Positions 1 to 64,000 of a DNA stretch of 64,000 nt are shown piece after piece. The DNA lies in the NCBI GenBank assembly GCA_025359785.1, contig JANYET010000026.1, positions 1 to 64,000 of the forward strand, read 5' to 3'. The DNA is from Alphaproteobacteria bacterium (lineage in GTDB: Bacteria > Pseudomonadota > Alphaproteobacteria > Caulobacterales > Caulobacteraceae). A program made the position numbers and the translations under genes. The first letter of the stretch is position 1. Every line of letters begins with the position of its first letter. The notes below the pieces were generated by a model that was not told where the DNA came from, searched no databases, and worked only from the letters and a program-made list of their open reading frames with translations.

Positions 1-346
1 GGCGGACATAGGTGCGCTTGTCGTTGGCGGTGGCCTCGGCGGCGTCAGCGAAACCCGCGGTGAAGTCGTCGCCGATCATCTTCAAGCCCAGCACGAACAG
101 GATCACCCCGCCCGCGATCCGGAAAGCCGGCAGCGAGATGCCGAAGGAGGTCAGCAGGCCGAGCCCGGCGAAATAGAAAAAGGTCAGGAAGCCCATGACG
201 AACAGCGAGATCACGAATGCGATCTGCGCGCGCTCGCGGCCGGAGGCGCCCACCGTAGAGGCGGCGAACACCGGCACGTTGCCGATCGGATCGAGCAGGG
301 CGAACAGCGCTACGAAGAAGTTGACCGCGAAGTCCCAATGGATCAT
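1..346 (-). CDS. MarC-family integral membrane protein (partial, C-terminus off window)
   Basis: Only the first 115 codons are present. The reading begins with ATG on the minus strand as MIHWDFAVNFFVALFALLDP and carries the family hallmark DPIGNVPVF near residue 19, followed by a second hydrophobic helix (roughly residues 38-60) and a third (roughly 70-90). MarC/UPF0056 proteins are six-helix inner-membrane proteins of uncertain function; they were once linked to multiple antibiotic resistance. The gene is divergent from pyrF, and the 77 bases between them must hold both promoters. The start is the only ATG before the conserved helix, so I am confident of it. Confidence 0.85.
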   Translation of the reverse strand, partial: MIHWDFAVNFFVALFALLDPIGNVPVFAASTVGASGRERAQIAFVISLFVMGFLTFFYFAGLGLLTSFGISLPAFRIAGGVILFVLGLKMIGDDFTAGFADAAEATANDKRTYVR

Positions 347-423
347 CCCTGGGCCTTAGCCCAAATCGCCGCGCCCGCCGAGATAGTTCGGCTCGCGTTC
401 GCACGTCCAAAGGAGCCTTCGCC

Positions 424-1146
424 GTGTCCGAAGCCGTGCTCGCTGACGCCCCCGCCAAGGCCGACCGCCGGCTGATCGTGCCGCTGGATGTGCCCACCGC
501 CGACGAGGCCCGCGCCCTGGTGGCCGGCATCGGCGATGCAGCCAGCTTCTACAAGGTCGGCCTCGAACTCTTCGCCACCGATGGCATGGCGCTGGCGCGC
601 GAGCTGAAGGCGCAGGGCAAACAGGTATTCCTCGACTGGAAGCTGCACGATATCCCGACCACGGTGCAGCGGGCGGCCGCAGCCATCGCCCAGTCCGGCT
701 GCGACTTCATCACCGTCCATGGTGAGCCGCAGGTGATGGCCGCCGCGGTGCGCGGCCGCGGCGCCTCATCGCTGAAAATCCTGGCGGTGACGGTGCTGAC
801 CAGCCTGGCCGACGAGGACCTCGTCGAGATGGGCTATGCCGAGACGGCCCGCGCCCTGGTCGAGCGCCGCATCCACCAGGCCATCGCCGCCGGTTGCGAC
901 GGCGTGGTGGCGAGCCCGCACGAAGCCGCCCTGGCGCGCTCGCTCGGCGGCCGCGACTTCCTGGTGGTGACGCCAGGCGTTCGGCCCGACTGGTCGGCCA
1001 AGAACGATCAGGCCCGCGCGGCCACCCCGCTCGACGCGCTCAAGGCCGGCGCCTCGCACATCGTCTGCGGCCGCCCGATCACCGCCGCCAACGATCCCCA
1101 CGCGGCGGCGCTGCGCGTCGCGGCGGAGATGGCCCAGGCGGGCTGA
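424..1146 (+). CDS. pyrF: Orotidine 5'-phosphate decarboxylase
   Basis: PyrF converts OMP to UMP, the last step of de novo pyrimidine synthesis, in the cytosol. The 240-residue product has the TIM-barrel substrate-binding strand RLIVPLDV (residues 16-23), the catalytic D-x-K-x-x-D-I-P set with D71, K73 and D76 in LDWKLHDIPTT, and the late phosphate-binding VTPGVRP and CGRPI motifs. Length is normal for the short bacterial class. The start is GTG, chosen because an AAAGGAG-type ribosome site lies 6-13 bases upstream and the alignment with the family begins there. It is divergent from the MarC gene and convergent with the small SDHAF4-like gene. Confidence 0.95.
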   Translation: MSEAVLADAPAKADRRLIVPLDVPTADEARALVAGIGDAASFYKVGLELFATDGMALARELKAQGKQVFLDWKLHDIPTTVQRAAAAIAQSGCDFITVHGEPQVMAAAVRGRGASSLKILAVTVLTSLADEDLVEMGYAETARALVERRIHQAIAAGCDGVVASPHEAALARSLGGRDFLVVTPGVRPDWSAKNDQARAATPLDALKAGASHIVCGRPITAANDPHAAALRVAAEMAQAG

Positions 1147-1149
1147 GAC

Positions 1150-1347
1150 CTAGAAATCGACGGCGATGCCTTTGCGTTCCCAGTCGCCGAAGCGGGTGGG
1201 CTCGAGGCCTTTGGGGCCGCCCTGTTCGGCGGCCTTGGCCGCGGCTTCGGCTTCGGCGGCATGGCGCTGTGCGGCCTCTTCCAGGGCGCGCCGGGCGGCG
1301 GGCGTGAGCGGCTTATCGGGGGCGGCGTGGGGCGGCAGATCGTCCAT
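1150..1347 (-). CDS. DUF1674 / SDHAF4-like succinate dehydrogenase assembly factor
   Basis: This is a 65-residue protein whose C-terminus, GLEPTRFGDWERKGIAVDF, is the diagnostic DUF1674 block. The family includes mitochondrial SDHAF4, which binds the flavinylated succinate dehydrogenase subunit before complex assembly; the bacterial role is inferred from that. The N-terminal half is a charged, alanine-rich helix with no other motif. The gene lies tail to tail with pyrF, only 3 bases away. No sdh genes are in the window. Confidence 0.85.
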   Translation of the reverse strand: MDDLPPHAAPDKPLTPAARRALEEAAQRHAAEAEAAAKAAEQGGPKGLEPTRFGDWERKGIAVDF

Positions 1348-1423
1348 AGGCCTGATCTAAGACCTCCACGCGCGGTCCGCAAACCGCTTGCCTTGTGGTC
1401 CTTGAGCAGGCACGCCGCGCCGC

Positions 1424-2725
1424 GTGACCGATCTTGCACCCCAAACCACCCCCAATGACGCGGTTGGCCTGCCGGCCCGCGCCGCCGCCCTCGACCTTCT
1501 GACCGCAGCGCTCGGCGGGCGCGCCGGCATGGACGAAGGGCTTAGCCACCCGGCCTTGGCCGCCCTAGACGGCCGCGACCGCGCGTTTGCGCGGGCCCTG
1601 GTGATGGCGACGCTGCGCTATCTCGGTCCCATCGACTCCGCCCTGCAGGCCAAGGTGAAGAAGGCGCCGCCCGACAAGGTCGTACAGATCCTGCGGCTCG
1701 GTGTCGCCCAGGCCTTCGTGTTGAAGACCCCGGCGCACGCGGCGGTGACCACCTCGGTGGACCTGGTGGCCCAGGACAAGGGCCTGCAGATGTTCAAGGG
1801 CCTGGTGAACGCGGTGCTGCGCGGCCTGGTCCGCGAGCCGCCTGAGCTGGATGACCCGGAACTGATGGCGCCGAGCTGGCTCTACATGCGCTGGCGCGCT
1901 GCGTTCGGCGCCGAGGCGGCCCAGGCGGTCGCCGCCATGATCGCCCAGGAACCGGCCACCGACCTGTCGCTGAAGGACCCGTCGCAGGGCCCGGTGCTGG
2001 CCGGCGACCTGGAGGCCGAGATGTTGCCGGGCGGCAGCCTGCGCACGTCCAGGCGCGGCGATATCGCGACCTGGCCAGGCTTCGCCGAGGGCGGCTGGTG
2101 GGTGCAGGACGCCGCTGCGGCGATCCCCGCGCGCCTGCTTGGCGTCCAGCCGGGCCAGTCCGCGCTCGACATGTGCGCGGCGCCGGGCGGCAAGACCCTG
2201 CAACTCGCCGCGGCCGGCGCGAAGGTCGTGGCGCTGGATCGCTCCGCCGTTCGCCTGAAGCGGGTCGCCGAGAACCTGGCGCGGGTGGCCTTGACCGCCG
2301 AGGTGGTGGCCGCCGACGCCGCGACCTGGCCGGACAGGCGCAGCTTCGACGCCGTGCTGCTCGATGCGCCCTGCTCAGCCACCGGGACCTTCCGCCGCCA
2401 CCCCGACGTGCTGTGGGCCGCCAAGCCCAGCGATGTGGCGGGCCTGGCCGCCGTGCAGTCAAAGCTGCTCGACGCCGCCGCGCGCCGCACCAAGTCGGGT
2501 GGCCGGCTGGTCTATTGCGTCTGCTCGCTCGAACCGGAAGAGGGCGAAGGCCAGGTCGCAGCCTTCCTAGCCCGGACGCCGGGCATGAGCCTCGATCCCG
2601 TCGCCGCGGACGAGGGCGGCGCGCCGGCCGCCAGCGTCCGGCCCGAGGGCACGCTGCGCATTCTGCCGCACCATCTGGCGGCCGGCCTGGACGGGTTCTA
2701 CGTCGCGCGGTTCCGCAAGGCTTAG
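1424..2725 (+). CDS. rsmB: 16S rRNA m5C967 methyltransferase RsmB
   Basis: RsmB methylates C967 of 16S rRNA using S-adenosylmethionine. The N-terminal ~150 residues form the NusB-like RNA-binding domain. The methyltransferase domain follows, with the SAM motif CAAPGGKT near residue 251, DAPCSATG near 315 and YCVCSLEPEEGE near 365; the cysteines of the last two motifs are the pair used by m5C enzymes. Length (433 aa) is normal. The GTG start is taken because the conserved NusB-like fold starts shortly after it; there is no strong Shine-Dalgarno. It is followed after 46 bases by rpe on the same strand. Confidence 0.93.
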   Translation: MTDLAPQTTPNDAVGLPARAAALDLLTAALGGRAGMDEGLSHPALAALDGRDRAFARALVMATLRYLGPIDSALQAKVKKAPPDKVVQILRLGVAQAFVLKTPAHAAVTTSVDLVAQDKGLQMFKGLVNAVLRGLVREPPELDDPELMAPSWLYMRWRAAFGAEAAQAVAAMIAQEPATDLSLKDPSQGPVLAGDLEAEMLPGGSLRTSRRGDIATWPGFAEGGWWVQDAAAAIPARLLGVQPGQSALDMCAAPGGKTLQLAAAGAKVVALDRSAVRLKRVAENLARVALTAEVVAADAATWPDRRSFDAVLLDAPCSATGTFRRHPDVLWAAKPSDVAGLAAVQSKLLDAAARRTKSGGRLVYCVCSLEPEEGEGQVAAFLARTPGMSLDPVAADEGGAPAASVRPEGTLRILPHHLAAGLDGFYVARFRKA

Positions 2726-2771
2726 AACCCGCCCTCTGGTCCCCGTCGCCGCATCGCGTTATGCGGACCAC

Positions 2772-3440
2772 ATGACCGCCCGTTCCACCCCGATCATCGC
2801 GCCTTCGATCCTGTCGGCGGATTTCGCGCGGCTAGGCGAGGAGGCCCGCGCGGTCGAGGCCGCCGGCGCCGACTGGCTGCATATCGACGTGATGGACGGC
2901 CACTTCGTGCCCAACATCACCATCGGGCCGGACGTCGTTAAGGCGCTGCGGCCCCACGTGAAGATCCCGATGGACGTCCATCTGATGATCTCGCCGGCCG
3001 ATCCGTACATCGAGGCTTTCCGCGCGGCCGGGGCCGACATGATCAGCGTCCACCCCGAGGCTGGGCCGCACCTCAACCGCACGCTTGGACAGATCCGCAA
3101 GCTGGGGGCCAAGGCGGGCGTGGTGTTCAACCCGTCGACCGACCCCAGCGTGATCCAGTGGATGATGGACGACGTCGACCTGATCCTGGTGATGTCGATC
3201 AACCCGGGGTTCGGCGGCCAGAGCTTCATGCGCTCGCAACTCGCCAAGATCGCGGCCCTGCGCGCGATGATCGACGCTCATGGGCGCGACATCCCCCTGG
3301 AGGTGGACGGCGGGGTGACCCCGGAGACGGCGAAGCTCTGCGTCGCGGCGGGCGCGACGGCGCTGGTGGCCGGGACGGCGGTGTTCCGCGGCGGGCCGGA
3401 CGCCTACGCCGGCAATATCGCCGCCCTGCGCGGCGTCTGA
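2772..3440 (+). CDS. rpe: Ribulose-phosphate 3-epimerase
   Basis: Rpe interconverts D-ribulose 5-phosphate and D-xylulose 5-phosphate in the pentose phosphate pathway. The 222-residue TIM barrel shows all the family blocks: APSILSADFARLG (residues 11-23), HIDVMDGHFVPN with the metal-binding H and D residues, the HLMI strand, VMSINPGFGGQ and the phosphate-binding EVDGGV. The ATG start places the first strand at the usual distance. It sits between rsmB and a heparinase-like gene on the same strand with short gaps, so the three and purH may be co-transcribed. Confidence 0.95.
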   Translation: MTARSTPIIAPSILSADFARLGEEARAVEAAGADWLHIDVMDGHFVPNITIGPDVVKALRPHVKIPMDVHLMISPADPYIEAFRAAGADMISVHPEAGPHLNRTLGQIRKLGAKAGVVFNPSTDPSVIQWMMDDVDLILVMSINPGFGGQSFMRSQLAKIAALRAMIDAHGRDIPLEVDGGVTPETAKLCVAAGATALVAGTAVFRGGPDAYAGNIAALRGV

Positions 3441-3451
3441 GCGGCCCGCTG

Positions 3452-5233
3452 GTGGCGGCCTCGACGCTCGACCGCATTCCCGGCGGCTACGGGCTGCTCG
3501 CCGCGATAGTCGCCATCGCCCGACGGCCCGGTCTGGAGTGGCGCGCCTCCCGGCTCAATCAGCTCCGGCTTTCAGGCCCCTACCCCGAGGGCCTCGCCGC
3601 CGACCCGCACGACCTGCGGCCCGCCGACCCGGAGGCCGGCCGGCGCATCCTGGCCGGCGGCTTCGTGTTTGGCGGCGAGACGCTGAGCACCGGACCGCGC
3701 GGCGATCCCTGGGACCGGGCGAGCCCCAGCCGGCGGTTCGCACAGACCCTGCACGGCTTTGGCTGGCTCAAGGACCTGACGGCCCACGGCGATCCCGGCG
3801 CCTGGGAGGCGCTGCGCCTGACGCTGGCCTGGCGGCGGCTGTTCGCGCGCTGGAACGCGTTTTCGTGGGATGCCGAGGTGCTGGAGCGGCGGGTGTTCAA
3901 CCTGGCCTGTGCGATCCGCGCCCTGTCGGTTCCGGCGTCGGAGGCCGAGGCCGACCAGATCGCCGCCGATCTCGCCCATCAGGCGCGCTACCTGCTGGAC
4001 CTGCGCGAGGGCCCGGCGCGGGCCGCCGAGCGCGCGGTCGCCGCGGCGGTCGCCGGGACGGCCTTGGGCGGCCCCGCGGGCGAGGGTCTGCTGGAACGGG
4101 CGCTGGACCGCATGAGCCACGCCTTGAAGGAGACCTTGCGGTCGGACGGCGGGCACGCCAGCCGCAGCCCGCAGGCGGCGCTGGAGCTCTATTTCGATCT
4201 TTCGACACTGGACGAAGCGTTGACGCAGCGCGGCATGGCGGCGCCCGAGACCATGACGGTGGCGCTCGACCAGCTGGCGGAGGCGGTGCGGTTCTTCACC
4301 CTGGCGGACGGGCGGTTTCCAGCCTTCCAGGGCGGCGGTTCGCTGCCGCCCGGCTACGTCGCCGCCGCGCGCGCCGACGATCTGGCCGCAGAGCGCGCGG
4401 CGCCCATCGCGCGCAACGGCTACCACCGGATGGAGACCCGGGCGCTGCAGGTTGTCGCCGACGCCGCGCCGCCGGCCGCCGGGGCCTGGAGCGTTTCGGC
4501 CTGCGCCCAGCCCCTGGCGCTGGAAATCCTGGCCGGCGGCAAACGGCTGATCGTCGGGTCAGCCTGGTCGCCGGGCGCGGCCGGACCGCAGGCCTTGCGG
4601 CTGGTGGACGGCGCGTCCACCGCCTCAGTCGCCGACCTGCCGTGCGGTACGCCGCTGCGGGGCTTCGCGAGCCGGGTGCTGGGACCGCGTCTGCGCGACG
4701 CCTACAGCCTGCCCACCGCCCACCGGCACGACGCCAAGGGCGCGGTCTGGCTGGAGGTCTCGCACGACGGCTGGACCAAGCGGCTGGGCCTGCGCCACGA
4801 GCGCCGGCTCTACCTCGACGCCGCGTCCGACGAGCTGCGCGGCGAGGACGCCCTGGTCCCGGTCTCCGACAAGGCGCGACCCGACGGGCGGCGGTTCATC
4901 CCGTTCATGGTGCGCTTCCACCTGCACCCGCAGGTCAGCGCGCTGATCGCGCGCGACAAGAAGAGCGTGCTGCTGAAGGTCGAGGGCGAAGAGACCGGTT
5001 GGTGGCTGCGCAACGACGCGCTGGAGGTGACGCTCGCGCCGTCGACCTATCATCAGGACGGCATCGCCCGGCACGGACAGCAGATCGTCTTGCGGGGCCA
5101 GGCGCGGCTCGACGCCGGCGCCAAGGTGCGGTGGAAGCTGTCGGCCGCGTCACCGGAGCGGGCCGGCGACGACAAGGGTGGCGAGACCCACGTTGACGGC
5201 GCGCGTGTTGACCTGAATGGGGCGTCGGCCTAA
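3452..5233 (+). CDS. Heparinase II/III family protein
   Basis: This is a ~593-residue protein of the heparinase II/III-like family (alpha-helical N-terminal half, beta-sandwich C-terminal half). Recognisable family features are the tryptophan-rich start of the helical part, the SDGGHASRSPQA block in the middle (the substrate-cleft region) and the C-terminal run PFMVRFHLHPQVSA followed by KVEGEETGWWLRND. In alphaproteobacteria this gene is commonly found next to purH, as here; its substrate is not established, and heparin itself is unlikely. The frame stays open far upstream into rpe. I chose GTG 11 bases after the rpe stop because upstream codons only mirror rpe. There is no signal peptide from this start. 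Confidence 0.82.
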   Translation: MAASTLDRIPGGYGLLAAIVAIARRPGLEWRASRLNQLRLSGPYPEGLAADPHDLRPADPEAGRRILAGGFVFGGETLSTGPRGDPWDRASPSRRFAQTLHGFGWLKDLTAHGDPGAWEALRLTLAWRRLFARWNAFSWDAEVLERRVFNLACAIRALSVPASEAEADQIAADLAHQARYLLDLREGPARAAERAVAAAVAGTALGGPAGEGLLERALDRMSHALKETLRSDGGHASRSPQAALELYFDLSTLDEALTQRGMAAPETMTVALDQLAEAVRFFTLADGRFPAFQGGGSLPPGYVAAARADDLAAERAAPIARNGYHRMETRALQVVADAAPPAAGAWSVSACAQPLALEILAGGKRLIVGSAWSPGAAGPQALRLVDGASTASVADLPCGTPLRGFASRVLGPRLRDAYSLPTAHRHDAKGAVWLEVSHDGWTKRLGLRHERRLYLDAASDELRGEDALVPVSDKARPDGRRFIPFMVRFHLHPQVSALIARDKKSVLLKVEGEETGWWLRNDALEVTLAPSTYHQDGIARHGQQIVLRGQARLDAGAKVRWKLSAASPERAGDDKGGETHVDGARVDLNGASA

Positions 5234-5346
5234 GCCGCAGCCATTCCGCGTGACTGGCGAAACTGAGGTGGGTGACCACCGGGGAGCGCGGAACCATAGC
5301 GACCGCCGCTCGCCTGGGCATTTTTCCGAAACGCCAGGAGAATGCC

Positions 5347-6939
5347 GTGCCCGCCGCGCCTGATTTCCCGCCCGCTCCTGACCGCGCCCCGCTGAAGCGC
5401 GCGCTGATCAGCGTCTCCGACAAGACCGGCCTGATCGAGGCCGCCCGCGTCCTGGCCGCCGCCGGCGTGGAGTTGGTCTCCACGGGCGGCACGCGCAAGG
5501 CCATCGCCGACGCCGGGCTGCCGGTGAAGGACATCGCCGACCTGACCGGTTTCCCGGAGATGATGGACGGCCGGGTGAAGACCCTGCATCCGGTCGTGCA
5601 TGGCGGCCTGCTGGGCGTGCGCGACGCGCCGGAGCACGCCAAGGCCATGGCCGACCACGGCATCGGCGGCATCGATCTGGTCTATGTGAATCTCTACCCG
5701 TTCGAGCAGGCGGTGGCCTCCGGCGCGGACTATGTGACGGCGGTCGAGAACATCGACATCGGCGGCCCGGCGATGATCCGCTCGGCGGCCAAGAACCACG
5801 GCTACGTCGCCGTCTGCACCGAGATCGCCGACGTCGAGGAGGTGCTGGCCGACATGGCGGCGGACGGCGCCACCGGCCTGGACCTGCGCAAGCGCCTGGC
5901 GGCCAGGGCCTATGCCCGGACGGCGTCCTACGACGCGGCGATCTCGGCCTGGTTCGCCGAGGCCCTGGGCGACGAAGCCCCGAAGCGCCGGGCCTTCGCG
6001 GGCGAGCTGGTCCAGACCATGCGTTACGGCGAGAACCCGCATCAGAAGGCGGCCTTCTACCGCTTCCCCAATCCACGGACCGGGGTGGCCACGGCCAGGC
6101 AGCTGCAGGGAAAAGAGCTCAGCTACAACAACATCAACGACACCGACGCGGCCTATGAGCTGATCGCCGAGTTCGCGCCCGACGCGGGCCCCGCGTGCGC
6201 GATCATCAAACATGCCAACCCCTGCGGCGTGGCGACCGGCAAGACTCTGGTCGAGGCCTACGCGCGGGCGCTGGCCTGCGACCCGACCAGCGCTTTCGGC
6301 GGCATCATCGCCATGAACCAGAAGCTGGACGTGGCGACCGCCACCGAGATTCTGAAGCTGCTGACCGAGGTGGTGATCGCGCCCGACGCCGACGCCGACG
6401 CGGTCGAGCTGTTCCGCAAGAAGAAGAACGTCCGCCTGTTGACCACCGGCGGCATGCCCGATCCGCTGTCGCCCGGGATGACCTTCAAGTCGGTGGCCGG
6501 CGGTTTCCTGGTGCAGAGCCGCGATGACGCGCGCCTGGCCCGGTCCGATCTCAAGGTCGTCACCAAGCGGGCGCCGACCGAGACGGAGGTGGCCGACATG
6601 CTATTCGCCTTCACCATCGCCAAGCACGTCAAGTCCAACGCCATCGTCTATGCCAAAGACGGCCAGACGTTGGGCGTTGGCGCCGGGCAGATGAACCGCA
6701 AGGATAGCGCCCGGATCGCCGCCCTGCGCGCCGCCGACTTCGGCCTGGACCTGAAGGGCTCAGCCTGCGCCTCGGAGGCCTTCTTTCCGTTCCCCGACGG
6801 CCTGATCCAGGCGGCGGACGCCGGCTGCACGGCGGTGATCCAGCCCGGCGGGTCCATCGGCGATGCGGCGGTGATCGCGGCTGCCGACGAGCGGGGCCTG
6901 GCCATGGTGTTCACCGGCGTGCGGGTGTTCCGGCATTAG
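5347..6939 (+). CDS. purH: Bifunctional AICAR formyltransferase / IMP cyclohydrolase
   Basis: PurH catalyses the last two steps of IMP synthesis. The N-terminal cyclohydrolase domain opens with [11 protein letters not shown] and continues with the STGGT and HPVVHGG phosphate-binding loops. The C-terminal formyltransferase domain has KHANPCGVA, with its catalytic KH pair, and the late FFPFPDG and QPGGSIGD blocks. The product is 530 aa, normal for the family. An AGGAG site 6 bases upstream fixes the GTG start; an earlier in-frame start at 5272 would add residues not typical of PurH. It is convergent with gdhZ and closed by a strong hairpin. Confidence 0.95.
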
Positions 6940-6944
6940 CACCC

Positions 6945-6969
6945 TTCCCTCCCCATCGAGGGGAGGGAA
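6945..6969. terminator. Bidirectional terminator between purH and gdhZ
   Basis: A perfect 10-bp stem (TTCCCTCCCC pairing with GGGGAGGGAA) closes a 5-base ATCGA loop, exactly between the two convergent stop codons. In each direction the stem ends in AA/TT. There is no long T-run, so it may act with Rho. The similar CCCTCCC/GGGAGGG hairpins between rsmI and hemW suggest that this stem type recurs in the genome. Confidence 0.7.
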
Positions 6970-6974
6970 ACGGC

Positions 6975-9900
6975 TCAGCGTTTCCGCTTCGACCCCTCCG
7001 CCGCCAGCTCGCGCAGCGCCGCGTTGGCGATGGTCAGCTTGGCGAAGGACCAGCCGCCCGCCGAGGCCTCGATCTCGTCGATCGTGCGTCGTGCGATGTC
7101 GGCCTTGCCACGGCGCATCTGGGTCCAGGCCGAGCAGGCGTTTCGCGCCTGGGTCGCGTCCTCACCCGCCTGCGGTCCGCCGCAGAAGGCCATGACGGTG
7201 CGGGTCAGATCGCTCTGTTGGATCAGCAGGTCCTCGATCAGCCGGCGAAGCGCCATCCGTTCGAAGGTGTCACCCACGGCATAGGCGCCGGCCGCCTGGC
7301 GCACCCGGTCGAAGCCGAAGCTTTCGCCGACCGCGTGATAGAGCCGCGCCACATTACCCAGCGGCCAGCTGGAGACCTCGGCCAGATCGACCAGGTCGCC
7401 GGCGATGGTCATCGGCTGCAGCACCGCCACCGCGCGGGCCCTGTCCAGCGGCGCGCCAGCCTTGGTGAGTTGCGCGACGCGGGCCTCGACGGCGGCCTGT
7501 TCGATGGGCGACAGCACGCCCGGCATCAGCTTCAGGAGCCCCTGGAAGGCCGGCTCGTAGGCGCGGACCAGGGCGTCCACCTCCAGCTTGTCGCGGGCCG
7601 CGCGGCGGGCGAGCCAGAAGGTGGAGCCGCGTAGGGCCGCGCTCAGGCGGCGGAACAGCGCCATCTGGCCGGCGGCCGGCGCCTTGCCGTCCAGCGCGGC
7701 CACCGAGTCCCACAGGGCCGGGATACCGAGCACGGCCTTGGCCGCCTCATAGCCGGCGATGAAGGCCTGGGCATCGGCGCCCGCGGCGGGCATCAGGCGG
7801 CCCGCGAAGCTCGGTCCGCAGCGGTTGATGACGTCGTTGGCGACGACGGTGGCGATGATGTCGCGGCGCAGGCGGTGCTTGCGCATCGGCTCGGCCCACT
7901 TGCGCATGGCCTTTGGGAAATAGCCCTCCAGCTGGCGCTCGAAGAACGGATCGTCGGCGGCTTCCGTGGCGACGATATCGGCCTTCAGTTCCAACTTGCC
8001 ATAGGCCAGCAGCACCGCCAGCTCGGGCCGCGTCAGGCCCTTGCCGGCCTGGCTGCGCTCGGCGATGGCGGCCGCGTCCGGCAGGCCCTCCACCGCGCGG
8101 TCGAGGCGGCCCCTGGATTCCAGCTCGGCCATGAACTGGGCGTAGGGCATCAGCTCGCCGACCGCGTCCATCTCCATCAGCGAGAGCGCCAGGGTCTGGT
8201 CGTAGTTGTCCTGCAGGACGTGGCGGCCCACCTCCTCGGTCATCGACTGCAACAGGGTGTCGCGCTTCTTGCGGGTGAGCTCGCCGGTGCGTTCCAGCAT
8301 GCCGGTGAGAATCTTGATGTTCACCTCGTGGTCGGAGGTGTCGACGCCCGCGGAATTGTCGATGGCGTCGGTGTCGATGCGGCCGCCGGCGAGCGCGTAT
8401 TCGATGCGCCCGGCCTGGGTGAGACCGAGGTTCGCGCCTTCGCCCACTACCTTGACCCGTAGTTCCGAGCCGTTGATCCGGACCGCGTCATTGGCCTTGT
8501 CGCCAACGTCGGCGTTGGCCTCGGAGGTCGCCTTCACATAGGTGCCGATGCCGCCCAGATAGAGCAGCTCGGCCTCGGAGCGCAGGATCGCGTTGATCAG
8601 CTCGGTGGGGGCCATGGCGTCGGCGGTGACGCCGAGCATGGCCTTCACCGGCGCGGTGAGCGCGATCGACTTCAGCGTGCGCGGATAGACGCCGCCGCCC
8701 TTGGAGATCAGCTTCTTGTCGTAGTCGTCCCAGGATGAGCTGGGCAGCGCGAACATCCGGGCCCGTTCGGTCCACGACCGGGCGGTGTCCGGCTCGGGAT
8801 CCAGGAAGATGTGGCGGTGGTCGAAGGCGGCCAGCAATTTGGTCTGCTTCGACAGCAGCATGCCGTTGCCGAACACATCGCCCGACATGTCGCCGCAGCC
8901 GACCACGGTGAACGGCTCGGTCTGGATATCCTTGCCCAATTCGCGGAAGTGGCGCTTCACGGCCTCCCACGCGCCGCGGGCGGTAATGCCCATGATCTTG
9001 TGGTCGTAGCCGGCCGAGCCGCCGGACGCGAAGGCGTCACCCAGCCAGAAGCCGTAGGCCTCGGCCATGCCGTTGGCGATATCGGAGAAGGTGGCCGTGC
9101 CCTTGTCGGCGGCCACGACCAGGTAGGGATCGTCGCCGTCGAAGGCGATGACGTGCTCCGGCGGGATGATCTTGCCGTCGGGCGACAGGTTGTCGGTGAT
9201 ATCGAGCAGGCCGGAAAGGAAGGTCTTGTAGGCGCTGATGCCCTCGGCCTGCACCTCCGCGCGCGTGCCGCCCTTGGGCAGCTGTTTGGGATAGAAGCCG
9301 CCCTTGGAGCCCACGGGCACGATGACCGCGTTCTTGACCTGTTGGGCCTTCACCAGCCCCAGGACCTCGGTGCGGAAGTCGTCGCGCCGGTCGGACCAGC
9401 GCAGCCCGCCGCGGGCGACCGGGCCGAAGCGCAGGTGGACGCCCTCGACATTGACCCCCCAGACGAAGATCTCGCGGTAGGGCTTGGGGGCCGGCAGGTC
9501 GGCCAGTTCGCCGGAGGCCACCTTGAACGAGATGTAGGGCTTGGGAGCCCCGTCGGCGCCGGGCTGGTAGAAATTGGTCCGCTGCATCGCCTGGACCAGC
9601 AGGGCGATGCGGCGCAGCACGCGGTCCTCATCGAGGCTTTCGACCCCCTGCAGGGCCTCGACGATCTGCAGCATGATCGCGTCGGCCTTGGCGCGGCGCT
9701 TGTCGAGGGTGAGTTTGGTCGCCGGATCGAACTTGGCCTGAAAGAGGTCGAGGATCAGACGGGCCACATCCGGATGCGCGGAGAGCGCCTCTTCCTGCAC
9801 CCGCTGACTGGGGTCGAGGCCGGACTGCTGGCGGTGGCGGGCGAAGGCGCGGATCAGGGCGGCGTCGCGCCAGGGCAGCGCCAGCTCCAGAACGAGGCGG

Positions 9901-11816
9901 TTGAAGCCGTCGTTCTCGCTGCGGCCGGTCCACACGGCGACCACGGCGTCTTCGAAGGCGCCCTTGAGGTCGGCGAAGACCAGGGTTTCGCCCTGCGGAT
10001 CCTCGATCTCGAAGTCGTGCACCCAGACGGCCGGCAGCTTCGGCCGGCAGACCGGGAAGCCGGCCTCGGCCAGGGCCTTCAGGCCCATGTTGTCGAGGAT
10101 CGGCAGGACATCGGCGAGCGGCGCCGGCATCGCCGGACGGTAGAGCTTGAAGCGGAACTGCAGCTTGCTGTCGCTGGCCGCGCGATAGGCGCGCACGCAG
10201 ACCGACTGGCCGGCCGCCATGCCGTCGATCACCGCCAGGTCGGCGAGGGCCTCTTCGGGTGTGAAGCGGTCGCGGTAGCCGGCGGGGAAGGCCTCGCGAT
10301 AGCGCGACAGCACATCAGCCACGTCGGCCGGGGTGCGGCCCGAGGCGCGGACCGCGGCCTCGAAGCGGTCTTCCCAGGTCCGCGCCGCCTCGGCGATGGC
10401 GACTTCCAGGCCGCGCAGGTCCGGGCGCTCGTGCTCGCCGGGCGTGAAGCCGATGATGTAGTGAACGCGGGCCAGCGGGGCATCGGAGAAGCTCGGATAG
10501 GCGGCCGACACCCGGCCGCGGTAGGCGTTGGCCAGGATCCGTCCGGCGCGCGCCGCCAGGTCGCTGTCGTAGTGATCGCGAGGCAGGAACAGCAGCAGGG
10601 AGGCGAACCGGTCGAAGGGATCGCGCCGCTCGAACAGCCGCACCCGCGGCCGGTCGTTGAGGTGCAATATGCCCAGCGCCACGTCGAGGAGCTCGTCCTC
10701 GGTCATCTGGAAGAGTTCGTCGCGCGGGTAGTTCTCGACGATGGTCTTCAGGCGTTTTTCGTTGTGGCTGCCGGCCGGCATCCTGGCGCGGGCCAGCACA
10801 TTGGCGACCTTCTGACGGATCAACGGCACGACAGCGGCCGGACGGTCGTAGGCCTCGGCGGTGAACAGGCCGACGAACCGGACCTCGCCGATCGGGCGCT
10901 CGTCCGCGCCGTAGCGCTTGATGCCGACGTAATCCATGTAGCCGCGGCGATGGACGCGGCTCCTGACATTGGACTTGGCGACCGTCAGCGCCGGGTCGGT
11001 GAGCAGGCGGTCCTTCACCTTGCCCAGCAGGATCGCCGGCTCGTTGGCGCGGCGCAGCACCGTGCGGCTCGGATCGCGCAGCACCCCCAGGCCGTCCTTG
11101 GCCTGGTAGAGCGGCTCCTGAGGGGCATATTCGCCATTCTTCAGGCGCGGATATTCGTAGACCCGGGCCCCCAGGAACACGAACTCGTCGGCCTGCAGCC
11201 AGGCGAGGAAGGCCAGCTCCTCCTCGCTCGTATGGCGGCTGTGCAGCTTCAGCTCGCCCAGGGTCTTGCCCATCAGCTCGAGCATGGCGGGGAAGTCGTC
11301 GACGGCGGCGCGGACGTCCTGCAAGGTTTCGGTGATCCCGGCCACCAGGGCGGCCTCGCGGTCGGCGCCGACCGGATCGAGGATCACCTGGATCATGGAC
11401 TCCCGGCGGACAGCGCCGGTCGCCGAGCGGACCCCGGCCCTATCGCGCTGCACCTCGACGATGGGGTGAAACAGCGCGCGGACCGAAAGGCCCTGCTCGG
11501 CGATCTCGCCCATGATGGAATCGACCAGGAACGGCGCGTCGTCCTGCACGATCTCCAGCCGGTCGAGGCCCGCGTTGCGGCCGGACAACACCGGCTCGAA
11601 GCGGATCGTCGGCCCGCGGCCGCGGCGCCGTTCGCCGAACCGCCAGAAGTCGGCCAGCGTCTGAGCAAGCTCGGCGGTGGTCAGCTCCGGCAGCTCATCC
11701 GGCGCGGCGTCGGCGGCCACCTGGGCGGCGAAGGCCTTGGCGCTGCCCGGCGTCTTGTCGCCCTTGAGCGCGGCGGCGACGGCGCGGGCTAGCGTGGAAT
11801 TGGCGGGGCGGTTCAT
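6975..11816 (-). CDS. gdhZ: NAD-specific glutamate dehydrogenase, large (GDH180) type
   Basis: This 1613-residue enzyme belongs to the large NAD-dependent glutamate dehydrogenases, which deaminate glutamate to 2-oxoglutarate. The long N-terminal half carries ACT-like regulatory segments. The catalytic core is in the second half, with RFGPVARGGLRWSDR, VPVGSKGGFYPK and the Rossmann part VVGCGDMSGDVFGNGM; it ends with the helical C-terminal region. In Caulobacter crescentus the orthologue GdhZ also helps couple metabolism to FtsZ disassembly (established knowledge). The ATG start has GGGAGG 7-9 bases upstream. Its leader contains two perfect hairpins. Confidence 0.95.
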   Translation of the reverse strand: MNRPANSTLARAVAAALKGDKTPGSAKAFAAQVAADAAPDELPELTTAELAQTLADFWRFGERRRGRGPTIRFEPVLSGRNAGLDRLEIVQDDAPFLVDSIMGEIAEQGLSVRALFHPIVEVQRDRAGVRSATGAVRRESMIQVILDPVGADREAALVAGITETLQDVRAAVDDFPAMLELMGKTLGELKLHSRHTSEEELAFLAWLQADEFVFLGARVYEYPRLKNGEYAPQEPLYQAKDGLGVLRDPSRTVLRRANEPAILLGKVKDRLLTDPALTVAKSNVRSRVHRRGYMDYVGIKRYGADERPIGEVRFVGLFTAEAYDRPAAVVPLIRQKVANVLARARMPAGSHNEKRLKTIVENYPRDELFQMTEDELLDVALGILHLNDRPRVRLFERRDPFDRFASLLLFLPRDHYDSDLAARAGRILANAYRGRVSAAYPSFSDAPLARVHYIIGFTPGEHERPDLRGLEVAIAEAARTWEDRFEAAVRASGRTPADVADVLSRYREAFPAGYRDRFTPEEALADLAVIDGMAAGQSVCVRAYRAASDSKLQFRFKLYRPAMPAPLADVLPILDNMGLKALAEAGFPVCRPKLPAVWVHDFEIEDPQGETLVFADLKGAFEDAVVAVWTGRSENDGFNRLVLELALPWRDAALIRAFARHRQQSGLDPSQRVQEEALSAHPDVARLILDLFQAKFDPATKLTLDKRRAKADAIMLQIVEALQGVESLDEDRVLRRIALLVQAMQRTNFYQPGADGAPKPYISFKVASGELADLPAPKPYREIFVWGVNVEGVHLRFGPVARGGLRWSDRRDDFRTEVLGLVKAQQVKNAVIVPVGSKGGFYPKQLPKGGTRAEVQAEGISAYKTFLSGLLDITDNLSPDGKIIPPEHVIAFDGDDPYLVVAADKGTATFSDIANGMAEAYGFWLGDAFASGGSAGYDHKIMGITARGAWEAVKRHFRELGKDIQTEPFTVVGCGDMSGDVFGNGMLLSKQTKLLAAFDHRHIFLDPEPDTARSWTERARMFALPSSSWDDYDKKLISKGGGVYPRTLKSIALTAPVKAMLGVTADAMAPTELINAILRSEAELLYLGGIGTYVKATSEANADVGDKANDAVRINGSELRVKVVGEGANLGLTQAGRIEYALAGGRIDTDAIDNSAGVDTSDHEVNIKILTGMLERTGELTRKKRDTLLQSMTEEVGRHVLQDNYDQTLALSLMEMDAVGELMPYAQFMAELESRGRLDRAVEGLPDAAAIAERSQAGKGLTRPELAVLLAYGKLELKADIVATEAADDPFFERQLEGYFPKAMRKWAEPMRKHRLRRDIIATVVANDVINRCGPSFAGRLMPAAGADAQAFIAGYEAAKAVLGIPALWDSVAALDGKAPAAGQMALFRRLSAALRGSTFWLARRAARDKLEVDALVRAYEPAFQGLLKLMPGVLSPIEQAAVEARVAQLTKAGAPLDRARAVAVLQPMTIAGDLVDLAEVSSWPLGNVARLYHAVGESFGFDRVRQAAGAYAVGDTFERMALRRLIEDLLIQQSDLTRTVMAFCGGPQAGEDATQARNACSAWTQMRRGKADIARRTIDEIEASAGGWSFAKLTIANAALRELAAEGSKRKR

Positions 11817-11870
11817 CGGCGGCCTCCCAGAATCCGGGTGAGATGGCGCGGGCCGGTTCCAGATACGAGG

Positions 11871-11929
11871 ACGGCGCCGGAGGAGAGCGTCCGGCGCCGT
11901 GTGGTTCCGCCGTGGGGGGGCGGCGGAAC
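11871..11929 (-). other. Tandem perfect hairpins in the gdhZ leader
   Basis: The minus-strand leader of gdhZ (242 bases to the next gene) contains two adjacent perfect stem-loops. The first in transcript order is GTTCCGCCG paired with CGGCGGAAC, with loop CCCCCCCA. The second is ACGGCGCCGGA paired with TCCGGCGCCGT, with loop CGCTCTCC. Neither is followed by a T-run, so they are not obvious terminators. The C-rich loops could pair with G-rich ribosome sites. A short reading frame overlaps them but its composition does not support a leader peptide. The remainder of this intergenic stretch shows nothing I recognise. Confidence 0.5.
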
Positions 11930-12058
11930 ACTCGCTGTTCGCTGCGGCCGCGTGCTTGGGGGGTTGCGGGCGCAGTCGCCGGACAGCATGTGCCCGGAGC
12001 CAACTTTAGATAGGAACCGAAATCGCAAGTTGAAGTCCCCTCGGTGAGGTTTTCTGGG

Positions 12059-13198
12059 TCAGGCTTGCTTGGGCCGGCGTCGCGCCAGCTTGGCGAGCTT
12101 TCCCCTGATGGGCGGCGGAAGCTTTTCGTCCGGCGGCTCGCCTGGCCGCTTGTTCTTCAGTTGTTGCGGATCGCCGTCGGCCGAGAGGATCACGGAGATC
12201 CAGCGGCTGCCGTCGAACTGCGCCAGGATGACCATCGCCATGACGGTAAGCGGCGTCGAAAGAAACGCGCCGGTGACGCCCCAGATCGCGCTCCAGAAAG
12301 CCAGCGACAACAGGATCATCACCGGATCGAGGTTCAGGCTGCGGCCTTGCATCCGGGGGTAGATCACATTGCCGATAATCATCCCGATCAACTGCAGAAT
12401 GATGAACAGGATGAGCGCCCGGCCATAGCCGTCGAACTGGACCAGCGCGAAGATCGGCGGCGCCACCGCGGCGAACACCCCGCCGGCCACGGGGATGTAG
12501 ACCGCCAGGAAGATCAGGAAGGCCCAGAACAGCGAGTCGTGCAGGCCCACCGCCGTCATGGCGATCCACGACAAGACCGCCACCATCAGGCCGGTGATGG
12601 TCTGGACGAAGAGGTAGCGCTCCACGCCGTCGCGGATGCGTAGGAAGGCGACGACGGCCTCCTGGCGCTCCTCGCGCTGCGGGAACAGGCCCACCGCCTT
12701 GCGCTCCCAGCCGCGCCGCGAGGCGATGATGAAGGCCAGGTAGACCACGGTGAACAGCGCGGTGGAGGCGAAGTCCTGTACCGCCCGGGCGGCCAGGCCC
12801 AGGTATTTGGCGGCGTCCAGGCCGCGGATAATGCTGTTGACGGTCGGCGGCCGGCGCAGGTGCGCGGCATGGGTGGTCTGCTGGATGACCGTGTCGAGCT
12901 TCGGGATGTAGCCGATCAGCTGGGTCACGAACCCGGCGCCGTTGGTGGCGACGAACGCCGCCGTGCCGCCGAACAGGATCAGGCAAAGGACCAGGGCCAA
13001 CGGCAGGGCGGCCTTGCGCGACACGCCGGGCAGGCGGTGTTCCAGGGTGCGCGCGAACCCGTCGATCATCACCGCCAGGAACAGGGCCAGGGCCAGCGGT
13101 GTGAGGATCGGGGCCAGGAAATAGAGGGTGGTCCCGCCCGCGATCACCGCCAGGATGACCGTGGCGTTTCGCGCGACCGTGGGCTCTTCGGTGGGCAT
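12059..13198 (-). CDS. AI-2E family transporter (PerM-like membrane protein)
   Basis: This is a 379-residue polytopic inner-membrane protein of the AI-2E/UPF0118 family. There are four hydrophobic helices in the first half (for example around TLYFLAPILTPLALALFLAV), a long soluble loop, and then the conserved C-terminal helices with the family block VYIPVAGG and the late LSTPLTVMAMVI. Members export a range of small molecules or act as ion antiporters; the substrate here cannot be told. I prefer the ATG giving MPTEEPTVARN; an ATG 60 bases upstream is possible but would add a basic, low-quality leader. The gene lies downstream of the tetR-like gene on the same strand. Confidence 0.8.
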   Translation of the reverse strand: MPTEEPTVARNATVILAVIAGGTTLYFLAPILTPLALALFLAVMIDGFARTLEHRLPGVSRKAALPLALVLCLILFGGTAAFVATNGAGFVTQLIGYIPKLDTVIQQTTHAAHLRRPPTVNSIIRGLDAAKYLGLAARAVQDFASTALFTVVYLAFIIASRRGWERKAVGLFPQREERQEAVVAFLRIRDGVERYLFVQTITGLMVAVLSWIAMTAVGLHDSLFWAFLIFLAVYIPVAGGVFAAVAPPIFALVQFDGYGRALILFIILQLIGMIIGNVIYPRMQGRSLNLDPVMILLSLAFWSAIWGVTGAFLSTPLTVMAMVILAQFDGSRWISVILSADGDPQQLKNKRPGEPPDEKLPPPIRGKLAKLARRRPKQA

Positions 13199-13307
13199 TC
13201 GGGGCTTTCGCGTCGGCGCGCCGGCACGGCGGTCCGCCGCGCGCGGGCCACCATCCATGCCGTCGATCCCTACGCCGCTTCGCGCCGCCTGAGGAGAGGC
13301 TTCGCGC

Positions 13308-13904
13308 TCAGGCTTCGCGGAGGGTCTTGTCGAGGATCGCCTCGAGCAGATCGGCCTCGGTGAGCGGCTCGGTCATGAAGCCCTTGAGGCGGCCGCCCTG
13401 CACCAGGGTGATGAAGCCGTGCAGGGTCGACCAGCCGGTAATCGCGCGGCGCTTGATGGCCGCGGGCTCCGCGCCGGGCTCGGCGGCGGCGACGGCGCGG
13501 AACAGGCCCTCCCAGGCCGCCTGCGCCGGGCCGAGCAGGCTCGCCGGCGCCTCGCCATCGACGATGTCGCTGGCGAACATCAGCTTGAACAGGCCGGGCC
13601 GCCCGAAGGCCAACGTCAGGTAGGCGCGCGCCGTCTCGCGCATGGCGGCGACGGGGTCGGCCGCTTCGGCCTGGGCGCGCGCATAGGCCGCCGTCAGGTC
13701 GTTGAAGCCGATGGCGGCGACCTCGGCCAGCAGCGCGCGGCGATCGGGAAAGTGCCGGTAGGGCGCGGCGGTGGAGACGCCCAGGGACTGCGCCAGGTCG
13801 CGCAGGGAGACCGCGTCCGGGCCGCCCGTCTCGACCGCCGCCAGGGCCCCACGGATCAGCGCCGCCTTGAGGTCTCCGTGATGATAGCCGCGTGCGGTCG
13901 CCAT
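13308..13904 (-). CDS. TetR/AcrR-family transcriptional regulator
   Basis: This is a 198-residue repressor-type protein. The N-terminal helix-turn-helix spans about residues 9-55 (VSLRDLAQSLGVSTAAPYRHF, recognition helix STAAPYRHF). The C-terminal ligand/dimer domain contains the W-S-T-L-H-G-F segment seen in the WHG-type TetR C-terminal family. It is divergent from the secreted hydrolase gene, with 67 bases between the starts that hold a short palindrome likely to be its operator. It probably represses itself and the hydrolase, responding to a small hydrophobic ligand; the ligand is unknown. Confidence 0.85.
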   Translation of the reverse strand: MATARGYHHGDLKAALIRGALAAVETGGPDAVSLRDLAQSLGVSTAAPYRHFPDRRALLAEVAAIGFNDLTAAYARAQAEAADPVAAMRETARAYLTLAFGRPGLFKLMFASDIVDGEAPASLLGPAQAAWEGLFRAVAAAEPGAEPAAIKRRAITGWSTLHGFITLVQGGRLKGFMTEPLTEADLLEAILDKTLREA

Positions 13905-13910
13905 ACCAGA

Positions 13911-13929
13911 ATGTTGACACAGCTAACAT
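13911..13929. promoter_or_regulatory. Candidate TetR operator in divergent promoter region
   Basis: Interrupted palindrome ATGTT-N9-AACAT. Its left arm overlaps a perfect -35-like TTGACA on the plus strand. It lies 7 bases upstream of the tetR-like start and 43 bases before the hydrolase ATG, a position suited to repressing both. The assignment rests on symmetry and place only. Confidence 0.4.
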
Positions 13930-13971
13930 GGGCGCGCAATGTAAGTGCTGCATACATAAAGGGTGGCGGCG

Positions 13972-14919
13972 ATGAAGCTTCTGATGGCCTTGGCGGCGAC
14001 CCTGGTCCTGGCTGGCAATGCCCAGGCCGGCGTCGGGTTCGAGACGGCCAGCGCGCCGGTCCCCGGTGACAAGTCGCTCGCCGTGACGATCTGGTACCCG
14101 AGCGACGCCGCCGAGCGGTCCGCGCCGCTGGCGCTGTACATGCAATCGGTCGCCCCAGGCGCGGCGCCGAGCGGGCGCAGTCATCCGCTGGTGGTGATCT
14201 CCCACGGGACGGGCGGGTCCAACACCGACCACTACGACACCGCCCGCGCACTGGCGGCGGCGGGCTTCGTGGTGGTCGCGCCGACCCACACCGGGGACAC
14301 GCAAGGCGACCGCAGCCGCTCCATGCGGATCACCGAGCGGCCGGCGCAGCTCTCGCGGGTGATCGACTACATGACCCATGACTGGCGGGGCCACGACACG
14401 GTGGATGCCGGTCAGATCGGGGCGTTCGGCTTCTCGTCCGGGGCCTTCACCGTGCTGGGCGCCATCGGCGGCGAGCCGGACCTGACCGGGCTGGCGCGGC
14501 ACTGCGCGCAGCACCCGCACTTCTATGACTGCGCGCTGCAGCGCCAGCTTGGCGCCGCCGCCCCGGTCCCGGTGGCGCACGACCCGCGCATCAAGGCCGC
14601 GGTGGTCGCCGCGCCCGCCCTGGGCTTCGCCTTCGCGCCGACGGGTCTCTCAAAGGTGGCGATCCCGGTGCAGCTGTGGCGCGCGGAATGGGACACCGTC
14701 CTGCCACAGCCCTACTACGCCGAGGTGGTCCACGGCCTGCTGCCGAAGGCCGAGTACCACGTGGTCCCGGGCGCCGAGCACTTCGACTTCATGGCGCCGT
14801 GCAGCGAGATGCTCGGCAAGGTCGCGCCGTCGATCTGCACCAGCAACATCGACCGGGCCGCGTTCCACGCCCGCTTCAACGCGGACGTGGTGCGGTTCTT
14901 CAAGAAGACGCTTCGGTAG
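13972..14919 (+). CDS. Secreted alpha/beta hydrolase, dienelactone-hydrolase / PAF-acetylhydrolase-like
   Basis: This is a 315-residue protein with a clear signal peptide (MKLLMALAATLVLAGNAQA, cut after AQA), so it is periplasmic or exported. The alpha/beta-hydrolase triad is visible: nucleophile elbow GFSSG near residue 153, acid in EWDTVLP, and histidine in GAEHFDF near the C-terminus. The oxyanion strand is VVISHGTGG. It resembles the predicted dienelactone-hydrolase/platelet-activating-factor acetylhydrolase group; the substrate is not known. An in-frame GTG 9 bases earlier is possible but would spoil the signal peptide. It is divergent from, and probably controlled by, the TetR-like gene. 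Confidence 0.82.
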   Translation: MKLLMALAATLVLAGNAQAGVGFETASAPVPGDKSLAVTIWYPSDAAERSAPLALYMQSVAPGAAPSGRSHPLVVISHGTGGSNTDHYDTARALAAAGFVVVAPTHTGDTQGDRSRSMRITERPAQLSRVIDYMTHDWRGHDTVDAGQIGAFGFSSGAFTVLGAIGGEPDLTGLARHCAQHPHFYDCALQRQLGAAAPVPVAHDPRIKAAVVAAPALGFAFAPTGLSKVAIPVQLWRAEWDTVLPQPYYAEVVHGLLPKAEYHVVPGAEHFDFMAPCSEMLGKVAPSICTSNIDRAAFHARFNADVVRFFKKTLR

Positions 14920-14925
14920 CTGTAG

Positions 14926-15705
14926 TCAGCGCGGCGCCATGCGGATCGCGCCGTCGAGACGGACGTCTTCGCCGTTGAAGTAGCCGTTGGTGATCATGGT
15001 CAGCGCCAGCTGGGCGTACTCATGAGCCTCGCCCAGGCGCTTGGGGAAGGGCACGGAGGCGGCCAGCGCGTCCTTCACCTGCGGCGGGGCGCCGTTCATC
15101 AGCGGCGTGGCGAAGATGCCGGGCAGGATGGTGTTCACCCGGATGCCGTCGCCGGCCAGGTCGCGGGCAATGGGCAGGGTCATGCCGACCACGCCGCCCT
15201 TGGACGCGGAATAGGCCGCCTGGCCCATCTGGCCGTCTTCCGCGGCGACCGAGGCGGTGTTGACGATCGCGCCGCGCTCACCGTCGATCGGCTCCAGGTC
15301 CAGCATGCCCTTCGCCGACTTGGCGATGCAGCGGAAGGTGCCGACCAGGTTGATCTGGATGATCATGTTGAAAGCGTCGAGTGGGAAGTGCCTGGTCTCG
15401 CCAGTGGTCTTGTCGCGGCTGGCGGTCTTGGCGGCGTTGCCGGTGCCGGCGCAATTGACCAGGATCCGCTCCTGACCATGGGCGGCCCGCGCCTTGACGA
15501 AGCCCGCGTCGACGTCCTCGTCCGAGGTGACATTGACCTTGCAGAAAACCCCGCCGACCTCTTTGGCGACGGCTTCGCCCTTGGCTTCGTTCATGTCGAA
15601 GATGGCGACTTTCACGCCCTGGGCGGCCAGGGCCCGGACCGTGGCTTCGCCAAGGCCCGAGGCGCCGCCGGTGACGACCGCGGCGATGGAGGAATTGAGT
15701 TGCAT
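14926..15705 (-). CDS. HSD10-like short-chain dehydrogenase (3-hydroxyacyl-CoA dehydrogenase type 2)
   Basis: This 259-residue SDR has the cofactor loop VTGGASGLGEA (residues 11-21), the NCAG motif, the catalytic set with serine in NTASVAA and Y-x-x-x-K in YSASK, and the family-specific ends LPIARDLA and DGAIRM. These match closely the mammalian HSD17B10/HADH2 type, which oxidises 2-methyl-3-hydroxybutyryl-CoA (isoleucine breakdown) and other short 3-hydroxyacyl-CoAs with NAD. The role in branched-chain or fatty-acid degradation is inferred from the family. It is convergent with the hydrolase gene, with only 6 bases between the stops. Confidence 0.88.
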   Translation of the reverse strand: MQLNSSIAAVVTGGASGLGEATVRALAAQGVKVAIFDMNEAKGEAVAKEVGGVFCKVNVTSDEDVDAGFVKARAAHGQERILVNCAGTGNAAKTASRDKTTGETRHFPLDAFNMIIQINLVGTFRCIAKSAKGMLDLEPIDGERGAIVNTASVAAEDGQMGQAAYSASKGGVVGMTLPIARDLAGDGIRVNTILPGIFATPLMNGAPPQVKDALAASVPFPKRLGEAHEYAQLALTMITNGYFNGEDVRLDGAIRMAPR

Positions 15706-15764
15706 GGACGTGGCGCTCCCGATCTCATTGTGGGCGTGAGACTTAAGCCTGAGCCTTTAGACCG

Positions 15765-16190
15765 ATGAGCGATCCCGAAAAAGCGTCACCTTACGTAAAC
15801 GGAAACTTCGACCCGGGAGGACCGCTGGACCCGGCGCGCGCGCTGATCCCGCACGTGGTGCGCCTGAACGAGCGCCGGGTGGCGCGGGGCTTCTGGCCAA
15901 AGATCCGCAAGGTTGCCGTCCTCATCCCCTTCGCGTCCGAGGCGCTGGCGGTATGGTACTGCGCGCGGGACGAGGAGACCCCGGTCGCCGCCAAGGCGAT
16001 GATGCTGGCGGCCCTGGCTTATTTCGTCATGCCGTTCGACGCGATCCCCGATGTCATCGCGGGCATCGGCTACACCGACGACGCGGCGGTGTTCATGGCC
16101 ATGCTGACCCTGGTGGGCAAGAACCTGAAGCCCCGCCATCGGGCGGCGGCCCAGGCGGCGGTGGACCAGCTGCGCGAAGACCGCGCCTGA
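15765..16190 (+). CDS. YkvA family (DUF1232) membrane protein
   Basis: This is a 141-residue protein whose core is the DUF1232 signature ALAYFVMPFDAIPDVIAGIG (a hydrophobic segment followed by D-x-I-P-D), at about residues 86-105. An amphipathic stretch precedes it. The family is widespread, usually has one or two weak membrane segments and no established function. Its start is 59 bases from the divergent HSD10-like gene, and it ends 3 bases before the stop of the convergent SDR. Confidence 0.85.
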   Translation: MSDPEKASPYVNGNFDPGGPLDPARALIPHVVRLNERRVARGFWPKIRKVAVLIPFASEALAVWYCARDEETPVAAKAMMLAALAYFVMPFDAIPDVIAGIGYTDDAAVFMAMLTLVGKNLKPRHRAAAQAAVDQLREDRA

Positions 16191-16193
16191 CGC

Positions 16194-17048
16194 TCAGTCC
16201 TCGGCCGAGGCGCCGATGTCCGGGAACAGTTCGGCGAACGGTGAGAGCGATCCGCTGTCCCAGCTGTGACGGCTGCCGACGGTGATGCCGCCGTCGACCA
16301 CGATCTGAGTTCCCGTCACGAAGGCTGAATCGTCGCTGGCCAGATAGAGCGCCGCGCGGGCGACGTCGTCCGGCAGGCCGGCGCGCGGGATGGGCTGCAC
16401 CTTGGCGCCGTTTTCGGCGACGCGGGCGGCCATCTGGTCGGCGACCTCGCGCGACTGACCGACGGAGGAGCCGAAGATCGAGGTGGCGATCAGGCCGGGG
16501 CAGATGGCGTTGACGCGGATTTTCTGGCGCGAGAGCTGGGCCGCGGCGCAGCGGCTCATGTGGATCACGCTGGCCTTGGCCGAGGAATAGGCGATCGGGC
16601 CCCAGCCGGCCTGCATCCCGGCGATCGAGGCGGTGTTGATGATCGAGCCGCCGCCGCGCGCCAGCAACAGCGGCGTGGCGTGCTTCATGCCCAGCGCCGG
16701 ACCGCGCACCAGCACGTCGAAGATCCAGCTCCAGGTCTGCGCCTCGATCTCCGGGATCGAGCGCATGGCGTCGGAGATGCCGGCGTTGTTGAACAGGATG
16801 TCGAGCCCGCCGAATTCGCTGTCAGCGAGTTGCACCGCCGCGGCGATGTCCGGCTCCTGGGTCACGTCGCAATGCACGTAGCGAACCTGGCCGCCGAACC
16901 GCTGCTCCAGCATGCGGCCCTTCTCGTCCTGGATGTCGGCGGCGACGATTCGACAGCCTTCGGCCGCGAACAACTCGACGCTCCCCAGGCCGATCCCCGA
17001 GGCCGCGCCGGTGATCACCGCGACCTTGCCGTCCAGACGTCCCGCCAT
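16194..17048 (-). CDS. Short-chain dehydrogenase/reductase
   Basis: This 284-residue classical SDR has TGAASGIGLGS (residues 13-23) as cofactor loop, the CDV strand end, FNNAGIS, the catalytic serine in NTASIAG, Y-x-x-x-K in YSSAK, and the substrate-loop P in CPGLIATSIFG. The aspartate at the end of the second strand (AADIQ) favours NAD over NADP. The C-terminal tail after VVDGGITVG is about 25 residues longer than usual. It starts 24 bases after the stop of the quinone-oxidoreductase-like gene on the same strand, so the two are probably one transcript. The substrate is unknown. Confidence 0.85.
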   Translation of the reverse strand: MAGRLDGKVAVITGAASGIGLGSVELFAAEGCRIVAADIQDEKGRMLEQRFGGQVRYVHCDVTQEPDIAAAVQLADSEFGGLDILFNNAGISDAMRSIPEIEAQTWSWIFDVLVRGPALGMKHATPLLLARGGGSIINTASIAGMQAGWGPIAYSSAKASVIHMSRCAAAQLSRQKIRVNAICPGLIATSIFGSSVGQSREVADQMAARVAENGAKVQPIPRAGLPDDVARAALYLASDDSAFVTGTQIVVDGGITVGSRHSWDSGSLSPFAELFPDIGASAED

Positions 17049-17072
17049 GTGGCGATCCTCGATAAGCGTGGG

Positions 17073-18074
17073 TCAGTCGACGGTGATCACGACCTTGCCC
17101 ATGGCGTGGCGGCCGCCCAGGTGGGCGATGGCGTCGGCGCCCTTCTCGAGCGGGAAGTGCGCGGAGACGTGCGGCTTGATCTTGCCCGCGGCGTAGAGGC
17201 CCAGGAGGGCCTCGATGCTGGCGGCGAAGGCGGCGGGGTTCTTCTGGGTCCAGGTGCCCCAGAACACGCCGACGATATCGCAGCCCTTCATGAGGGCGAG
17301 GTTCAGCGGGATCTTCGGGATTTCGCCGGCCGCGAAGCCGATGACCAGATAGCGGCCTTCCCAGGCGATGGCCCGCAGCGCCGGCTCGGCATAGCCGCCG
17401 CCGACCGCGTCATAGATCACGTCCGCGCCATTCGGTCCGCAGGCGTCCTTGAACAGCGTGCTGAGCGCCCGCTGGCCATCCTTGTCGAAGGGCCCTCGGC
17501 CATAGACCACGCCCGCGTCGGCGCCGTGCGCGATGGCCAGATCGACCTTCTCCTGGGTCGAGCAGGCGGCGATCACCCGCGCGCCCGCCGCCTTGCCAAG
17601 CTCGACGGCCGACAGGCCGACGCCGCCGGCCGCGCCCAGCACCAGCAGGGTCTCGCCGGCCTTCAGGTGACCCCGGTCGTGCAGCGCGTGGTAGGAAGTG
17701 CCGTAGGTCAGGATGAAGGCCGCGGCGACGTCGTGCGGCATCGAATCCGGGATTTTCCACAGGCGGCTGGCGGGCAAGGCGACCTCTTCGGCCATGGCGC
17801 CCCAGCCGGTGTTGGCCAGGATGCGGTCGCCGGGTTTGACGTTGGTGACGCCCTCGCCCACCGACTTCACCACGCCGGATAGCTCGCCGCCGGGCGCGAA
17901 CGGCCGCTCCGGCTTGAACTGGTATTTGTCCTCGATGATCAGCACGTCGGGGAAGTTGACGCCGATGGCCTTGACCGAGATCACCGCATGGCCGGGCGTG
18001 GCCTCGGGCGCCGGCACGTCTTCCAGGACGAGGGACTCAGGTCCGCCAACGACCTTGCTCAACAGCGCCTTCAT
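17073..18074 (-). CDS. NADPH:quinone oxidoreductase-like zinc-independent alcohol dehydrogenase (MDR family)
   Basis: This is a 333-residue MDR-family protein. The GroES-like half includes GVNFPDVLIIEDKYQ and PFAPGGELSG. The Rossmann half has the cofactor loop LVLGAAGGVGLSAV near residue 145. The zinc ligands of alcohol dehydrogenases are absent, as in QOR-type enzymes, which reduce quinones or enones with NADPH. It lies upstream of an SDR on the same strand. The pairing of an enoyl/quinone reductase with an SDR suggests breakdown of a small carbon compound, but nothing shows which. Confidence 0.85.
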   Translation of the reverse strand: MKALLSKVVGGPESLVLEDVPAPEATPGHAVISVKAIGVNFPDVLIIEDKYQFKPERPFAPGGELSGVVKSVGEGVTNVKPGDRILANTGWGAMAEEVALPASRLWKIPDSMPHDVAAAFILTYGTSYHALHDRGHLKAGETLLVLGAAGGVGLSAVELGKAAGARVIAACSTQEKVDLAIAHGADAGVVYGRGPFDKDGQRALSTLFKDACGPNGADVIYDAVGGGYAEPALRAIAWEGRYLVIGFAAGEIPKIPLNLALMKGCDIVGVFWGTWTQKNPAAFAASIEALLGLYAAGKIKPHVSAHFPLEKGADAIAHLGGRHAMGKVVITVD

Positions 18075-18184
18075 GTCCGCTCTCCCGATTTTCTTAAGTG
18101 CCGGTATTTTCTTGGTGGCCGGACGCTAGCCCAGCCGCATCTGGGGCGGAAGGCTGGAAATCGAACGGACGTTTGAAACCGGCG

Positions 18185-18961
18185 TCAGAACCGGCGGGCG
18201 ATGCCGATGTAGACCTCGGCGTCCGGTGTCGCGTGATTCAGGCCGAAGTTCGCGCCGGCGTCGAGCTGCAGGGTCTTGCCGATCATCAGGGCGGCGGTCA
18301 GGTCGGCGCTGGCGCGGCGGATCGTGCCCGTGGGCTCGTCCTCCACCTGGCCCCAGAGTTCCGCGCCCAGGGTGACGGCGCCGAACGCTTTGCTGATGCT
18401 GCCCACCCCGGTCCAGGCGGCATGGACACCGCCACCCCCGGCGTTGCGCAGGAAATCGACTTCGGGCGTGAGGCCCACGCTCGCATCGCCGACCGCGAGG
18501 GTGACCGGCAGGCGCAGACCGCCGGTGAAGCCGCCGGCGCCCAGGCCGCGGCTCGCGGTGGGCAGCGTCACGAACCCCTGGGCGGAGACCGCGACGCCCT
18601 TGCCGTCCGGATCGGTGAGCGCGCCCAGCACCGCCAGGGTCGCATCGCCGGTTCCGGTCCGCCGCGCGCCGCCCCGCACGGTGTCGATGACCACCGGCGA
18701 CCAGTCGGCCTCGAGTTCGACGCGCTTGGTCACGCCCAGCCGAAGCTCCGTCGCGCCCAGGGTGTAGGTGTCCTGACGCACGCCCGCGCCGCGCTGGAGG
18801 ACCGCGTCGGCGAGCCCGGTCTCGATCTGCAGGCGCCCGACATCGACGATGCAGGCCGGCGTCGCCTTCCCCGGCCGCTGGGCGCAGAAATCGCGCAGGT
18901 CGTCGGCGCGGGCCGCGCCGGCGATAAGGACCAGGAAGAGGGCAAGGGGTGCGATCCGCAT
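18185..18961 (-). CDS. Outer-membrane 'phenol MetA degradation'-type beta-barrel protein
   Basis: This is a 258-residue exported protein with signal peptide [19 protein letters not shown]. The mature part is a run of alternating beta strands (for example [20 protein letters not shown] and [11 protein letters not shown]) ending in an aromatic residue (IARRF), as outer-membrane barrels do. It resembles the putative MetA-pathway-of-phenol-degradation family, whose function is unproven. The ATG used gives a clean signal peptide; an ATG 36 bases upstream would not. The gene is divergent from rlmN. Confidence 0.7.
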
Positions 18962-19011
18962 GCTGGCGATTGGCGATTGCGCCGCCCGTGGCGTCAAGCC
19001 GCCGCGCCGAT

Positions 19012-19040
19012 TTGGCCGATGGCTCCGGGTCGCCTATATG
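19012..19040 (+). promoter_or_regulatory. Candidate sigma-70-type promoter of rlmN
   Basis: TTGGCC and TATATG are separated by exactly 17 bases, 29 bases upstream of the rlmN start. An AGGA ribosome site lies between the promoter and the start. The match to housekeeping -35/-10 elements is good (4 of 6 in each box); activity is inferred. Confidence 0.5.
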
Positions 19041-19068
19041 CTCCGCTCCTCAACAGGATGATCTTGCC

Positions 19069-20250
19069 TTGGGCGTGACCCTCGACCTTTCGCATGCGGC
19101 GAACCTGCCGCGCGCGACTCGAACCGCAGCCAAGCCCAATCTTTCGGGGCTGACGCGGGCTGAGCTGGCCACGGCGCTGGTCGCGGCGCAGGTCGTGCGG
19201 CCGGAGAAGGCCAAGATGCGGGCCACCCAGCTCTGGCGCTGGATCCACCACTACGGCGTCACCGACTTCGCCCAGATGACCGACGTGGCCAAGGAGATGC
19301 GGGCGAGCCTCGCCGAGGCCTTCACGCTGGCGCGGCCGGAGATCGTCGAGCGGCAGGTCTCCAAGGACGGCACGCGCAAGTGGCTGATCCGCACCGCGCC
19401 CGGCATTGAGGTCGAGGCGGTCTATATCCCCGACGTCGGCCGGGCCGGCGCGCTCTGCGTGTCCAGCCAGGTCGGCTGCACGTTGAACTGCACCTTCTGC
19501 CACACCGGCACCCAGGCGCTGGTGCGCAACCTGACCGCCGCCGAGATCGTGGCCCAGGTGCAGGTGGCGCGCGACGACCTGGGCGAATGGCCGTCGCCCA
19601 AGGAAGACCGGCGCCTGTCCAACATCGTCTTCATGGGCATGGGCGAGCCGCTCTACAATCTGGACAGCGTCGCCGGCGCCATCGACATCATCGCCGACAA
19701 CGAAGGCATCGCGATTTCGCGGCGACGGATCACGGTCTCGACCTCCGGCGTCGTGCCGGAGCTGCAGCCGCTGGGCGAACGCACCCAGGCCATGCTGGCG
19801 ATCAGCCTGCACGCCACCAACGACCCGCTCCGCGAACAGCTGGTGCCGCTGAACAAGAAGTACCCGCTGGCCGAGCTGATGGCCGGCGTCCGGGCATACC
19901 CTGGCCTGTCCAACGCCAAGCGGGTCACCTTCGAATACGTCATGCTGAAGGGCGTCAACGACAGCCCGGCCGAGGCCAAGGCGCTGGTCCAGCTGCTGAA
20001 GGGCATCCCGGCCAAGATCAACCTGATCCCGTTCAACCCATGGCCGGGCAGCCCCTATGAATGCTCCGACTGGGGGACCATCGAGGCCTTCGCCGCGATC
20101 CTCAACCGCGGCGGCTACGCCTCGCCGATCCGCACGCCCCGGGGCCGTGACATCCTGGCGGCCTGTGGCCAGCTGAAGAGCGAGAGCGAGAAGGTCCGCG
20201 CCAGCGTGCGCCGCAAGGCCGAGCGAGCCCCGGCCGCGCCCGAAGCCTAG
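19069..20250 (+). CDS. rlmN: Dual-specificity 23S rRNA/tRNA adenine-C2 methyltransferase RlmN
   Basis: RlmN is a radical-SAM enzyme that makes 2-methyladenosine at A2503 of 23S rRNA and A37 of some tRNAs. The radical-SAM cluster motif is C-x3-C-x2-C in [12 protein letters not shown]; the SAM strand is [10 protein letters not shown]; the C-terminal catalytic cysteine is in ILAACGQL. About 393 aa, normal length. The frame is open farther upstream but those codons overlap the divergent outer-membrane gene. I use TTG, 10 bases after an AGGA site; GTG six bases later is an equal alternative. The candidate promoter lies just upstream. Confidence 0.93.
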
Positions 20251-20343
20251 TCACCCTCGGCGTGGGCCTTGCGCTGAAGCGGCTTTCCGCAAGGCCGGGC
20301 GCGCGTGCTATCGAGGTCCGCCGCCCACGGGAGCCCACCCCTC

Positions 20344-20772
20344 ATGACCATCCCTTTGCCGTCGCCGGAGATCCAGGCCTTCGCCATCGGCTTCCCGCTG
20401 ACCCTGCTGCACGCGGGCGTCACCGTGACCCTGCTGTTCGCGGCGGCGGCCGCCTATGTGATGCTGACGCCGCACAAGGAAATCACCCTGATCCGCGAGG
20501 GCAACACCGCCGCGGCGGTGTCGCTGGGCGGGGTTCTGGTGGGGCTGGCCATACCCCTGGCGGTATCGCTGAAGGCCTCCACCACCCTGATCGAGCTGGC
20601 GCTTTGGGGCGTGGCGATCACGCTGGTCCAGCTGCTGGTGTTCCGGCTGGTGGACATCCTGTTGCGCGGACTGCCGAAGCGGATCCAGGAAGGCGAGATG
20701 GCGGCGGCCGCCATGCTGGTCGGCGCCAAGATCGCCACCGCCCTGATCCTCGCGGCCGCCGTCTCCGGCTGA
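20344..20772 (+). CDS. DUF350 family membrane protein
   Basis: This 142-residue integral membrane protein has four hydrophobic helices at about residues 10-42, 60-78, 82-102 and 118-140. The GN-x-A-A-A block following the first polar loop (REGNTAAAVSLGG) and the EGEMAAAAMLVGAKI block of the last helix are DUF350 signatures. The function is unknown. It is followed 22 bases later by the membrane-anchored protease-like gene on the same strand. The ATG chosen begins the hydrophobic topology; upstream codons are not conserved-looking. Confidence 0.82.
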   Translation: MTIPLPSPEIQAFAIGFPLTLLHAGVTVTLLFAAAAAYVMLTPHKEITLIREGNTAAAVSLGGVLVGLAIPLAVSLKASTTLIELALWGVAITLVQLLVFRLVDILLRGLPKRIQEGEMAAAAMLVGAKIATALILAAAVSG

Positions 20773-20794
20773 GGCTCAAGGACCGGCCGGCGCG

Positions 20795-21622
20795 ATGCAT
20801 TTCCCCAGGTTGCCCGACTGGCTGATCTACGCCGCCGTGGTGGTGGCGTTGCTGATCGCGGCTATCGGCCGCCAGGAGCGCGCCGACGCGCCGGCCGCCC
20901 CGCCGCCGCCGCCGGAGGCGGAGGGCGCGGCGCTGGGGCCGCCTTCGCCCTTCGATCCCGCGGTGGTCGTCGAGGTCGCCGACAAGACCCAGGCCGGGGC
21001 CGGCACCGCCTTTTCGGTGGCCTCGTCCGGCGTCTGGGTGACCGCGCGCCATGTGGTGGAGGGCTGCGCCAGGGCGGCCATCGTGGTCGCGCCGGGTCGC
21101 GGCGTGCAAGCCACCGTCGCTATCGATCCCAATGCCGAGACCGCGATCCTGACCACCGACGGCGGTGCGCCGCCTCTGCCGCTGGGTCTCGGCCAGAGCC
21201 TGCGCCGCGGCGAGCGGGCCTTCCACATGGGCTTCCCGCAGGGGCGGCCCGGCGAGGCGAGTTCGCGACTTATCGGGCGGGAGAACCTTGTGGTTCAGGG
21301 CCGCGGGGCGCGGACCGAGCCGGTGCTGGTCTGGGCTGAGACCGGCCGCACCGACGGCTTGAAGGGAACGCTGGCCGGCCTGTCGGGCGGACCCGCCCTG
21401 GATGACCAGGGCCGCGTGGTCGGTGTCACCATCGCCGAGTCTCCGCGTCGGGGACGCATCTACACCACCGCGCCGGAGACCACCGCGCGGACGCTGGCCC
21501 GCAGCACCCGGCGGCCGGGCGAGCCGCCGGGCGCGACCATCGGCGCCGACAACTATGGCCGCGTGGCCGACGACCTGCGCCGGACCCTGCGGGTGGCTCA
21601 GGTGGTCTGCCTGACGACCTAG
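20795..21622 (+). CDS. Membrane-anchored trypsin-like (S1C-type) serine protease
   Basis: This is a 275-residue protein with one N-terminal membrane helix (residues 8-27), a proline-rich linker, and then a chymotrypsin-fold domain facing the periplasm. The histidine of the triad is in VTARHVVEG and the serine in GLSGGPALD. At the place where the family has aspartate (D-x-A-x-L) this protein reads ETAIL, so the acid is a glutamate or lies one turn away; activity may be weak. There is no PDZ domain. The stop codon lies inside the palindromic element that also supplies the stop of the convergent AmpG-like gene. Confidence 0.75.
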   Translation: MHFPRLPDWLIYAAVVVALLIAAIGRQERADAPAAPPPPPEAEGAALGPPSPFDPAVVVEVADKTQAGAGTAFSVASSGVWVTARHVVEGCARAAIVVAPGRGVQATVAIDPNAETAILTTDGGAPPLPLGLGQSLRRGERAFHMGFPQGRPGEASSRLIGRENLVVQGRGARTEPVLVWAETGRTDGLKGTLAGLSGGPALDDQGRVVGVTIAESPRRGRIYTTAPETTARTLARSTRRPGEPPGATIGADNYGRVADDLRRTLRVAQVVCLTT

Positions 21623-21690
21623 TGTCCCGATTCCGAAGTTCGCAAGCGTTTGTGGCGGGCTCTGGCGAACTTCAGAACCAGCACACTAGG
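21618..21690. repeat. GANTC-bearing palindromic intergenic element shared by two stop codons
   Basis: This 73-base element has two nested perfect inverted repeats. The outer arms are CCTAGTGT and ACACTAGG; the inner arms are GAAGTTCGC and GCGAACTTC. A GATTC (CcrM-type GANTC) site lies in the left half. The outer arms contribute the TAG stop of the protease gene on one strand and the TAG stop of the AmpG-like gene on the other. From memory, long palindromic repeats with GANTC sites are known in Caulobacter (the cerM elements); membership needs a search. Confidence 0.6.
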
Positions 21691-23011
21691 CTGACGCGAT
21701 GGCGCGGCTTCGCCGGGCGAGCCAGAGGACGAGCAGGATGGGCGGGATCGCCGTCAGGCCGGTCACGATCCAGGCCGTCGCATAGGCGCCCATCAGGCCC
21801 TGGGTGCGCGACAGGCCGTCGACCGCCTGTCCGGAGAAGCCCTTGAGGAACTTGCCGAGGAAGGCATAGGTCGACGACAGCAGGGCGTATTGGGTCGCGG
21901 TGTAGCCCAGCCCCGTCAGGCTCGACATGTAGGCGACCAGCGCCACCCCCGCGAAAGCCTGGGCGAAGTTGTCCAGCGCCATGACGGCGGTGAACAGGCG
22001 CAGATCGGGCGACAGGGTGAGCAGGGCGAAGGCGGCGGTGCCGAGGCCCTGCAGGATCGAACCCGCGATCAGCGTCCGGAACAGCCCGAACCGCGCGGCG
22101 AAAAGGCCGGAGACGGCGATGCCGATGAAGGCCGCGGGCAGGCCGGTCGCGCCGCGCACCAGCGCCACCGCGTCCTTCGAAAGGCCGAGGTCGTGATAGT
22201 AGGGGTTGTACATCGGGCCCATCAGGAAATCGGGCAGGCGATAGGCGGCGATGGCCGCCAGCATCAACAGGCCCAGACCCTTGTGGGTGGCGAAGAAGTC
22301 CACGAACGGCCCGACCACGGCGTCGAAAAAGCCGCGCGGCGTCCAGAGCGGCGCCTTGCGATGCATCACGGCGTCGGCGCGGGCCGGCTCGAAGGCGAAG
22401 AGGCTAGCGGTGACGCCGATACCCATCAGCACCGCCATCGCCACGTAGGACGCGGGCCAGCCGAAGTGGGCGGCGCCCGCGATGATCGCGGCGTCGGCGA
22501 TGAGGATCGCGACGCGATAGCCGAGCTGGGCTGACGACGAAAGCAGGCCGATCTCATCAGGTCCGTCCGCGGCCTCGATCCGCCAGGCGTCGATCACGAT
22601 GTCCTGGGTCGCCGAGGCGAAGGCCACCATGACAGCGAAGGCGCAGATCGCCGCCAGGCCGGCCTTCACGCCCACCATGGCCATGGCGAGCAGGCCGGCG
22701 GCGACCACGATCTGGGACAGCAGCATCCAGCCCCGCCGCCGTCCCAGGCGCCCGAGCAGGGGCACATCGACCCGGTCCACGATCGGCGCCCAGACCGGCT
22801 TGAACACGTAGGCGAGGCCCGCCCACGAGGCGAAGCCGATCACCTTCAGACTGGTCCCCTCGTCGCGCAGCCAGTAGCCGAGGGTGTTCTGGGAAAGCAG
22901 GAACGGCAGCCCGGAGGCGAACCCCAACGCCAGCATGACCGCGACCTTCGGCTGCCGCAGTTCGCGGATGACCTCCAGGGCGGTGCGTTTGCGGCGCGGC
23001 GTGGCGGTCAT
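21686..23011 (-). CDS. AmpG-like MFS transporter (muropeptide permease family)
   Basis: This is a 441-residue major-facilitator permease with 12 predicted helices. The family features are the early LGFASGLPFLLSQNTLGYWL, the charged loop WAPIVDRVD and ATQDIVIDAW in helix 5. AmpG proteins import anhydromuropeptides from the periplasm for recycling; some members carry other substrates, and no beta-lactamase genes are nearby. The ATG used has GAGGGG upstream; the GTG five codons earlier would overlap that site. Its last codons and stop lie in the palindromic element. Confidence 0.82.
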   Translation of the reverse strand: MTATPRRKRTALEVIRELRQPKVAVMLALGFASGLPFLLSQNTLGYWLRDEGTSLKVIGFASWAGLAYVFKPVWAPIVDRVDVPLLGRLGRRRGWMLLSQIVVAAGLLAMAMVGVKAGLAAICAFAVMVAFASATQDIVIDAWRIEAADGPDEIGLLSSSAQLGYRVAILIADAAIIAGAAHFGWPASYVAMAVLMGIGVTASLFAFEPARADAVMHRKAPLWTPRGFFDAVVGPFVDFFATHKGLGLLMLAAIAAYRLPDFLMGPMYNPYYHDLGLSKDAVALVRGATGLPAAFIGIAVSGLFAARFGLFRTLIAGSILQGLGTAAFALLTLSPDLRLFTAVMALDNFAQAFAGVALVAYMSSLTGLGYTATQYALLSSTYAFLGKFLKGFSGQAVDGLSRTQGLMGAYATAWIVTGLTAIPPILLVLWLARRSRAIASA

Positions 23012-23116
23012 CGGCGGCCCCCTCACGGCGCGGGGCGCGCGCCGGACCGACCGACCTTGGAGCGCCTCGCGGGTTCCGTCCAGACAGGGCGCGGCCGCCG
23101 ACGGCGGGCCATGCGA

Positions 23117-24781
23117 TTACCGCTTGGAAGGTCGAACCCGTTTGACCGGATCGAACGCAAGTCGATCCGAAAGGGCGCGGGGTCCGGTCCAGCGGGTCAA
23201 CATCGAGCGCAAGGCGTCCGGCGAGATCGGTTTGACCAGGAAATCGTTCATCCCGGCGTTCAGGCAGGCGTGGCGATCGTCCTCGAAGGCGTTGGCGGTC
23301 AGCGCGACAATCGGGGTCTCGATGCCCAGCTTGCGCATGGCCGCGGCGGTCTCGACCCCGGAAAGGCCCGGCATGCGCATGTCCATCAGGATCAGATCGT
23401 AGGCGCCGACCTTGACCGCGGCCAGGGCCTCGTCGCCGCGGCTGGCGTGATCAATCTCGCAGCCTTCGCGGGTCAGCAGCGCGCGCGCGAGGAGCGCGTT
23501 GATCGGGTTGTCCTCCACCAGCAGCACCCGTTTGCCCGGCGCCGCGGCGGTGGCGATGCGGTCGTCCTCGGATCCCGCGGCGGGCGCCTGGTCAGCGCCG
23601 GCGGCGATCAGCACGCGCTCGGCCAGGGAGGCTTGCCGCAGGGGCTTGATCAGGTAGCCCGCGAAGCCCAGGCGGCGGTAGCGGCCGATCAGGGCGCGGT
23701 CTTCGGGGGCCAGCAGGATGATGGCGCGGCGCTCCGCGGGCCGGCGCACCAGGCGCGCACCGGCAGCCAGGGCATGGTCGATCAGCACCACATCGCCGAA
23801 CTGGGTGGCCGCGATCAGGGCGTCGATGCCGACCGCCGCGACAGGCGCGCCGCCGCAGCTTTCGATCTGGCGCGCGGCCGCGTCGCGGACGATGGGGTTG
23901 GGCGAGGCGAGGCCCACCCGGCGGCCGGCCAGCGCCGCCGCTGTCTTGGCGTTCGGGACCGCGCGGAAGCTCGCCTCGAACCAGAAGCGCGCGCCGCCCT
24001 GGTTCTCGTTCTCGTTTTTGGCCCCGTTCTCGGCCCCGTTCCCGTTCTTGGCCCCGTTCCCGTTCTCGGCTCCGTTCGCACCGCGCGGCTCGACGCCGAC
24101 TTCGCCGCCCATGGCCAGCGCCAGGCGCCGCGCGATGGCCAGGCCCAGGCCCGCGCCGCCCATGTGGGCGTGCGCCGGATCAGCCTGGGCGAAGGCTTCG
24201 AAGATACGGTCGCGCTGGATCGGCGAGACGCCCGGCCCGGTGTCGTCGACCGTGAAACGCAGACGGCCGCGCTCGGGCTGGCTGACGCTCAGCAGCACGC
24301 CGCCGGTCTCGGTGAACTTGACGGCGTTGCCGGCGAAGTTGAGCAGGATCTGGCGCAGCCGGCCCTCATCGGCGCGGATCACGCCCAGCTCGGCGGGCGC
24401 GGCCCAGGCAATCTCGACGCCTTTTTCCCGGGCGCGCGGCGAGAGCAGTTCGCAGACACCGCGCAGCAGGCCCGCGACCTCGACATCGGCGGCGTGCAGC
24501 TCGACCTTGCCGGCGCCCAGCTTGGCGAAGTCCAGCACGTCGTTGACCAGCGTCAGCAGATGTTCGCCGGAATCCCGGATGGCGGCGGCGTAGGCGCGCT
24601 GCTCGGCGGTCAGCCGCGTGCTTTCCAGCAGGCGCGACATGCCAAGCACGCCGTTCAGCGGCGTGCGGAATTCGTGACTGAGAGACGCCAGCTGCTCGGC
24701 GCTAATCTGCGCCCGTTGCGGCTTGCGTTCGGAAAGCGACCGAGCCGGTCTCAGGGGCGTTCTGCGCATGACGCCCTGCAT
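23117..24781 (-). CDS. Soluble hybrid histidine kinase with two receiver-like domains
   Basis: This 554-residue cytosolic kinase has no sensor domain: the dimerisation helix starts almost at once with the phospho-acceptor in SHEFRTPLNG (H36). The ATPase domain has N-box FAGNAVKFT, G1 VDDTGPGV and G2 GGAGLGLAI. A first receiver-like domain (about residues 270-385) lacks the usual acidic pair at its start but keeps LID and the late K-P, so it is probably a pseudo-receiver. The C-terminal receiver is complete, with VEDN, LMDMRMPG and LVKP. An Asn/Gly-rich insert interrupts the last beta-hairpin of the ATPase domain. The partner is unknown; a protein of this build must sense through a partner or a cytosolic signal. 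Confidence 0.88.
   Translation of the reverse strand: MQGVMRRTPLRPARSLSERKPQRAQISAEQLASLSHEFRTPLNGVLGMSRLLESTRLTAEQRAYAAAIRDSGEHLLTLVNDVLDFAKLGAGKVELHAADVEVAGLLRGVCELLSPRAREKGVEIAWAAPAELGVIRADEGRLRQILLNFAGNAVKFTETGGVLLSVSQPERGRLRFTVDDTGPGVSPIQRDRIFEAFAQADPAHAHMGGAGLGLAIARRLALAMGGEVGVEPRGANGAENGNGAKNGNGAENGAKNENENQGGARFWFEASFRAVPNAKTAAALAGRRVGLASPNPIVRDAAARQIESCGGAPVAAVGIDALIAATQFGDVVLIDHALAAGARLVRRPAERRAIILLAPEDRALIGRYRRLGFAGYLIKPLRQASLAERVLIAAGADQAPAAGSEDDRIATAAAPGKRVLLVEDNPINALLARALLTREGCEIDHASRGDEALAAVKVGAYDLILMDMRMPGLSGVETAAAMRKLGIETPIVALTANAFEDDRHACLNAGMNDFLVKPISPDALRSMLTRWTGPRALSDRLAFDPVKRVRPSKR
23995..24087. repeat. Hexanucleotide-like microsatellite inside the histidine kinase gene
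   Basis: Near-repeats of CCGTTC/TCGTTC and GGCCCCGTTC run for about 90 bases. They encode an Asn/Gly/Lys/Glu linker (about residues 232-262) between the GVEPRG strand and the GARFWFEASF strand of the ATPase domain. Changes of 6 or 12 bases would keep the frame and change the linker length. Confidence 0.65.
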
Positions 24782-24804
24782 AGCGGCAACGCCTTAACGG
24801 TCGG

Positions 24805-25194
24805 TCAAGCGGAGCCTTGGGCCGCCATTTCGCGGGCCAGCGCCAGCAAGGCCGCCCGGGTGCGGGCCTCCGGAATGGCGTTGAAGGCCTGCAGGATTTC
24901 CAGGGCGCCGGGCCGCGCCAGCGCGCGAAAGACATCGTCGTCGTCGTCGCGGCCGGAATGTTCCTCGCCCACCAGCCAGGAGATGCTGGTGCCGAGCGCC
25001 TGGGCCGCGGCCAGCAAGGTCGAGGCGGCCACGCGGTTCGCGCCGCGCTCATATTTCTGCACCTGCTGGAACGACACCCCCAGCCGCTCGGCCAGGTCGC
25101 TCTGCGACAGGCCCATCTGACGGCGGCGCGTCCGCATCCGGGCGCCGATGATCAGCTCCAGCTGCGCGGTGCGGCCGGGGTCCTTCGTATCCAT
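24805..25194 (-). CDS. XRE-family (Cro/CI) helix-turn-helix regulator
   Basis: This is a 129-residue DNA-binding protein. The helix-turn-helix covers about residues 20-70 (RRRQMGLSQSDLAERLGVSF, recognition helix near VSFQQVQKYERG). The C-terminal part is a short acidic region (RDDDDD) and a helix. The ATG giving MDTKDPGRT has GGGAGG 12 bases upstream, which decides the start over a longer open frame. It is 23 bases upstream of the histidine kinase on the same strand and divergent from the LuxR-type gene, with the intergenic region between. Confidence 0.85.
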   Translation of the reverse strand: MDTKDPGRTAQLELIIGARMRTRRRQMGLSQSDLAERLGVSFQQVQKYERGANRVAASTLLAAAQALGTSISWLVGEEHSGRDDDDDVFRALARPGALEILQAFNAIPEARTRAALLALAREMAAQGSA

Positions 25195-25309
25195 CTGGGC
25201 GCCTCCCAATGCGTCAGAGTGTAGCCGATCACGCGGCGGGCTTCGCGTTAAAGTAGACGTGGGCGTCAAGTCGTCGTTAACTGCTCGCGCTATGAGAGCG
25301 CGCGACACC

Positions 25310-26080
25310 ATGGCCGAAGAACAGGTGGGGCTGCTCACGCCGCGTGAGCGCGAATGCCTGCGGCTGGTCGATCAGCATCTTTCGTCCAAGCAGATCGCCC
25401 GCGAACTCGGCATGTCCAAGACCTCGGTGGACACCTATTGCGACCGCGCGCGCCGCAAACTGGGCGTCGAGGATCGCTACGCCGCCGCCCGCCTCGCCCG
25501 CGTCCTGGATGTCGGTGGGGTCGTTAACCATGTCCTGACCGGATCAGGACAGGACGCGATCAGGACAGACGACGCCGTTAACCTCTGGCCGGATGGGCTG
25601 GCAACAGAGGAACAGGCCCATGGGCGACTGGCAGAACTTCGACAACCGAGCGGTGATCGGCAGAGCCCTGCGGCTTCGCCAGGAAATCGACGACTTCGAG
25701 GCCCGCTGGCCGACGCCGGTGGCCCGGGAGGAAACCCTTCCCGCCTTTACGTGGGCGCAACTGGAACGACAGCTCGTCGATCTGGCGGCGACCCCGGCGC
25801 AGGCCAGCATGGCCCGGCACCTGGTGTCGGGTACGCGCAAGCTGGCGCCGTTCAAGCCTTCGGAAATGGTCTTGCGGGAGATCCTCTGCATGACCTGGGT
25901 CTTGCTGGACGAGAACTTCAAGTCCGAACAAGAGGCTGGCTCGACCGAAATGATCTGAGCCCCGCCGCCCGTCTGGGGGCGATTGTGGGGATCGCGGTCA
26001 TCACCGCCCTTGCGTTCGGGGGGATGCTGGCCGGCCTTCACGAGCTCTCGGATCTCGGGCGAACTTTCTTCCGGACCTAA
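25310..26080 (+). CDS. LuxR-type HTH protein with C-terminal membrane helix
   Basis: This frame is open for 256 codons. Residues 8-70 form a LuxR/GerE helix-turn-helix (LTPRERECLRLV, then SSKQIARELGMSKTSVDTYC). The end is a single hydrophobic helix (AIVGIAVITALAFGGMLAGL) preceded by RNDLSPAARL. From memory, small HTH proteins with exactly this type of C-terminal helix are common in Caulobacter and Phenylobacterium, so both ends look genuine. The ~140-residue linker between them is Gly/Ala/Arg-rich with poor codon quality, and it overlaps a second, better-coded frame. Because no in-frame stop occurs earlier, translation from the HTH must run to the membrane helix. ATG 18 bases upstream is an alternative start. 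Confidence 0.7.
   Translation: MAEEQVGLLTPRERECLRLVDQHLSSKQIARELGMSKTSVDTYCDRARRKLGVEDRYAAARLARVLDVGGVVNHVLTGSGQDAIRTDDAVNLWPDGLATEEQAHGRLAELRQPSGDRQSPAASPGNRRLRGPLADAGGPGGNPSRLYVGATGTTARRSGGDPGAGQHGPAPGVGYAQAGAVQAFGNGLAGDPLHDLGLAGRELQVRTRGWLDRNDLSPAARLGAIVGIAVITALAFGGMLAGLHELSDLGRTFFRT
25620..25958 (+). CDS. Hypothetical protein nested in another frame of the LuxR-type gene
   Basis: This is a 112-residue frame lying wholly inside the linker region of the LuxR-type gene. It is supported by an AGAGGA ribosome site 7-8 bases before the ATG, by strong G/C bias at third codon positions, and by an ordinary globular composition (MGDWQNFDNRAVIGRALRLR at the start, FTWAQLERQLVDLA and EMVLREILCMTWVLLDENF later). 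I recognise no family or motif; helices predominate and there is no signal peptide or membrane segment. By codon quality this frame, not the host frame, is the selected one over most of the overlap. Confidence 0.65.
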   Translation: MGDWQNFDNRAVIGRALRLRQEIDDFEARWPTPVAREETLPAFTWAQLERQLVDLAATPAQASMARHLVSGTRKLAPFKPSEMVLREILCMTWVLLDENFKSEQEAGSTEMI

Positions 26081-26152
26081 ACCGGACCGCAACCATAACC
26101 CCGTAATCCATCGCAGCGAGCGCCTTACCCCGGCGCGCGCAGGAGAGAACTC

Positions 26153-26530
26153 ATGCTGAAACAACGCCGGATGGTCGCCGAACAAGTCGCGGCCGCCCTC
26201 TTTGAAGCCGAGACCGCCATCGACATCGCGATCACCAAGGCAGCCCTGCTCACCGGCGTGATGCCGCAACTGCGCAAGCAGGCCGGCGCATCCGCCCTGA
26301 TCGGCCAAGCCGCCGTCGAGCGGGCCAGCCAGGCGATCATGTCGCTGACCGAAGCCCGCCGCGCCATGGTCGAAACCCACCAGGAACTCTCCATCGTCCA
26401 GACCCAGATCGGTCTCGGCGCGGTTACGATGACGGACCCGGGCAGTGGCGAGAAACCCCCGCCGATGTTCGCCAGCGATGAGCAACCGCAAATTGGCCGC
26501 CGCGCGCTGCGGGCTATCCGCGCCGCCTAG
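26153..26530 (+). CDS. Conserved-looking helical hypothetical protein
   Basis: This is a 125-residue protein, nearly all alpha-helical, with alternating Ala/Glu/Gln-rich helices (for example VAEQVAAALFEAETAIDIAI and IMSLTEARRAMVETHQELS) and a disordered C-terminal tail rich in Pro and Arg. AGGAGA lies 7 bases before the ATG. A strong intrinsic terminator follows, so it is probably a one-gene unit or the end of the unit that begins at the LuxR-type gene. I do not recognise the family; similar short helical proteins appear in Caulobacterales genomes (from memory). Confidence 0.7.
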   Translation: MLKQRRMVAEQVAAALFEAETAIDIAITKAALLTGVMPQLRKQAGASALIGQAAVERASQAIMSLTEARRAMVETHQELSIVQTQIGLGAVTMTDPGSGEKPPPMFASDEQPQIGRRALRAIRAA

Positions 26531-26569
26531 AAACAAACATTCCGCTCGCTTCGGCGGTCTGGCAGATTG

Positions 26570-26602
26570 GACCCTCGGCTCATGCCGGGGGTCTTCTCTT
26601 TT
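26570..26602 (+). terminator. Intrinsic terminator after the helical hypothetical gene
   Basis: A 10-bp stem (GACCCTCGGC with GCCGGGGGTC, one G-T wobble) and a TCAT loop are followed by TTCTCTTTT. It is the most classical terminator in the window. Its 3' arm and T-run also contain the only G-rich sequence and the TTG codon that could start the next gene. Confidence 0.75.
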
Positions 26603-27071
26603 GCATCTGCACAACTACGCGCTGCCGTCCTGGGTTGGACTTGCGATCACCGTGATCGTTTGCGGCGGAGCTTTCTGGAAGGGCGGGCGCGAGGAGCAGA
26701 TGGCCGCCGCCGGCCTGCTCCTGAGCTGGCTTGCTACGCTTGTCCTTCGCGACCATCGTTGGGGCGGCACCCAGTGGGGCGCCTTTGGCGCTGATACTTG
26801 CCTATTCCTACTGCTAGCCGGGATCGGCTTGCGAAGTCGGCGGTATTGGCCCCTGGCGGCGGCCGCCTTTCAGTTGCTTTGCGTCGTCACCCATGTCGCC
26901 CGCGTCATGGACCCCGGCGTACGGGCGTGGGCCTACGCGACGGGGCAGGTCATCTGGACTCAACTGGTGTTCGTCGCCCTTGGCGTCGGGGTCTGGAACA
27001 CTTGGCGCGCCAGCCGTCATCTCGCCATCGCCGGTGAGCCGATGGCTGACCCCGGCGCAACCCTTCGGTAG
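26601..27071 (+). CDS. Small integral membrane protein, conserved hypothetical
   Basis: This is a 156-residue protein with five hydrophobic segments (first around WVGLAITVIVCGGAFW, last around VIWTQLVFVALGVGVW). The best start is the TTG giving (M)HLHNYALPSW; the frame is open upstream, but codons there overlap the terminator and the preceding gene. It contains WGGTQWGAF and THVARVMDPGVRAWAYATG, which look conserved in type but match no family I can name. Its last 55 bases overlap the 3' end of comM on the other strand. The start inside a terminator is unusual. Confidence 0.6.
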   Translation: MHLHNYALPSWVGLAITVIVCGGAFWKGGREEQMAAAGLLLSWLATLVLRDHRWGGTQWGAFGADTCLFLLLAGIGLRSRRYWPLAAAAFQLLCVVTHVARVMDPGVRAWAYATGQVIWTQLVFVALGVGVWNTWRASRHLAIAGEPMADPGATLR

Positions 27072-28561
27072 ATCAGCGCCTCGGCGATGTGGACGCGGCG
27101 CACGGCGTCGGAGCCTTCCAGGTCGGCGATGGTCCGCGCCAGGCGCACCGTGCGGGTCCAGCCGCGGGCGGTGAGGCCGCCAGCCTCGGCGGCGCGGGTC
27201 AGCAGCGCCTTGGCCGGGGCGTCCAGGCCGGCGATGGTTTCCAGCCAGTCGCCGTCGGCCTGAGAATTGAGGGCGGACGCGCGGTCGCCGCCCGTCGCCG
27301 CGCGCTCGGCCTGGGTTGCGCGCGCCGCGGCCACCCGCGCGGCGGCTTCCTGCGTGCCCTCGGCGGGCGCGGGCAGGGCCAGATCGGCGGCGGTGACCGG
27401 CGGGACCTCCACCTGCAGGTCGATGCGGTCCATCAGTGGGCCGGAGATGCGGCTCAAGTAGTCGGTCTGACAGCGCGGTGCGCGCCCGCAGGCCCCGCGC
27501 CCGGCCCCGCCGTGTCCGCAGCGGCAGGGGTTCATCGCCGCCACCAGCTGGACGCGGGCCGGATAGCGCACGTGGGCGTTGGCGCGGGCCACGATCACCT
27601 CCCCGGTCTCCAGCGGCCCACGCAGGCTGTCCAGGGCCTGGGCGCTGAACTCCGGCAGTTCGTCGAGGAACAGCACGCCGTTGTGCGCCAGGCTGACCTC
27701 GCCGGGCTTGGCCTTCAGGCCGCCGCCGGTGAGCGCCGCCATGCTGGCCGAATGGTGGGGCGCGCGGAACGGCCGCGCGCGGGTGAGCTCGCCCTTGGCG
27801 ATCAGCCCCGCCACCGAATGGATCATCGAGGTCTCGAGCAGCTCCTCCGGCGTCAGCGGCGGCAGCAGGCCCGGCAGCCGCTGGGCCATCATCGACTTGC
27901 CGGAGCCGGGCGGTCCGACGAACGCCAGGTTGTGACCGCCGGCCGCGGCGATCTCCAGCGACCGCTTGGCGTTTTCCTGGCCCTTGACCTCGCGCAGGTC
28001 CGGCGCGCGCTCCGGCTCGCGCAGGGCGCCCACCACGGGCGGCGACAGAAGTTGGGTCCCACGGAAGTGATTGACCAGCGCGATCAGTGACGGGGCCGCC
28101 AGGATTCGCGTGCCGCCGGCCCAGGCGGCCTCCGGCCCGCAGGCCTCGGGACAGATCAGGCCCAGGCCCATCGCGCCCACCGCGATCGCGGCGGGCAGCG
28201 CGCCGGCCACCGCCGTGATGCGCCCGTCCAGGGACAGCTCGCCCACCGCCGCCCAGTCGTCCAGCGCGTCCGGCGGGATCACGTTCATGCCGGCCATGAT
28301 GGCCAGCGCGATGGGCAGGTCGTAGTGGCTGCCTTCCTTGGGCAGGTCGGCGGGCGCCAGGTTGGCGATGATCCGGCGGCTCGGCAGCGACAGGCCCAGC
28401 CCGGAGAAGGCGGCGCGCACCCGCTCGCGGCTTTCCGAGATCGCCTTGTCGCCCATGCCGACCAGAAAGAATTTCGCTTCGCCGCCGGTGAACTGCACCT
28501 GCACATCGACGCGCCGGGCCTCGACCCCCTGGAACGCCACCGTGACGACCCGCGCGGCCAT
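27017..28561 (-). CDS. comM: ComM/YifB family Mg-chelatase-like AAA+ ATPase
   Basis: ComM is a hexameric AAA+ helicase that promotes branch migration during integration of transforming DNA. The 514-residue product has the Lon-protease-like N-terminal domain (KEGSHYDLPIALAIM), Walker A GPPGSGKSMM near residue 215, Walker B VLFLDELPEF, the Cys-rich PCRCGH segment with the CGRAPRC pair, and the C-terminal Mg-chelatase domain ending in EALIYRR. The start is ATG. Upstream, within 85 bases, lie a DnaA box and a perfect LexA box, so it may belong to the SOS regulon in this organism. Confidence 0.92.
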   Translation of the reverse strand: MAARVVTVAFQGVEARRVDVQVQFTGGEAKFFLVGMGDKAISESRERVRAAFSGLGLSLPSRRIIANLAPADLPKEGSHYDLPIALAIMAGMNVIPPDALDDWAAVGELSLDGRITAVAGALPAAIAVGAMGLGLICPEACGPEAAWAGGTRILAAPSLIALVNHFRGTQLLSPPVVGALREPERAPDLREVKGQENAKRSLEIAAAGGHNLAFVGPPGSGKSMMAQRLPGLLPPLTPEELLETSMIHSVAGLIAKGELTRARPFRAPHHSASMAALTGGGLKAKPGEVSLAHNGVLFLDELPEFSAQALDSLRGPLETGEVIVARANAHVRYPARVQLVAAMNPCRCGHGGAGRGACGRAPRCQTDYLSRISGPLMDRIDLQVEVPPVTAADLALPAPAEGTQEAAARVAAARATQAERAATGGDRASALNSQADGDWLETIAGLDAPAKALLTRAAEAGGLTARGWTRTVRLARTIADLEGSDAVRRVHIAEALIYRRVAPGSAIGSPAMAR

Positions 28562-28586
28562 GCCGGAACCCTTTGATCCGCCTCAG

Positions 28587-28595
28587 TTATCCACA
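28587..28595 (+). promoter_or_regulatory. Perfect DnaA box upstream of comM
   Basis: TTATCCACA matches the DnaA-box consensus exactly, 26 bases upstream of the comM start. It is a single box, so it is a possible transcriptional site rather than an origin. Confidence 0.4.
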
Positions 28596-28626
28596 GCACC
28601 GCACCACATCGCAGCGCTCAGATCAA

Positions 28627-28641
28627 GAACAAAAATAGAAC
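28627..28641. promoter_or_regulatory. LexA (SOS) box upstream of comM
   Basis: GAACAAAAATAGAAC is a perfect GAAC-N7-GAAC direct repeat, the operator form used by LexA in Caulobacter and other alphaproteobacteria. It lies 66 bases upstream of comM and is the only regulatory-looking motif besides the DnaA box in the comM-gshB gap. It is nearly identical to the box in front of the toxin-like gene. Confidence 0.7.
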
Positions 28642-28696
28642 TTATGGGGAAGATGAGACGTTTCCGTGACTTGCGGGCGCGTCTTCGCAAAACAAG

Positions 28697-29644
28697 CTAG
28701 GCCGTGGCGCGAAGGCTCTCAATCCGCTGCCACAGCAGGTCCGTCGCGTCGATTCCGGTGAAGGACTTCAGGGCCACGGCGCCGGTGGGCGAGGTGACAT
28801 TGATCTCGGTCAGGTAATCGCCGATCACGTCGATCCCGACGAACAACAGGCCCCGACGCTTCAGTTCCGGGCCGATGGCCGCGCAGATTTCCCGGTCGCG
28901 GGCGGTGAGTTCGACGGCCTCGGCGCGGCCGCCGACCGCGAGGTTGGAGCGGATCTGGCCCTTCTGTGGCACGCGGTTGATGGCGCCCACGGCCTCGCCG
29001 TCGATCAGCAGGATGCGTTTGTCGCCCCGGGTCACTGACGGCAGGAACTTCTGCAGGATCACCGGCTCGGGGCTCAGCTCGGCGTGGATTTCCAGTAGCG
29101 AGTCGAGGTTGGGATCTTCCGTCAGGTGCCGCGTGACGCCCGAGCCGCCGCGGCCGTTCAGGGGCTTCAGCACAACGTCGCCGTGCCGGGCGCGGAACTC
29201 GGCGATGGCGGCGCGGTCGTTGGTGATCAGGGTCGGCGGCTGCAGACCCGGAAAGTCGGTGACGAACAGCTTTTCCGGCGCGTTGCGCACCGAGACCGGA
29301 TCGTTCACCACCAGGGTCGCGGGGTGGACCTTCTCCAGGAAGAAGGTCGAGTCGATGTAGTTCATGTCGAAGGGCGGGTCCTGGCGCAGCAGGATCACGT
29401 CGAACGCCGCGAGGTCCACGCGGCGGTGCTCGCCCAGCCGCGCGTGATCGCCCTTGGTCCGCTGCACGGTGACGTCGCGCCCTCGGGCGGAAACCCGGCC
29501 CTCGTCCATGGCCAGCGTATCGGTGGTGTAGACGAACAGGGCGTGGCCCCGCGCCTGCGCCGTTTCCATCATCAGGAAGGTCGTGTCGCCCTCGATGTTG
29601 ATCCCCTCGATGGGATCCATCTGCACCGCGACCTTCAGAGACAT
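28697..29644 (-). CDS. gshB: Glutathione synthetase
   Basis: GshB joins gamma-glutamylcysteine and glycine using ATP. The 315-residue ATP-grasp protein has the N-terminal [19 protein letters not shown], the DPPFDMNYI block, [13 protein letters not shown], the ATP-binding [11 protein letters not shown], and the C-terminal [21 protein letters not shown], in which the acidic and Asn residues bind Mg. All are typical of the bacterial family. The ATG start is followed at once by the conserved strand. No gshA is in the window. Confidence 0.95.
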
Positions 29645-29711
29645 GGAGAACTCCCGACAGCCAAGGTAACGGACATAGGCTGCGAGGGCTCTCGACGCTA
29701 GCCGCCGACAA

Positions 29712-30185
29712 TCATCCCCAGCGCCGACGCGCCTCGTTCAAGGTCAAACAGACATCATGCAATGATGCCGGCCAAGCCCCCGGGAGAGAGATCGCCTTGG
29801 GTCTTTTTCGCGCTTGATCGGATTGCGGGTCGAAGAATTGGATTGTGTCCGCCGCCTCCGATCCCACACGCACTTGGAATTCCGTAGTCGCCTCCCACCG
29901 CCAAAAGTAAGTCCGAGCCCAGGTCCTGAAGAGCAGGCCTTCCGGCGAAATGACTAGCCTGCCAGGTCGCCAGAGGCCCAACAGCATTGTCGCGAGGCCG
30001 AAGACGAAAACCCCGACGAAAGCTACGAACGCGCCCCACCGCCAAAAGTCGTTGCTCCCCACAGGCGGCGGGAAGGCAACGACCAAGAGAGCGATGCCTA
30101 CGAGATAGAAAGCCAAACCACCGACGAATGCCCGGCGGCTTTGACGCAAGACTAGGGGGCCATTGCTGAGGTCGAGGGACGCCAT
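29712..30185 (-). CDS. Hypothetical two-helix membrane protein
   Basis: This is a 157-residue protein with two adjacent membrane helices (about residues 20-40 and 46-68) and a C-terminal soluble domain containing [22 protein letters not shown], which looks like a PH-type bacterial domain (the STM3941-like pattern), although I am not sure. Base composition is slightly less GC-rich than in neighbours. The start overlaps the stop of the preceding transglutaminase-like gene by one base, so it is translationally coupled to it. Confidence 0.65.
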
Positions 30186-31000
30186 CAGTTCAGCTGCAAA
30201 CGCACCCGCTCGCGCTGCACGCGGGCCGCGAGCGCCGCGCCGCCGTCCAGCGCCGTGGCGCGGGCCAGGGCCTCCAGGGAGCCGGCCAGCGCGCCCTGGC
30301 CTTCGCGGGCGGCGGCGACGTCGAGCCAGGGGCGGTGGTCGCTGGGGTCAAGCAGCGCGCGACGCAGCGCCGAGCGTTCGGCGCGTTCGAAGTCGCGGGC
30401 CTGGCTGGCGCGGGCGTAGACGGTGTTCTGTAGCCGCAGCAGGACGGCCCGGTCGCTGACCGGGGCCATCAGCCGGTCCAGGCGGTCGGCGACGTTGGGG
30501 GTCAGGCCCGCATGCAAGGCGCGGCGTGTGAGCTCCGACGGCAGGACGACGCGGCCTTCGGAAAACGGGTCCAGCGCCAGCGGGCCTTCCTGGGTTTCGA
30601 TGCGCAGCAGGAAGTGGCCGGGAAAGTCGACGCCCTGGACGCTCAGCGCGCATTTGCGGGCGGCGTGCAGGTAGAAGACGCCCAGCGCCACGGCCAGTCC
30701 CTTGCGCCGCTCGGTGACGGCGATGATGTCAGCGTTGTCCGGGTCTTCGTAGGTAAACAGGTCGCCGCCCAGGCGCAGGTCGCCGGCCATCGCCTCGGCC
30801 AGCGCCTCCTCGGCGCTTTCCTGCTTCAGGCGGAGCGCCAGGCGCTCGACGCCGGCGGCCCCGAGGTCGCGGGCGAGCTGCGGGTCGCGGGCCGGGTCCT
30901 CGTGGATCGCACAGGCGATCGCGGCTTCCAGCAGCGGGAAGTCGCCGTCGGCGCCGGCGCCGGCGTCCTTGAGGATGGTCTCAGCCTCTTCGCGGCGCAT
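30185..31000 (-). CDS. SirB1-type transglutaminase-like protein with C-terminal helical repeats
   Basis: This is a 271-residue protein of the SirB1/transglutaminase-like group. The N-terminal part has the helical SirB1 region; the core has RRKGLAVALGVFYLHAA and GVDFPGHFLLRI with the H and the later DPFSEGR, in the places of the transglutaminase-fold Cys-His-Asp (the Cys is not conserved here). The C-terminus is TPR-like helices. The function of SirB1 proteins is unsettled. ATG is preferred; a TTG 24 bases upstream overlaps the yraN stop. The order yraN then this gene, with close spacing, implies an operon. Confidence 0.75.
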   Translation of the reverse strand: MRREEAETILKDAGAGADGDFPLLEAAIACAIHEDPARDPQLARDLGAAGVERLALRLKQESAEEALAEAMAGDLRLGGDLFTYEDPDNADIIAVTERRKGLAVALGVFYLHAARKCALSVQGVDFPGHFLLRIETQEGPLALDPFSEGRVVLPSELTRRALHAGLTPNVADRLDRLMAPVSDRAVLLRLQNTVYARASQARDFERAERSALRRALLDPSDHRPWLDVAAAREGQGALAGSLEALARATALDGGAALAARVQRERVRLQLN

Positions 31001-31020
31001 CGTTCGCCAATCCGTCCCTC

Positions 31021-31410
31021 TCAATCGCCCTTCCAGGCGTCGGGAATATGCCTAGGAAGCCTGCCGGGCGCGAGGGCTATGAGGTCGAGACGAACCGCCG
31101 CGCCCTTCAGCGCCGGGCGGCCGGCCGCCAGGGCCGCGCCGGCCCGCCGGAGGCGGTCGCGCTGGTCGAAGGTGACGGTCTCCAACGCGGTCAGCAGGTC
31201 GCCGCGCCGCTTGACCTCGACGACGGCCAGGGTGCGGCCACGCACCGCCAGCAGGTCGATCTCCGCCTGGCGGGTCTTCAGGCGAAATCCGAGAATGCGG
31301 TAGCCCTTGGCCATCAGCCAGAGCGCGGCGATCACCTCGGCGCGGCGGCCGGCCAGGCGCGCGGCGGTCCCGCGGGCCGAACGGACCGGTTTCAGGGAGT
31401 CGGGGCTCAC
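31021..31410 (-). CDS. yraN: YraN family (UPF0102) endonuclease-fold protein
   Basis: This 129-residue protein has the PD-(D/E)XK-type core seen in UPF0102: ARLAGRRAEVIAALWLMAKG (helix), QAEIDLLAV with the metal-binding E and D, and VVEVKRR with the E-x-K pair. The function is still unknown, but the fold is related to archaeal Holliday-junction resolvases. The start is GTG. It lies 10 bases after rsmI on the same strand, the usual rsmI-yraN arrangement in proteobacteria. Confidence 0.88.
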   Translation of the reverse strand: MSPDSLKPVRSARGTAARLAGRRAEVIAALWLMAKGYRILGFRLKTRQAEIDLLAVRGRTLAVVEVKRRGDLLTALETVTFDQRDRLRRAGAALAAGRPALKGAAVRLDLIALAPGRLPRHIPDAWKGD

Positions 31411-31420
31411 CTGCCTACCC

Positions 31421-32293
31421 TCATCGGCCCGCCCTCATTTCCATGGCTCGCTGGTAGACTTCGCGGCGGGAGAGCCCGAGCGCCTTGGCGACCTCGGCGG
31501 CGGCTTCGGCGGGGCGCAGGCGGGTGAGCGCGTCGATGAGCGCGGTGTCGATGTCGCCGGCGGTGGCGTGGGCCTCGACGCCCGGTCCGACCAGGATGAC
31601 GATCTCGCCCTTCGGCGCGTCGAGCTTGGGGTCGGCGGCCAGCGCGTCGAGCGGGCCCCGGTAGATGGTCTCGTAGAGCTTGGTCAGTTCGCGGCAGACC
31701 ACGGCTTCGCGCGCGCCGCCCAGGACGGCGGCCATGTCGGCGAGGCTGGCCGCCAGCCGCGACCCCCCCTCGAAGAACACCAGGGTCGAGCGGATCGGGG
31801 CCAGTTCCTCCAGGAAGGTACGGCGCGCGGCGCTCTTCGGCGGCGGAAAGCCCGCGAACAGGAACCGGTCGGTCGGCAACCCCGCGGCGGAGAGCCCCGC
31901 CAGCAGGGCCGAGGCTCCGGGGATCGGGAACACCGCGTAGCCCAGCGCGGCGGCCTCGCGGACCAGCTTGTAGCCGGGGTCGGAGACCAGCGGCGTGCCG
32001 GCGTCGGAGACCAGCGCCACGGTCTGGCCGGCCGCCAGCGCCGCCATGGCCTTGGGCCGCGTGCGCTCGGCGCCGTGCTCGTCATAGCGCTCCAGCTTGG
32101 CGGAGAGGCCATAGGCCTGGAGCAGTTTGCCGGCGATCCGCGTGTCCTCGGCCAGCACCAGGTCGGCGGCGGCCAGCACGTCGAGGGCGCGCAGCGTGAT
32201 ATCCCGCAGATTGCCGATCGGCGTCGCGACGACATAGAGCCCCGGCGCGAGCGCGGTGTCGTCCAGGTCGGGCGGCGGAGGGCGTCGGGCCAT
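31421..32293 (-). CDS. rsmI: 16S rRNA 2'-O-ribose C1402 methyltransferase
   Basis: RsmI methylates the 2'-OH of C1402 in 16S rRNA. The 290-residue tetrapyrrole-methylase-fold protein shows LYVVATPIGNLRDITLRAL (residues 19-37), EDTR, YDEH, VSDAGTPLVSDPGY and PIPGASALL, all diagnostic. The C-terminal HTH-like tail (LGLSRREVYQRA) is typical. ATG start. It is first in the rsmI-yraN-SirB1-membrane protein unit. Confidence 0.95.
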   Translation of the reverse strand: MARRPPPPDLDDTALAPGLYVVATPIGNLRDITLRALDVLAAADLVLAEDTRIAGKLLQAYGLSAKLERYDEHGAERTRPKAMAALAAGQTVALVSDAGTPLVSDPGYKLVREAAALGYAVFPIPGASALLAGLSAAGLPTDRFLFAGFPPPKSAARRTFLEELAPIRSTLVFFEGGSRLAASLADMAAVLGGAREAVVCRELTKLYETIYRGPLDALAADPKLDAPKGEIVILVGPGVEAHATAGDIDTALIDALTRLRPAEAAAEVAKALGLSRREVYQRAMEMRAGR

Positions 32294-32333
32294 GGCGGAG
32301 GGTTCGCGTGTTGGAGGGTCAAAGGCAAGCCTC

Positions 32334-32470
32334 CCCTCCCTTAATCGGGAGGGTGGCGAGGCGAAGCCGAGACGGGTGGGGATGTATGGGCCGGCGGGCT
32401 GAGTCAGCGTTTGAACGCGGCCGCCCCACCCTGATCGCTGCGCGATCTGTCCCTCCCCATTAAGGGCGGG
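32334..32470. repeat. Intergenic hairpin-rich sequence between rsmI and hemW
   Basis: Three stem-loops occur in about 135 bases: CCCTCCC with GGGAGGG around a TTAATC loop, GATCGC with GCGATC around TGC, and CCCTCCC with GGGCGGG (one mismatch) around CATTAA. The end hairpins resemble each other and the purH-gdhZ stem. No coding frame with good codon quality is present. It is probably a dispersed intergenic repeat that also ends the hemW transcript. Confidence 0.45.
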
Positions 32471-32473
32471 AAG

Positions 32474-33658
32474 TCAGAGCGCCAGCTCCACGGTGAGCCG
32501 GTCCAGCACCAGCCGGCCGGCGGGGGTGGCGCGCAGGCGCAGGGGGTCGTCGGCGAGCAGGCCCAGGCGAACGAGGTCGGCGATCTTGGCGGACGCGATG
32601 TCCAGGGCCGTGACGTCGGCGCGGGCCACGCCATCGGCGATCCGCAGGCCGCTGAGCAGGCGCTCCTGGGCGACTGCGCGGGGATCGAGCGTTTCCGGCG
32701 CGGCGAACCCGACGCCGGTCGCGGCCACGCGGGCGATGTAGTCGGCCGGCCTGGCGGCGGCGTGGGTGGCCTGGCGGGCGCCGCCGACGGTGATGCGGCC
32801 GTGCGCGCCGGGGCCGGCGCCGACATAGTCGAACCCCTGCCAGTAGATCAGGTTATGGCGCGAGCGGGCGGCCTCGCCCCGGGCGTGGTTGGAGACTTCG
32901 TAGGCCTCGAAGCCGGCGGCCTCCAGGACCTGCTGGGTGGTGTCGAACAGCGCCGCGCCAGTGTCGGCGTCCGGCGGGCTGAACAGGCCTCGGCGCACGG
33001 CGCGGTCGAAGGCGGTGCCGGCCTCGATGGTCAGCTGGTAGGGCGAGACATGTTCGGCGCCGAGCGCGATGGCGGTTCTCAATTCCTCAGCCCAGGCGGC
33101 GGGTGTCTGCCCCGGCCGGGCGTAGATCATGTCGATCGACAGTCGTGGAAAGGCGCGGCTGGCGGCCTGCGTGGCGCGGATCGCTGTGGCGGCGTCGTGG
33201 TTGCGGCCGAGGAACCTGAGGGCCTCGTCGTCCAGCGACTGCAGGCCCAGCGACAGGCGGTTGACGCCCGCGTCCGCGAAGGCCGCGAAGCGGGCCGCCT
33301 CGGCGTCGGTGGGATTGGCCTCCAGGGTGACTTCCAGGTCCGGCGCGGCGGTCCAGAGGCGTTTGGCGGTCGCGACGATCTCGCCCGCCCAGGTGGGGTC
33401 CATCAGCGATGGCGTGCCGCCGCCCAGGAAGATCGAGACGAGGTCGCGAGGACCGGTGATCGCCGCCTGGGCTTCCAGGTCGGCGACGATGGCGCGGGCC
33501 AGCGCCGCCGGCTCATCGCCGCCCTTGCGATCTGGCCGGTGCTTGAAGACGTTGAAGTCGCAGTAGGGGCAGATGCGCGCGCAGTAGGGCCAGTGGATGT
33601 AGACCCCTAGCTTTTGGCCCCCCAGCTTTTGGCCCCCCAGCAGTGGGGCGATGCTCAC
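32474..33658 (-). CDS. hemW: HemW-like radical SAM heme chaperone
   Basis: This is a 394-residue radical-SAM protein of the HemW/oxygen-independent coproporphyrinogen oxidase-like group. The cluster motif is C-x3-C-x2-C in [14 protein letters not shown] (residues 25-38), with the SAM motif LGGGTPS and [10 protein letters not shown]. The extra N-terminal cysteine typical of HemN is absent, which fits HemW, a heme chaperone. Five residues (GGQKL) are duplicated at the N-terminus by a 15-base tandem repeat. GTG start; its TGA/GTG overlap with the rdgB stop indicates translational coupling. Confidence 0.88.
33609..33638. repeat. 15-base tandem duplication in hemW 5' end
   Basis: Two exact copies of AGCTTTTGGCCCCCC lie side by side, adding five residues in frame between the start codon and the first conserved strand of HemW. 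Slippage would change the protein by five residues at a time. Confidence 0.85.
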
Positions 33659-34254
33659 CAGAGCGCGGCCTTCAGCTTGGCGAAAGCGCGCGCCCGGTGG
33701 CTCATGGCATCCTTCGCCGCCGGGTCCATCTCGCCGAAGGTCTCGGCAAAGCCCTGCGGCGTGAAGATCGGGTCGTAGCCGAAGCCCTTGTCGCCGCGCG
33801 GCGGGAAGCTGAGCGTGCCGTCCACGCGGCCCTCGACCACCACCGCGGGGCCGCCGGGCCAGGCGAGCGCGAGCGCGCTGGTGAACCAGGCGGAAAAATC
33901 CGTGGCGCGGGCTTCTTCCAGCCGGTCCTCGACCTTCTTCATGGCCATGGCGAAGTCCTTGGTGGGGCCGGCCCAGCGCGCGGAATAGATGCCGGGCGAG
34001 CCGTCCAGCGCCGTCACCGACAGGCCGGAATCGTCGGCCAGCGCGACCAGGCCGCTGGCGTCGGCCGCCGCGCGGGCTTTCAGCAGGGCGTTGCCGACGA
34101 AGCTGGTTTCGGTCTCGTCCGGCTCGGCCAGGCCGAGCGCGCCGGCGGTGACCAGCGCGAAGCGGTTTTCCAGGATTTCCGCCAGCTCGCGGACCTTGCC
34201 CGGGTTGTGGGTGGCCACCACCAGCCGGGTCCCAGGCTGCAACTTCAGCGCCAT
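33655..34254 (-). CDS. rdgB: RdgB/Ham1 non-canonical purine NTP pyrophosphatase (XTP/dITP)
   Basis: RdgB removes ITP, XTP and related damaged nucleotides from the pool. The 199-residue product has [16 protein letters not shown] near its start, ADDSGLSV with the catalytic [11 protein letters not shown] and the late SHRARAF. All are family hallmarks. I use the ATG giving MALKLQPG, with GGGAG about 11 bases upstream; an in-frame GTG nine bases earlier is possible. It overlaps hemW downstream by a few bases. rdgB, hemW and perhaps rsmI form one minus-strand unit. Confidence 0.93.
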
Positions 34255-34320
34255 CGCGTTCACGCTCCCTTTACGGCTGGAGGACCATAGACGCGCCCCG
34301 TCGTGTTGCATTGCGAAAGT

Positions 34321-34375
34321 TTAATATCGTTACTCGATGTTAATTTGATCGCTAATCGATGCGGGACTATGAGTC
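34321..34375. promoter_or_regulatory. AT-rich divergent promoter region with imperfect dyad and a GANTC site
   Basis: In a GC-rich window this stretch is strikingly AT-rich. It contains repeated TCGAT/ATCGA words arranged as an imperfect dyad over about 35 bases, followed by GAGTC, a CcrM-type methylation site. It lies between rdgB and the small-protein gene, so it likely holds one or both promoters. No exact regulator can be named. Confidence 0.35.
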
Positions 34376-34447
34376 TGGGCCATCGGGAGGCCCAAACCAC
34401 TCGATTTCTCTGCTGCACCGCAGCAAAACCACGAAGGACCAAAGACC

Positions 34448-34555
34448 ATGTTTTCCACCGCAATGCGCGTCTTCGACCGCGCTTCGCTCAGCATCTTCAT
34501 GGTGCTGGCGCTCACCCCGATGGCGGCCATCGCCGCCGCCGCTTCGATCCACTAG
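34448..34555 (+). CDS. Small single-helix membrane protein (35 aa)
   Basis: The frame encodes 35 residues: a short amphipathic start (MFSTAMRVFDRAS) and one hydrophobic helix (IFMVLALTPMAAIAAAA). An AAGGA site lies about 11 bases upstream of the ATG. Third codon positions are G/C-rich. It follows a promoter-like AT-rich region and is followed by palindromic sequence. It looks like a genuine membrane microprotein; an alternative is a cleaved signal peptide remnant. Confidence 0.55.
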   Translation: MFSTAMRVFDRASLSIFMVLALTPMAAIAAAASIH

Positions 34556-34578
34556 GCTAGACGCCTTGCGGCTCGACC

Positions 34579-34623
34579 GACCCGCTCTCGCTGGCTCCCA
34601 ACCGAGCGCAGCTCGGGCGGGTC
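34579..34623. other. Folded non-coding segment after the small-protein gene
   Basis: An outer 7-bp stem (GACCCGC with GCGGGTC) encloses a perfect inner hairpin (CCGAGC, loop GCA, GCTCGG). No T-run follows. It may protect or end the small transcript. The rest of the 205 bases up to the DUF2975 gene is taken by the two further palindromes listed next. Confidence 0.35.
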
Positions 34624-34635
34624 CCGGAGCCTTCG

Positions 34636-34688
34636 TGATCTGAAGTCCACCGGATGATGAGTTCGAACGCCGGGCAAACTTCAGATCA
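34636..34688. repeat. Long inverted repeat upstream of DUF2975 gene
   Basis: The perfect 11-bp arms TGATCTGAAGT and ACTTCAGATCA are separated by 31 bases. The right arm and flank (CAAACTTCAGA) resemble the right inner arm of the 73-base palindrome at 21.6 kb (CGAACTTCAGA), which suggests a related dispersed element. Confidence 0.5.
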
Positions 34689-34717
34689 GGAAGCCTCCAG
34701 GAGGTTTAGGCCTAAGA

Positions 34718-34734
34718 GCGCCCGCTTCGGGCGC
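34718..34734 (+). terminator. Possible terminator hairpin before the DUF2975 gene
   Basis: A perfect 7-bp stem (GCGCCCG with CGGGCGC) and a CTT loop are followed by GGGCGTTT. The T-run is short. It would end transcripts coming from the 35-residue gene. Confidence 0.4.
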
Positions 34735-34760
34735 GGGCGTTTGGGAGGTCTGACACAGAG

Positions 34761-35285
34761 ATGCGAGCTTTAGGGCCGGGATCGGTCTCCAGCTTCCTCA
34801 AGATCATCCTCGACGTCGTCTTCGCCGCGCTGTGGATCGGCCTGGGCGGCGTGGCGATCGCCCTGCTGGGCGCGCTGCTGTTCAGCTTCAACCCCGACCT
34901 GTTCCCCGACGTGCTGTCGCAGAACGCCGCCACGGTGGCCAGCCGCGGGCCGCTGTTCGCCGGCATGCTGCTGGTGTTCGGCCTCTACATTGGCGGCGTC
35001 CTGGTCATCGTCCACTCTCTGCGGCGGATTTTCATGACGCTGACCGCCGGCGATCCCTTCCATCCGACCAATGTGCGGCGCCTGCGGCTGATCGGCCTGA
35101 TGCTGGCCGGTCTCGAGGTCGGCCGCTATTTCGTCTGGGGCCTGTCGCCCCTGCTCCCGTGGGTAAAGCGGGTAGAGCCCAATTTCAGTCTCACCGCCTG
35201 GTTTTCCGTGCTGGTGGTCTTCGTCCTGGCCGAGGTGTTCCGCGAAGGCGCCCGCCTTCGGCGCGAAGCCGAGCTGACGATCTAG
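34761..35285 (+). CDS. DUF2975 family membrane protein
   Basis: This is a 174-residue protein with four membrane helices (about residues 12-43, 63-88, 110-132 and 146-164). The basic-aromatic loop between helices 2 and 3 (HSLRRIFMTLTAGDPFHPTN, then VRRLRLIG) is the DUF2975 hallmark. The next gene, 16 bases downstream, is a YozG-type XRE regulator; DUF2975 and such regulators are a very common pair, and the membrane protein may hold or tune the regulator. The function is otherwise unknown. Confidence 0.85.
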   Translation: MRALGPGSVSSFLKIILDVVFAALWIGLGGVAIALLGALLFSFNPDLFPDVLSQNAATVASRGPLFAGMLLVFGLYIGGVLVIVHSLRRIFMTLTAGDPFHPTNVRRLRLIGLMLAGLEVGRYFVWGLSPLLPWVKRVEPNFSLTAWFSVLVVFVLAEVFREGARLRREAELTI

Positions 35286-35301
35286 GAGCCGCACGAACCG
35301 C

Positions 35302-35538
35302 ATGCCGATCCGCGTCCACCTCGACCGCGTCCTGCTCGAACGCCGCATGTCGCTGACCGAACTCGCCGACCGGGTCGGCGTCACCATCGCCAACCTGTCG
35401 ATCCTGAAGACCGGCAAGGCCCGGGCCGTGCGGTTCTCGACGCTCTCCGCCCTGTGCCGCGAACTGGACTGCCAGCCGGGCGATCTGCTGCTCTACGAGC
35501 CTGGCCCCGACGACGCCCCGGACGACGAGGAAGGCTGA
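35302..35538 (+). CDS. YozG-type XRE regulator partnered with DUF2975 protein
   Basis: This is a 78-residue, one-domain helix-turn-helix protein: LDRVLLERRMSLTELADRVG, recognition region VTIANLSILKTGKARAVRF, then the CQPGDLL motif and an acidic tail (DDAPDDEEG). This is the short Cro/CI class usually encoded with DUF2975 membrane proteins. It is expressed with that gene and ends before a long inverted repeat. Confidence 0.88.
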   Translation: MPIRVHLDRVLLERRMSLTELADRVGVTIANLSILKTGKARAVRFSTLSALCRELDCQPGDLLLYEPGPDDAPDDEEG

Positions 35539-35577
35539 CCTGCGCTTCTGTGACCGCGCGAACAGTCTTCAGGATTC

Positions 35578-35725
35578 AACCACGAACAGACACGAAAACC
35601 ACGAACGCGCTCTGCCGGCGTGAGGCTCGGCTCGTCAGGCATTTCCGGCGCGGAGGTTTCACGACCTGCCTGCGGCGAAAACCGGCTCAGCGGCGCGTTC
35701 GTGGTTTTCGTGTCTGTTCGTGGTT
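35578..35725. repeat. Dispersed long inverted repeat, copy 1 (perfect 33-bp arms)
   Basis: Positions 35578-35610 and 35693-35725 are exact reverse complements over 33 bases, built from the word CCACGAA (left) and TTCGTGG (right); the centre is 82 bases. A second copy with arms about 30/33 identical lies at 62625-62771, and both are preceded by AGATT/GGATT plus -AACC. It fills most of the 312-base gap between the XRE gene and the next small gene; nothing else is visible there. Confidence 0.85.
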
Positions 35726-35850
35726 TTTTCCCTCCAGGCTTGCCGCACTGCGGTGCGGCGCTTCAGAATTGTCGCGGGAAACCTTGCATTCTCAAGGGAC
35801 GGTTCATATATGCGCCGCACAATGCTGCGATGCACAATGGAGTGTTCCTG

Positions 35851-35958
35851 ATGATTTCTGCGATCGAACGCGCCCTGAGCGCCCTCTTCGCGCCGCTGGC
35901 GCGGGAGATGGATCGGATGCCGGCCTCGGCGTTCCGCCATCTGCTGGCCGGGCTCTAA
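35851..35958 (+). CDS. Small amphipathic protein (35 aa)
   Basis: The 35 residues start MISAIERALSALFAPLAREM and end HLLAGL: an amphipathic helix with arginine/glutamate on one face. GGAG lies 9 bases before the ATG, and a perfect terminator follows 42 bases after the stop, so a short dedicated transcript is likely. An ATG 21 bases earlier would add MHNGVFL. I know no family. It could act at a membrane surface; this is inference. Confidence 0.55.
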   Translation: MISAIERALSALFAPLAREMDRMPASAFRHLLAGL

Positions 35959-36000
35959 GGCGAACACCACACGCGCCGTCCCGAGGGGCAGCGCCGAAGC

Positions 36001-36034
36001 GGGCGGCTGGGTGACCAGCCGCCCGTTTGCGTTT
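36001..36034 (+). terminator. Strong intrinsic terminator after the small amphipathic gene
   Basis: A perfect 10-bp stem (GGGCGGCTGG with CCAGCCGCCC), a GTGA tetraloop, then GTTTGCGTTT. It lies just before the stop of the convergent rph gene and may also help rph transcripts. Confidence 0.75.
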
Positions 36035-36045
36035 AGCCGCTGTTT

Positions 36046-36762
36046 TTAGCCGCCGGTCGCCGCCTTCTGCAGGATGACCAGTTCGCCGATCCCCTTCTTG
36101 GCCAGGGAATAGAGGCTTTCGAACTCGCCCTCGGAGAAGCCGCGCTTCTCGCCCGTGGCCTGAATTTCGACGATGGCGCCGGAGCCGGTGAGCACGAAGT
36201 TGGCGTCGGCCTCGGCGTTGGAGTCCTCCTCGTAGTCGAGGTCGAGGACGGGGGTGTTGTTGAACACCCCGCAGCTCACCGCCGCGACCTGATCGAGGAT
36301 CGGATCCTGGGTGATCACCCCTTCGTCCAGCAGGTAGCGGGTGGCCAGGCGCAGGGCGACCCAGGCCCCGGTGACCGAGGCCGTCCGCGTGCCGCCGTCG
36401 GCCTGGATCACGTCGCAGTCGATGGAGATCTGGCGTTCCCCAAGGGCCTTCAGATCGACGATGGCGCGCATGGAGCGGCCGATCAGTCGCTGGATTTCCT
36501 GGGTGCGGCCCGATTGCTTGCCTTGCGCGGCCTCGCGGCGGCCACGGGTGTGGGTGGCCCTGGGCAACATGCCGTACTCGGCGGTGACCCAGCCCTGGCC
36601 CTTGCCGCGCAGGAAGCCCGGAACGCCTTCCTCCAGGCTGGCGGTGACCAGCACCTTCGTGTGACCGAACGAGACCAGGCAGGAGCCTTCCGCATAGCGG
36701 TTGACGCCAGTCTCCAGGGTCACGGGGCGCAGAACATTGGGCAGGCGTTCGGACGGGCGCAT
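36046..36762 (-). CDS. rph: Ribonuclease PH
   Basis: RNase PH is a phosphorolytic 3'-5' exonuclease that trims tRNA and other RNA ends. The 238-residue product shows [20 protein letters not shown] at its start, EGSCLVSFG, the phosphate-binding [35 protein letters not shown] and [10 protein letters not shown], with the catalytic aspartates. Length and start are normal. It is divergent from hrcA (112 bases between) and convergent with the small amphipathic gene. Confidence 0.96.
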
Positions 36763-36791
36763 AGTGAGGAACTCCTGGGATCGGCGGCGGC

Positions 36792-36819
36792 TTGCGTGGG
36801 CTGAGGCCGCGCTTATCCT
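36792..36819 (+). promoter_or_regulatory. Possible hrcA promoter
   Basis: TTGCGT and TATCCT are separated by 16 bases, about 55 bases before the hrcA start. The match to housekeeping promoters is moderate. No CIRCE operator (TTAGCACTC-N9-GAGTGCTAA) is visible here. Confidence 0.3.
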
Positions 36820-36874
36820 AGATCAATAAGGTCCAGTCCATGGACGCCCGACAGAGAACCCGCCAGCGCCGCCA

Positions 36875-37942
36875 GTGAATACGCCCCTTTTCGCCTCCGG
36901 TCCCTCGCTGGCCGAACTTGACGAACGCGCGCGCGACATCTTCCGGCGCATCGTGGAGAGCTATCTGGAGACCGGCGAGCCGGTGGGCTCGCGGACGCTC
37001 TCGAAGGGCGGGTTGCAGCTCTCGCCCGCCTCGATCCGCAACACCATGCAGGACCTCACCCAGTTGGGGTTGCTGGGCGCGCCGCACGTCAGCGCCGGGC
37101 GGCTGCCGACGCACGCGGGCCTGCGGCTGTTCGTCGACGGCCTGCTGGAGGTGGGCGACCTGGGCCAGATTGACCGTCAGGCTATCGAGGCCCGCCTGCA
37201 CGCCCACGGCCGCAACTATGAGGATGCGCTGAACGAGGCGTCGGCCATCCTCTCCGGCCTGGCCGGCGGCGCCGGGGTGGTGGTCACGCCGATCCGCGAC
37301 GCGGGCGTCAAGCACGTGGAGTTCGTGGCGCTGGGCGTCGAGCGCACGCTGGCGATCATGGTCTTCGCCGACGGCACGGTGGAAAACCGCCTGATCCGCC
37401 TGCCGGCCGGGGTGACGCCGTCGGCGCTCACAGAGGCCTCCAACTTCCTGAACGCCCGCCTGCGGGGCCGCACTCTGGTGGAGGCCAAGACCGACCTGCG
37501 CAGCGACCTCGATCAGGCCCGCCAGGAACTGGACTCCACCGCCGCGCGGCTTGTGGAGGGCGGGCTGGCCGCCTGGGGTGGCGGCGACGCCGAGGATCGG
37601 GCGCTGATCGTGCGCGGCCGGGCGAACCTTCTGGAGCAGGCGGGCGCGGCCGAGGACCTGGAGCGCGTCCGCTCGCTGTTCGAGGATCTGGAGCAGAAGG
37701 AACAGCTGATCTCCCTGCTGGACGGGGTGCGCGAGGGCCAGGGCGTGCGCATTTTCATCGGGGCGGAAACCCGGCTGTTTTCGCTTTCGGGTTCCGCCGT
37801 CATCGCCGCGCCCTATATGACGGGCTCACAGCGGGTGTTGGGCGCGATCGGCGTGATCGGCCCGGCCCGGCTGAACTATGCCCGGATCATCCCGTTGGTG
37901 GACTATACCGCCAGGGTGCTGGGCCAGGTGATGAACGCTTAA
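36875..37942 (+). CDS. hrcA: Heat-inducible transcription repressor HrcA
   Basis: HrcA binds CIRCE operators and represses chaperone genes (groESL in Caulobacter); its activity depends on GroEL. The 355-residue product has the N-terminal winged helix ([22 protein letters not shown], then [13 protein letters not shown]), the [15 protein letters not shown] block and the C-terminal GAF-like domain ending [18 protein letters not shown]. The start is GTG; the family begins at nearly the same place. It is 14 bases upstream of grpE. Confidence 0.94.
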
Positions 37943-37956
37943 AGAGACCAGAGACG

Positions 37957-38580
37957 ATGTCCGAAGACCATATTCCCGATGATGCCGATGCCTTCATCGC
38001 CGAGGCGAGCGAGGGTGAACTGCTGGCGCTGAAAGCCGAGAGCGTCGCGCTCAAGGAGCAGATTCTGCGCTATGCGGCCGAGGCGGAGAACACCCGGCGC
38101 CGCGCCGAGCGCGAGGCCAACGACGCGCGCGCCTATGCGATCCAGAAGTTCGCCAAGGACCTGCTGGGCGTCGCCGACAACCTGGCCCGGGCGCTGGCCC
38201 ATGAGCCCGCCGACGCGGGCGATCCGGCGGTGAAGAACTTCGTGCTCGGCGTCGAGATGACCGAGAAGGAGCTGCAGGGCGCCTTCGAGCGCAACGGGCT
38301 GAAGCGTATCTCGCCGGCCCGCGGCGACAAGTTCGACCCGCATCAGCACCAGGCCATCACCGAGGTCCCCGGGACCGACGTGGCCGGCGGTGGCGTGGTC
38401 GAGGTGATGCAGCCGGGCTACGAGCTGCTGGGCCGTCTGGTGCGCCCGGCCATGGTGGTGGTCGCCGCCAAGGGCGCGGCCGCCGGGGCCGAGGCTCCGG
38501 CCAAGCCGAACGGCGCGCAGAACCCCTATGAGACCGAAGGCGAGGCCGACCCCGGGGCGGCGGTGGACAAGCGCGCCTGA
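37957..38580 (+). CDS. grpE: GrpE nucleotide exchange factor of DnaK
   Basis: GrpE releases ADP from DnaK. The 207-residue product has the long N-terminal helix (LKEQILRYAAEAENTRRRAE), KFAKDLLGVADNLARAL, and the beta-domain with FDPHQHQAIT and EVMQPGYELLGRLVRPAMVVV, which are family signatures. The C-terminal tail is longer than usual and low in complexity. It follows hrcA closely, and dnaN comes next after 113 bases, a gap large enough for a separate dnaN promoter. Confidence 0.95.
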   Translation: MSEDHIPDDADAFIAEASEGELLALKAESVALKEQILRYAAEAENTRRRAEREANDARAYAIQKFAKDLLGVADNLARALAHEPADAGDPAVKNFVLGVEMTEKELQGAFERNGLKRISPARGDKFDPHQHQAITEVPGTDVAGGGVVEVMQPGYELLGRLVRPAMVVVAAKGAAAGAEAPAKPNGAQNPYETEGEADPGAAVDKRA

Positions 38581-38693
38581 TCGGGTGAGCGCCCCTTCCA
38601 CGGCCCCGGATTTCGGCTAATGTCGCAAGTCCTTCCAGGTCGAGGGGCGCGGGTGGCGCATCGCCGCCGCGCGGTCGAGGTTCGGACAAAGAC

Positions 38694-39812
38694 ATGAAGC
38701 TGACGATCGAGCGGGCGGCGCTGTTGAAAGCGCTGGGCCATGTGCAGAGCGCCGTGGAGCGCCGCAACACCATCCCGATCCTGTCCAACGTGTTGCTGTC
38801 GGCCGAGCGCGACCGGCTGACCTTCTCGGCCACGGATCTGGACCTGGAGATCATCGACGAGGCGCTGGCCCAGGTGGACCAGCCCGGCCAGATCACCGCG
38901 CCGGCCCATACCCTCTATGAAATCGTCCGCAAGCTGCCGGAAGGCGCCGACGTGGTTTTGAGCTTCACCGGCGAGGACCCGCGGCTGAGCGTTTCGGCCG
39001 GGCGCAGCCGCTTCAACCTGCCGGTGCTGCCGGCCGGCGACTTCCCGGTGATGAGCTCGGACGGCCTTTCAGGAAGACTGGCGGTGGACACCGCTGACCT
39101 GATCCGGCTGATCGACAAGACCAAGTTCGCGATCTCGGCGGAGGAGACCCGCTACTATCTGAACGGACTCTACCTCCACACGGTGGTCGAGGACGGCAAG
39201 ACCCTGCTGCGCGCGGTGGCCACCGACGGCTCGCGCCTGGCGCTGGCCGAGATGATCGCCCCGGAAGGCGCCGTCGGCGCGCCGGGCGTCATCGTGCCGC
39301 GCAAGACCATCAACGAGGCCCGGCGCCTGCTGGAGGACGCCGGCGAGCAGGTCGAGCTGCAGATCAGCCCCCAGAAGGTGCGCTTCGACTTCGGCGGCGC
39401 GGCGCTGACCTCCAAGGTCATCGACGGGACCTTCCCGGACTATCCCCGGGTGATCCCCAAGGACAACACCCGCATCGTGCGGGTGGACTCCAAGCTGTTC
39501 GCCAAGGCCGTCGACCGCGTGGCCACCATCTCGGCGGAGAAGTCCCGCTCCGTGCGGATGGCGGTGGAAGGCGGCAAGTGCGTGCTGACCGTGCGCAACA
39601 TGGAAGCCGGCCAGGCGGTCGAAGAGCTGGAGCTCGACTACGACGGCGACCCCTTCGAGCTTTCCTTCAACGCCCGCTACCTGCTGGACATCACCGACCA
39701 GATCTCCGGCGAAATGGCCGAACTGCGGTTCGGCGGCCCCAACGATCCGGCCCTGGTGCTCGATCCGCAGGACGCGGATGTGCAGTACATTTTGATGCCG
39801 CTGCGGGTCTGA
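38694..39812 (+). CDS. dnaN: DNA polymerase III beta subunit (sliding clamp)
   Basis: The clamp encircles DNA and tethers polymerase III. The 372-residue product begins MKLTIERAALLKALGHVQSA with the usual VERRNTIPILSNVLL, shows the three-fold repeat architecture (PAGDFPVM, VIPRK, DYPRVIP) and ends with the clamp-typical YILMPLRV. It follows grpE on the same strand and is closed by two hairpins. dnaA is not next to it in this window. Confidence 0.96.
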   Translation: MKLTIERAALLKALGHVQSAVERRNTIPILSNVLLSAERDRLTFSATDLDLEIIDEALAQVDQPGQITAPAHTLYEIVRKLPEGADVVLSFTGEDPRLSVSAGRSRFNLPVLPAGDFPVMSSDGLSGRLAVDTADLIRLIDKTKFAISAEETRYYLNGLYLHTVVEDGKTLLRAVATDGSRLALAEMIAPEGAVGAPGVIVPRKTINEARRLLEDAGEQVELQISPQKVRFDFGGAALTSKVIDGTFPDYPRVIPKDNTRIVRVDSKLFAKAVDRVATISAEKSRSVRMAVEGGKCVLTVRNMEAGQAVEELELDYDGDPFELSFNARYLLDITDQISGEMAELRFGGPNDPALVLDPQDADVQYILMPLRV

Positions 39813-39818
39813 TTGTCC

Positions 39819-39865
39819 CGCCCTAAAGGGCGTTAGGGACTCTCCAGCATCCAAATCGATGCTGG
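39819..39865 (+). terminator. Two hairpins after dnaN
   Basis: CGCCC-TAAA-GGGCG lies 7 bases after the dnaN stop, and CCAGCAT-N8-ATGCTGG follows 11 bases later, ending in CTTTC. The T-tract is weak; together they probably terminate dnaN. Confidence 0.5.
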
Positions 39866-39881
39866 CTTTCACGCCTACCGT

Positions 39882-40021
39882 GTCACCCCGGAAGTCGCGT
39901 AGCGGCTGTCCGGGACCCATGAACACGATTTGCGAGGATGACGCGCGGCGCCGAAACGCGCCTCTGGCATCGTACACAGCGTCTATGGGTCCCGGTCTTC
40001 GCTCCGCGAAACCGGGATGAC
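39882..40021. repeat. Nested inverted repeat between dnaN and the zinc-finger gene
   Basis: The outer arms GTCACCCCGG and CCGGGATGAC (one mismatch) and the inner arms GGGACCCAT and ATGGGTCCC (perfect) span 140 bases. The words resemble the GTCATCCCGG/GGGACCCA repeats found scattered in many alphaproteobacterial genomes (from memory). No coding frame of quality is present in the 224-base gap. Confidence 0.5.
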
Positions 40022-40036
40022 CTCGTGTCGCCTCGC

Positions 40037-40324
40037 TCAGTGCCCGTGGCTTCCCTCGTAGACGCCCGGCGCGGTCAGTTCGTTCTCCGTCCCCTCGCTG
40101 CCCGAGGCCAGCACGAAGCGGCGGTCGCAGTAGGTGCATTCGACGAAGTCGGCCTCGCCCATCTCCAGATAGACCCGCGGGTGGCCGAGCGCGCCGCCGA
40201 CGCCGTCGCAGGATACGCGCCTGGTGCGGACCGCGATCACCTCCGGCGGCGGGACGCTCAAGGGATTGCCCGGCGTCGCGGCGGCGAGCGGCGGCGATAC
40301 CTTTTTCGGAGCTTTGCGAGCCAT
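40037..40324 (-). CDS. zf-CHCC zinc-finger domain protein
   Basis: This is a 95-residue protein. The C-terminal half has the CHCC-type pattern: C in RRVSCDG, H in ALGHPRVYL, and the knuckle C-x2-C in ECTYCDRRFVL. The domain resembles the zinc-binding NDUFS6 end of mitochondrial complex I; bacterial members are of unknown function. The N-terminus is basic and disordered. It is divergent from the ABC transporter gene. Confidence 0.82.
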   Translation of the reverse strand: MARKAPKKVSPPLAAATPGNPLSVPPPEVIAVRTRRVSCDGVGGALGHPRVYLEMGEADFVECTYCDRRFVLASGSEGTENELTAPGVYEGSHGH

Positions 40325-40431
40325 CTTGGTCTTCCCGGTTGGCGGTGCGATTGTGGAGCGGCCGCCGCGCGCCTAGGTATGCGAGCGCGGCTTTCCCAGT
40401 CAACGCAGGGATGGCAATCGACTGGATGCTC

Positions 40432-41382
40432 ATGAACCTTCCCGACTACGCGATCGAGGCCAAGGGCCTGGTCAAGACCTACGCCGCCACCAAGACGACG
40501 CCCGAGATGCAGGCGCTGAAGGGCATCGACCTGGCGATCCCGCGCGGGTCGATCTTCGGCCTGCTGGGCCCGAACGGAGCGGGCAAGTCGACCTTCATCA
40601 ACATCCTGGCCGGGCTCTGCCGGAAGACCTCGGGGACCGTCGAGATCTGGGGCCGCGATATCGACGAACGGCCCCGCGACGCGCGCGCCGCCATCGGCGT
40701 GGTGCCGCAGGAGATTTCCGCCGACCCGTTTTTCACGCCGATGGAATCCATGGAAGTCGCCGCCGGCATGTACGCCGTGCCGAAGGCCGAGCGCCGCTCG
40801 ATGGAGCTGCTCACCGCGCTGGGGCTCGGCGACAAGGCCAATGCCTATGTCCGCCAGCTGTCCGGCGGGATGAAGCGCCGCCTGATGGTCGCCAAGGCCA
40901 TGGTGCACAACCCGCCGGTGCTGATCCTCGACGAGCCCACCGCCGGCGTCGATGTGGAGCTGCGCCGCCAACTCTGGGCCTATGTGCTGGAACTGAACCG
41001 CAAGGGCGTCACCATCGTGCTGACCACCCACTACCTGGAAGAAGCCCAGGAGCTCTGCGACCAGATCGCCATCATCAACCGTGGCCAGGTGGTGGCCTGC
41101 GAGCCGACCACCACCCTGCTGGCGCGAATGGACACCCGCAAGGTGCTGGTGACGCCGGAAGAAGCCCAGACCATCGCACCGGTGCTGGCAGGCTTCGAGA
41201 CCAGCCTGCTGCCCTCCGGCGGTTTCTCGGTCAGCTACCGCACCGGCCAGTCGAGCGTCGAGCAGGTGCTGGCCGCCATCCGCGCCGCCGGTCTGCACAT
41301 CAAGGATATTTCCACCGAGGACCCGGACTTGGAGGACGTGTTCGTATCGCTGACCTACGCGGCGGAAGAGGTGGCGGGCTAA
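40432..41382 (+). CDS. ABC transporter ATP-binding protein (export type, YadG-like)
   Basis: This is a ~316-residue ATPase with Walker A GPNGAGKST, Q-loop VVPQEI, signature LSGGMKRRL, Walker B VLILDEPTAG and the switch histidine in TTHYLEEA. The C-terminal 90 residues are the regulatory extension common in DrrA/YadG-type exporters. The start could be one of three close ATG codons; I take the third (MNLPDYAIEAKG). No permease gene is adjacent: the next gene is on the other strand, so its membrane partner must lie elsewhere, or has been lost here. Confidence 0.85.
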   Translation: MNLPDYAIEAKGLVKTYAATKTTPEMQALKGIDLAIPRGSIFGLLGPNGAGKSTFINILAGLCRKTSGTVEIWGRDIDERPRDARAAIGVVPQEISADPFFTPMESMEVAAGMYAVPKAERRSMELLTALGLGDKANAYVRQLSGGMKRRLMVAKAMVHNPPVLILDEPTAGVDVELRRQLWAYVLELNRKGVTIVLTTHYLEEAQELCDQIAIINRGQVVACEPTTTLLARMDTRKVLVTPEEAQTIAPVLAGFETSLLPSGGFSVSYRTGQSSVEQVLAAIRAAGLHIKDISTEDPDLEDVFVSLTYAAEEVAG

Positions 41383-41454
41383 GCCAGCATTCCGACCGTG
41401 AGTTCCGCGCCAGGCGGATCGCAGTCCGAATCCATTTTGTATTGAAGCAAACCG

Positions 41455-42123
41455 TCAGTGCTCGACGGGCTCGTCCAATGCCCGGAAGAAGCCCAGCAGT
41501 CCCACGACGATTAGAAATGCGCTCCCAAAGAGGGTTGCTCCGAGGGTATCTCCGGCTATCCCCACAAAGAACAGGAGAGGCGCCGCCACACCCGACAACG
41601 TCACGTAGAGAGCGAGTGCAAGGCATCCCCAAGCCGGCCGTCCGCCTTCTTTGCCCGCAGCGGAAATCGGACCGGAGCGGTCTTTCCTAGCCCGCTTTTT
41701 CGCTTCGGCCAGTTCGATCTCATCATCCGGAGGCCCTTCTTTGAGGGACCACCAGCAGACATCGTGGAACAGCGAGCTCTTCTTCAGCGCGGCATCCAGC
41801 TTCAACGCGAGTTCGGCGTAGGCGGCCGCATTCGGGGCGGCCCGCGAACGGAACGTCATATTCTCGAACAGCAGTCGGAATACCGGGTGAGACGTGGAGT
41901 TCACCTGGCACCAGAACCTGTGCCGCTCCTTGTATTTCACGGCGAATTCCCAACCGTTCTCGCCCGCCGGCTTCGGTTCCTCCACCTCGCAGCCAAGCCG
42001 CGCGAGAATCTCGCCGATTGCGACGGCGACGTTGCGACCGCCAAAGACAACAATGTCCTGCTCGTTCTCGACTTGATCGTCCGGCAAGTCCGTCCGGAAG
42101 GCGACCCAGGGTTTAACCCTCAT
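41455..42123 (-). CDS. Putative immunity-type membrane protein paired with toxin-like gene
   Basis: This 222-residue protein of unknown family has a soluble N-terminal domain of about 160 residues, with a conserved-looking core (DIVVFGGRNVAVAIGEILAR, WEFAVKYKERHRFWCQVNST), and two membrane helices at the end (around LALALYVTLSGVAAPLLFFV and FLIVVGLLGFF). Its ATG overlaps the TGA of the toxin-like gene (ATGA), implying translational coupling. Position and coupling suggest an immunity role against that toxin; the sequence alone does not prove it. Its GC content is below that of the neighbours, which fits acquired DNA. Confidence 0.6.
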   Translation of the reverse strand: MRVKPWVAFRTDLPDDQVENEQDIVVFGGRNVAVAIGEILARLGCEVEEPKPAGENGWEFAVKYKERHRFWCQVNSTSHPVFRLLFENMTFRSRAAPNAAAYAELALKLDAALKKSSLFHDVCWWSLKEGPPDDEIELAEAKKRARKDRSGPISAAGKEGGRPAWGCLALALYVTLSGVAAPLLFFVGIAGDTLGATLFGSAFLIVVGLLGFFRALDEPVEH

Positions 42124-43252
42124 TGCGACGTCTCGAGTTTATCATAGAACCTCGGCGCATCGACGAACGGAACTGCGGCCATGGCGTCTTTCAGTGGAAC
42201 GGGCATTCCCTTCCAAATGCGCTCAGGCAGGCCGTATTTGATCAGGCCGAGTTCCTTTGGCCGCCAGCCCTTACCGCCGTTCAAATCAGCGGGGAGCCTG
42301 AATCCACCGGCCTTAGGGTCCACTTGATAGTGGTATTTGTAGAAGTCGCTCCGCGACATGCCCCGCGGCTCTGCAAGATTCAGCCGACTGTCAACCAGCC
42401 AAGCCGGCAGGCCCGCGTCTTTGGCTTGTCGCTTTGATATTATCGAATGGTGGCTGCTACCCTTGTAGGGTTGAGACATATACTCGGCCAACCTGGGATT
42501 GGCGCCTTCCTCGATCAGCTTGGCGACCCTCGCAGGTTTTGTCGCTTCGAACATCTTCGCCGCCCGCAAGCCTTGAACGGCTTCGCCGCCGGCGAACATC
42601 CCTGCCACATTGGTCGCCGCTTCGCCGAAATTCAGCCCGTGCTCGAACTGATGATGCGCGACATCCGATAGGCTTCCGCCGCTTCGCGCTGCGCCTGAGC
42701 CTTGGCTGGGGGTCCGAAAGCGCCAGCCCATTTGAGACCAAAATAGCCGGCGTCCCACAAGTCTCGCGCTGCATCCCCCACGGCTAGCGGCGCGCCGAGG
42801 ACCGTCCCGCCTACGTAGGCTCCCGCCCCCGCGCCGAACTTTGCCGCCGTCTCCCACCAAGGTTGTGCTTGGGACGGAGCGCGCCTTGGCACAGGCCGGG
42901 GCATTGGCATCGGCAGGTCGGCTGCAACCGGGTTGCCGGTCCACATATTCTGACCGCCGTCGAACCGCGACTGGAATTGAGCATCGTCCACCCGCTGCGC
43001 ACGAAGCGCGGCCTTGCTGGCGGCATCGCGCCGGAAGCGCGGTGCGTTCACCGGCCCGTTTCCGAGAGCTACGACATCCGCCGGGCGTCCGGCGTCGAGA
43101 TACTCGCCGGAGCGAGTCGAGGCGCTCCAACGGTCGCGGCCAGCGGAAGCCAGAGCCTCGCGTTGCGCGACTTGATCGTTCTGATCGTCCATCCAGGCTT
43201 CGATGGGCTGATCGTCGTCCGACACCGCAGATCCGAAGCGGCTCCAACCCAT
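42120..43252 (-). pseudogene. Polymorphic-toxin-like protein, split by a frameshift
   Basis: Two frames on the minus strand join near 42660-42670. The first runs from ATG 43252 (MGWSRFGSAVSDDDQPIEAW) to a stop at 42632 and holds a Gly-rich hydrophobic pre-toxin-like stretch (AGAGAYVGGTVLGAPLAVGDA). The second carries on in the next frame from about SDVAHHQFEHGL to the end (stop 42120). It contains SSHHSIISKRQ, GLPAWLVDSRLN and MSRSDFYKYHY, which look like a small C-terminal toxin domain with a double-histidine motif, possibly nuclease; I cannot name the family. The span is 1133 bases, one short of a whole number of codons, so a single base loss explains the break. AAGGG precedes the start, and a LexA box lies upstream. 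Confidence 0.6.
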
Positions 43253-43327
43253 GCGCTTGCGCCCTTCTGCTGATGCCCGGCACTGGCCGAGCCGCAAAAA
43301 CATGCCAGAGAACGATATTTGCGTTAA

Positions 43328-43342
43328 GAACAAAACAAGAAC
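43328..43342. promoter_or_regulatory. LexA (SOS) box upstream of toxin-like gene
   Basis: GAACAAAACAAGAAC is a perfect GAAC-N7-GAAC (GTTC-N7-GTTC on the gene strand), 76 bases before the toxin start, in an AT-rich promoter-like stretch (ATTAATATTG beside it). It differs from the box before comM at only two of 15 positions. Confidence 0.75.
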
Positions 43343-43434
43343 ATTAATATTGCGAAGCTTCTGGAGACCCTGGATTCGGGCACGGTCCCGCAGGGCGAGC
43401 CCCCGGATACCGGCCAGGAAAAAAAGCGACAGCC

Positions 43435-43959
43435 CTACCCGATCAAATTTCGGATATCCGCCCACCGATAGGCCACCTCGTACAGCAACCGCCCGCCGGG
43501 TCCCGGTTCCTGGCGCGCGGCCTCGGGCTCGCCCCCCAGGTGTTCGTAGAAGCCGCGTGCGCGGAGGTTGTCGCGCAGCACCGAGATCATCAGCGACGTC
43601 GCGCCCTGGGTCGCCAGCGCTCGCGCCAGCGACGTCATCAGCTGCTTTCCGAGCCCGGCGCCCTGAGCTTGGCGCAGGACGTAGAGAGTGGAAATCTCCG
43701 CCTCGCCGGGGACCCTGCGCCGCGAGGCCGCCCCTTGCGCATAGGCGACCAGACCGAAGCGGTCGGCGCCTACCAGGGTCACGCTGTCGCCGGGATCGGT
43801 CAGGCCGCGCCGGAACCGCCGCGCGAACCCAGGCTCGCTCATCCGCGCCAGGAAGGCGTCGGCGAGCAGGCCCCGGTAGGTCTCGCGCCAGGAGACCACG
43901 TGAACGCGCGCCATCTCCTCGGCGTCCGACGGTCCGGCGGGGAAGACGACAAAGCTCAC
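43435..43959 (-). CDS. GNAT-family N-acetyltransferase
   Basis: This is a ~174-residue acetyltransferase. The family folds are visible: AEEMARVHVVSWRETYRGLL (helices 1-2), EISTLYVLRQAQGAGLGKQLM, which contains the acetyl-CoA loop Q-x-x-G-x-G, and ARGFYEHLGGEPE near the C-terminus. The substrate is unknown; this subgroup resembles those acting on small amines or protein N-termini. GTG is chosen because it starts just before the conserved PAGPSDAEEM; an ATG 51 bases upstream is an alternative. It is divergent from mutS, with a LexA box between. Confidence 0.82.
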   Translation of the reverse strand: MSFVVFPAGPSDAEEMARVHVVSWRETYRGLLADAFLARMSEPGFARRFRRGLTDPGDSVTLVGADRFGLVAYAQGAASRRRVPGEAEISTLYVLRQAQGAGLGKQLMTSLARALATQGATSLMISVLRDNLRARGFYEHLGGEPEAARQEPGPGGRLLYEVAYRWADIRNLIG

Positions 43960-44021
43960 GATCAGGAACGCCCCCAGCAAGCGGATTGGGAGATCAGGAC
44001 ATCCATCCACAGCTTGGGCTT

Positions 44022-44036
44022 GTTCGTTGCGCGTTC
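44022..44036. promoter_or_regulatory. LexA (SOS) box between GNAT gene and mutS
   Basis: GTTCGTTGCGCGTTC is a perfect GTTC-N7-GTTC, 46 bases upstream of the mutS ATG and 63 bases upstream of the chosen GNAT start. It could control either or both of the divergent genes. Confidence 0.6.
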
Positions 44037-44081
44037 AAGGGGCTGACGGGACTCGCGGGGGCAGATAGCGTCGCGCGGCTC

Positions 44082-46772
44082 ATGAACGCCCCGGCTCAAA
44101 CCCCCTTGCCCGACCCGTCCGCCGGCGCCTCGCCGGTGATGGCGCAGTTTTTCGAGGCCAAGACCCGGCAGCCGGACGCCCTGGTGTTCTTCCGGATGGG
44201 CGATTTCTACGAGCTGTTCTTCGAGGACGCCCAGAAGGCCAGCGCGGCCCTGGGCATCACGCTCACTGCCCGCGGCCAGCACGGCGGCGCCCCGATACCC
44301 ATGTGCGGCGTGCCCGTCCATGCCGCCGAGGCCTATCTCGCCAAGCTGATCCGGGCCGGCTTCAAGGTCGCGGTCTGCGAGCAGATGGAGAACCCCGCCG
44401 AGGCCCGCAAGCGCGGCTCCAAGTCGGTGGTGCATCGCGACGTCGTGCGCGTGGTGACGCCGGGAACGCTAACCGAGGAAGGCCTGCTGGACGCGCGCGG
44501 CGCCAACCGCCTGGCGGCCATCGCCGTGCGCGGCGGTCAGGCCGCGGTGGCCAGCGTCGAGCTCTCCACCGGCGAGGTCGAATGTCTGGCGACCAGCGTC
44601 GCGGGGCTGGCCTCGGCGCTGGCGGCCTTGGGCCCCTCCGAGATCCTGGTCCCCGACCGCCTGTTCGTGGACGAGGCGATCAACACGGCGCTGAAACAGG
44701 CCGGCGGCTTCGTGCAGCCGCTGCCGCAGGCCCTGGCCGAACCGGCGGCCTCGGAGGCGCGGCTGAAGCGGCTCTATGGCGTCGAGACCCTCGATGGTTT
44801 CGGGGCGCTGTCCGGCGCCGAGATCTCCGCGCTGGGCCTGATCGCCGCGCACCTGGAGACCACCCAGGCCGGAAAGCTGCCCGCCCTGTCGGCCCCCCGC
44901 CGGGCCGGTGACGCCGACGTCATGGCCATCGATCCGGCGACGCGGACCAGCCTGGAGATCGAGAAAGCCACCTCCGGATCGCGCGAGGGCTCGTTGCTGG
45001 CCGCCATCGACCGCACGGTCACGGCGCCCGGCGCGCGCCTGCTGGCCGCCCGGCTGGCCCGGCCGCTGCTGGACCCCGCCGCGATCGACGCCCGGCTGGA
45101 TGCGGTGGCCTGGTTCTGTGAGCACCGGCCACAGCGGCAGCGGTTGCGGGAGGCGCTGAAGGGCCTGGGCGACATGGCGCGCGCGCTCAGCCGCTTGGCG
45201 CTGGGCCGGGGCGGGCCGCGCGACCTTGGCTGCCTGCGGGACGGCCTGGCCATCGGCGAGGCGGTGACCGGCCTGTTCGCCGCGACCAAGGATCCACTGG
45301 TCCAGCCGCCGGAGGAGGTGGTCTCGGCGCTCCGGGCGCTGAGGCCGGACCTGCATCGGGACCTCGCCCAGTTCCGCGCCCTGCTGACCGAAGGGCTGGG
45401 GGACGACCTGCCGGCCCAGGCCCGCGATGGCGGCTTCGTGGGCGCGGGCGTCCGGCCCGAACTCGACCAAGCGCGCGCGCTTCGCGACGACAGCCGCCGC
45501 GTGATCCTGCAGCTTGAGGCCCAACTGGTCGCCGACAGCGGCGTGGCGCTGAAGATCCGCCACAACGCCGTCCTGGGCTATTTCGTCGAGACCACCGCCA
45601 GGGCCGCCGAGCCGCTGTTCGCCGCACCGCTCAACGCCACCTTTATCCACCGGCAAACCTTGGCAAGCCAGGTGCGGTTCACGACCGTCGAGCTTGCCGA
45701 ACTGGACGCCAAGATCGCCCAGGCCGCCGAGCGGGCGCTGGCCATCGAGCTCGACACCTTCGAGGCCTGGCGCGACGCGGCCACCTCGGTCGCCGCCGAT
45801 CTGCAGGCCTGCGCCAACGCGGCGGCGCGCCTGGACGTCGCCAGCGCCATCGCCGAATGGGCCGAGGACGTCGGCGCGACCCGGCCGCTGGTTGACAGGT
45901 CCACCGCCTTCGAAGCCGAGGCCGCCCGCCATCCGGTGGTGGAAAACGCCGTCCGCCGGGCGGGCGAGGCCTTCACCCCCAACGACTGCCGCCTGGACGG
46001 CGCCGGCGCGGGCGGCCCCAGGCTATCCATCGTCACCGGTCCGAACATGGCGGGCAAGTCTACCTTCCTGCGCCAGAACGCGCTGCTGGCGGTGCTGGCC
46101 CAGGCCGGATGTTTCGTGCCGGCGAAACGCCTGCGGCTGGGCGTCGTCGACCGGCTGTTCAGCCGCGTGGGCGCCGGCGACGACCTGGCGCGCGGGCGCT
46201 CGACCTTCATGGCCGAGATGGTCGAGACCGCCGCGATCCTCACGCAGGCGACGCCGCGTTCCTTCGTGATCCTCGACGAGATAGGCCGGGGCACGGCGAC
46301 CTACGACGGCCTGGCCATCGCCTGGGCCTGCGCCGAGGCCCTGCACGAGACCAACCGTTGCCGCGCGCTGTTCGCCACGCACTATCACGAGCTGGCGGTG
46401 CTGGAGCAGCGGCTGGCCTATGTGGCGAACCTTTCGCTGAAGGCCAAGGAGTGGAACGGCGACCTGATCTTCCTGCATGAGGCGGGGCCCGGTCCCGCCG
46501 ACCGCAGCTATGGGGTCCAGGTGGCCAAGCTGGCCGGTGTGCCGGCCCCGGTCGTCGCGCGCGCCCGCGACGTGCTGGAGCGGCTGGAGCGCGAGGCGGC
46601 CGGCCCGGTCAATCTCGGCGACCTGCCGCTGTTCGCCGCCGTGGCCGAGCCGGCTGCCGCGTTCGGCCCCAGTCCGGCGGAAGAGGCGCTTCGCATCATG
46701 GACCCCGACGGCATGAGCCCGCGAGAGGCGATGGACGCGCTCTATCGGCTGAAGAGCCTGCTGGCGCCCTAA
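44082..46772 (+). CDS. mutS: DNA mismatch repair protein MutS
   Basis: MutS finds mismatches and recruits MutL. The 896-residue product has the mismatch-binding block FFRMGDFYELFFEDA (residues 36-50, phenylalanine and glutamate that contact the mispair), the connector and lever domains, then Walker A GPNMAGKSTF, Walker B FVILDEIGRGTATYDG and ATHYHELA. The C-terminal SPREAMDALYRLKSL is the tetramerisation segment. The upstream in-frame codons are not MutS, so ATG (MNAPAQTPLPD) is the start. Its end overlaps the stop of the convergent outer-membrane gene. Confidence 0.96.
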   Translation: MNAPAQTPLPDPSAGASPVMAQFFEAKTRQPDALVFFRMGDFYELFFEDAQKASAALGITLTARGQHGGAPIPMCGVPVHAAEAYLAKLIRAGFKVAVCEQMENPAEARKRGSKSVVHRDVVRVVTPGTLTEEGLLDARGANRLAAIAVRGGQAAVASVELSTGEVECLATSVAGLASALAALGPSEILVPDRLFVDEAINTALKQAGGFVQPLPQALAEPAASEARLKRLYGVETLDGFGALSGAEISALGLIAAHLETTQAGKLPALSAPRRAGDADVMAIDPATRTSLEIEKATSGSREGSLLAAIDRTVTAPGARLLAARLARPLLDPAAIDARLDAVAWFCEHRPQRQRLREALKGLGDMARALSRLALGRGGPRDLGCLRDGLAIGEAVTGLFAATKDPLVQPPEEVVSALRALRPDLHRDLAQFRALLTEGLGDDLPAQARDGGFVGAGVRPELDQARALRDDSRRVILQLEAQLVADSGVALKIRHNAVLGYFVETTARAAEPLFAAPLNATFIHRQTLASQVRFTTVELAELDAKIAQAAERALAIELDTFEAWRDAATSVAADLQACANAAARLDVASAIAEWAEDVGATRPLVDRSTAFEAEAARHPVVENAVRRAGEAFTPNDCRLDGAGAGGPRLSIVTGPNMAGKSTFLRQNALLAVLAQAGCFVPAKRLRLGVVDRLFSRVGAGDDLARGRSTFMAEMVETAAILTQATPRSFVILDEIGRGTATYDGLAIAWACAEALHETNRCRALFATHYHELAVLEQRLAYVANLSLKAKEWNGDLIFLHEAGPGPADRSYGVQVAKLAGVPAPVVARARDVLERLEREAAGPVNLGDLPLFAAVAEPAAAFGPSPAEEALRIMDPDGMSPREAMDALYRLKSLLAP

Positions 46773-47464
46773 AAGAAATAGGCGAGGCTCAGGACAACCG
46801 CCGCGTGGTCCTGCGGCTCGCCGTTGGCCTGGATGACCCGTGGCGTGGTGGCGCTCCAGGCGAGACTGACTTCGGTGTGGGAAAACCGACGCGCGACGCC
46901 GACGCTCACATCGTAGCGCTCCTTGTGGCTGCCGGGCCGGGCCGGCGCGTCCAGCGGCGTCAGGGCGCCCAGGTGGCCGAATACCCGCCAGGCGTCGTCG
47001 TCGCTGCGCATCACGCCGTCGAGGTCGGCGTAGAGGGTCTGGACGCCGGTATGGAAGTAGTTCGGCGAATAGTGGAGGTGGGCGCTGAGGTGTCGGCTCA
47101 GCAGGCCGACATAGACCTCCTGATACTCGACCCGATGGCGCGGCGCCCGGTAGCCGATGACATTGGCGTCGGTGACGCCGACGTCCAGGCTCTGCGCGCC
47201 GAGGCGAGCGACATAGCCCAGGTAGTCGACCACCCCGATCTGGCCGTAGTGCTCTATCGGCAAGCTCAGGCTCGCGCCCGCATAGGCCCCGCTCGGATGG
47301 TCGTAGGAGAGATTGAGCCCGGCTGTCGGACGTCGGCCGCTGAGCGAATGGCCGCGGTAGAGGTTGTCCGTCTGAAGAACCGCGCTAGCGCCGACCTGCG
47401 CCCGCGCCGGAACGGCCGCCAGCAGGGCTGCCGCCAGCGGCAGCCAGAGCCAGGGCCCTAGCCA
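46769..47464 (-). CDS. TorF-type putative outer-membrane porin (5' end uncertain)
   Basis: The ~231 residues form a signal peptide-like start (hydrophobic PWLWLPLAAALLAAVPARA) and a mature barrel beginning QVGASAVLQTDNLYRGHSLS and ending VVLSLAYFF, the pattern of the TIGR02001/TorF-type putative porins. There is no ATG, GTG or TTG in this frame between the protease region and the first barrel strands. The nearest ATG (47465-47463) is one base out of frame, so either a one-base insertion lies near GCTAGGG or a rare start is used. The first ~80 bases overlap the protease gene, so the two are coupled. Confidence 0.6.
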   Translation of the reverse strand, partial: WLGPWLWLPLAAALLAAVPARAQVGASAVLQTDNLYRGHSLSGRRPTAGLNLSYDHPSGAYAGASLSLPIEHYGQIGVVDYLGYVARLGAQSLDVGVTDANVIGYRAPRHRVEYQEVYVGLLSRHLSAHLHYSPNYFHTGVQTLYADLDGVMRSDDDAWRVFGHLGALTPLDAPARPGSHKERYDVSVGVARRFSHTEVSLAWSATTPRVIQANGEPQDHAAVVLSLAYFF

Positions 47465-48749
47465 TGGATTCGGGCGGGTGCGCGCAGGCGCATTCGCGGG
47501 ACCCCGCCGCCTGGATGAGGCTGGCGCAGGCGTCGATGACGCCGCCGCCGTGGTGGGCCGCCACCAGGGCCGCCGCGCCGCGCGCGGAGGATTTTTCTTC
47601 ACGCAGCAGGGCGAACAGGCCGCTGACGTGGGCCGCGGCATAGGAGCTTCCGTTGACCAGGAACCAGCGCCCCTGGGGCTGGGTGGTCGGGACGTTGCGG
47701 CCCGGCGCGACATAGGTGCTCCCTGGTTTCGGCCCGGCCGGATCGTCACTGACCGCGATGACGCCGGCGTGCGACGCCGGAAAGCCACCGTCGGGCAGGG
47801 CGCCGTCGAAGGCGCCCACGACGGTAAGCCCGCGCGCTAACGCTGCGTCAAGTAGCCGGCCGAGCAGCGGGTCCGGCGGGCCGCTCAGGCTGAGGTTGAT
47901 CACCTGGGCGTCGTGGGTGATGGCGAACTCCAGCGCCTTGGCCAGGCTGAGGCTGTCGCAGACGGTGTCGGCCGCGCCGTTCGGCCCGGTGGCCTGCTGC
48001 CAGCAGGCGCGCAAGGCCATCAGCCGGGCATGGGGCGCGATCCCGGCTATGCCCTGCCCGTTGTCCGCCAGGGCGGCGATGACGCCGGCCACGCCGGTGC
48101 CGTGCTGTTCGGGCGCCTCGCCCCCGCCAGTGACGAAGTTGCGGCTGAGCGCCACCTGCCCGGCCAGGTCGGGATGCCGGGTGTCGACCGTGCTGTCGAT
48201 CACCGCCACGCGCACGCCGCGGCCGGTGGCGAGTTGGTGCAGGTCGGCCAGGCGCCAGGCCTTGGCCGCGGGCTGGGCGCGGAACAGCGGATCGTTGGGC
48301 TCGGCCGTCCCGGCGCCGGACCGGCTCGCCGACCCGCCCGCCGACCCGCCCGCCGGTCCACTCCGGGCCTGGGCGCGGTACAGATTGATCGGCTCGACGG
48401 AGTCCACGCGCTTGTCCTGCGCGAGGCTCGCCATCTCGTCGGCCGGCGAGCGGCCGGCCGGCACGGTCATGACGAAACACTCGACGCCGACCACCGGCAT
48501 CGGCCAGTCGTCGGTCAGCGTCAGCCCATGCTCGCGGGCCAGTTGCTCGGCGATACGCAGGCGCCCGCTGTGGCCGAGGCCATCGCCATAGTCGCCACTG
48601 TACCCGGCGCCGGCGCGGAAGTGCTCCGGCGGCAGGCGCAGCAGCACCATGATCTGGCGGCCGGGCTCCGGCGGCGCGGCGGCGGCGTGCGCGGCCACGG
48701 CCAGCCAGACGGCCAGACCCAGAAGAAGGCCGCGGCCCGGCCGCCGCAT
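47385..48749 (-). CDS. Secreted subtilisin-like (S8) serine protease in ECF sigma operon
   Basis: This is a 454-residue exported protease. Signal peptide residues 1-25 (GLLLGLAVWLAVAAHAAAA); prodomain-like region to about residue 130, ending RVDSVEPINLYRA; a short Ser/Gly linker; then the catalytic domain with D in VAVIDSTVD, H in EQHGTGVAGVI, oxyanion N in VINLSLSG and S in NGSSYAAAHVSG. The triad is complete. Its ATG overlaps the stop of the anti-sigma gene (ATGA). Placed behind the sigma/anti-sigma pair, it is a candidate to cut the anti-sigma factor or other envelope proteins; this is inference. Confidence 0.85.
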   Translation of the reverse strand: MRRPGRGLLLGLAVWLAVAAHAAAAPPEPGRQIMVLLRLPPEHFRAGAGYSGDYGDGLGHSGRLRIAEQLAREHGLTLTDDWPMPVVGVECFVMTVPAGRSPADEMASLAQDKRVDSVEPINLYRAQARSGPAGGSAGGSASRSGAGTAEPNDPLFRAQPAAKAWRLADLHQLATGRGVRVAVIDSTVDTRHPDLAGQVALSRNFVTGGGEAPEQHGTGVAGVIAALADNGQGIAGIAPHARLMALRACWQQATGPNGAADTVCDSLSLAKALEFAITHDAQVINLSLSGPPDPLLGRLLDAALARGLTVVGAFDGALPDGGFPASHAGVIAVSDDPAGPKPGSTYVAPGRNVPTTQPQGRWFLVNGSSYAAAHVSGLFALLREEKSSARGAAALVAAHHGGGVIDACASLIQAAGSRECACAHPPESMARALALAAAGGSPAGGRSGAGAGRR

Positions 48750-49456
48750 CAGGGCCGGCCGCCCGCGTCGATCGGTTCGGCCAGCACCACCTCGCGGCGC
48801 GCGCGCAGGCGGGTCAGCACCGCGGCGCGCTCGGCCGGCGCCACGCGCAGCACATAGGCGTCGGCCGCGGTCGGACCGTCCACCAGCCGCGCATGGCTGG
48901 CGTTGAGGATCGCCCGCAGCCCCTGTTCCGGCGTGTCCGGCCGGAAGATGACGATCAGGTTGCCCGGCGTCGGCGCGGGCGTCGCGCCCAAGGCCTGGTA
49001 GGCGGGGGCTTGGTAGGCGGGGCCCCGGTCAGCGGCCGGCGGCGTCTGGGCGGGTTGCAGGGGCCGCAGCAGCAGTACGCCGGTCAGTCCCAGCAGCAGG
49101 ACGAACTGCAGGGCCGCTGTCCAGCCCAGGGTCTGCGCGCCGGGCCGCCAACCGCCGAGCGAGGCCAGCAACCCGCGAGGCGCCGTGGGCCGTCGCGCGG
49201 GCCGGGCCGCCGCCTGGCGCGGCAACCGGGCCTTCAGCGCCTCCCAGCCGGGCGCGGCCTCCACCGGCAGGTCGGCGACGGCGGCGGACAGCCGACGCTC
49301 CAGGGCCAGGTCGGCCTGGCACTCGGCGCAGGCGCTCAGGTGGGCTTCAACCCGGGCATGGTCGGCCGCGTCCAGCCGCCCGGTCGCGTACCAGGGCAAC
49401 AGCAGCTGCGCCTCGCGGTGTTCGTCGGCGTGCAGGGGAATGATCTGTCCGGTCAT
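48749..49456 (-). CDS. Zinc-finger anti-sigma factor with periplasmic I9-like domain
   Basis: This is a 235-residue protein. The N-terminal zinc-binding anti-sigma motif is H-x3-C-x2-C in EAHLSACAECQ (about residues 38-48), facing the cytoplasm. One membrane helix (LQFVLLLGLTGVLLLRPL, about 115-132) follows. The periplasmic C-terminal domain (GNLIVIFRPDTPEQGLRAIL to RREVVLAEPID) resembles the prodomain of the neighbouring protease, including the ending V-x-x-V/L-x-E-P-I. It should hold the ECF sigma factor inactive until a signal. It lies between the sigma and protease genes with very short spacing. Confidence 0.82.
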   Translation of the reverse strand: MTGQIIPLHADEHREAQLLLPWYATGRLDAADHARVEAHLSACAECQADLALERRLSAAVADLPVEAAPGWEALKARLPRQAAARPARRPTAPRGLLASLGGWRPGAQTLGWTAALQFVLLLGLTGVLLLRPLQPAQTPPAADRGPAYQAPAYQALGATPAPTPGNLIVIFRPDTPEQGLRAILNASHARLVDGPTAADAYVLRVAPAERAAVLTRLRARREVVLAEPIDAGGRP

Positions 49457-49463
49457 CGGGGCC

Positions 49464-50081
49464 TCACAACCAGTCCGCCAGGCCGCCGGCGAGCTTGGTC
49501 TTCAGGTGCTTGCGGGCGTGGAACATGCGGGTTTTCACCGTGTCCACCGGGCAGGCCATGATCTCGGCGATCTCGCGATAGCCGACCTCATGGAAATAGC
49601 AGAGGTCGACCACCGCGCGGTGGTCGGGCGAAAGCTCGCCGATGGCGCTCATCAGCGCGCTCTGCGTCTGGCGGCGGCCGAGCGCCAACTCCGGGCCGGG
49701 CTCGCCGCTGGCGCGCGCCTCGGCCTGCTTGTCCTCGATGGGTTCGTCCTGGCCGCGCAGAGTCTTCAGCGCCTTTCGGTAGGCGATGGCGAAAATCCAT
49801 GTCGAAGGCTTGCTGGTCCCGGCGTAGCTGTCCGGTTGGGACCAGATGGCGAGCATGGTGTCGTTCAAGGCCTCCTCCACCAGATGTGGCCGGCGGATCA
49901 CGCTGACCAGGAAGCGGCTGAGCCGGGGGTGATAGAGCCGGTAGAGCTCCTCGAAGGCGCGGCGTTCGCCCTTGGCCACGCGGTCCAGCAGGCGCGCTTC
50001 TTCACGCGGGTCCGATCGTGCGACCGTCCGCGTTCCGCCCTCCGCCGCGCCCTGCCTGCCCAACATCGGGCGATCCCCCAT
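49464..50081 (-). CDS. ECF-type RNA polymerase sigma factor
   Basis: This is a 205-residue sigma factor with region 2 (FEELYRLYHPRLSRFLVS, then TWIFAIAYRKALKTL, which melts and reads the -10) and region 4 (LSPDHRAVVDLCYFHEVGYR, with helix-turn-helix IAEIMACPVDTVKTRMFHAR that reads the -35). It is followed 7 bases later by its anti-sigma gene. Its own promoter and that of the divergent PEPxxWA gene carry the same TTGAACCTTT-N14-CACTAAC signature, so it very likely activates both. An ATG 15 bases downstream, preceded by GGGGGA, is an alternative start. Confidence 0.88.
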   Translation of the reverse strand: MGDRPMLGRQGAAEGGTRTVARSDPREEARLLDRVAKGERRAFEELYRLYHPRLSRFLVSVIRRPHLVEEALNDTMLAIWSQPDSYAGTSKPSTWIFAIAYRKALKTLRGQDEPIEDKQAEARASGEPGPELALGRRQTQSALMSAIGELSPDHRAVVDLCYFHEVGYREIAEIMACPVDTVKTRMFHARKHLKTKLAGGLADWL

Positions 50082-50123
50082 TTTCCCAGATCACGGGTTT
50101 TCCCAGATCATGGATTTTCCGAG
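50081..50123. repeat. 17-base direct repeats in the sigma-factor leader
   Basis: TTTTCCCAGATCACGGG, TTTTCCCAGATCATGGA and the start of a third copy (TTTTCCGAG) follow each other with 17-base spacing directly upstream of and overlapping the ECF sigma start codon. They place repeated ribosome-site-like GGGAAAA words on the gene strand. Confidence 0.65.
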
Positions 50124-50153
50124 TTAGTGGCGCGTTCGCGGCGAAAGGTTCAA
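50123..50153 (-). promoter_or_regulatory. ECF-type promoter of the sigma factor operon
   Basis: On the minus strand, TTGAACCTTT, 14 bases, then CACTAAC, about 45 bases before the sigma-factor ATG. Both boxes and the spacing are exactly those of the divergent promoter on the plus strand, which argues for recognition by the same sigma factor, hence autoregulation. Confidence 0.7.
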
Positions 50154-50198
50154 TGGCCCGCGCAGATTTTTGCCGGCCGCGCCGGGACAGCCAGGTCT

Positions 50199-50229
50199 TT
50201 GAACCTTTTCGCGCCTGGCCGGCACTAAC
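50199..50229 (+). promoter_or_regulatory. ECF-type promoter of the PEPxxWA gene
   Basis: TTGAACCTTT, 14 bases, then CACTAAC, about 67 bases before the PEPxxWA-protein ATG. It is identical in both boxes and spacing to the promoter of the sigma operon, and the GGTTCAA/TTGAACC arms of the two form a near-perfect inverted repeat. Confidence 0.7.
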
Positions 50230-50295
50230 CGCTCGACGCCACCCGAGAGCCCTTGGGAGCCGTCTTTGGAACGACACGCTTCAGGAGCCCGCCAC

Positions 50296-50925
50296 ATGCG
50301 TAACCTTTTCTTCCTCACCGCCGCCGTTCTGGCGCTGGGGGCGGGCGCCGCGCGCGCCACGACCTTCACCGGCTCGGCGATCGACCCGGTCGGTGATTTC
50401 CTGACCGGCGCGGTGCATGACGCCGACCTCGACCTGACCGGCATGACCGTCACCTATGACGACGTGGCGCAGACCTTCCTGGTCAGCGCCACCCTGGCCG
50501 GCCCGATCAACACCGGCAATCCCGGCAACTATGTGCTGGGGGTCAACACCGGCAGCGGCGCCATCCACCCGTTCACCGGCGTGGGCCAACCCGACGTGCG
50601 GTTCAACCAGGCCTTCGTGCTGCAGAAGACCGGCGCGGTGAACAACGCCGCGGTCATCGCCACACTGTCGGGCAGCGGGTTCAGCCTGCTGATTCAACTG
50701 GCGACCCTGCCGGCCACCGTCGCCGGGTTCCAGCCGGGCGACTACGGATTCAACATCTGGTCGCGCGGACCGGGCAACCAGCTTGTCGATTTCGCGCCGG
50801 AGAACCGGATGCTGGCCGCGGTGCCGGAGCCGGCGACCTGGGCGATGATGATCATGGGCTTCGGCCTGGCCGGCGGCGCGCTGCGCCGGCGTCGGATGCA
50901 GGGACGCCTCGGCGTTCCAGCTTAA
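50296..50925 (+). CDS. PEPxxWA-CTERM sorting domain surface protein
   Basis: This is a 209-residue exported protein with signal peptide MRNLFFLTAAVLALGAGAARA, then a beta-rich mature domain (TTFTGSAIDPVGDFLTGAVH onward) and, at the C-terminus, the sorting tail: VPEPATWAMMI, a hydrophobic helix (MGFGLAGGAL) and RRRR. Such tails direct processing by an exosortase in bacteria that make extracellular polymers. AGGAG lies 9 bases before the ATG. It is divergent from the ECF sigma gene and shares its promoter type, so it is likely a main target of the sigma factor. Its role is unknown. Confidence 0.9.
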   Translation: MRNLFFLTAAVLALGAGAARATTFTGSAIDPVGDFLTGAVHDADLDLTGMTVTYDDVAQTFLVSATLAGPINTGNPGNYVLGVNTGSGAIHPFTGVGQPDVRFNQAFVLQKTGAVNNAAVIATLSGSGFSLLIQLATLPATVAGFQPGDYGFNIWSRGPGNQLVDFAPENRMLAAVPEPATWAMMIMGFGLAGGALRRRRMQGRLGVPA

Positions 50926-51101
50926 GGAAGGCAGGCCTCGGCATCGGGACCGGCGTCAACGCCCCCAGCGCCGCCCCATCGCCGGGGCCTGTCGATCATT
51001 GGCCGATGGCGCGCCAAGGCATGGCTTGACAAGCCATTCGCCGAGGACTCGCATTCGACGATGAGTACCCTGGCCCAGAGGCGCCGTGAGCCACCGTCTC
51101 C

Positions 51102-51713
51102 GTGAGCGCGATCAAGGCCCTGATGGTCGATGTCGACGGCGTGCTGGTCGTTCCCCGGCTCGGCGGCTGGGCGGCGGACCTGGAAGGCGATCTCGGCGTC
51201 TCGAAGGCCGATCTCGACGACCACTTCTTCGCGGTTCACTGGGTGGAGGTGGTGCTGGGCAAGGCCGGCCTGCACGAGCGGCTTGGCCCGGTCCTGGCCC
51301 GCATCGCACCGGGCGTCACCTCGCAGCAGCTCGCCGCCTATTGGTTCGCCAAGGACGCCGGACTGGACCACCAGCTGCTCGATGACCTGGCGCGGGTTCG
51401 GGCGCTGGGCGTCGCGCTTCATCTGGCGACAGTGCAGGAGCACCTGCGCGCCGATTTTCTCTGGACCCGCTTGGGCCTCAGCCGCCGGTTCGACGCCATG
51501 CACTACGCCGCCGCGCTGGGGTGCAGAAAGCCGGACGCGGCCTTCTTCGCCACGATCGAGGCCCGCACGGGTTTCGCTCCCGCGGAGCTCCTGCTGATCG
51601 ACGACCAGGCCCCGAACGTCGCAGGCGCGCTCGCCGCCGGCTGGAGCGCCGTGCTCTGGACCGGCGAGGCCCGCCTCGCCGATCTGCTGCGCGACAAGCT
51701 AGGGGCGGTTTAG
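51102..51713 (+). CDS. HAD-superfamily hydrolase
   Basis: This is a 203-residue haloacid-dehalogenase-type phosphatase. Motif I is DVDGVLV (residues 10-16, nucleophile D10 and acid D12), motif III the lysine in CRKPDAAFF, and motif IV the acidic pair in LLLIDDQAPNV. The cap is the small helical insert after motif I. The substrate is a small phosphate ester, not identifiable. The start is GTG. It lies between the PEPxxWA gene and glnD on the same strand. Confidence 0.88.
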   Translation: MSAIKALMVDVDGVLVVPRLGGWAADLEGDLGVSKADLDDHFFAVHWVEVVLGKAGLHERLGPVLARIAPGVTSQQLAAYWFAKDAGLDHQLLDDLARVRALGVALHLATVQEHLRADFLWTRLGLSRRFDAMHYAAALGCRKPDAAFFATIEARTGFAPAELLLIDDQAPNVAGALAAGWSAVLWTGEARLADLLRDKLGAV

Positions 51714-51740
51714 GCCAAAGCATCCTATATCCCGCAGGCC

Positions 51741-54569
51741 ATGCCGCCCCGCCTCCGCCCAACCCGCCTGGAATATGTCGTCGATGGCGTGCGGCTGCGC
51801 ACCCAGCTGTCGGCCGCGGCGCTTGAGGCGTCGGGCGACGTGGCCCAGCGCAAGGCGGCTCTGGAGATCCTGAAGGCGGCGCTGTTCCGCGGCCGGATGA
51901 TCGCCAAGGAGCGGCTGGAAAACGGGGCCGGCGGCATCGAGACCGCGCGCCTGCTGTCCGGCGTCACCGACGAGGTGATCACCGCGCTCTGGGATTTCAC
52001 CACTGTCCACGTGTTCCGCGCCCGCAATCCGACCGAGGGCGAAAGACTGGCGCTGATGGCGGTTGGCGGCTACGGGCGCGGCACACTGGCGCCGTTCAGC
52101 GACATCGATCTGCTGTTCGTGCGGCCGTACAAACAGACCGCCCACGCCGAGAGCGTGATCGAATACATGCTCTACGCCCTGTGGGACCTGGGCTTCAAAG
52201 TCGGCCACGCCTCGCGGACCGTCGAGGAATGCATCAGGCTTTCCCGCGAAGACTTCGTGATCCGCACCACGATCCTGGAGGCGCGCCGCCTGGCGGGCGA
52301 CCAGAAGCTCGCCGAGGAACTGGTGCGCCGCTTCCAGAACGAGGTGGTCAAGGGCACCGGCGCGGAGTTCGTCGCCGCCAAGCTGAAGGAGCGCGACGAG
52401 CGCCATGCGCGGGCCGGCGCCAGCCGCTACATGGTCGAGCCCAACATCAAGGAGGGCAAGGGCGGGCTTCGCGACCTCAACACACTGTTCTGGATCGCCC
52501 AGTACCTGCATCCCGGCCAGTCGATCGAGAAGGTGCTGCAGCTGGAGATGTTCGAACGCCGCGAGGTGCGGGCGTTCATCCAGGCCTTCGACTTCCTCTG
52601 GGCCGTCCGCTCGCACCTGCACTTCACCACCGGCCGCCCGGAAGAGCGTCTGACCTTCGACCTGCAGCCGGAGATCGCCCAGCGGATGGGCTATGGCGAC
52701 CGGGGCGACAACCCCGCCGTCGAGCGGTTCATGCGGCGCTATTTCCTGATCGCCAAGGAGGTCGGCGCGCTCACTCGGGTGTTCGCCGCCAAGCTGGAGG
52801 CCGAGCGGGTGAAGGTGGCGCCCAAGGGCCTGTCGCGCCTGCTGCCGGCGCGCCGGCCAAAGCGCAAGCCGCTCGACGAGCCCGGCTTCTATGAAATCTC
52901 CGGCCGTCTGACGATCGACAACGCCGACATCTTCGAGCGCGATCCGGTGAACCTGCTCCGGATGTTCAAGATCGCCGACGAGCGGAATCTGGATCTGCAC
53001 CCGGACGCGTTCACCGCCGCGACGCGGTCGCTCACCCTGATCACCTCCGGCGTCCGGCGCGACCGGCATGCGTCGAAGGTCTTCCTGTCGATCCTGGCCC
53101 ACGGCCGCGATCCGCAGCGCACCCTGACCCTGATGACCGAGGCCGGGGTGCTCGGCCGCTACCTGCCGGAATTCGGGCGGATCGTCGCCCAGATGCAGTT
53201 CAACATGTACCACTCCTACACGGTGGACGAGCACACCCTGCGCGCCGTCGGCGTGATCGCCGACATCGAGGCCGGCCGCTTCGCCGAGGACCATCCGCTG
53301 GCCACCACGATCATGCCGCTGATCGTCGACAAGGAGGCGCTGTACCTCGCCATGCTGCTGCACGACACCGGCAAGGGTGGCGTCGGCGGCCAGGAGCTGG
53401 CGGGCGCGCGGGCGGCGCGGCAGGCCTGTGAGCGGCTGGGCCTGGAGCGCTCGAAGATCGAGCTGGTGGCCTGGATCGTCGAGCATCACCTGGTGATGAG
53501 CGACACCGCCCAGAAGCGCGACATCTCCGACCCGCGCACGGTCACCGACTTCGCCGCGATCGTCGAGACCCCGGAGCGCCTGCGCCTGTTGGAAGTCCTG
53601 ACCGTCGCCGACATCCGCGCGGTCGGTCCGGGTGTCTGGAACGGCTGGAAGGGCCAGCTGATGCGCGAGCTCTATGGCGCCACCGAAGCGGTGTTCCGGG
53701 GCGGCCGGGGCTCGGATTCAGCCGCCGCCCTGCAGCGCTATCACGAGAATCTCGCCTATGACGCCCGCGTCCGCGTGGCCAAGGCCGACCCGGCGTCCGA
53801 GGCCTGGGCCGACGCCATGGAAGACGCCTATTTCTCGGCCTTCTCCGACGCCGAGGTGCTGGCCCACGCCGCCCTGTCGCGCCGCGCCGCCTCCTTTGCT
53901 TCAAAAGAGGGAGGCGCCGCGGCCGAGGGCCGGATTCGCGCCGACCGCGACGCCGCCGAGGTGGTGGTGGCCGCCACCGACCGCCAGCGGCTGTTCGTCG
54001 ACCTGGCCGGCGCCATCGTCGGGGCCGGGGCCAATGTGGTGGGCGCGCGGGTGTTCACGTCGAACTTCGGCCAGGCGCTGGACGTCTTCTATCTGCAGGA
54101 CGCCGCCGGCCAGCCCTACGGCGCCGACAACGCCCGCTCGCTGACCCGCCTGGTCGAGAGCCTGGAGGCCGCCGCGCGCGGCGAGCCGATCGCCCAGGAG
54201 CCCCGCCGGCCCGGCGACCTGGGGCGCGCGGCGGCCTTTTCCATCGAACCGGCGGTGATGCTCGACAACGAGGCCTCGGAAACCTCGACGGTGGTCGAAG
54301 CCTCCGGCCGCGACCGGCCGGGCCTGTTGGCGGCGCTCGCCAGGACCATCGCCGACGCCGGCCTGTCGATCCTCTCGGCCCACATCGACGGCTATGGCGA
54401 GCGCGCGGTCGACGCCTTCTACGTCACCGGCCCCAAGGGCGAGAAACTGGCCGACGCCCGCAAGGGCAACGCGCTGAAAGCCGCCCTGCTGGCCGCCCTC
54501 AACGACCCCGACCCGGACGACGGCCGCCGCGGCAACCTGCAACGCGCGCGCGCCAGCGTGGGGCGCTGA
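51741..54569 (+). CDS. glnD: PII uridylyltransferase / uridylyl-removing enzyme
   Basis: GlnD adds and removes UMP on PII proteins in response to glutamine, controlling nitrogen metabolism. The 942-residue product has the nucleotidyltransferase motif GGYGRGTLAPFSDIDLL (D-x-D), the PII-UTase linker, the HD domain with LLHDTGKGG, and two C-terminal ACT domains (TDRQRLFVDLAGAIVGAGAN and GRDRPGLLAALARTIADAGL), which bind glutamine. Length is normal. In related genomes it commonly lies between mutS and murJ; here accessory genes separate them. Confidence 0.95.
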   Translation: MPPRLRPTRLEYVVDGVRLRTQLSAAALEASGDVAQRKAALEILKAALFRGRMIAKERLENGAGGIETARLLSGVTDEVITALWDFTTVHVFRARNPTEGERLALMAVGGYGRGTLAPFSDIDLLFVRPYKQTAHAESVIEYMLYALWDLGFKVGHASRTVEECIRLSREDFVIRTTILEARRLAGDQKLAEELVRRFQNEVVKGTGAEFVAAKLKERDERHARAGASRYMVEPNIKEGKGGLRDLNTLFWIAQYLHPGQSIEKVLQLEMFERREVRAFIQAFDFLWAVRSHLHFTTGRPEERLTFDLQPEIAQRMGYGDRGDNPAVERFMRRYFLIAKEVGALTRVFAAKLEAERVKVAPKGLSRLLPARRPKRKPLDEPGFYEISGRLTIDNADIFERDPVNLLRMFKIADERNLDLHPDAFTAATRSLTLITSGVRRDRHASKVFLSILAHGRDPQRTLTLMTEAGVLGRYLPEFGRIVAQMQFNMYHSYTVDEHTLRAVGVIADIEAGRFAEDHPLATTIMPLIVDKEALYLAMLLHDTGKGGVGGQELAGARAARQACERLGLERSKIELVAWIVEHHLVMSDTAQKRDISDPRTVTDFAAIVETPERLRLLEVLTVADIRAVGPGVWNGWKGQLMRELYGATEAVFRGGRGSDSAAALQRYHENLAYDARVRVAKADPASEAWADAMEDAYFSAFSDAEVLAHAALSRRAASFASKEGGAAAEGRIRADRDAAEVVVAATDRQRLFVDLAGAIVGAGANVVGARVFTSNFGQALDVFYLQDAAGQPYGADNARSLTRLVESLEAAARGEPIAQEPRRPGDLGRAAAFSIEPAVMLDNEASETSTVVEASGRDRPGLLAALARTIADAGLSILSAHIDGYGERAVDAFYVTGPKGEKLADARKGNALKAALLAALNDPDPDDGRRGNLQRARASVGR

Positions 54570-54661
54570 GCTTCGCCATACCGTCGCCACGGATTTCGGT
54601 TCGGTTATCTTCTCGTGACCGGTCTCGCCTAGACAGCTCGGCGCGCAAGCGGGGGGAAACC

Positions 54662-56893
54662 GTGCGAGATCGAGTTCGCGTTTTGCTGGCGGGTGTCGCC
54701 ATGGCGGCCGTCGCTGTTCACGCCCCAGCCCAGGCTCAGGCCGCGAAGCCCGCGGCGCCGGCGCCGGCCGCCGCGCCGGCGAAAAAGCCCGGCGACAAGA
54801 CCGTGGACGCCATCACCGTCACCGGAGCGTCGACGCAAGGCTACCGTAGCTCCATCGACCGGCGCAGCTACGGCGTCGCCAACGATCTCGCGACCACCAC
54901 CGGCGCGATCAGCGATGCGCTGAAGAACATCCCGTCCGTCGAGGTCGACGTGAACGGCAATGTCTCGCTGCGCGGCGAGACCAACGTCACCATCCTGATC
55001 GACGGCAAGCCGTCCGGCCTGTTCAAGGGCGCCAGCGCGGCCCAGGCGCTGCAGGCCATGCCCGCCGATTCCATCGAGCGCGTGGAGGTGATCACCAACC
55101 CCTCGGCGGCCTTCTCGCCGGAGGGCTCGGCCGGCGTGATCAACCTGATCACCAAACAGACGCGGCGGGCCGGCAAGTCCGGGTCGCTCCGCTTCAGTGT
55201 GGGGACCGGTGATCGGGGCAATGCTGGCGCCACGGCGTCCTACAATTCCAACAAGCTGACGATCACCGGCGACATCAACGCGCGCAAGGATGGCAACAAC
55301 GGCCACGGCAGTGACGTGCGCACGATCCTCGACGGCCAGGATCACGTGCTGAGCACGACCCGCAGCACCTTCGACCAGCACAGCCAGCAGCAGCAAAACG
55401 GCGCCCGCGTCAGCGCCGACTACGACGTTGATCCCAAGACCCGGCTGAGCGGCGAGCTGCGCCATTTCCACTTCGACGTGGACGCCCACAACCACGTGCC
55501 CGTCACCGGGTTCGGGCCGACGGGGGCGATCACCGCGGCCTTCGACGAGCGCCTTGACCTGAACCTGCGGCACGACACCGACGCCGCCCAGCTCAGCGCG
55601 CGCCACAAGTTCGGTGAGGGCCACGAGCTGGTGGTCAACGCCTCGCGCGAGCGCACCACCGAGGATCGCGCCAGCCAGTTCGGCCAGGTGACCAGCACCC
55701 CCGTCCTGCCCGACATCTTTACCGACCTGAAGAGCGCCCAGACGCTGACGCTTAGCCAGATCAAGGCCGACTACACGCGGGCCCTGTCCGGCGAGGCCAA
55801 GCTGAAGACCGGCTACGACCTGCGCATCGACGAGAACGACTATGACAATGTCGGCCGGCGCGGGACGGGTCCGGCCAACGCCGCGCCGGACCCAAGCCAG
55901 ACCAACCTGTTTCTCTACAAACAGACCATCAACGCAGCCTATCTGACCTACGAGCGGCCGTTCGGCGACTGGACGGTGCTGGGCGGCGTGCGGCTGGAAG
56001 CCGTGCAGCTCGACCTCAATCAGGTGACCTCCAACCTGGTTCACAACACCGACGATTTCCGGGTCTATCCGTCCCTGCACCTGGCCTACCGGTTCAGCGA
56101 CGACCAGCAGCTGATCCTCAGCTATTCCAAGCGCGTGCAGCGGCCCAACCCGCAGGACCTCAACCCCTTCCGGGTCCAGCGCGACCCGCTCAATTTCCAG
56201 GCGGGCAACGCGAACCTGCGTCCGCAGCTCACCGACAGCTTCGAGGCGGGCTACCAGTACAAGGCCGGCGGGACGTTTTATCTGGGCACGCTCTACTACC
56301 GACGGAGCGACCATGGCGTGACCGACGTCGTCACCAGCCTCGGCAACGGCGTCCTGCTGACCACCAAGGAAAACCTCAGCCAGAGCCAGAACGCGGGCCT
56401 GGAGCTGGTGGCCAACGGGCGCCTGAGCAAGACCCTGACCTACAACGTCTCCACCAATCTCTACTGGCAGGAGATCGAGGCCAGCAGCCAGGGCCTGTCC
56501 CAGGTGCTGGGGTTCGCCGGTCGGCGCTCGGCGTTCGAAACCGGCGGTCGGGCCAGTCTGAACTGGCAGGCGACGCCCAAGGACACCGTGCAGCTGAGCG
56601 GCCAGCTCAACGCTAAACGGCTGACGCCACAGGGCTATTCGGACCCGAACCTGCTGACTTTCCTGGGCTATCGCCACAAGTTCAGCGACAGCCTCTCGGC
56701 GGTGGCCACCGTGCAGGATGTGCTCGGGACCTTCCGTTTCGGCAACACCATCAACACGCCGACGCTTCGCGAGCGCAATCGCGGCAAGCCGTCGATCCAG
56801 GCGGTGCTGATCGGGCTCAACTGGACTTTCGGTGCGCCAAACAAGCGGGCGCGCGATCCGGGCTTCGACTTCGGCGGCCCGCCGCCCTCGTAA
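54662..56893 (+). CDS. TonB-dependent outer-membrane receptor, beta-barrel family 3
   Basis: This is a 743-residue outer-membrane receptor with signal peptide to about residue 26 (AGVAMAAVAVHAPAQAQA), a low-complexity Ala/Pro/Lys stretch, a TonB-box-like DAITVTG, the plug (IPSVEVDVNGNVSLRGETNV, then ERVEVITNPSAAFSPEGSAG) and the 22-strand barrel ending in a polar GGPPPS tail. It belongs to the OMP_b-brl_3 type rather than classical siderophore receptors. The substrate is unknown; the carbohydrate-oxidation cluster is next but on a separate transcript. The GTG start has GGGGGGA 6 bases upstream. The stop is 6 bases from the convergent MFS gene. Confidence 0.85.
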   Translation: MRDRVRVLLAGVAMAAVAVHAPAQAQAAKPAAPAPAAAPAKKPGDKTVDAITVTGASTQGYRSSIDRRSYGVANDLATTTGAISDALKNIPSVEVDVNGNVSLRGETNVTILIDGKPSGLFKGASAAQALQAMPADSIERVEVITNPSAAFSPEGSAGVINLITKQTRRAGKSGSLRFSVGTGDRGNAGATASYNSNKLTITGDINARKDGNNGHGSDVRTILDGQDHVLSTTRSTFDQHSQQQQNGARVSADYDVDPKTRLSGELRHFHFDVDAHNHVPVTGFGPTGAITAAFDERLDLNLRHDTDAAQLSARHKFGEGHELVVNASRERTTEDRASQFGQVTSTPVLPDIFTDLKSAQTLTLSQIKADYTRALSGEAKLKTGYDLRIDENDYDNVGRRGTGPANAAPDPSQTNLFLYKQTINAAYLTYERPFGDWTVLGGVRLEAVQLDLNQVTSNLVHNTDDFRVYPSLHLAYRFSDDQQLILSYSKRVQRPNPQDLNPFRVQRDPLNFQAGNANLRPQLTDSFEAGYQYKAGGTFYLGTLYYRRSDHGVTDVVTSLGNGVLLTTKENLSQSQNAGLELVANGRLSKTLTYNVSTNLYWQEIEASSQGLSQVLGFAGRRSAFETGGRASLNWQATPKDTVQLSGQLNAKRLTPQGYSDPNLLTFLGYRHKFSDSLSAVATVQDVLGTFRFGNTINTPTLRERNRGKPSIQAVLIGLNWTFGAPNKRARDPGFDFGGPPPS

Positions 56894-56899
56894 CGTCGG

Positions 56900-58117
56900 T
56901 CAGGCCGCCGCGACCTGCGCCACCGGACCGCGCTCAGGCGGGCGGAAGAAGGCGGCGAGCAGCAGGACCGCGAGCGCCGCCATGCCGGTGGGGACCATGA
57001 ACAGGCTGCGGTAGTCGACCTTGCCGGCGGCGTCGGTCCAGTGGGCGATCAGACTCGGGAAGAGGAAGCTCGCGCCGACGTTGCCGATGCCCAGGATCAG
57101 CAGGTTGAACAGCCCCTGGGCGCTGGAGCGGACATCCTTGGGGAACACCGCGTCCACGAAGATATAGACCGTGGCGAAGAAGAAGGCGTAGCAGACGCCG
57201 TGCAGCAGCTGCACGGCGACGATCGTCGGCACGCTGTCGGCGAAGAAGGCGAAGACCGCGAAGCGCGCGGCATGGCCCAGGATGCCCACGATCATGGTGG
57301 TCTTCCACCCCAGCCGGGCGAGCACGCCGCCGAGCACGAACATGGTCACGATCTCGGCCAGCTGGCCCAGGCTGAGCACGATCATCGACAGGTTGCCGGC
57401 GATGCCCACGCGGTGGGTCAGGAAGTTGTCGGCCATCACGAAGTAGCCGTTGTGGATCACGCTATCGATGAAGGTGACCAGAAACAGCACGCCCACGAAC
57501 GGCACACCCAGCAGCTTGATGGCCTCGCGCCAGGCGAGGGGGTCGGCCGCCTGCACGTCGCGCTTGGGAGGCGTGTGCGGCAGGGTCAGGCTGTAGGCGG
57601 CCAGCGCCAGCGAGACGATCGCCGCGACCAGGAAAATCCAGCGGACGTGTTCGGCGTCAGCCTTGGCCCCCAGCAGGAAGACGAACGGCCAGCTGACCAG
57701 CACCCAGCCGACCGTGCCGCCCATGCGCACGGCGCCGAAGTCCTTGGCCGGGTCCTTCAGGTTGGCGAAGGCGATGGAGTTGGAGACCGACAGGGTCGGC
57801 ACATAAAGCAGGCTGAAGACCAGATAGGCCGCGAAGAACGGCCAGAAGCTCGTCAGGAAGGCGCAGGCCGCCAGCGCCAGGCCGCTCAAGCCATGGCTGA
57901 CGGCCATGAACCGCTCGGCGGCGAAGTTGCGGTCGGCGAACTGGTTTGCGAAGAATATCCCGGCCACCGAGGCGATCCCCCAGGCGCTGCCGACCAGCGA
58001 CTGCTGCCAGGGCGAGAAGCCCAGCATGCCCATGTAGGGGAACAGCTTCGGCGCCCAGGCGCCCCAGACCGCCAGCTGCAGCACCATCATCAGAAAAAGC
58101 CGAATCTGGACGGTCAT
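56900..58117 (-). CDS. MFS permease, nucleoside:H+ symporter-like (NHS family)
   Basis: This is a 405-residue permease with 12 helices. The start IRLFLMMVLQLAVWGAWAPK, the motif RMGGTVGWVLVSWPF between helices 4 and 5 and HGVCYAFFFATVYIFVD fit the nucleoside:proton symporter group (NupG-like). The same group is often encoded beside Gfo/Idh and DUF1080 genes in sugar-breakdown clusters, where it may carry sugars. It is divergent from the Gfo/Idh gene, with 177 bases between that must contain both promoters; I see no clear operator there. Confidence 0.82.
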   Translation of the reverse strand: MTVQIRLFLMMVLQLAVWGAWAPKLFPYMGMLGFSPWQQSLVGSAWGIASVAGIFFANQFADRNFAAERFMAVSHGLSGLALAACAFLTSFWPFFAAYLVFSLLYVPTLSVSNSIAFANLKDPAKDFGAVRMGGTVGWVLVSWPFVFLLGAKADAEHVRWIFLVAAIVSLALAAYSLTLPHTPPKRDVQAADPLAWREAIKLLGVPFVGVLFLVTFIDSVIHNGYFVMADNFLTHRVGIAGNLSMIVLSLGQLAEIVTMFVLGGVLARLGWKTTMIVGILGHAARFAVFAFFADSVPTIVAVQLLHGVCYAFFFATVYIFVDAVFPKDVRSSAQGLFNLLILGIGNVGASFLFPSLIAHWTDAAGKVDYRSLFMVPTGMAALAVLLLAAFFRPPERGPVAQVAAA

Positions 58118-58294
58118 CTTCGTCTCCCCGTGCGGGGTCTCTACGCCCCGCCTCGGCTATCGATTGCACAGTTGGGGCCGAAGCGCACCTGTCGCGAGCC
58201 CGCCGCCGGATACCCCGAACCCGGCGCGGTTTGACCTCTACCGCCACCGGCGCCAAGTTCGCCGCAAGTCAGTGGTTCGCGAGGGGTAAAGAGC

Positions 58295-59542
58295 ATGGCG
58301 CAAGCAAGCGAGGCGCCGCCCCCTTTGCGGATCGGCTTCATCGGTTCCGGCTTCATCGCCAAGTTCCACGTCAAGAGCTTCACCTCGGTCCGCCACGTCC
58401 AGATCACCGGGGTCTACAGCCCGACGCCTGAGAACCGCGACGCGCTCGCCCAGCAGGTCAACGAGGCGGAGCTCGGCCCCTGCCGCGCTTATGCCGACCT
58501 CGAGAGCCTGCTTAATGCCGACGATGTGGACGCCATCTGGCTGCTGGCGCCCAACGACCGGCGCCTGGCGATCATGCGGGCGATCAACGCCGCGGTGAAA
58601 TCCGGCCGCTCCAAGGTTCGCGCCATCGCCTGCGAAAAGCCCTTGGGCCGGACGCTGTCCGAGGCCCGCGAGGTGCTGGCGCTGGCTGAGGACGCCGGCC
58701 TCGCCCACGGCTATCTGGAGAACCAGGTGTTCGCCTCCGCCGTCGAGCGCGGCAAGGAGATCATCTGGCGTAGAGCCGTGCCGGCGTCGGGTCGTCCCTA
58801 TCTGGCCCGCGCGGCGGAGGAACACTCCGGGCCGCACGAGCCGTGGTTCTGGCAGGGTGCGCGCCAGGGCGGCGGGGTGATGAGCGACATGATGTGCCAC
58901 TCGGTCGAGGTCGGCCGCTTCCTGCTGACCCAGCCGGACGCGCCCCGCTCAAGCCTGACCGTGAAGTCCGTCCAGGGCTCGGTCGGCTATCTGAAGTGGA
59001 CCCAGGCCAAGTACGCCAAGTCGCTGGCTCATGACTTCAAGGGCGTCGAGATGCAGGCCCATCCGGTGGAGGACTTCGCCCGCGCCACGATCACGCTCGA
59101 GGATGAGACCGGCCAGGAGCTGATCATCGAGGCGTCCACGTCCTGGTCCTACGTCGGCCCGGGCCTGCGCATCGACCTGGCGCTGTTGGGCCCTGAGTAC
59201 GCCATGGAGTTCTCGTCGCTGAATCCCAGCCTGAAGGTCTTCCTGTCGCGCGCCATCACCGGCGGCCAGGGCGAGGATCTGGTCGAGAAACAGAATGCCG
59301 AGCAGGGCCAGATGCCGATCGTCGAGGATGAGGCCGGGACCTATGGCTACATCGGCGAGAACCGGCACATGGTCGATTGTTTCCGCCATGGCCGAACCCC
59401 CATCGAGACGTTCGAAGACGGGGTCGAGGTGACCAAGATAGTCATGGCGCTCTATAAATCGGCTGAAACCGGCCAGGTCGTCCGCCTGCCCGACGATGAT
59501 CTTGAAACCTACGTGCCGCTTCCGGCGCGGACTGGAGCCTGA
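58295..59542 (+). CDS. Gfo/Idh/MocA-family oxidoreductase
   Basis: This is a 415-residue NAD(P)-dependent sugar oxidoreductase. The Rossmann motif is GFIGSGFIAKFH (residues 12-23) and the family strand AIACEKPLGRTLSEA has the catalytic lysine of E-K-P. The C-terminal alpha/beta domain has HSVEVGRFLL with the H-x3 acid positions typical of the active site. It is the first gene of a unit with the GMC oxidoreductase (2 bases later), the small subunit (overlap) and the DUF1080 gene. In such clusters it interconverts a hydroxyl and a keto group of a sugar; inferred. Confidence 0.85.
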   Translation: MAQASEAPPPLRIGFIGSGFIAKFHVKSFTSVRHVQITGVYSPTPENRDALAQQVNEAELGPCRAYADLESLLNADDVDAIWLLAPNDRRLAIMRAINAAVKSGRSKVRAIACEKPLGRTLSEAREVLALAEDAGLAHGYLENQVFASAVERGKEIIWRRAVPASGRPYLARAAEEHSGPHEPWFWQGARQGGGVMSDMMCHSVEVGRFLLTQPDAPRSSLTVKSVQGSVGYLKWTQAKYAKSLAHDFKGVEMQAHPVEDFARATITLEDETGQELIIEASTSWSYVGPGLRIDLALLGPEYAMEFSSLNPSLKVFLSRAITGGQGEDLVEKQNAEQGQMPIVEDEAGTYGYIGENRHMVDCFRHGRTPIETFEDGVEVTKIVMALYKSAETGQVVRLPDDDLETYVPLPARTGA

Positions 59543-59544
59543 GC

Positions 59545-61245
59545 ATGGCGACTGACACTTATGACGCGATCATCGTCGGCTCAGGCGCCGGTGGCGGGAT
59601 GAGCGCCTATCACCTGACCAAGTCGGGCCTGAAGGTGCTGATGCTGGAGGCGGGGCGAAACTACGACCCCCGCGTCGAGACCCCGATGTTCAATACCAAC
59701 GCCGAGGCGCCGCTGCGGGGCGCATCGACGCCGGACAAGCCCTTCGGCTTCTATGACGCCACCGTCGACGGCGGCTGGCAGGTGCCGAACGAGCCCTACA
59801 CGGTGGCCGAGGGCTCGGAGCCCTTCACGTGGTGGCGGCCAAGAATGCTGGGCGGGAGGACGAACCACTGGGGCCGGATCGCGCTGCGCTTCGGTCCGCT
59901 CGACTTCAAGCCGAAGAGCCGCGACGGGCTCGGCTACGACTGGCCGATCACCTATGACGACATGGCGCCCTGGTACGACAAGACCGAGAAGCTGATCGGG
60001 GTCTCCGGCGCCGCGCCGGCTCGCGGCCTGCTGAATACGCCGGACTCGCCGCCGGGCTGCCTGATGGAATCGGCGCCGCCGCGCGCCTTCGAGATGTTCT
60101 ACGAGCGCGGCTTCAAGGCCATGGGCATCCCGGTGATCCCGATGCACGGCGCGGTGGTCACCGGCCAGATGGAGGGACGCAACACCTGCCTGTTCGCGAC
60201 CCCCTGCGGCCGTGGCTGCGCGATCGGGGCCAACTTCCAGTCGACGACCGTGCTGATCCCGCCGGCCATGGCGACCGGCAATCTGACCCTCCGCACCGAC
60301 GCGCTGGTCTACCAGATCGACCTCGACAAGGCGGGCCGGGCCAAGGGCGTCTCGTTCGTCGACCGCAAGACCGGCGAGCACCATTCGGTCGCCGCCAAGT
60401 CGGTGATCCTGGCCGCGGGGTCGGGCGAGACCGCGCGCATCCTGCTGAACTCCAAGTCCGCCAGCTTCCCCGATGGCCTGTGCAACACCCACGGCATGGT
60501 CGGCCGCTACCTGATGGACACCGTCGGCCTGGGCGTCACCGGCCAGTTCCCCGCGCTGGAAGGCCTGCCGCCCACCAACGACGACGGCCAGGGGACCGAG
60601 CACACCTACGTTCCGTGGTGGGGCTATGAGAAGCAGAAGGAACTGGGCTTCCCACGCGGCTACCACATCGAGATCGGCGGCGGCCGGCGGATGCCGTCGA
60701 TGGGCATGGGCGGGCTGCTGCATGACGACGACCTGAGCGTCGGCGACGATCTGCGGGCCAACCTTCGCCAGAAATTCGGCTCGACGATCGGCTTCAACGG
60801 CCGGGGCGAGATGATCCCCAACGACGACTGCTATTGCGAGCTCGACCCGACCGCCAAGGACAAGTGGGGCATCCCGGTCCTGCGCTTCCATTGGAAGTGG
60901 GGCGACTCGGAGACAAGCCAGGCCGCGCACATGGTCAAGACCTTCCTGGAGGTCATCGACAAGCTGGGCGGCACGCCGCAGGGCAAGATCGAGACCGACG
61001 GCAAGAAGGCCATCTCCAAGGGCGGCGAGATGATCCACGAGATCGGCACCGCGCGGATGGGCCACAACGACGCGGACTCGGTGGTCAATCAGTACGGCCA
61101 GTCCTGGGCCGTGCCGAACCTGTTCGTGATGGACGGCGCGGTGATGGTCTCCAGCCCTGACAAGAACCCGACCCTTTCGATCCTCGCGCTGGCCTGGCGG
61201 TCGGCCGATAACCTGGTCACGCTGTCCAAGCAGGGGGCCCTATGA
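59545..61245 (+). CDS. GMC-type FAD oxidoreductase (sugar/glycoside dehydrogenase catalytic subunit)
   Basis: This 566-residue flavoenzyme has the FAD-binding loop IIVGSGAGGGMSAYHL (residues 9-24), the GGRTNHWGR block, a three-cysteine segment (TCLFATPCGRGCAIGA) resembling the Fe-S-binding stretch of some bacterial FAD-dependent glucose/glucoside dehydrogenases, and the C-terminal catalytic HEIGTARMG followed by NPTLSILALAWR. With the small subunit overlapped downstream by ATGA, it is probably the catalytic part of a two-subunit periplasmic dehydrogenase. It would feed electrons to a cytochrome that is not encoded here. Confidence 0.88.
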   Translation: MATDTYDAIIVGSGAGGGMSAYHLTKSGLKVLMLEAGRNYDPRVETPMFNTNAEAPLRGASTPDKPFGFYDATVDGGWQVPNEPYTVAEGSEPFTWWRPRMLGGRTNHWGRIALRFGPLDFKPKSRDGLGYDWPITYDDMAPWYDKTEKLIGVSGAAPARGLLNTPDSPPGCLMESAPPRAFEMFYERGFKAMGIPVIPMHGAVVTGQMEGRNTCLFATPCGRGCAIGANFQSTTVLIPPAMATGNLTLRTDALVYQIDLDKAGRAKGVSFVDRKTGEHHSVAAKSVILAAGSGETARILLNSKSASFPDGLCNTHGMVGRYLMDTVGLGVTGQFPALEGLPPTNDDGQGTEHTYVPWWGYEKQKELGFPRGYHIEIGGGRRMPSMGMGGLLHDDDLSVGDDLRANLRQKFGSTIGFNGRGEMIPNDDCYCELDPTAKDKWGIPVLRFHWKWGDSETSQAAHMVKTFLEVIDKLGGTPQGKIETDGKKAISKGGEMIHEIGTARMGHNDADSVVNQYGQSWAVPNLFVMDGAVMVSSPDKNPTLSILALAWRSADNLVTLSKQGAL

Positions 61246-61886
61246 GCGCCAATTCTCCTGAAACGGGGCCCGAATACGTCTCGAAGGTCGACCGCCGGTC
61301 GGCGCTGGCCTGGATCGGCGTGGTCGGCGCGGCCGTCGCCGGTGGCGCGGGCGTGGTGGTCTATGGCCCCCAGATGGGTGGCCAGAAGGTCACGCGCGGC
61401 TATGGCACCGATCCGAAGCTGGTGAAGCCGGAGAAGGCGCCCTGGTCGCGGATCATGATCCCGGCCCAGCTGCAGACCGCCGCTATCCTGGCCGACTTCA
61501 TCCTGCCGGCCAGCGGCGCCGCGCCCTCGGCCAGTGCGCTGGGCGTGCCGGACTTCGTCGACGAGTGGGTGAGCGCGCCCTATCCCGACCAGCTCAAGGA
61601 CCGGCCGATCGTCCTGACGGGCCTCAACACGCTGGCGCCCAAGGTGCTGAAGACCTCGGCCGCCGACCGCGCCAAGGCGCTCGACGCGCTGCGCCATTCC
61701 ACCGATCCGGCGACCCAGAAATTCTGGAAGCGGTTCCGGCGCCTGACCATCGGCGCCTATTACACGACCCCCGAGGGCTTCAAGGACGTGGGCTACATCG
61801 GCAACGTGCCGCGCGGTTCCGACCCGGGCCCGTCGCCCGAGGTGAAGTCCGCCGTCGAAGCCCAGCTCAAGACGCTGAACCTTTAG
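61242..61886 (+). CDS. Gluconate 2-dehydrogenase subunit 3-type small subunit with Tat-like leader
   Basis: This is a 214-residue protein. The leader has a twin-arginine (KVDRRSALAWIG) and a hydrophobic stretch ([15 protein letters not shown]), so Tat export is likely, carrying the folded GMC partner with it, as in known glucoside and gluconate dehydrogenases. The core has IMIPAQLQTAAILADFILPA, a family hallmark, and later GLNTLAPKV. Its start overlaps the GMC stop by ATGA. No function besides support of the catalytic subunit is expected. Confidence 0.85.
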   Translation: MSANSPETGPEYVSKVDRRSALAWIGVVGAAVAGGAGVVVYGPQMGGQKVTRGYGTDPKLVKPEKAPWSRIMIPAQLQTAAILADFILPASGAAPSASALGVPDFVDEWVSAPYPDQLKDRPIVLTGLNTLAPKVLKTSAADRAKALDALRHSTDPATQKFWKRFRRLTIGAYYTTPEGFKDVGYIGNVPRGSDPGPSPEVKSAVEAQLKTLNL

Positions 61887-61898
61887 AGGATGACGGCC

Positions 61899-62600
61899 AT
61901 GAAGACCTTTGCCCATGCTTTCGCAGCCGGGCTCTGCCTCGCCGTCATGGCGACCGGCGCCCTCGCGCAGGCCGCGCCGGACAACACGCTGAGCGCCGCC
62001 GAAAAGGCCGCCGGCTTCACCCTGCTGTTCGACGGCAAGACGACGGCCGGCTGGCGCGGGTTCAAGACGCCGGCGCCGGATGCCGGCTGGACGGTGAAGG
62101 ACGGCGCGCTCACCCCCGACGCCAAGACGTCCGCCGACCTGGTCAGCAAGGGGACCTACGGGAGCTTCGAGCTCGATTTCGACTGGAAGATCAGTCCCAA
62201 GGGCAATTCGGGCGTGATCTATCACGTGATCCCGGTGGGCGATGAGACCTACGAGAGCGGGCCGGAGTACCAGATCCTCGACAACGCCCACGGCGAGCCG
62301 CCGAAGCAGCGCGCCGGCTCGCTGTTCGCCCTCTATCCGCCGTCGATGGACATGACCAAGCCGGTCGGCCAGTTCAACCACAGCCGGCTGATCGTCGATC
62401 ACGGCCGCGTCCAGCATTGGCTGAACGGCATGATGGTCACCGAGTACGACCTCAATTCCGCCGATTTCAAGGCCCGCGTCGCGGCGTCGAAATTCAAGCA
62501 GTGGCCGCAGTACGCCACCGGAAAAACCGGCGCGATCGCGCTGCAGTGTCACGGCTCCGACGTCGCCTTCAAGAACCTCAAGCTCAAGGTGCTTAAGTAG
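61899..62600 (+). CDS. DUF1080 (3-keto-disaccharide hydrolase type) exported protein
   Basis: This is a 233-residue exported protein with signal peptide MKTFAHAFAAGLCLAVMATGALA. The mature part is the concanavalin-like DUF1080 fold, with the family words GFTLLFDGKTTAGWRGFK near the start, SFELDFDWKISPKGNSGV and GPEYQILDNA in the middle. Members studied elsewhere cleave 3-keto-glycosides. I choose the ATG with GAGG 9-12 bases upstream over one nine bases earlier. It is the last gene of the oxidoreductase unit and suits the hydrolysis step of the pathway. Confidence 0.85.
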   Translation: MKTFAHAFAAGLCLAVMATGALAQAAPDNTLSAAEKAAGFTLLFDGKTTAGWRGFKTPAPDAGWTVKDGALTPDAKTSADLVSKGTYGSFELDFDWKISPKGNSGVIYHVIPVGDETYESGPEYQILDNAHGEPPKQRAGSLFALYPPSMDMTKPVGQFNHSRLIVDHGRVQHWLNGMMVTEYDLNSADFKARVAASKFKQWPQYATGKTGAIALQCHGSDVAFKNLKLKVLK

Positions 62601-62624
62601 CCGCCGGACGGGCCTGCAAGATTG

Positions 62625-62771
62625 AACCACGAACGCACACAAACGCCACGAACGCGCCCTGCGGGCTGAGACCTCGCGGGTCACATTCGCCTTGCGCGCC
62701 GCCGGCAAGAACGGGCCTGCGGCCTGACAGCTCATGAGGCGCGTTCGTGGTGTTCGTGTGGGTTCGTGGTT
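62625..62771. repeat. Dispersed long inverted repeat, copy 2
   Basis: Arms of 34 bases (62625-62658 and 62738-62771) pair at 31 positions; the centre is 79 bases. The words (CCACGAAC, TTCGTGGT) and the flanking AGATT- match copy 1 at 35.6 kb. It fills much of the 282-base gap between the DUF1080 gene and murJ. The 111 bases after it hold only the murJ leader, where I see no other feature. Confidence 0.8.
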
Positions 62772-62882
62772 TCGTCTAGCCCCGAAGGTCGCTGCCGCAG
62801 CGTGAATTTGCCCCGCGCGCTCTGGCCTGCGGCAGGTTAGTTTGCGGGCCGTGAATCGCTCCTGCTCAAAGCCTCGCCGCCC

Positions 62883-64000
62883 GTGACCGACACCCCGAAA
62901 GCCCCGCCGGTCACCAAAGCGCCGGGTATGCTCCGGTCCTCGGCGATCTATTCGGCGCTGACCCTGGTCAGCCGGTTCCTGGGGTTGGCGCGCGACCTGG
63001 TGATCACCGCCCGGCTCGGCGGGGCCGGCAATATCACCGGCGACGCCTACATCACCGCGCTGGCCTTCCCCAACCTGTTCCGCCGGATGTTCGCCGAGGG
63101 GGCCTTCGCCTCAGCCTTCGTGCCGGACTATTCCAAGCGGCTGGCGGCCGACGGCAAGGAGGCCGCCGACGCCTTCGCCGCCGACGCGCTGGCCACCATG
63201 GCGGCGCTGACCGTGGCGATCACCATCGCCTGCCAGCTAGCCATGCCGTGGATCATGCGGGTCTACAGCTACGGCTTCATCGCCAACCCGGCGAAGTTCA
63301 AGCTGGCGGTGATCCTCACCCAGATCACCATGCCTTACCTGCCGGCGGTGGTGATCGCCTCGCTGTTCGCGGGCGTGCTGCAGGCGCGCGGCCGGTTCAT
63401 CATCTACGGCCTCTATCCGGCGCTGCTGAACATCGTGATGCTGGCCGCCGTCCTGCCGCAGAAGGACCCGACGCGGGCGGCCTATGCGGCGTCCGTGGGC
63501 GTGATCATCGCCGGGATCAGCCAGGCCGCGCTTTGCTGGTGGGGCGCGCATCGGAGCGGCGCGCGCATTCACCTGAAACACCTGAAGATGACGCCGTCGA
63601 TCCGCGCGCTGCTGCGGCGCATGGCGCCAGGCGTGATCGCCTCCAGCGCCACGCAGATCAACCTGTTCATCTCGGCCATGCTGGCGAGCCAGGTGGCCGG
63701 CATGCGGGTCTGGCTGAACATCGCCGAGCGCTTCTACCAGCTGCCGCTCAGCCTGGTCGGCGTGGCCATCGGCGTGGCCCTGCTGCCCCGGCTTTCGACC
63801 GCCTTGCAGAAGAAGGACCACGACGACGCGAACGCGGCCATGGATCAGGCGGTGGTATTCGGCCTGGCGCTCAGCCTGCCGGCGGCGGCCGCGCTGATGG
63901 CCATGCCGGGTTACCTCTGCGAGGGCCTGTTCGCGCGCGGCCAATTCACGGCGGCGGACGCGGCGGCCTCGGGCTCACTGCTGTTCCACTACGGCTGGGG
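62883..64000 (+). CDS. murJ: Lipid II flippase MurJ (partial, C-terminus off window)
   Basis: MurJ flips lipid II across the inner membrane for peptidoglycan synthesis. About 372 codons are present. After a GTG start and a short leader, the text is characteristic: MLRSSAIYSALTLVSRFLGL, ARDLVITARLGG, AFPNLFRRMFAEGAFASAFV, and multiple further helices, including the conserved arginines RD and FRR in helix 1-2. The C-terminal third lies beyond the window edge. It is preceded by the inverted repeat. GTG is chosen because the reading frame is in good codon quality from there; the internal ATG 45 bases later is possible. Confidence 0.93.
   Translation, partial: MTDTPKAPPVTKAPGMLRSSAIYSALTLVSRFLGLARDLVITARLGGAGNITGDAYITALAFPNLFRRMFAEGAFASAFVPDYSKRLAADGKEAADAFAADALATMAALTVAITIACQLAMPWIMRVYSYGFIANPAKFKLAVILTQITMPYLPAVVIASLFAGVLQARGRFIIYGLYPALLNIVMLAAVLPQKDPTRAAYAASVGVIIAGISQAALCWWGAHRSGARIHLKHLKMTPSIRALLRRMAPGVIASSATQINLFISAMLASQVAGMRVWLNIAERFYQLPLSLVGVAIGVALLPRLSTALQKKDHDDANAAMDQAVVFGLALSLPAAAALMAMPGYLCEGLFARGQFTAADAAASGSLLFHYGW

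What the first reader, a model, noticed from the sequence alone, without database searches (positions are those of the whole stretch)
41455..43342. SOS-controlled toxin/immunity-like pair
A toxin-like gene (Gly-rich hydrophobic pre-domain, double-histidine C-terminal domain) is followed with ATGA overlap by a membrane-protein gene of unknown family, the layout of toxin-immunity pairs. A perfect LexA operator (GAAC-N7-GAAC) lies 76 bases upstream of the toxin start, in an AT-rich promoter. That would place a bacteriocin- or contact-toxin-like module under DNA-damage control, as for colicins, but with proteins I do not recognise.
Basis: partly seen in the sequence, partly recalled or inferred. 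Interest (0 to 1): 0.75.

Follow-up and report, generated by a model that had tools for sequence, protein, structure and literature searches.

The report
DNA-damage-controlled polymorphic toxin family
The finding is one copy, with its toxin-like gene broken and its partner gene intact, of a bacterial gene family in which one shared front end, usually behind a predicted DNA-damage (SOS) switch site, carries at least six different tail domains, commonly followed by partner genes of their own; the tails are predicted to be toxins that would be made under DNA stress and likely aimed at rival bacteria, with the partners likely protecting the maker.

Summary
A perfect alphaproteobacterial LexA operator (GTTC-N7-GTTC) lies 75 bases before a toxin-like gene that overlaps, by ATGA, a partner gene with two predicted membrane helices. 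In the window the toxin-like gene is broken (about 39 residues missing, frame changed); the partner is intact. The same genome has a second, intact pair with its own operator. Relatives show one copy of something larger. A ~75-residue N-terminal domain, almost confined to the window's genus (Phenylobacterium), occurs at 69 places in 50 of 390 Caulobacteraceae genomes. At 53 of the 67 places I could read, a perfect operator lies within 200 bases upstream; shifted windows gave 6 of 626. Six different tails follow this domain ([SG]HH as in the window, HNH-like, two with E-x-K motifs, SAA, HExxH-like), and classes with two or more loci mostly have their own downstream partner families (SUKH-like, DUF4304, lipoprotein-like and others). 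The window's C-domain also sits on a PT-TG and an RHS-like protein outside the family. Best reading: SOS-controlled, colicin-like polymorphic toxins with immunity genes. Delivery is unknown; the type VI sheath gene was found in 1 of 101 genomes of the genus. Nothing was tested at the bench.

The parts
43328..43342 (-). LexA-type operator GTTC-N7-GTTC (GTTCTTGTTTTGTTC)
   Evidence: perfect operator within 200 bases before 53 of 67 related genes; 52 of 67 against 6 of 626 shifted windows
42665..43252 (-). N-terminal piece of the broken toxin-like gene (matches residues 1-196 of natural protein P0032)
43031..43252 (-). shared N-terminal domain (about 75 aa) of the class
   Evidence: profile A5 hit, E 3.4e-21 (this stretch is itself one of the 33 rows of A5)
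42123..42677 (-). C-terminal piece of the broken toxin-like gene, other frame (matches residues 236-420 of P0032)
42123..42539 (-). [SG]HH C-terminal toxin-like domain
   Evidence: profile hit E 1.9e-60 (the window is a row of that profile); conserved HH, N, H
41455..42123 (-). partner (putative immunity) gene, 222 aa, intact, ATGA overlap with the toxin stop
41716..42123 (-). conserved alpha/beta domain of the partner, shared with short partners outside Caulobacteraceae; KA1-like fold in the model
41473..41631 (-). two predicted transmembrane-type helices (residues 165-217), absent from the short partners
   Evidence: alignment

Best explanation
The window holds one copy, with the toxin-like gene broken and the partner gene intact, of a gene family behind LexA-type operators that is predicted to be an SOS-controlled polymorphic toxin/immunity system and is likely used in a colicin-like way against related bacteria. 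Shown by sequence: one operator type and one N-terminal domain precede six different C-terminal tails, and classes with two or more loci mostly share a downstream partner family of their own. Inferred chain: DNA damage makes LexA leave the operator; toxin and immunity protein are made together; the toxin leaves the cell, probably with lysis of damaged cells, because a type VI sheath gene is almost never present and no secretion signal is visible. In longer relatives a LysM-like domain would hold it on peptidoglycan; the Gly-rich middle part would help it cross the inner membrane; the [SG]HH domain would cut nucleic acid in the target. The partner, through its conserved alpha/beta domain and here tethered by two predicted membrane helices, would neutralise the toxin. 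In the window strain only the immunity side can still be intact, a state also seen at several other loci.
For: Operator within 200 bases at 53 of 67 places, 52 of 67 with starts re-derived, 0 to 2 hits in each of ten shifted windows. Partner beside the toxin domain in 47 of 49 loci. A second, intact pair with its own operator in the same genome. Tails of 56 ORFs fall into groups of 23, 16, 9, 2 and 2 plus single ones, with no BLAST link between groups at E 1e-3. Class-specific downstream families, one SUKH-1-like in 7 of 7 members scanned, one DUF4304. The same C-domain on a PT-TG pre-toxin protein in Sphingomonas (PF14449, E 1.4e-7) and on an RHS-like protein in Phycisphaerales. LysM-like segment in longer relatives. 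Partners kept where the toxin is a remnant or cut short: window, L012, L053, L055, L057, L142.
Against: No activity was measured. The toxin domain has no profile hit, no solved relative beyond a chance-level match (E 0.83) and only a moderate model, so nuclease action rests on motif likeness. Pfam finds no LysM in P0033 at E 0.5. No lysis gene and no known secretion signal was recognised. L040 and L042 have an operator plus a toxin domain of about 160 aa without the N-terminal domain, which would fit action inside the cell. 14 of 67 places lack a perfect operator; by tail group it is present in 22 of 23, 14 of 16, 4 of 9, 2 of 2, 1 of 2, and not within 200 bases in the one SAA locus.
Confidence: 0.74

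Rival explanations
1. SOS-triggered self-killing: the toxin acts inside the damaged cell, as described for Caulobacter BapE, and the partner is an antitoxin that delays it.
For: LexA-type operators; no secretion signal or lysis gene seen; operator plus bare toxin domain in L040 and L042. BapE is described as an endonuclease that promotes damage-induced death and is SOS-induced (passages).
Against: Six different tails on one N-domain, a LysM-like segment in longer relatives, lipoprotein-like partners for the HExxH-like class (my reading), membrane-anchored partners, tandem and orphan partners (L005, L052, L142) point outwards.
Confidence: 0.17
2. Cargo of a type IV secretion system rather than a diffusible toxin.
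For: VirB4-family (PF03135) genes occur in 79 of 101 genomes of the genus.
Against: No association: 37 of 47 N-domain carriers of the genus and 42 of 54 other genomes have a VirB4-family hit. The variable toxin sits at the C-terminus, where T4SS signals often lie (recalled).
Confidence: 0.06
3. A chance LexA-like repeat beside an ordinary gene pair; no toxin.
For: In the window alone the repeat is only mildly rarer than chance.
Against: 53 of 67 related genes carry it; 6 of 626 shifted windows do; the backward-read control pattern gave 5 hits in the same 67 upstream windows, both strands. Partner in 47 of 49 loci.
Confidence: 0.03

Closest known systems
Colicins and nuclease bacteriocins (SOS-controlled toxin/immunity operons of enterics)
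   Same: LexA operator before the toxin, immunity gene next to it (recalled for colicins), toxin domain at the C-terminus, modular front part (SOS coupling and three-part structure of colicins read as a passage of PMC5536347)
   Different: No colicin domain found in Pfam scans, direct-repeat operator of the Caulobacter type, chromosomal contigs, no lysis gene seen in the window, other N-domain; the C-domain had no match in the plasmid records searched
Polymorphic toxin systems (Zhang et al. 2012, PMC3482391, passages read)
   Same: Common N-part with exchangeable C-terminal toxins, immunity gene next door, SUKH immunity, PT-TG and RHS carriers
   Different: A shared SOS-type operator; LexA and SOS do not occur in that paper's held text (first 300,000 of 357,715 characters). 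I saw no match of the N-domain to a named trafficking domain (Pfam)
Tox-SHH (HNH/EndoVII fold toxin; '[SG]HH, H motif and residue' in a table of PMC3482391)
   Same: [SG]HH followed by conserved N and H
   Different: No Pfam profile match; the partners scanned are not SUKH-like by Pfam
BapE of Caulobacter crescentus
   Same: SOS-induced, described as a DNA endonuclease (passages)
   Different: Described as promoting death of its own cell; the N-domain was found in 3 of 22 genera of the family; the BapE sequence itself was not compared

Membership tests
Colicin-like bacteriocin | LexA operator in the promoter | tested here: met
   sequence match; LexA binding itself not tested
Colicin-like bacteriocin | Immunity gene directly downstream of the toxin | tested here: met
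   partner in 47 of 49 loci; immunity function not tested
Colicin-like bacteriocin | Colicin-type translocation, receptor or cytotoxic domains | tested here: not met
   no colicin family in Pfam scans of the members scanned
Colicin-like bacteriocin | Lysis gene in the operon | tested here: inconclusive
   window: the next gene after the partner is a convergent ABC-transporter-like ORF (by eye), so none there; other loci were not surveyed for lysis genes
Colicin-like bacteriocin | Release and killing of relatives | not testable with these tools
   needs bench work
Polymorphic toxin system | One N-terminal part with exchangeable C-terminal domains | tested here: met
   six tail types, no BLAST link between groups at E 1e-3
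Polymorphic toxin system | Cognate partner family for each C-terminal type | tested here: met
   [SG]HH type; clusters of downstream ORFs for the HNH-like (9), E-x-K-F-G (7 and 3; others of this group had none recognised), LELKPDT (2, plus one truncated locus) and HExxH-like (2) types; the single SAA locus could not be judged
Polymorphic toxin system | C-domain also on known toxin carriers | tested here: met
   PT-TG in L008, above cut-off; RHS repeat in L011, slightly under its cut-off (21.2 of 22 bits). A search for further long carriers found none
Polymorphic toxin system | Known trafficking route | tested here: inconclusive
   T6SS VipA in 1 of 101 genomes, which is not an N-domain carrier; VirB4 shows no association; other routes not tested
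Tox-SHH / HNH-EndoVII nuclease toxin | [SG]HH motif and downstream H | tested here: met
   (second H invariant in 12 rows, first H nearly so)
Tox-SHH / HNH-EndoVII nuclease toxin | Profile match | tested here: not met
   no hit in Pfam or NCBIfam
Tox-SHH / HNH-EndoVII nuclease toxin | HNH/EndoVII fold | tested here: inconclusive
   C-domain pLDDT about 59-78 in blocks of ten, no informative fold match for that part
BapE | Homology to BapE | not tested
   no BapE sequence obtained; the source paper is not held

The most novel reading that the evidence does not exclude
A genus-wide class of SOS-switched polymorphic toxins: one undescribed ~75-residue N-terminal delivery domain, one LexA operator, six toxin types with their own immunity families, working like colicins in bacteria that lack type VI secretion and possibly using a new route out of the producer and into the target.
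Probability: 0.5. Interest if true: 0.82.

Novelty: new variant of a known kind. Interest (0 to 1): 0.72.

Why it matters
If true, Alphaproteobacteria related to Caulobacter have their own colicin-like weapon system wired to DNA damage, with exchangeable warheads on one front end. It would give a clean test of why toxin production is tied to SOS in unrelated bacteria, it names a short N-terminal domain whose delivery route can be looked for directly, and it offers several unnamed toxin and immunity families. It also suggests a role for some of the SOS-box genes of unknown function in this order.

Tried and rejected

Caveats on counts: the genome search scores only the best first-look candidates in each genome, so genome counts are lower bounds. 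Tail groups come from single-linkage BLAST of the last 130 residues: of 67 loci, 11 with too short an ORF behind the N-domain were left out, and the window and L123 (broken or frame-shifted) fall alone. Of 69 N-domain places, 2 had no locus fetched and were dropped; some of the weakest hits (for example L159, which looks like an unrelated enzyme) are probably not members and were still counted among the 67. For the toxin-domain loci, L058 (weakest hit) gave no hit with my trimmed profile and is not among the 49; duplicates of named loci were left out. For L011 the start of the gene lies outside the fetched stretch, so absence of an operator cannot be judged there.

Full report
What is there. 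On the minus strand of the window, GTTCTTGTTTTGTTC (43342-43328) lies 75 bases before an ATG at 43252 that opens a toxin-like gene, which ends in an ATGA overlap with a 222-aa ORF, 42123-41455. The box fits GTTC-N7-GTTC, the SOS box given for Caulobacter crescentus (Table 1 of PMC9578287, passage; also a passage of PMC12907096). The toxin-like gene is broken: its N-terminal piece matches residues 1-196 and its C-terminal piece residues 236-420 of the 420-aa natural protein P0032 at 98-99% identity, in different frames. Intact copies exist. The partner ORF is intact.

Whose genome. Several loci fetched by name and by whole-genome handle share contig lengths (8433, 63866, 14251, 22151), which ties genomes of the window's own genus to records named Phenylobacterium. 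The window's genome thus most likely belongs to Phenylobacterium or a close ally (inference).

A second pair and close relatives. The same genome holds a second, intact pair on contig C32 (toxin-like gene 465 aa, partner 224 aa, 45% identical to the window's partner over residues 2-183) with its own operator GTTCATGCTTTGTTC 96 bases upstream. Five named Caulobacteraceae loci (L004, L005, L006, L007, L009) also carry the operator before the toxin gene. L012, a toxin remnant with partner, has none. Outside the family, L008 (Sphingomonas) and L010 (Sphingorhabdus) have toxin domain and partner but no box upstream; in L011 (Phycisphaerales) the start of the gene was not fetched.

The pair is a unit. 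With a profile of the C-domain, 39 of 390 Caulobacteraceae genomes have it, 34 of them in the window's genus, 48 places in all. In 49 non-duplicate loci, the partner domain begins within -60 to +200 nt of the toxin stop in 47, and at -4 in 36 of these; of the other two, one is 251 nt away and one is fused with a toxin remnant in one ORF. The partner's first ~140 residues are shared by all rows aligned; the C-terminal helices are absent from the short partners.

What the C-domain is. Invariant columns in 12 diverse members include the second H of [SG]HH, then S, N, Y, H and D, and the first H is nearly invariant. This is the [SG]HH...H pattern given for the Tox-SHH clade of HNH/EndoVII toxins (table passage of PMC3482391). 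No Pfam or NCBIfam profile matches it. In Sphingomonas it follows a PT-TG pre-toxin domain (PF14449, above its cut-off) and in Phycisphaerales it forms the tip of an RHS-like protein (RHS repeat 21.2 bits against a cut-off of 22), each with a short partner next door. A search for more long carriers found none. So it behaves as an exchangeable cassette; that it is a nuclease is inferred from motif only.

One switch for most. At 67 of the 69 places I held the upstream DNA. A perfect GTTC-N7-GTTC on the coding strand lies within 200 bases of the start at 53 of 67, or 52 of 67 with starts re-derived by a second method. Ten shifted 200-base windows around the same starts gave 6 hits in 626; the pattern read backwards gave 5 hits in the 67 upstream windows, both strands counted. 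The own genome has 52 + 58 such repeats in 4,216,562 bases, which by my arithmetic predicts about 0.2 hits in 67 such windows. Near-duplicates do not explain it: 49 of 62 upstream clusters contain a box. The spacer is also conserved: T at positions 9-11 in 51 or 52 of 52 boxes; of the 15 places without a perfect box, five have a one-mismatch box with the same T-rich spacer (L131, L126, L053, L160, L161). By tail group a perfect box is present in 22 of 23, 14 of 16, 4 of 9, 2 of 2 and 1 of 2; the SAA locus has one only 368 bases upstream. recA and lexA of the window's genome also have GTTC-N7-GTTC upstream, but on the opposite strand and without the T-rich spacer (boxes, genes); a ComM-like Mg-chelatase gene in this window has a T-rich box on the coding strand.

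Warheads with their own guards. Downstream ORFs cluster by class: nine loci of the HNH-like class share one family, which Pfam matches to SUKH-1 in 7 of the 7 members scanned (best E 6.3e-9; the first member alone is below the cut-off); the LELKPDT class has DUF4304-like partners (E 4e-6, above cut-off, in L122; 2.8e-4, below, in L145); the E-x-K-F-G loci have two families (7 and 3 loci) and several loci where none was recognised; the two EHERQH loci share partners that begin with a hydrophobic stretch ending in a cysteine, as in lipoproteins (my reading). SUKH proteins are immunity proteins of many toxin types, nucleases above all (PMC3482391, passages). Tandem or orphan partners occur: L005 has an extra partner with its own operator, L052 two in a row, L142 a partner with two copies of the domain.

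How it most likely works. Shown: operator, gene order, shared N-domain, exchangeable tails, class-specific partners. Inferred: LexA binding and release on DNA damage; toxicity; nuclease action; immunity; export. Type VI secretion is an unlikely route (VipA in 1 of 101), and VirB4-family genes do not track with carriage (37 of 47 carriers, 42 of 54 others). Release by lysis of damaged cells, as for colicins, is my best guess. Lipoprotein-like and membrane-anchored partners, the LysM-like segment and the diversity of tails argue for attack from outside rather than self-killing. The bare toxin domains behind an operator in L040 and L042 are the best evidence the other way. In the window strain the toxin cannot be made whole, while the partner can still be, as at other loci with toxin remnants (L012, L053, L055, L057).

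Compared with what is known. It would work like a colicin operon and is built like a polymorphic toxin system, but it is not a colicin by domain content, and the SHH assignment fails the profile test. I saw no paper on SOS-controlled polymorphic toxins in this genus in the listings, some of which show only the top 20.

Verdict. The finding is real, and more interesting than reported: new variant of a known kind, interest 0.72.

Noticed in passing
window 27125-28561 (-), box 28641-28627 (-): A ComM/YifB-like Mg-chelatase gene (PF01078) has a perfect GTTC-N7-GTTC with T-rich spacer 65 bases upstream, likely another SOS gene in the same window.
   Followed up: partly
L164, L165, L166, L167 (own genome, contigs C64 and C35): Four similar ~205-214-aa ORFs each begin at a GTTC-N7-GTTC box; one was scanned and matches no Pfam family. 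An unexplained SOS-box paralogue family.
   Followed up: no
L011:3886-5703: Behind the toxin/partner pair in Phycisphaerales lies a second RHS-like core copy with another C-terminus, the layout of displaced RHS tips.
   Followed up: no
L138: One class member has a serum amyloid A (SAA) domain as its C-terminus (PF00277, E 4.3e-26), an odd tail for a presumed bacterial toxin; its nearest box is 368 bases upstream.
   Followed up: no
L040, L042: Perfect operator followed directly by a toxin domain of about 160 aa without the N-terminal part, with partner: either deletion products or a version acting inside the cell.
   Followed up: no
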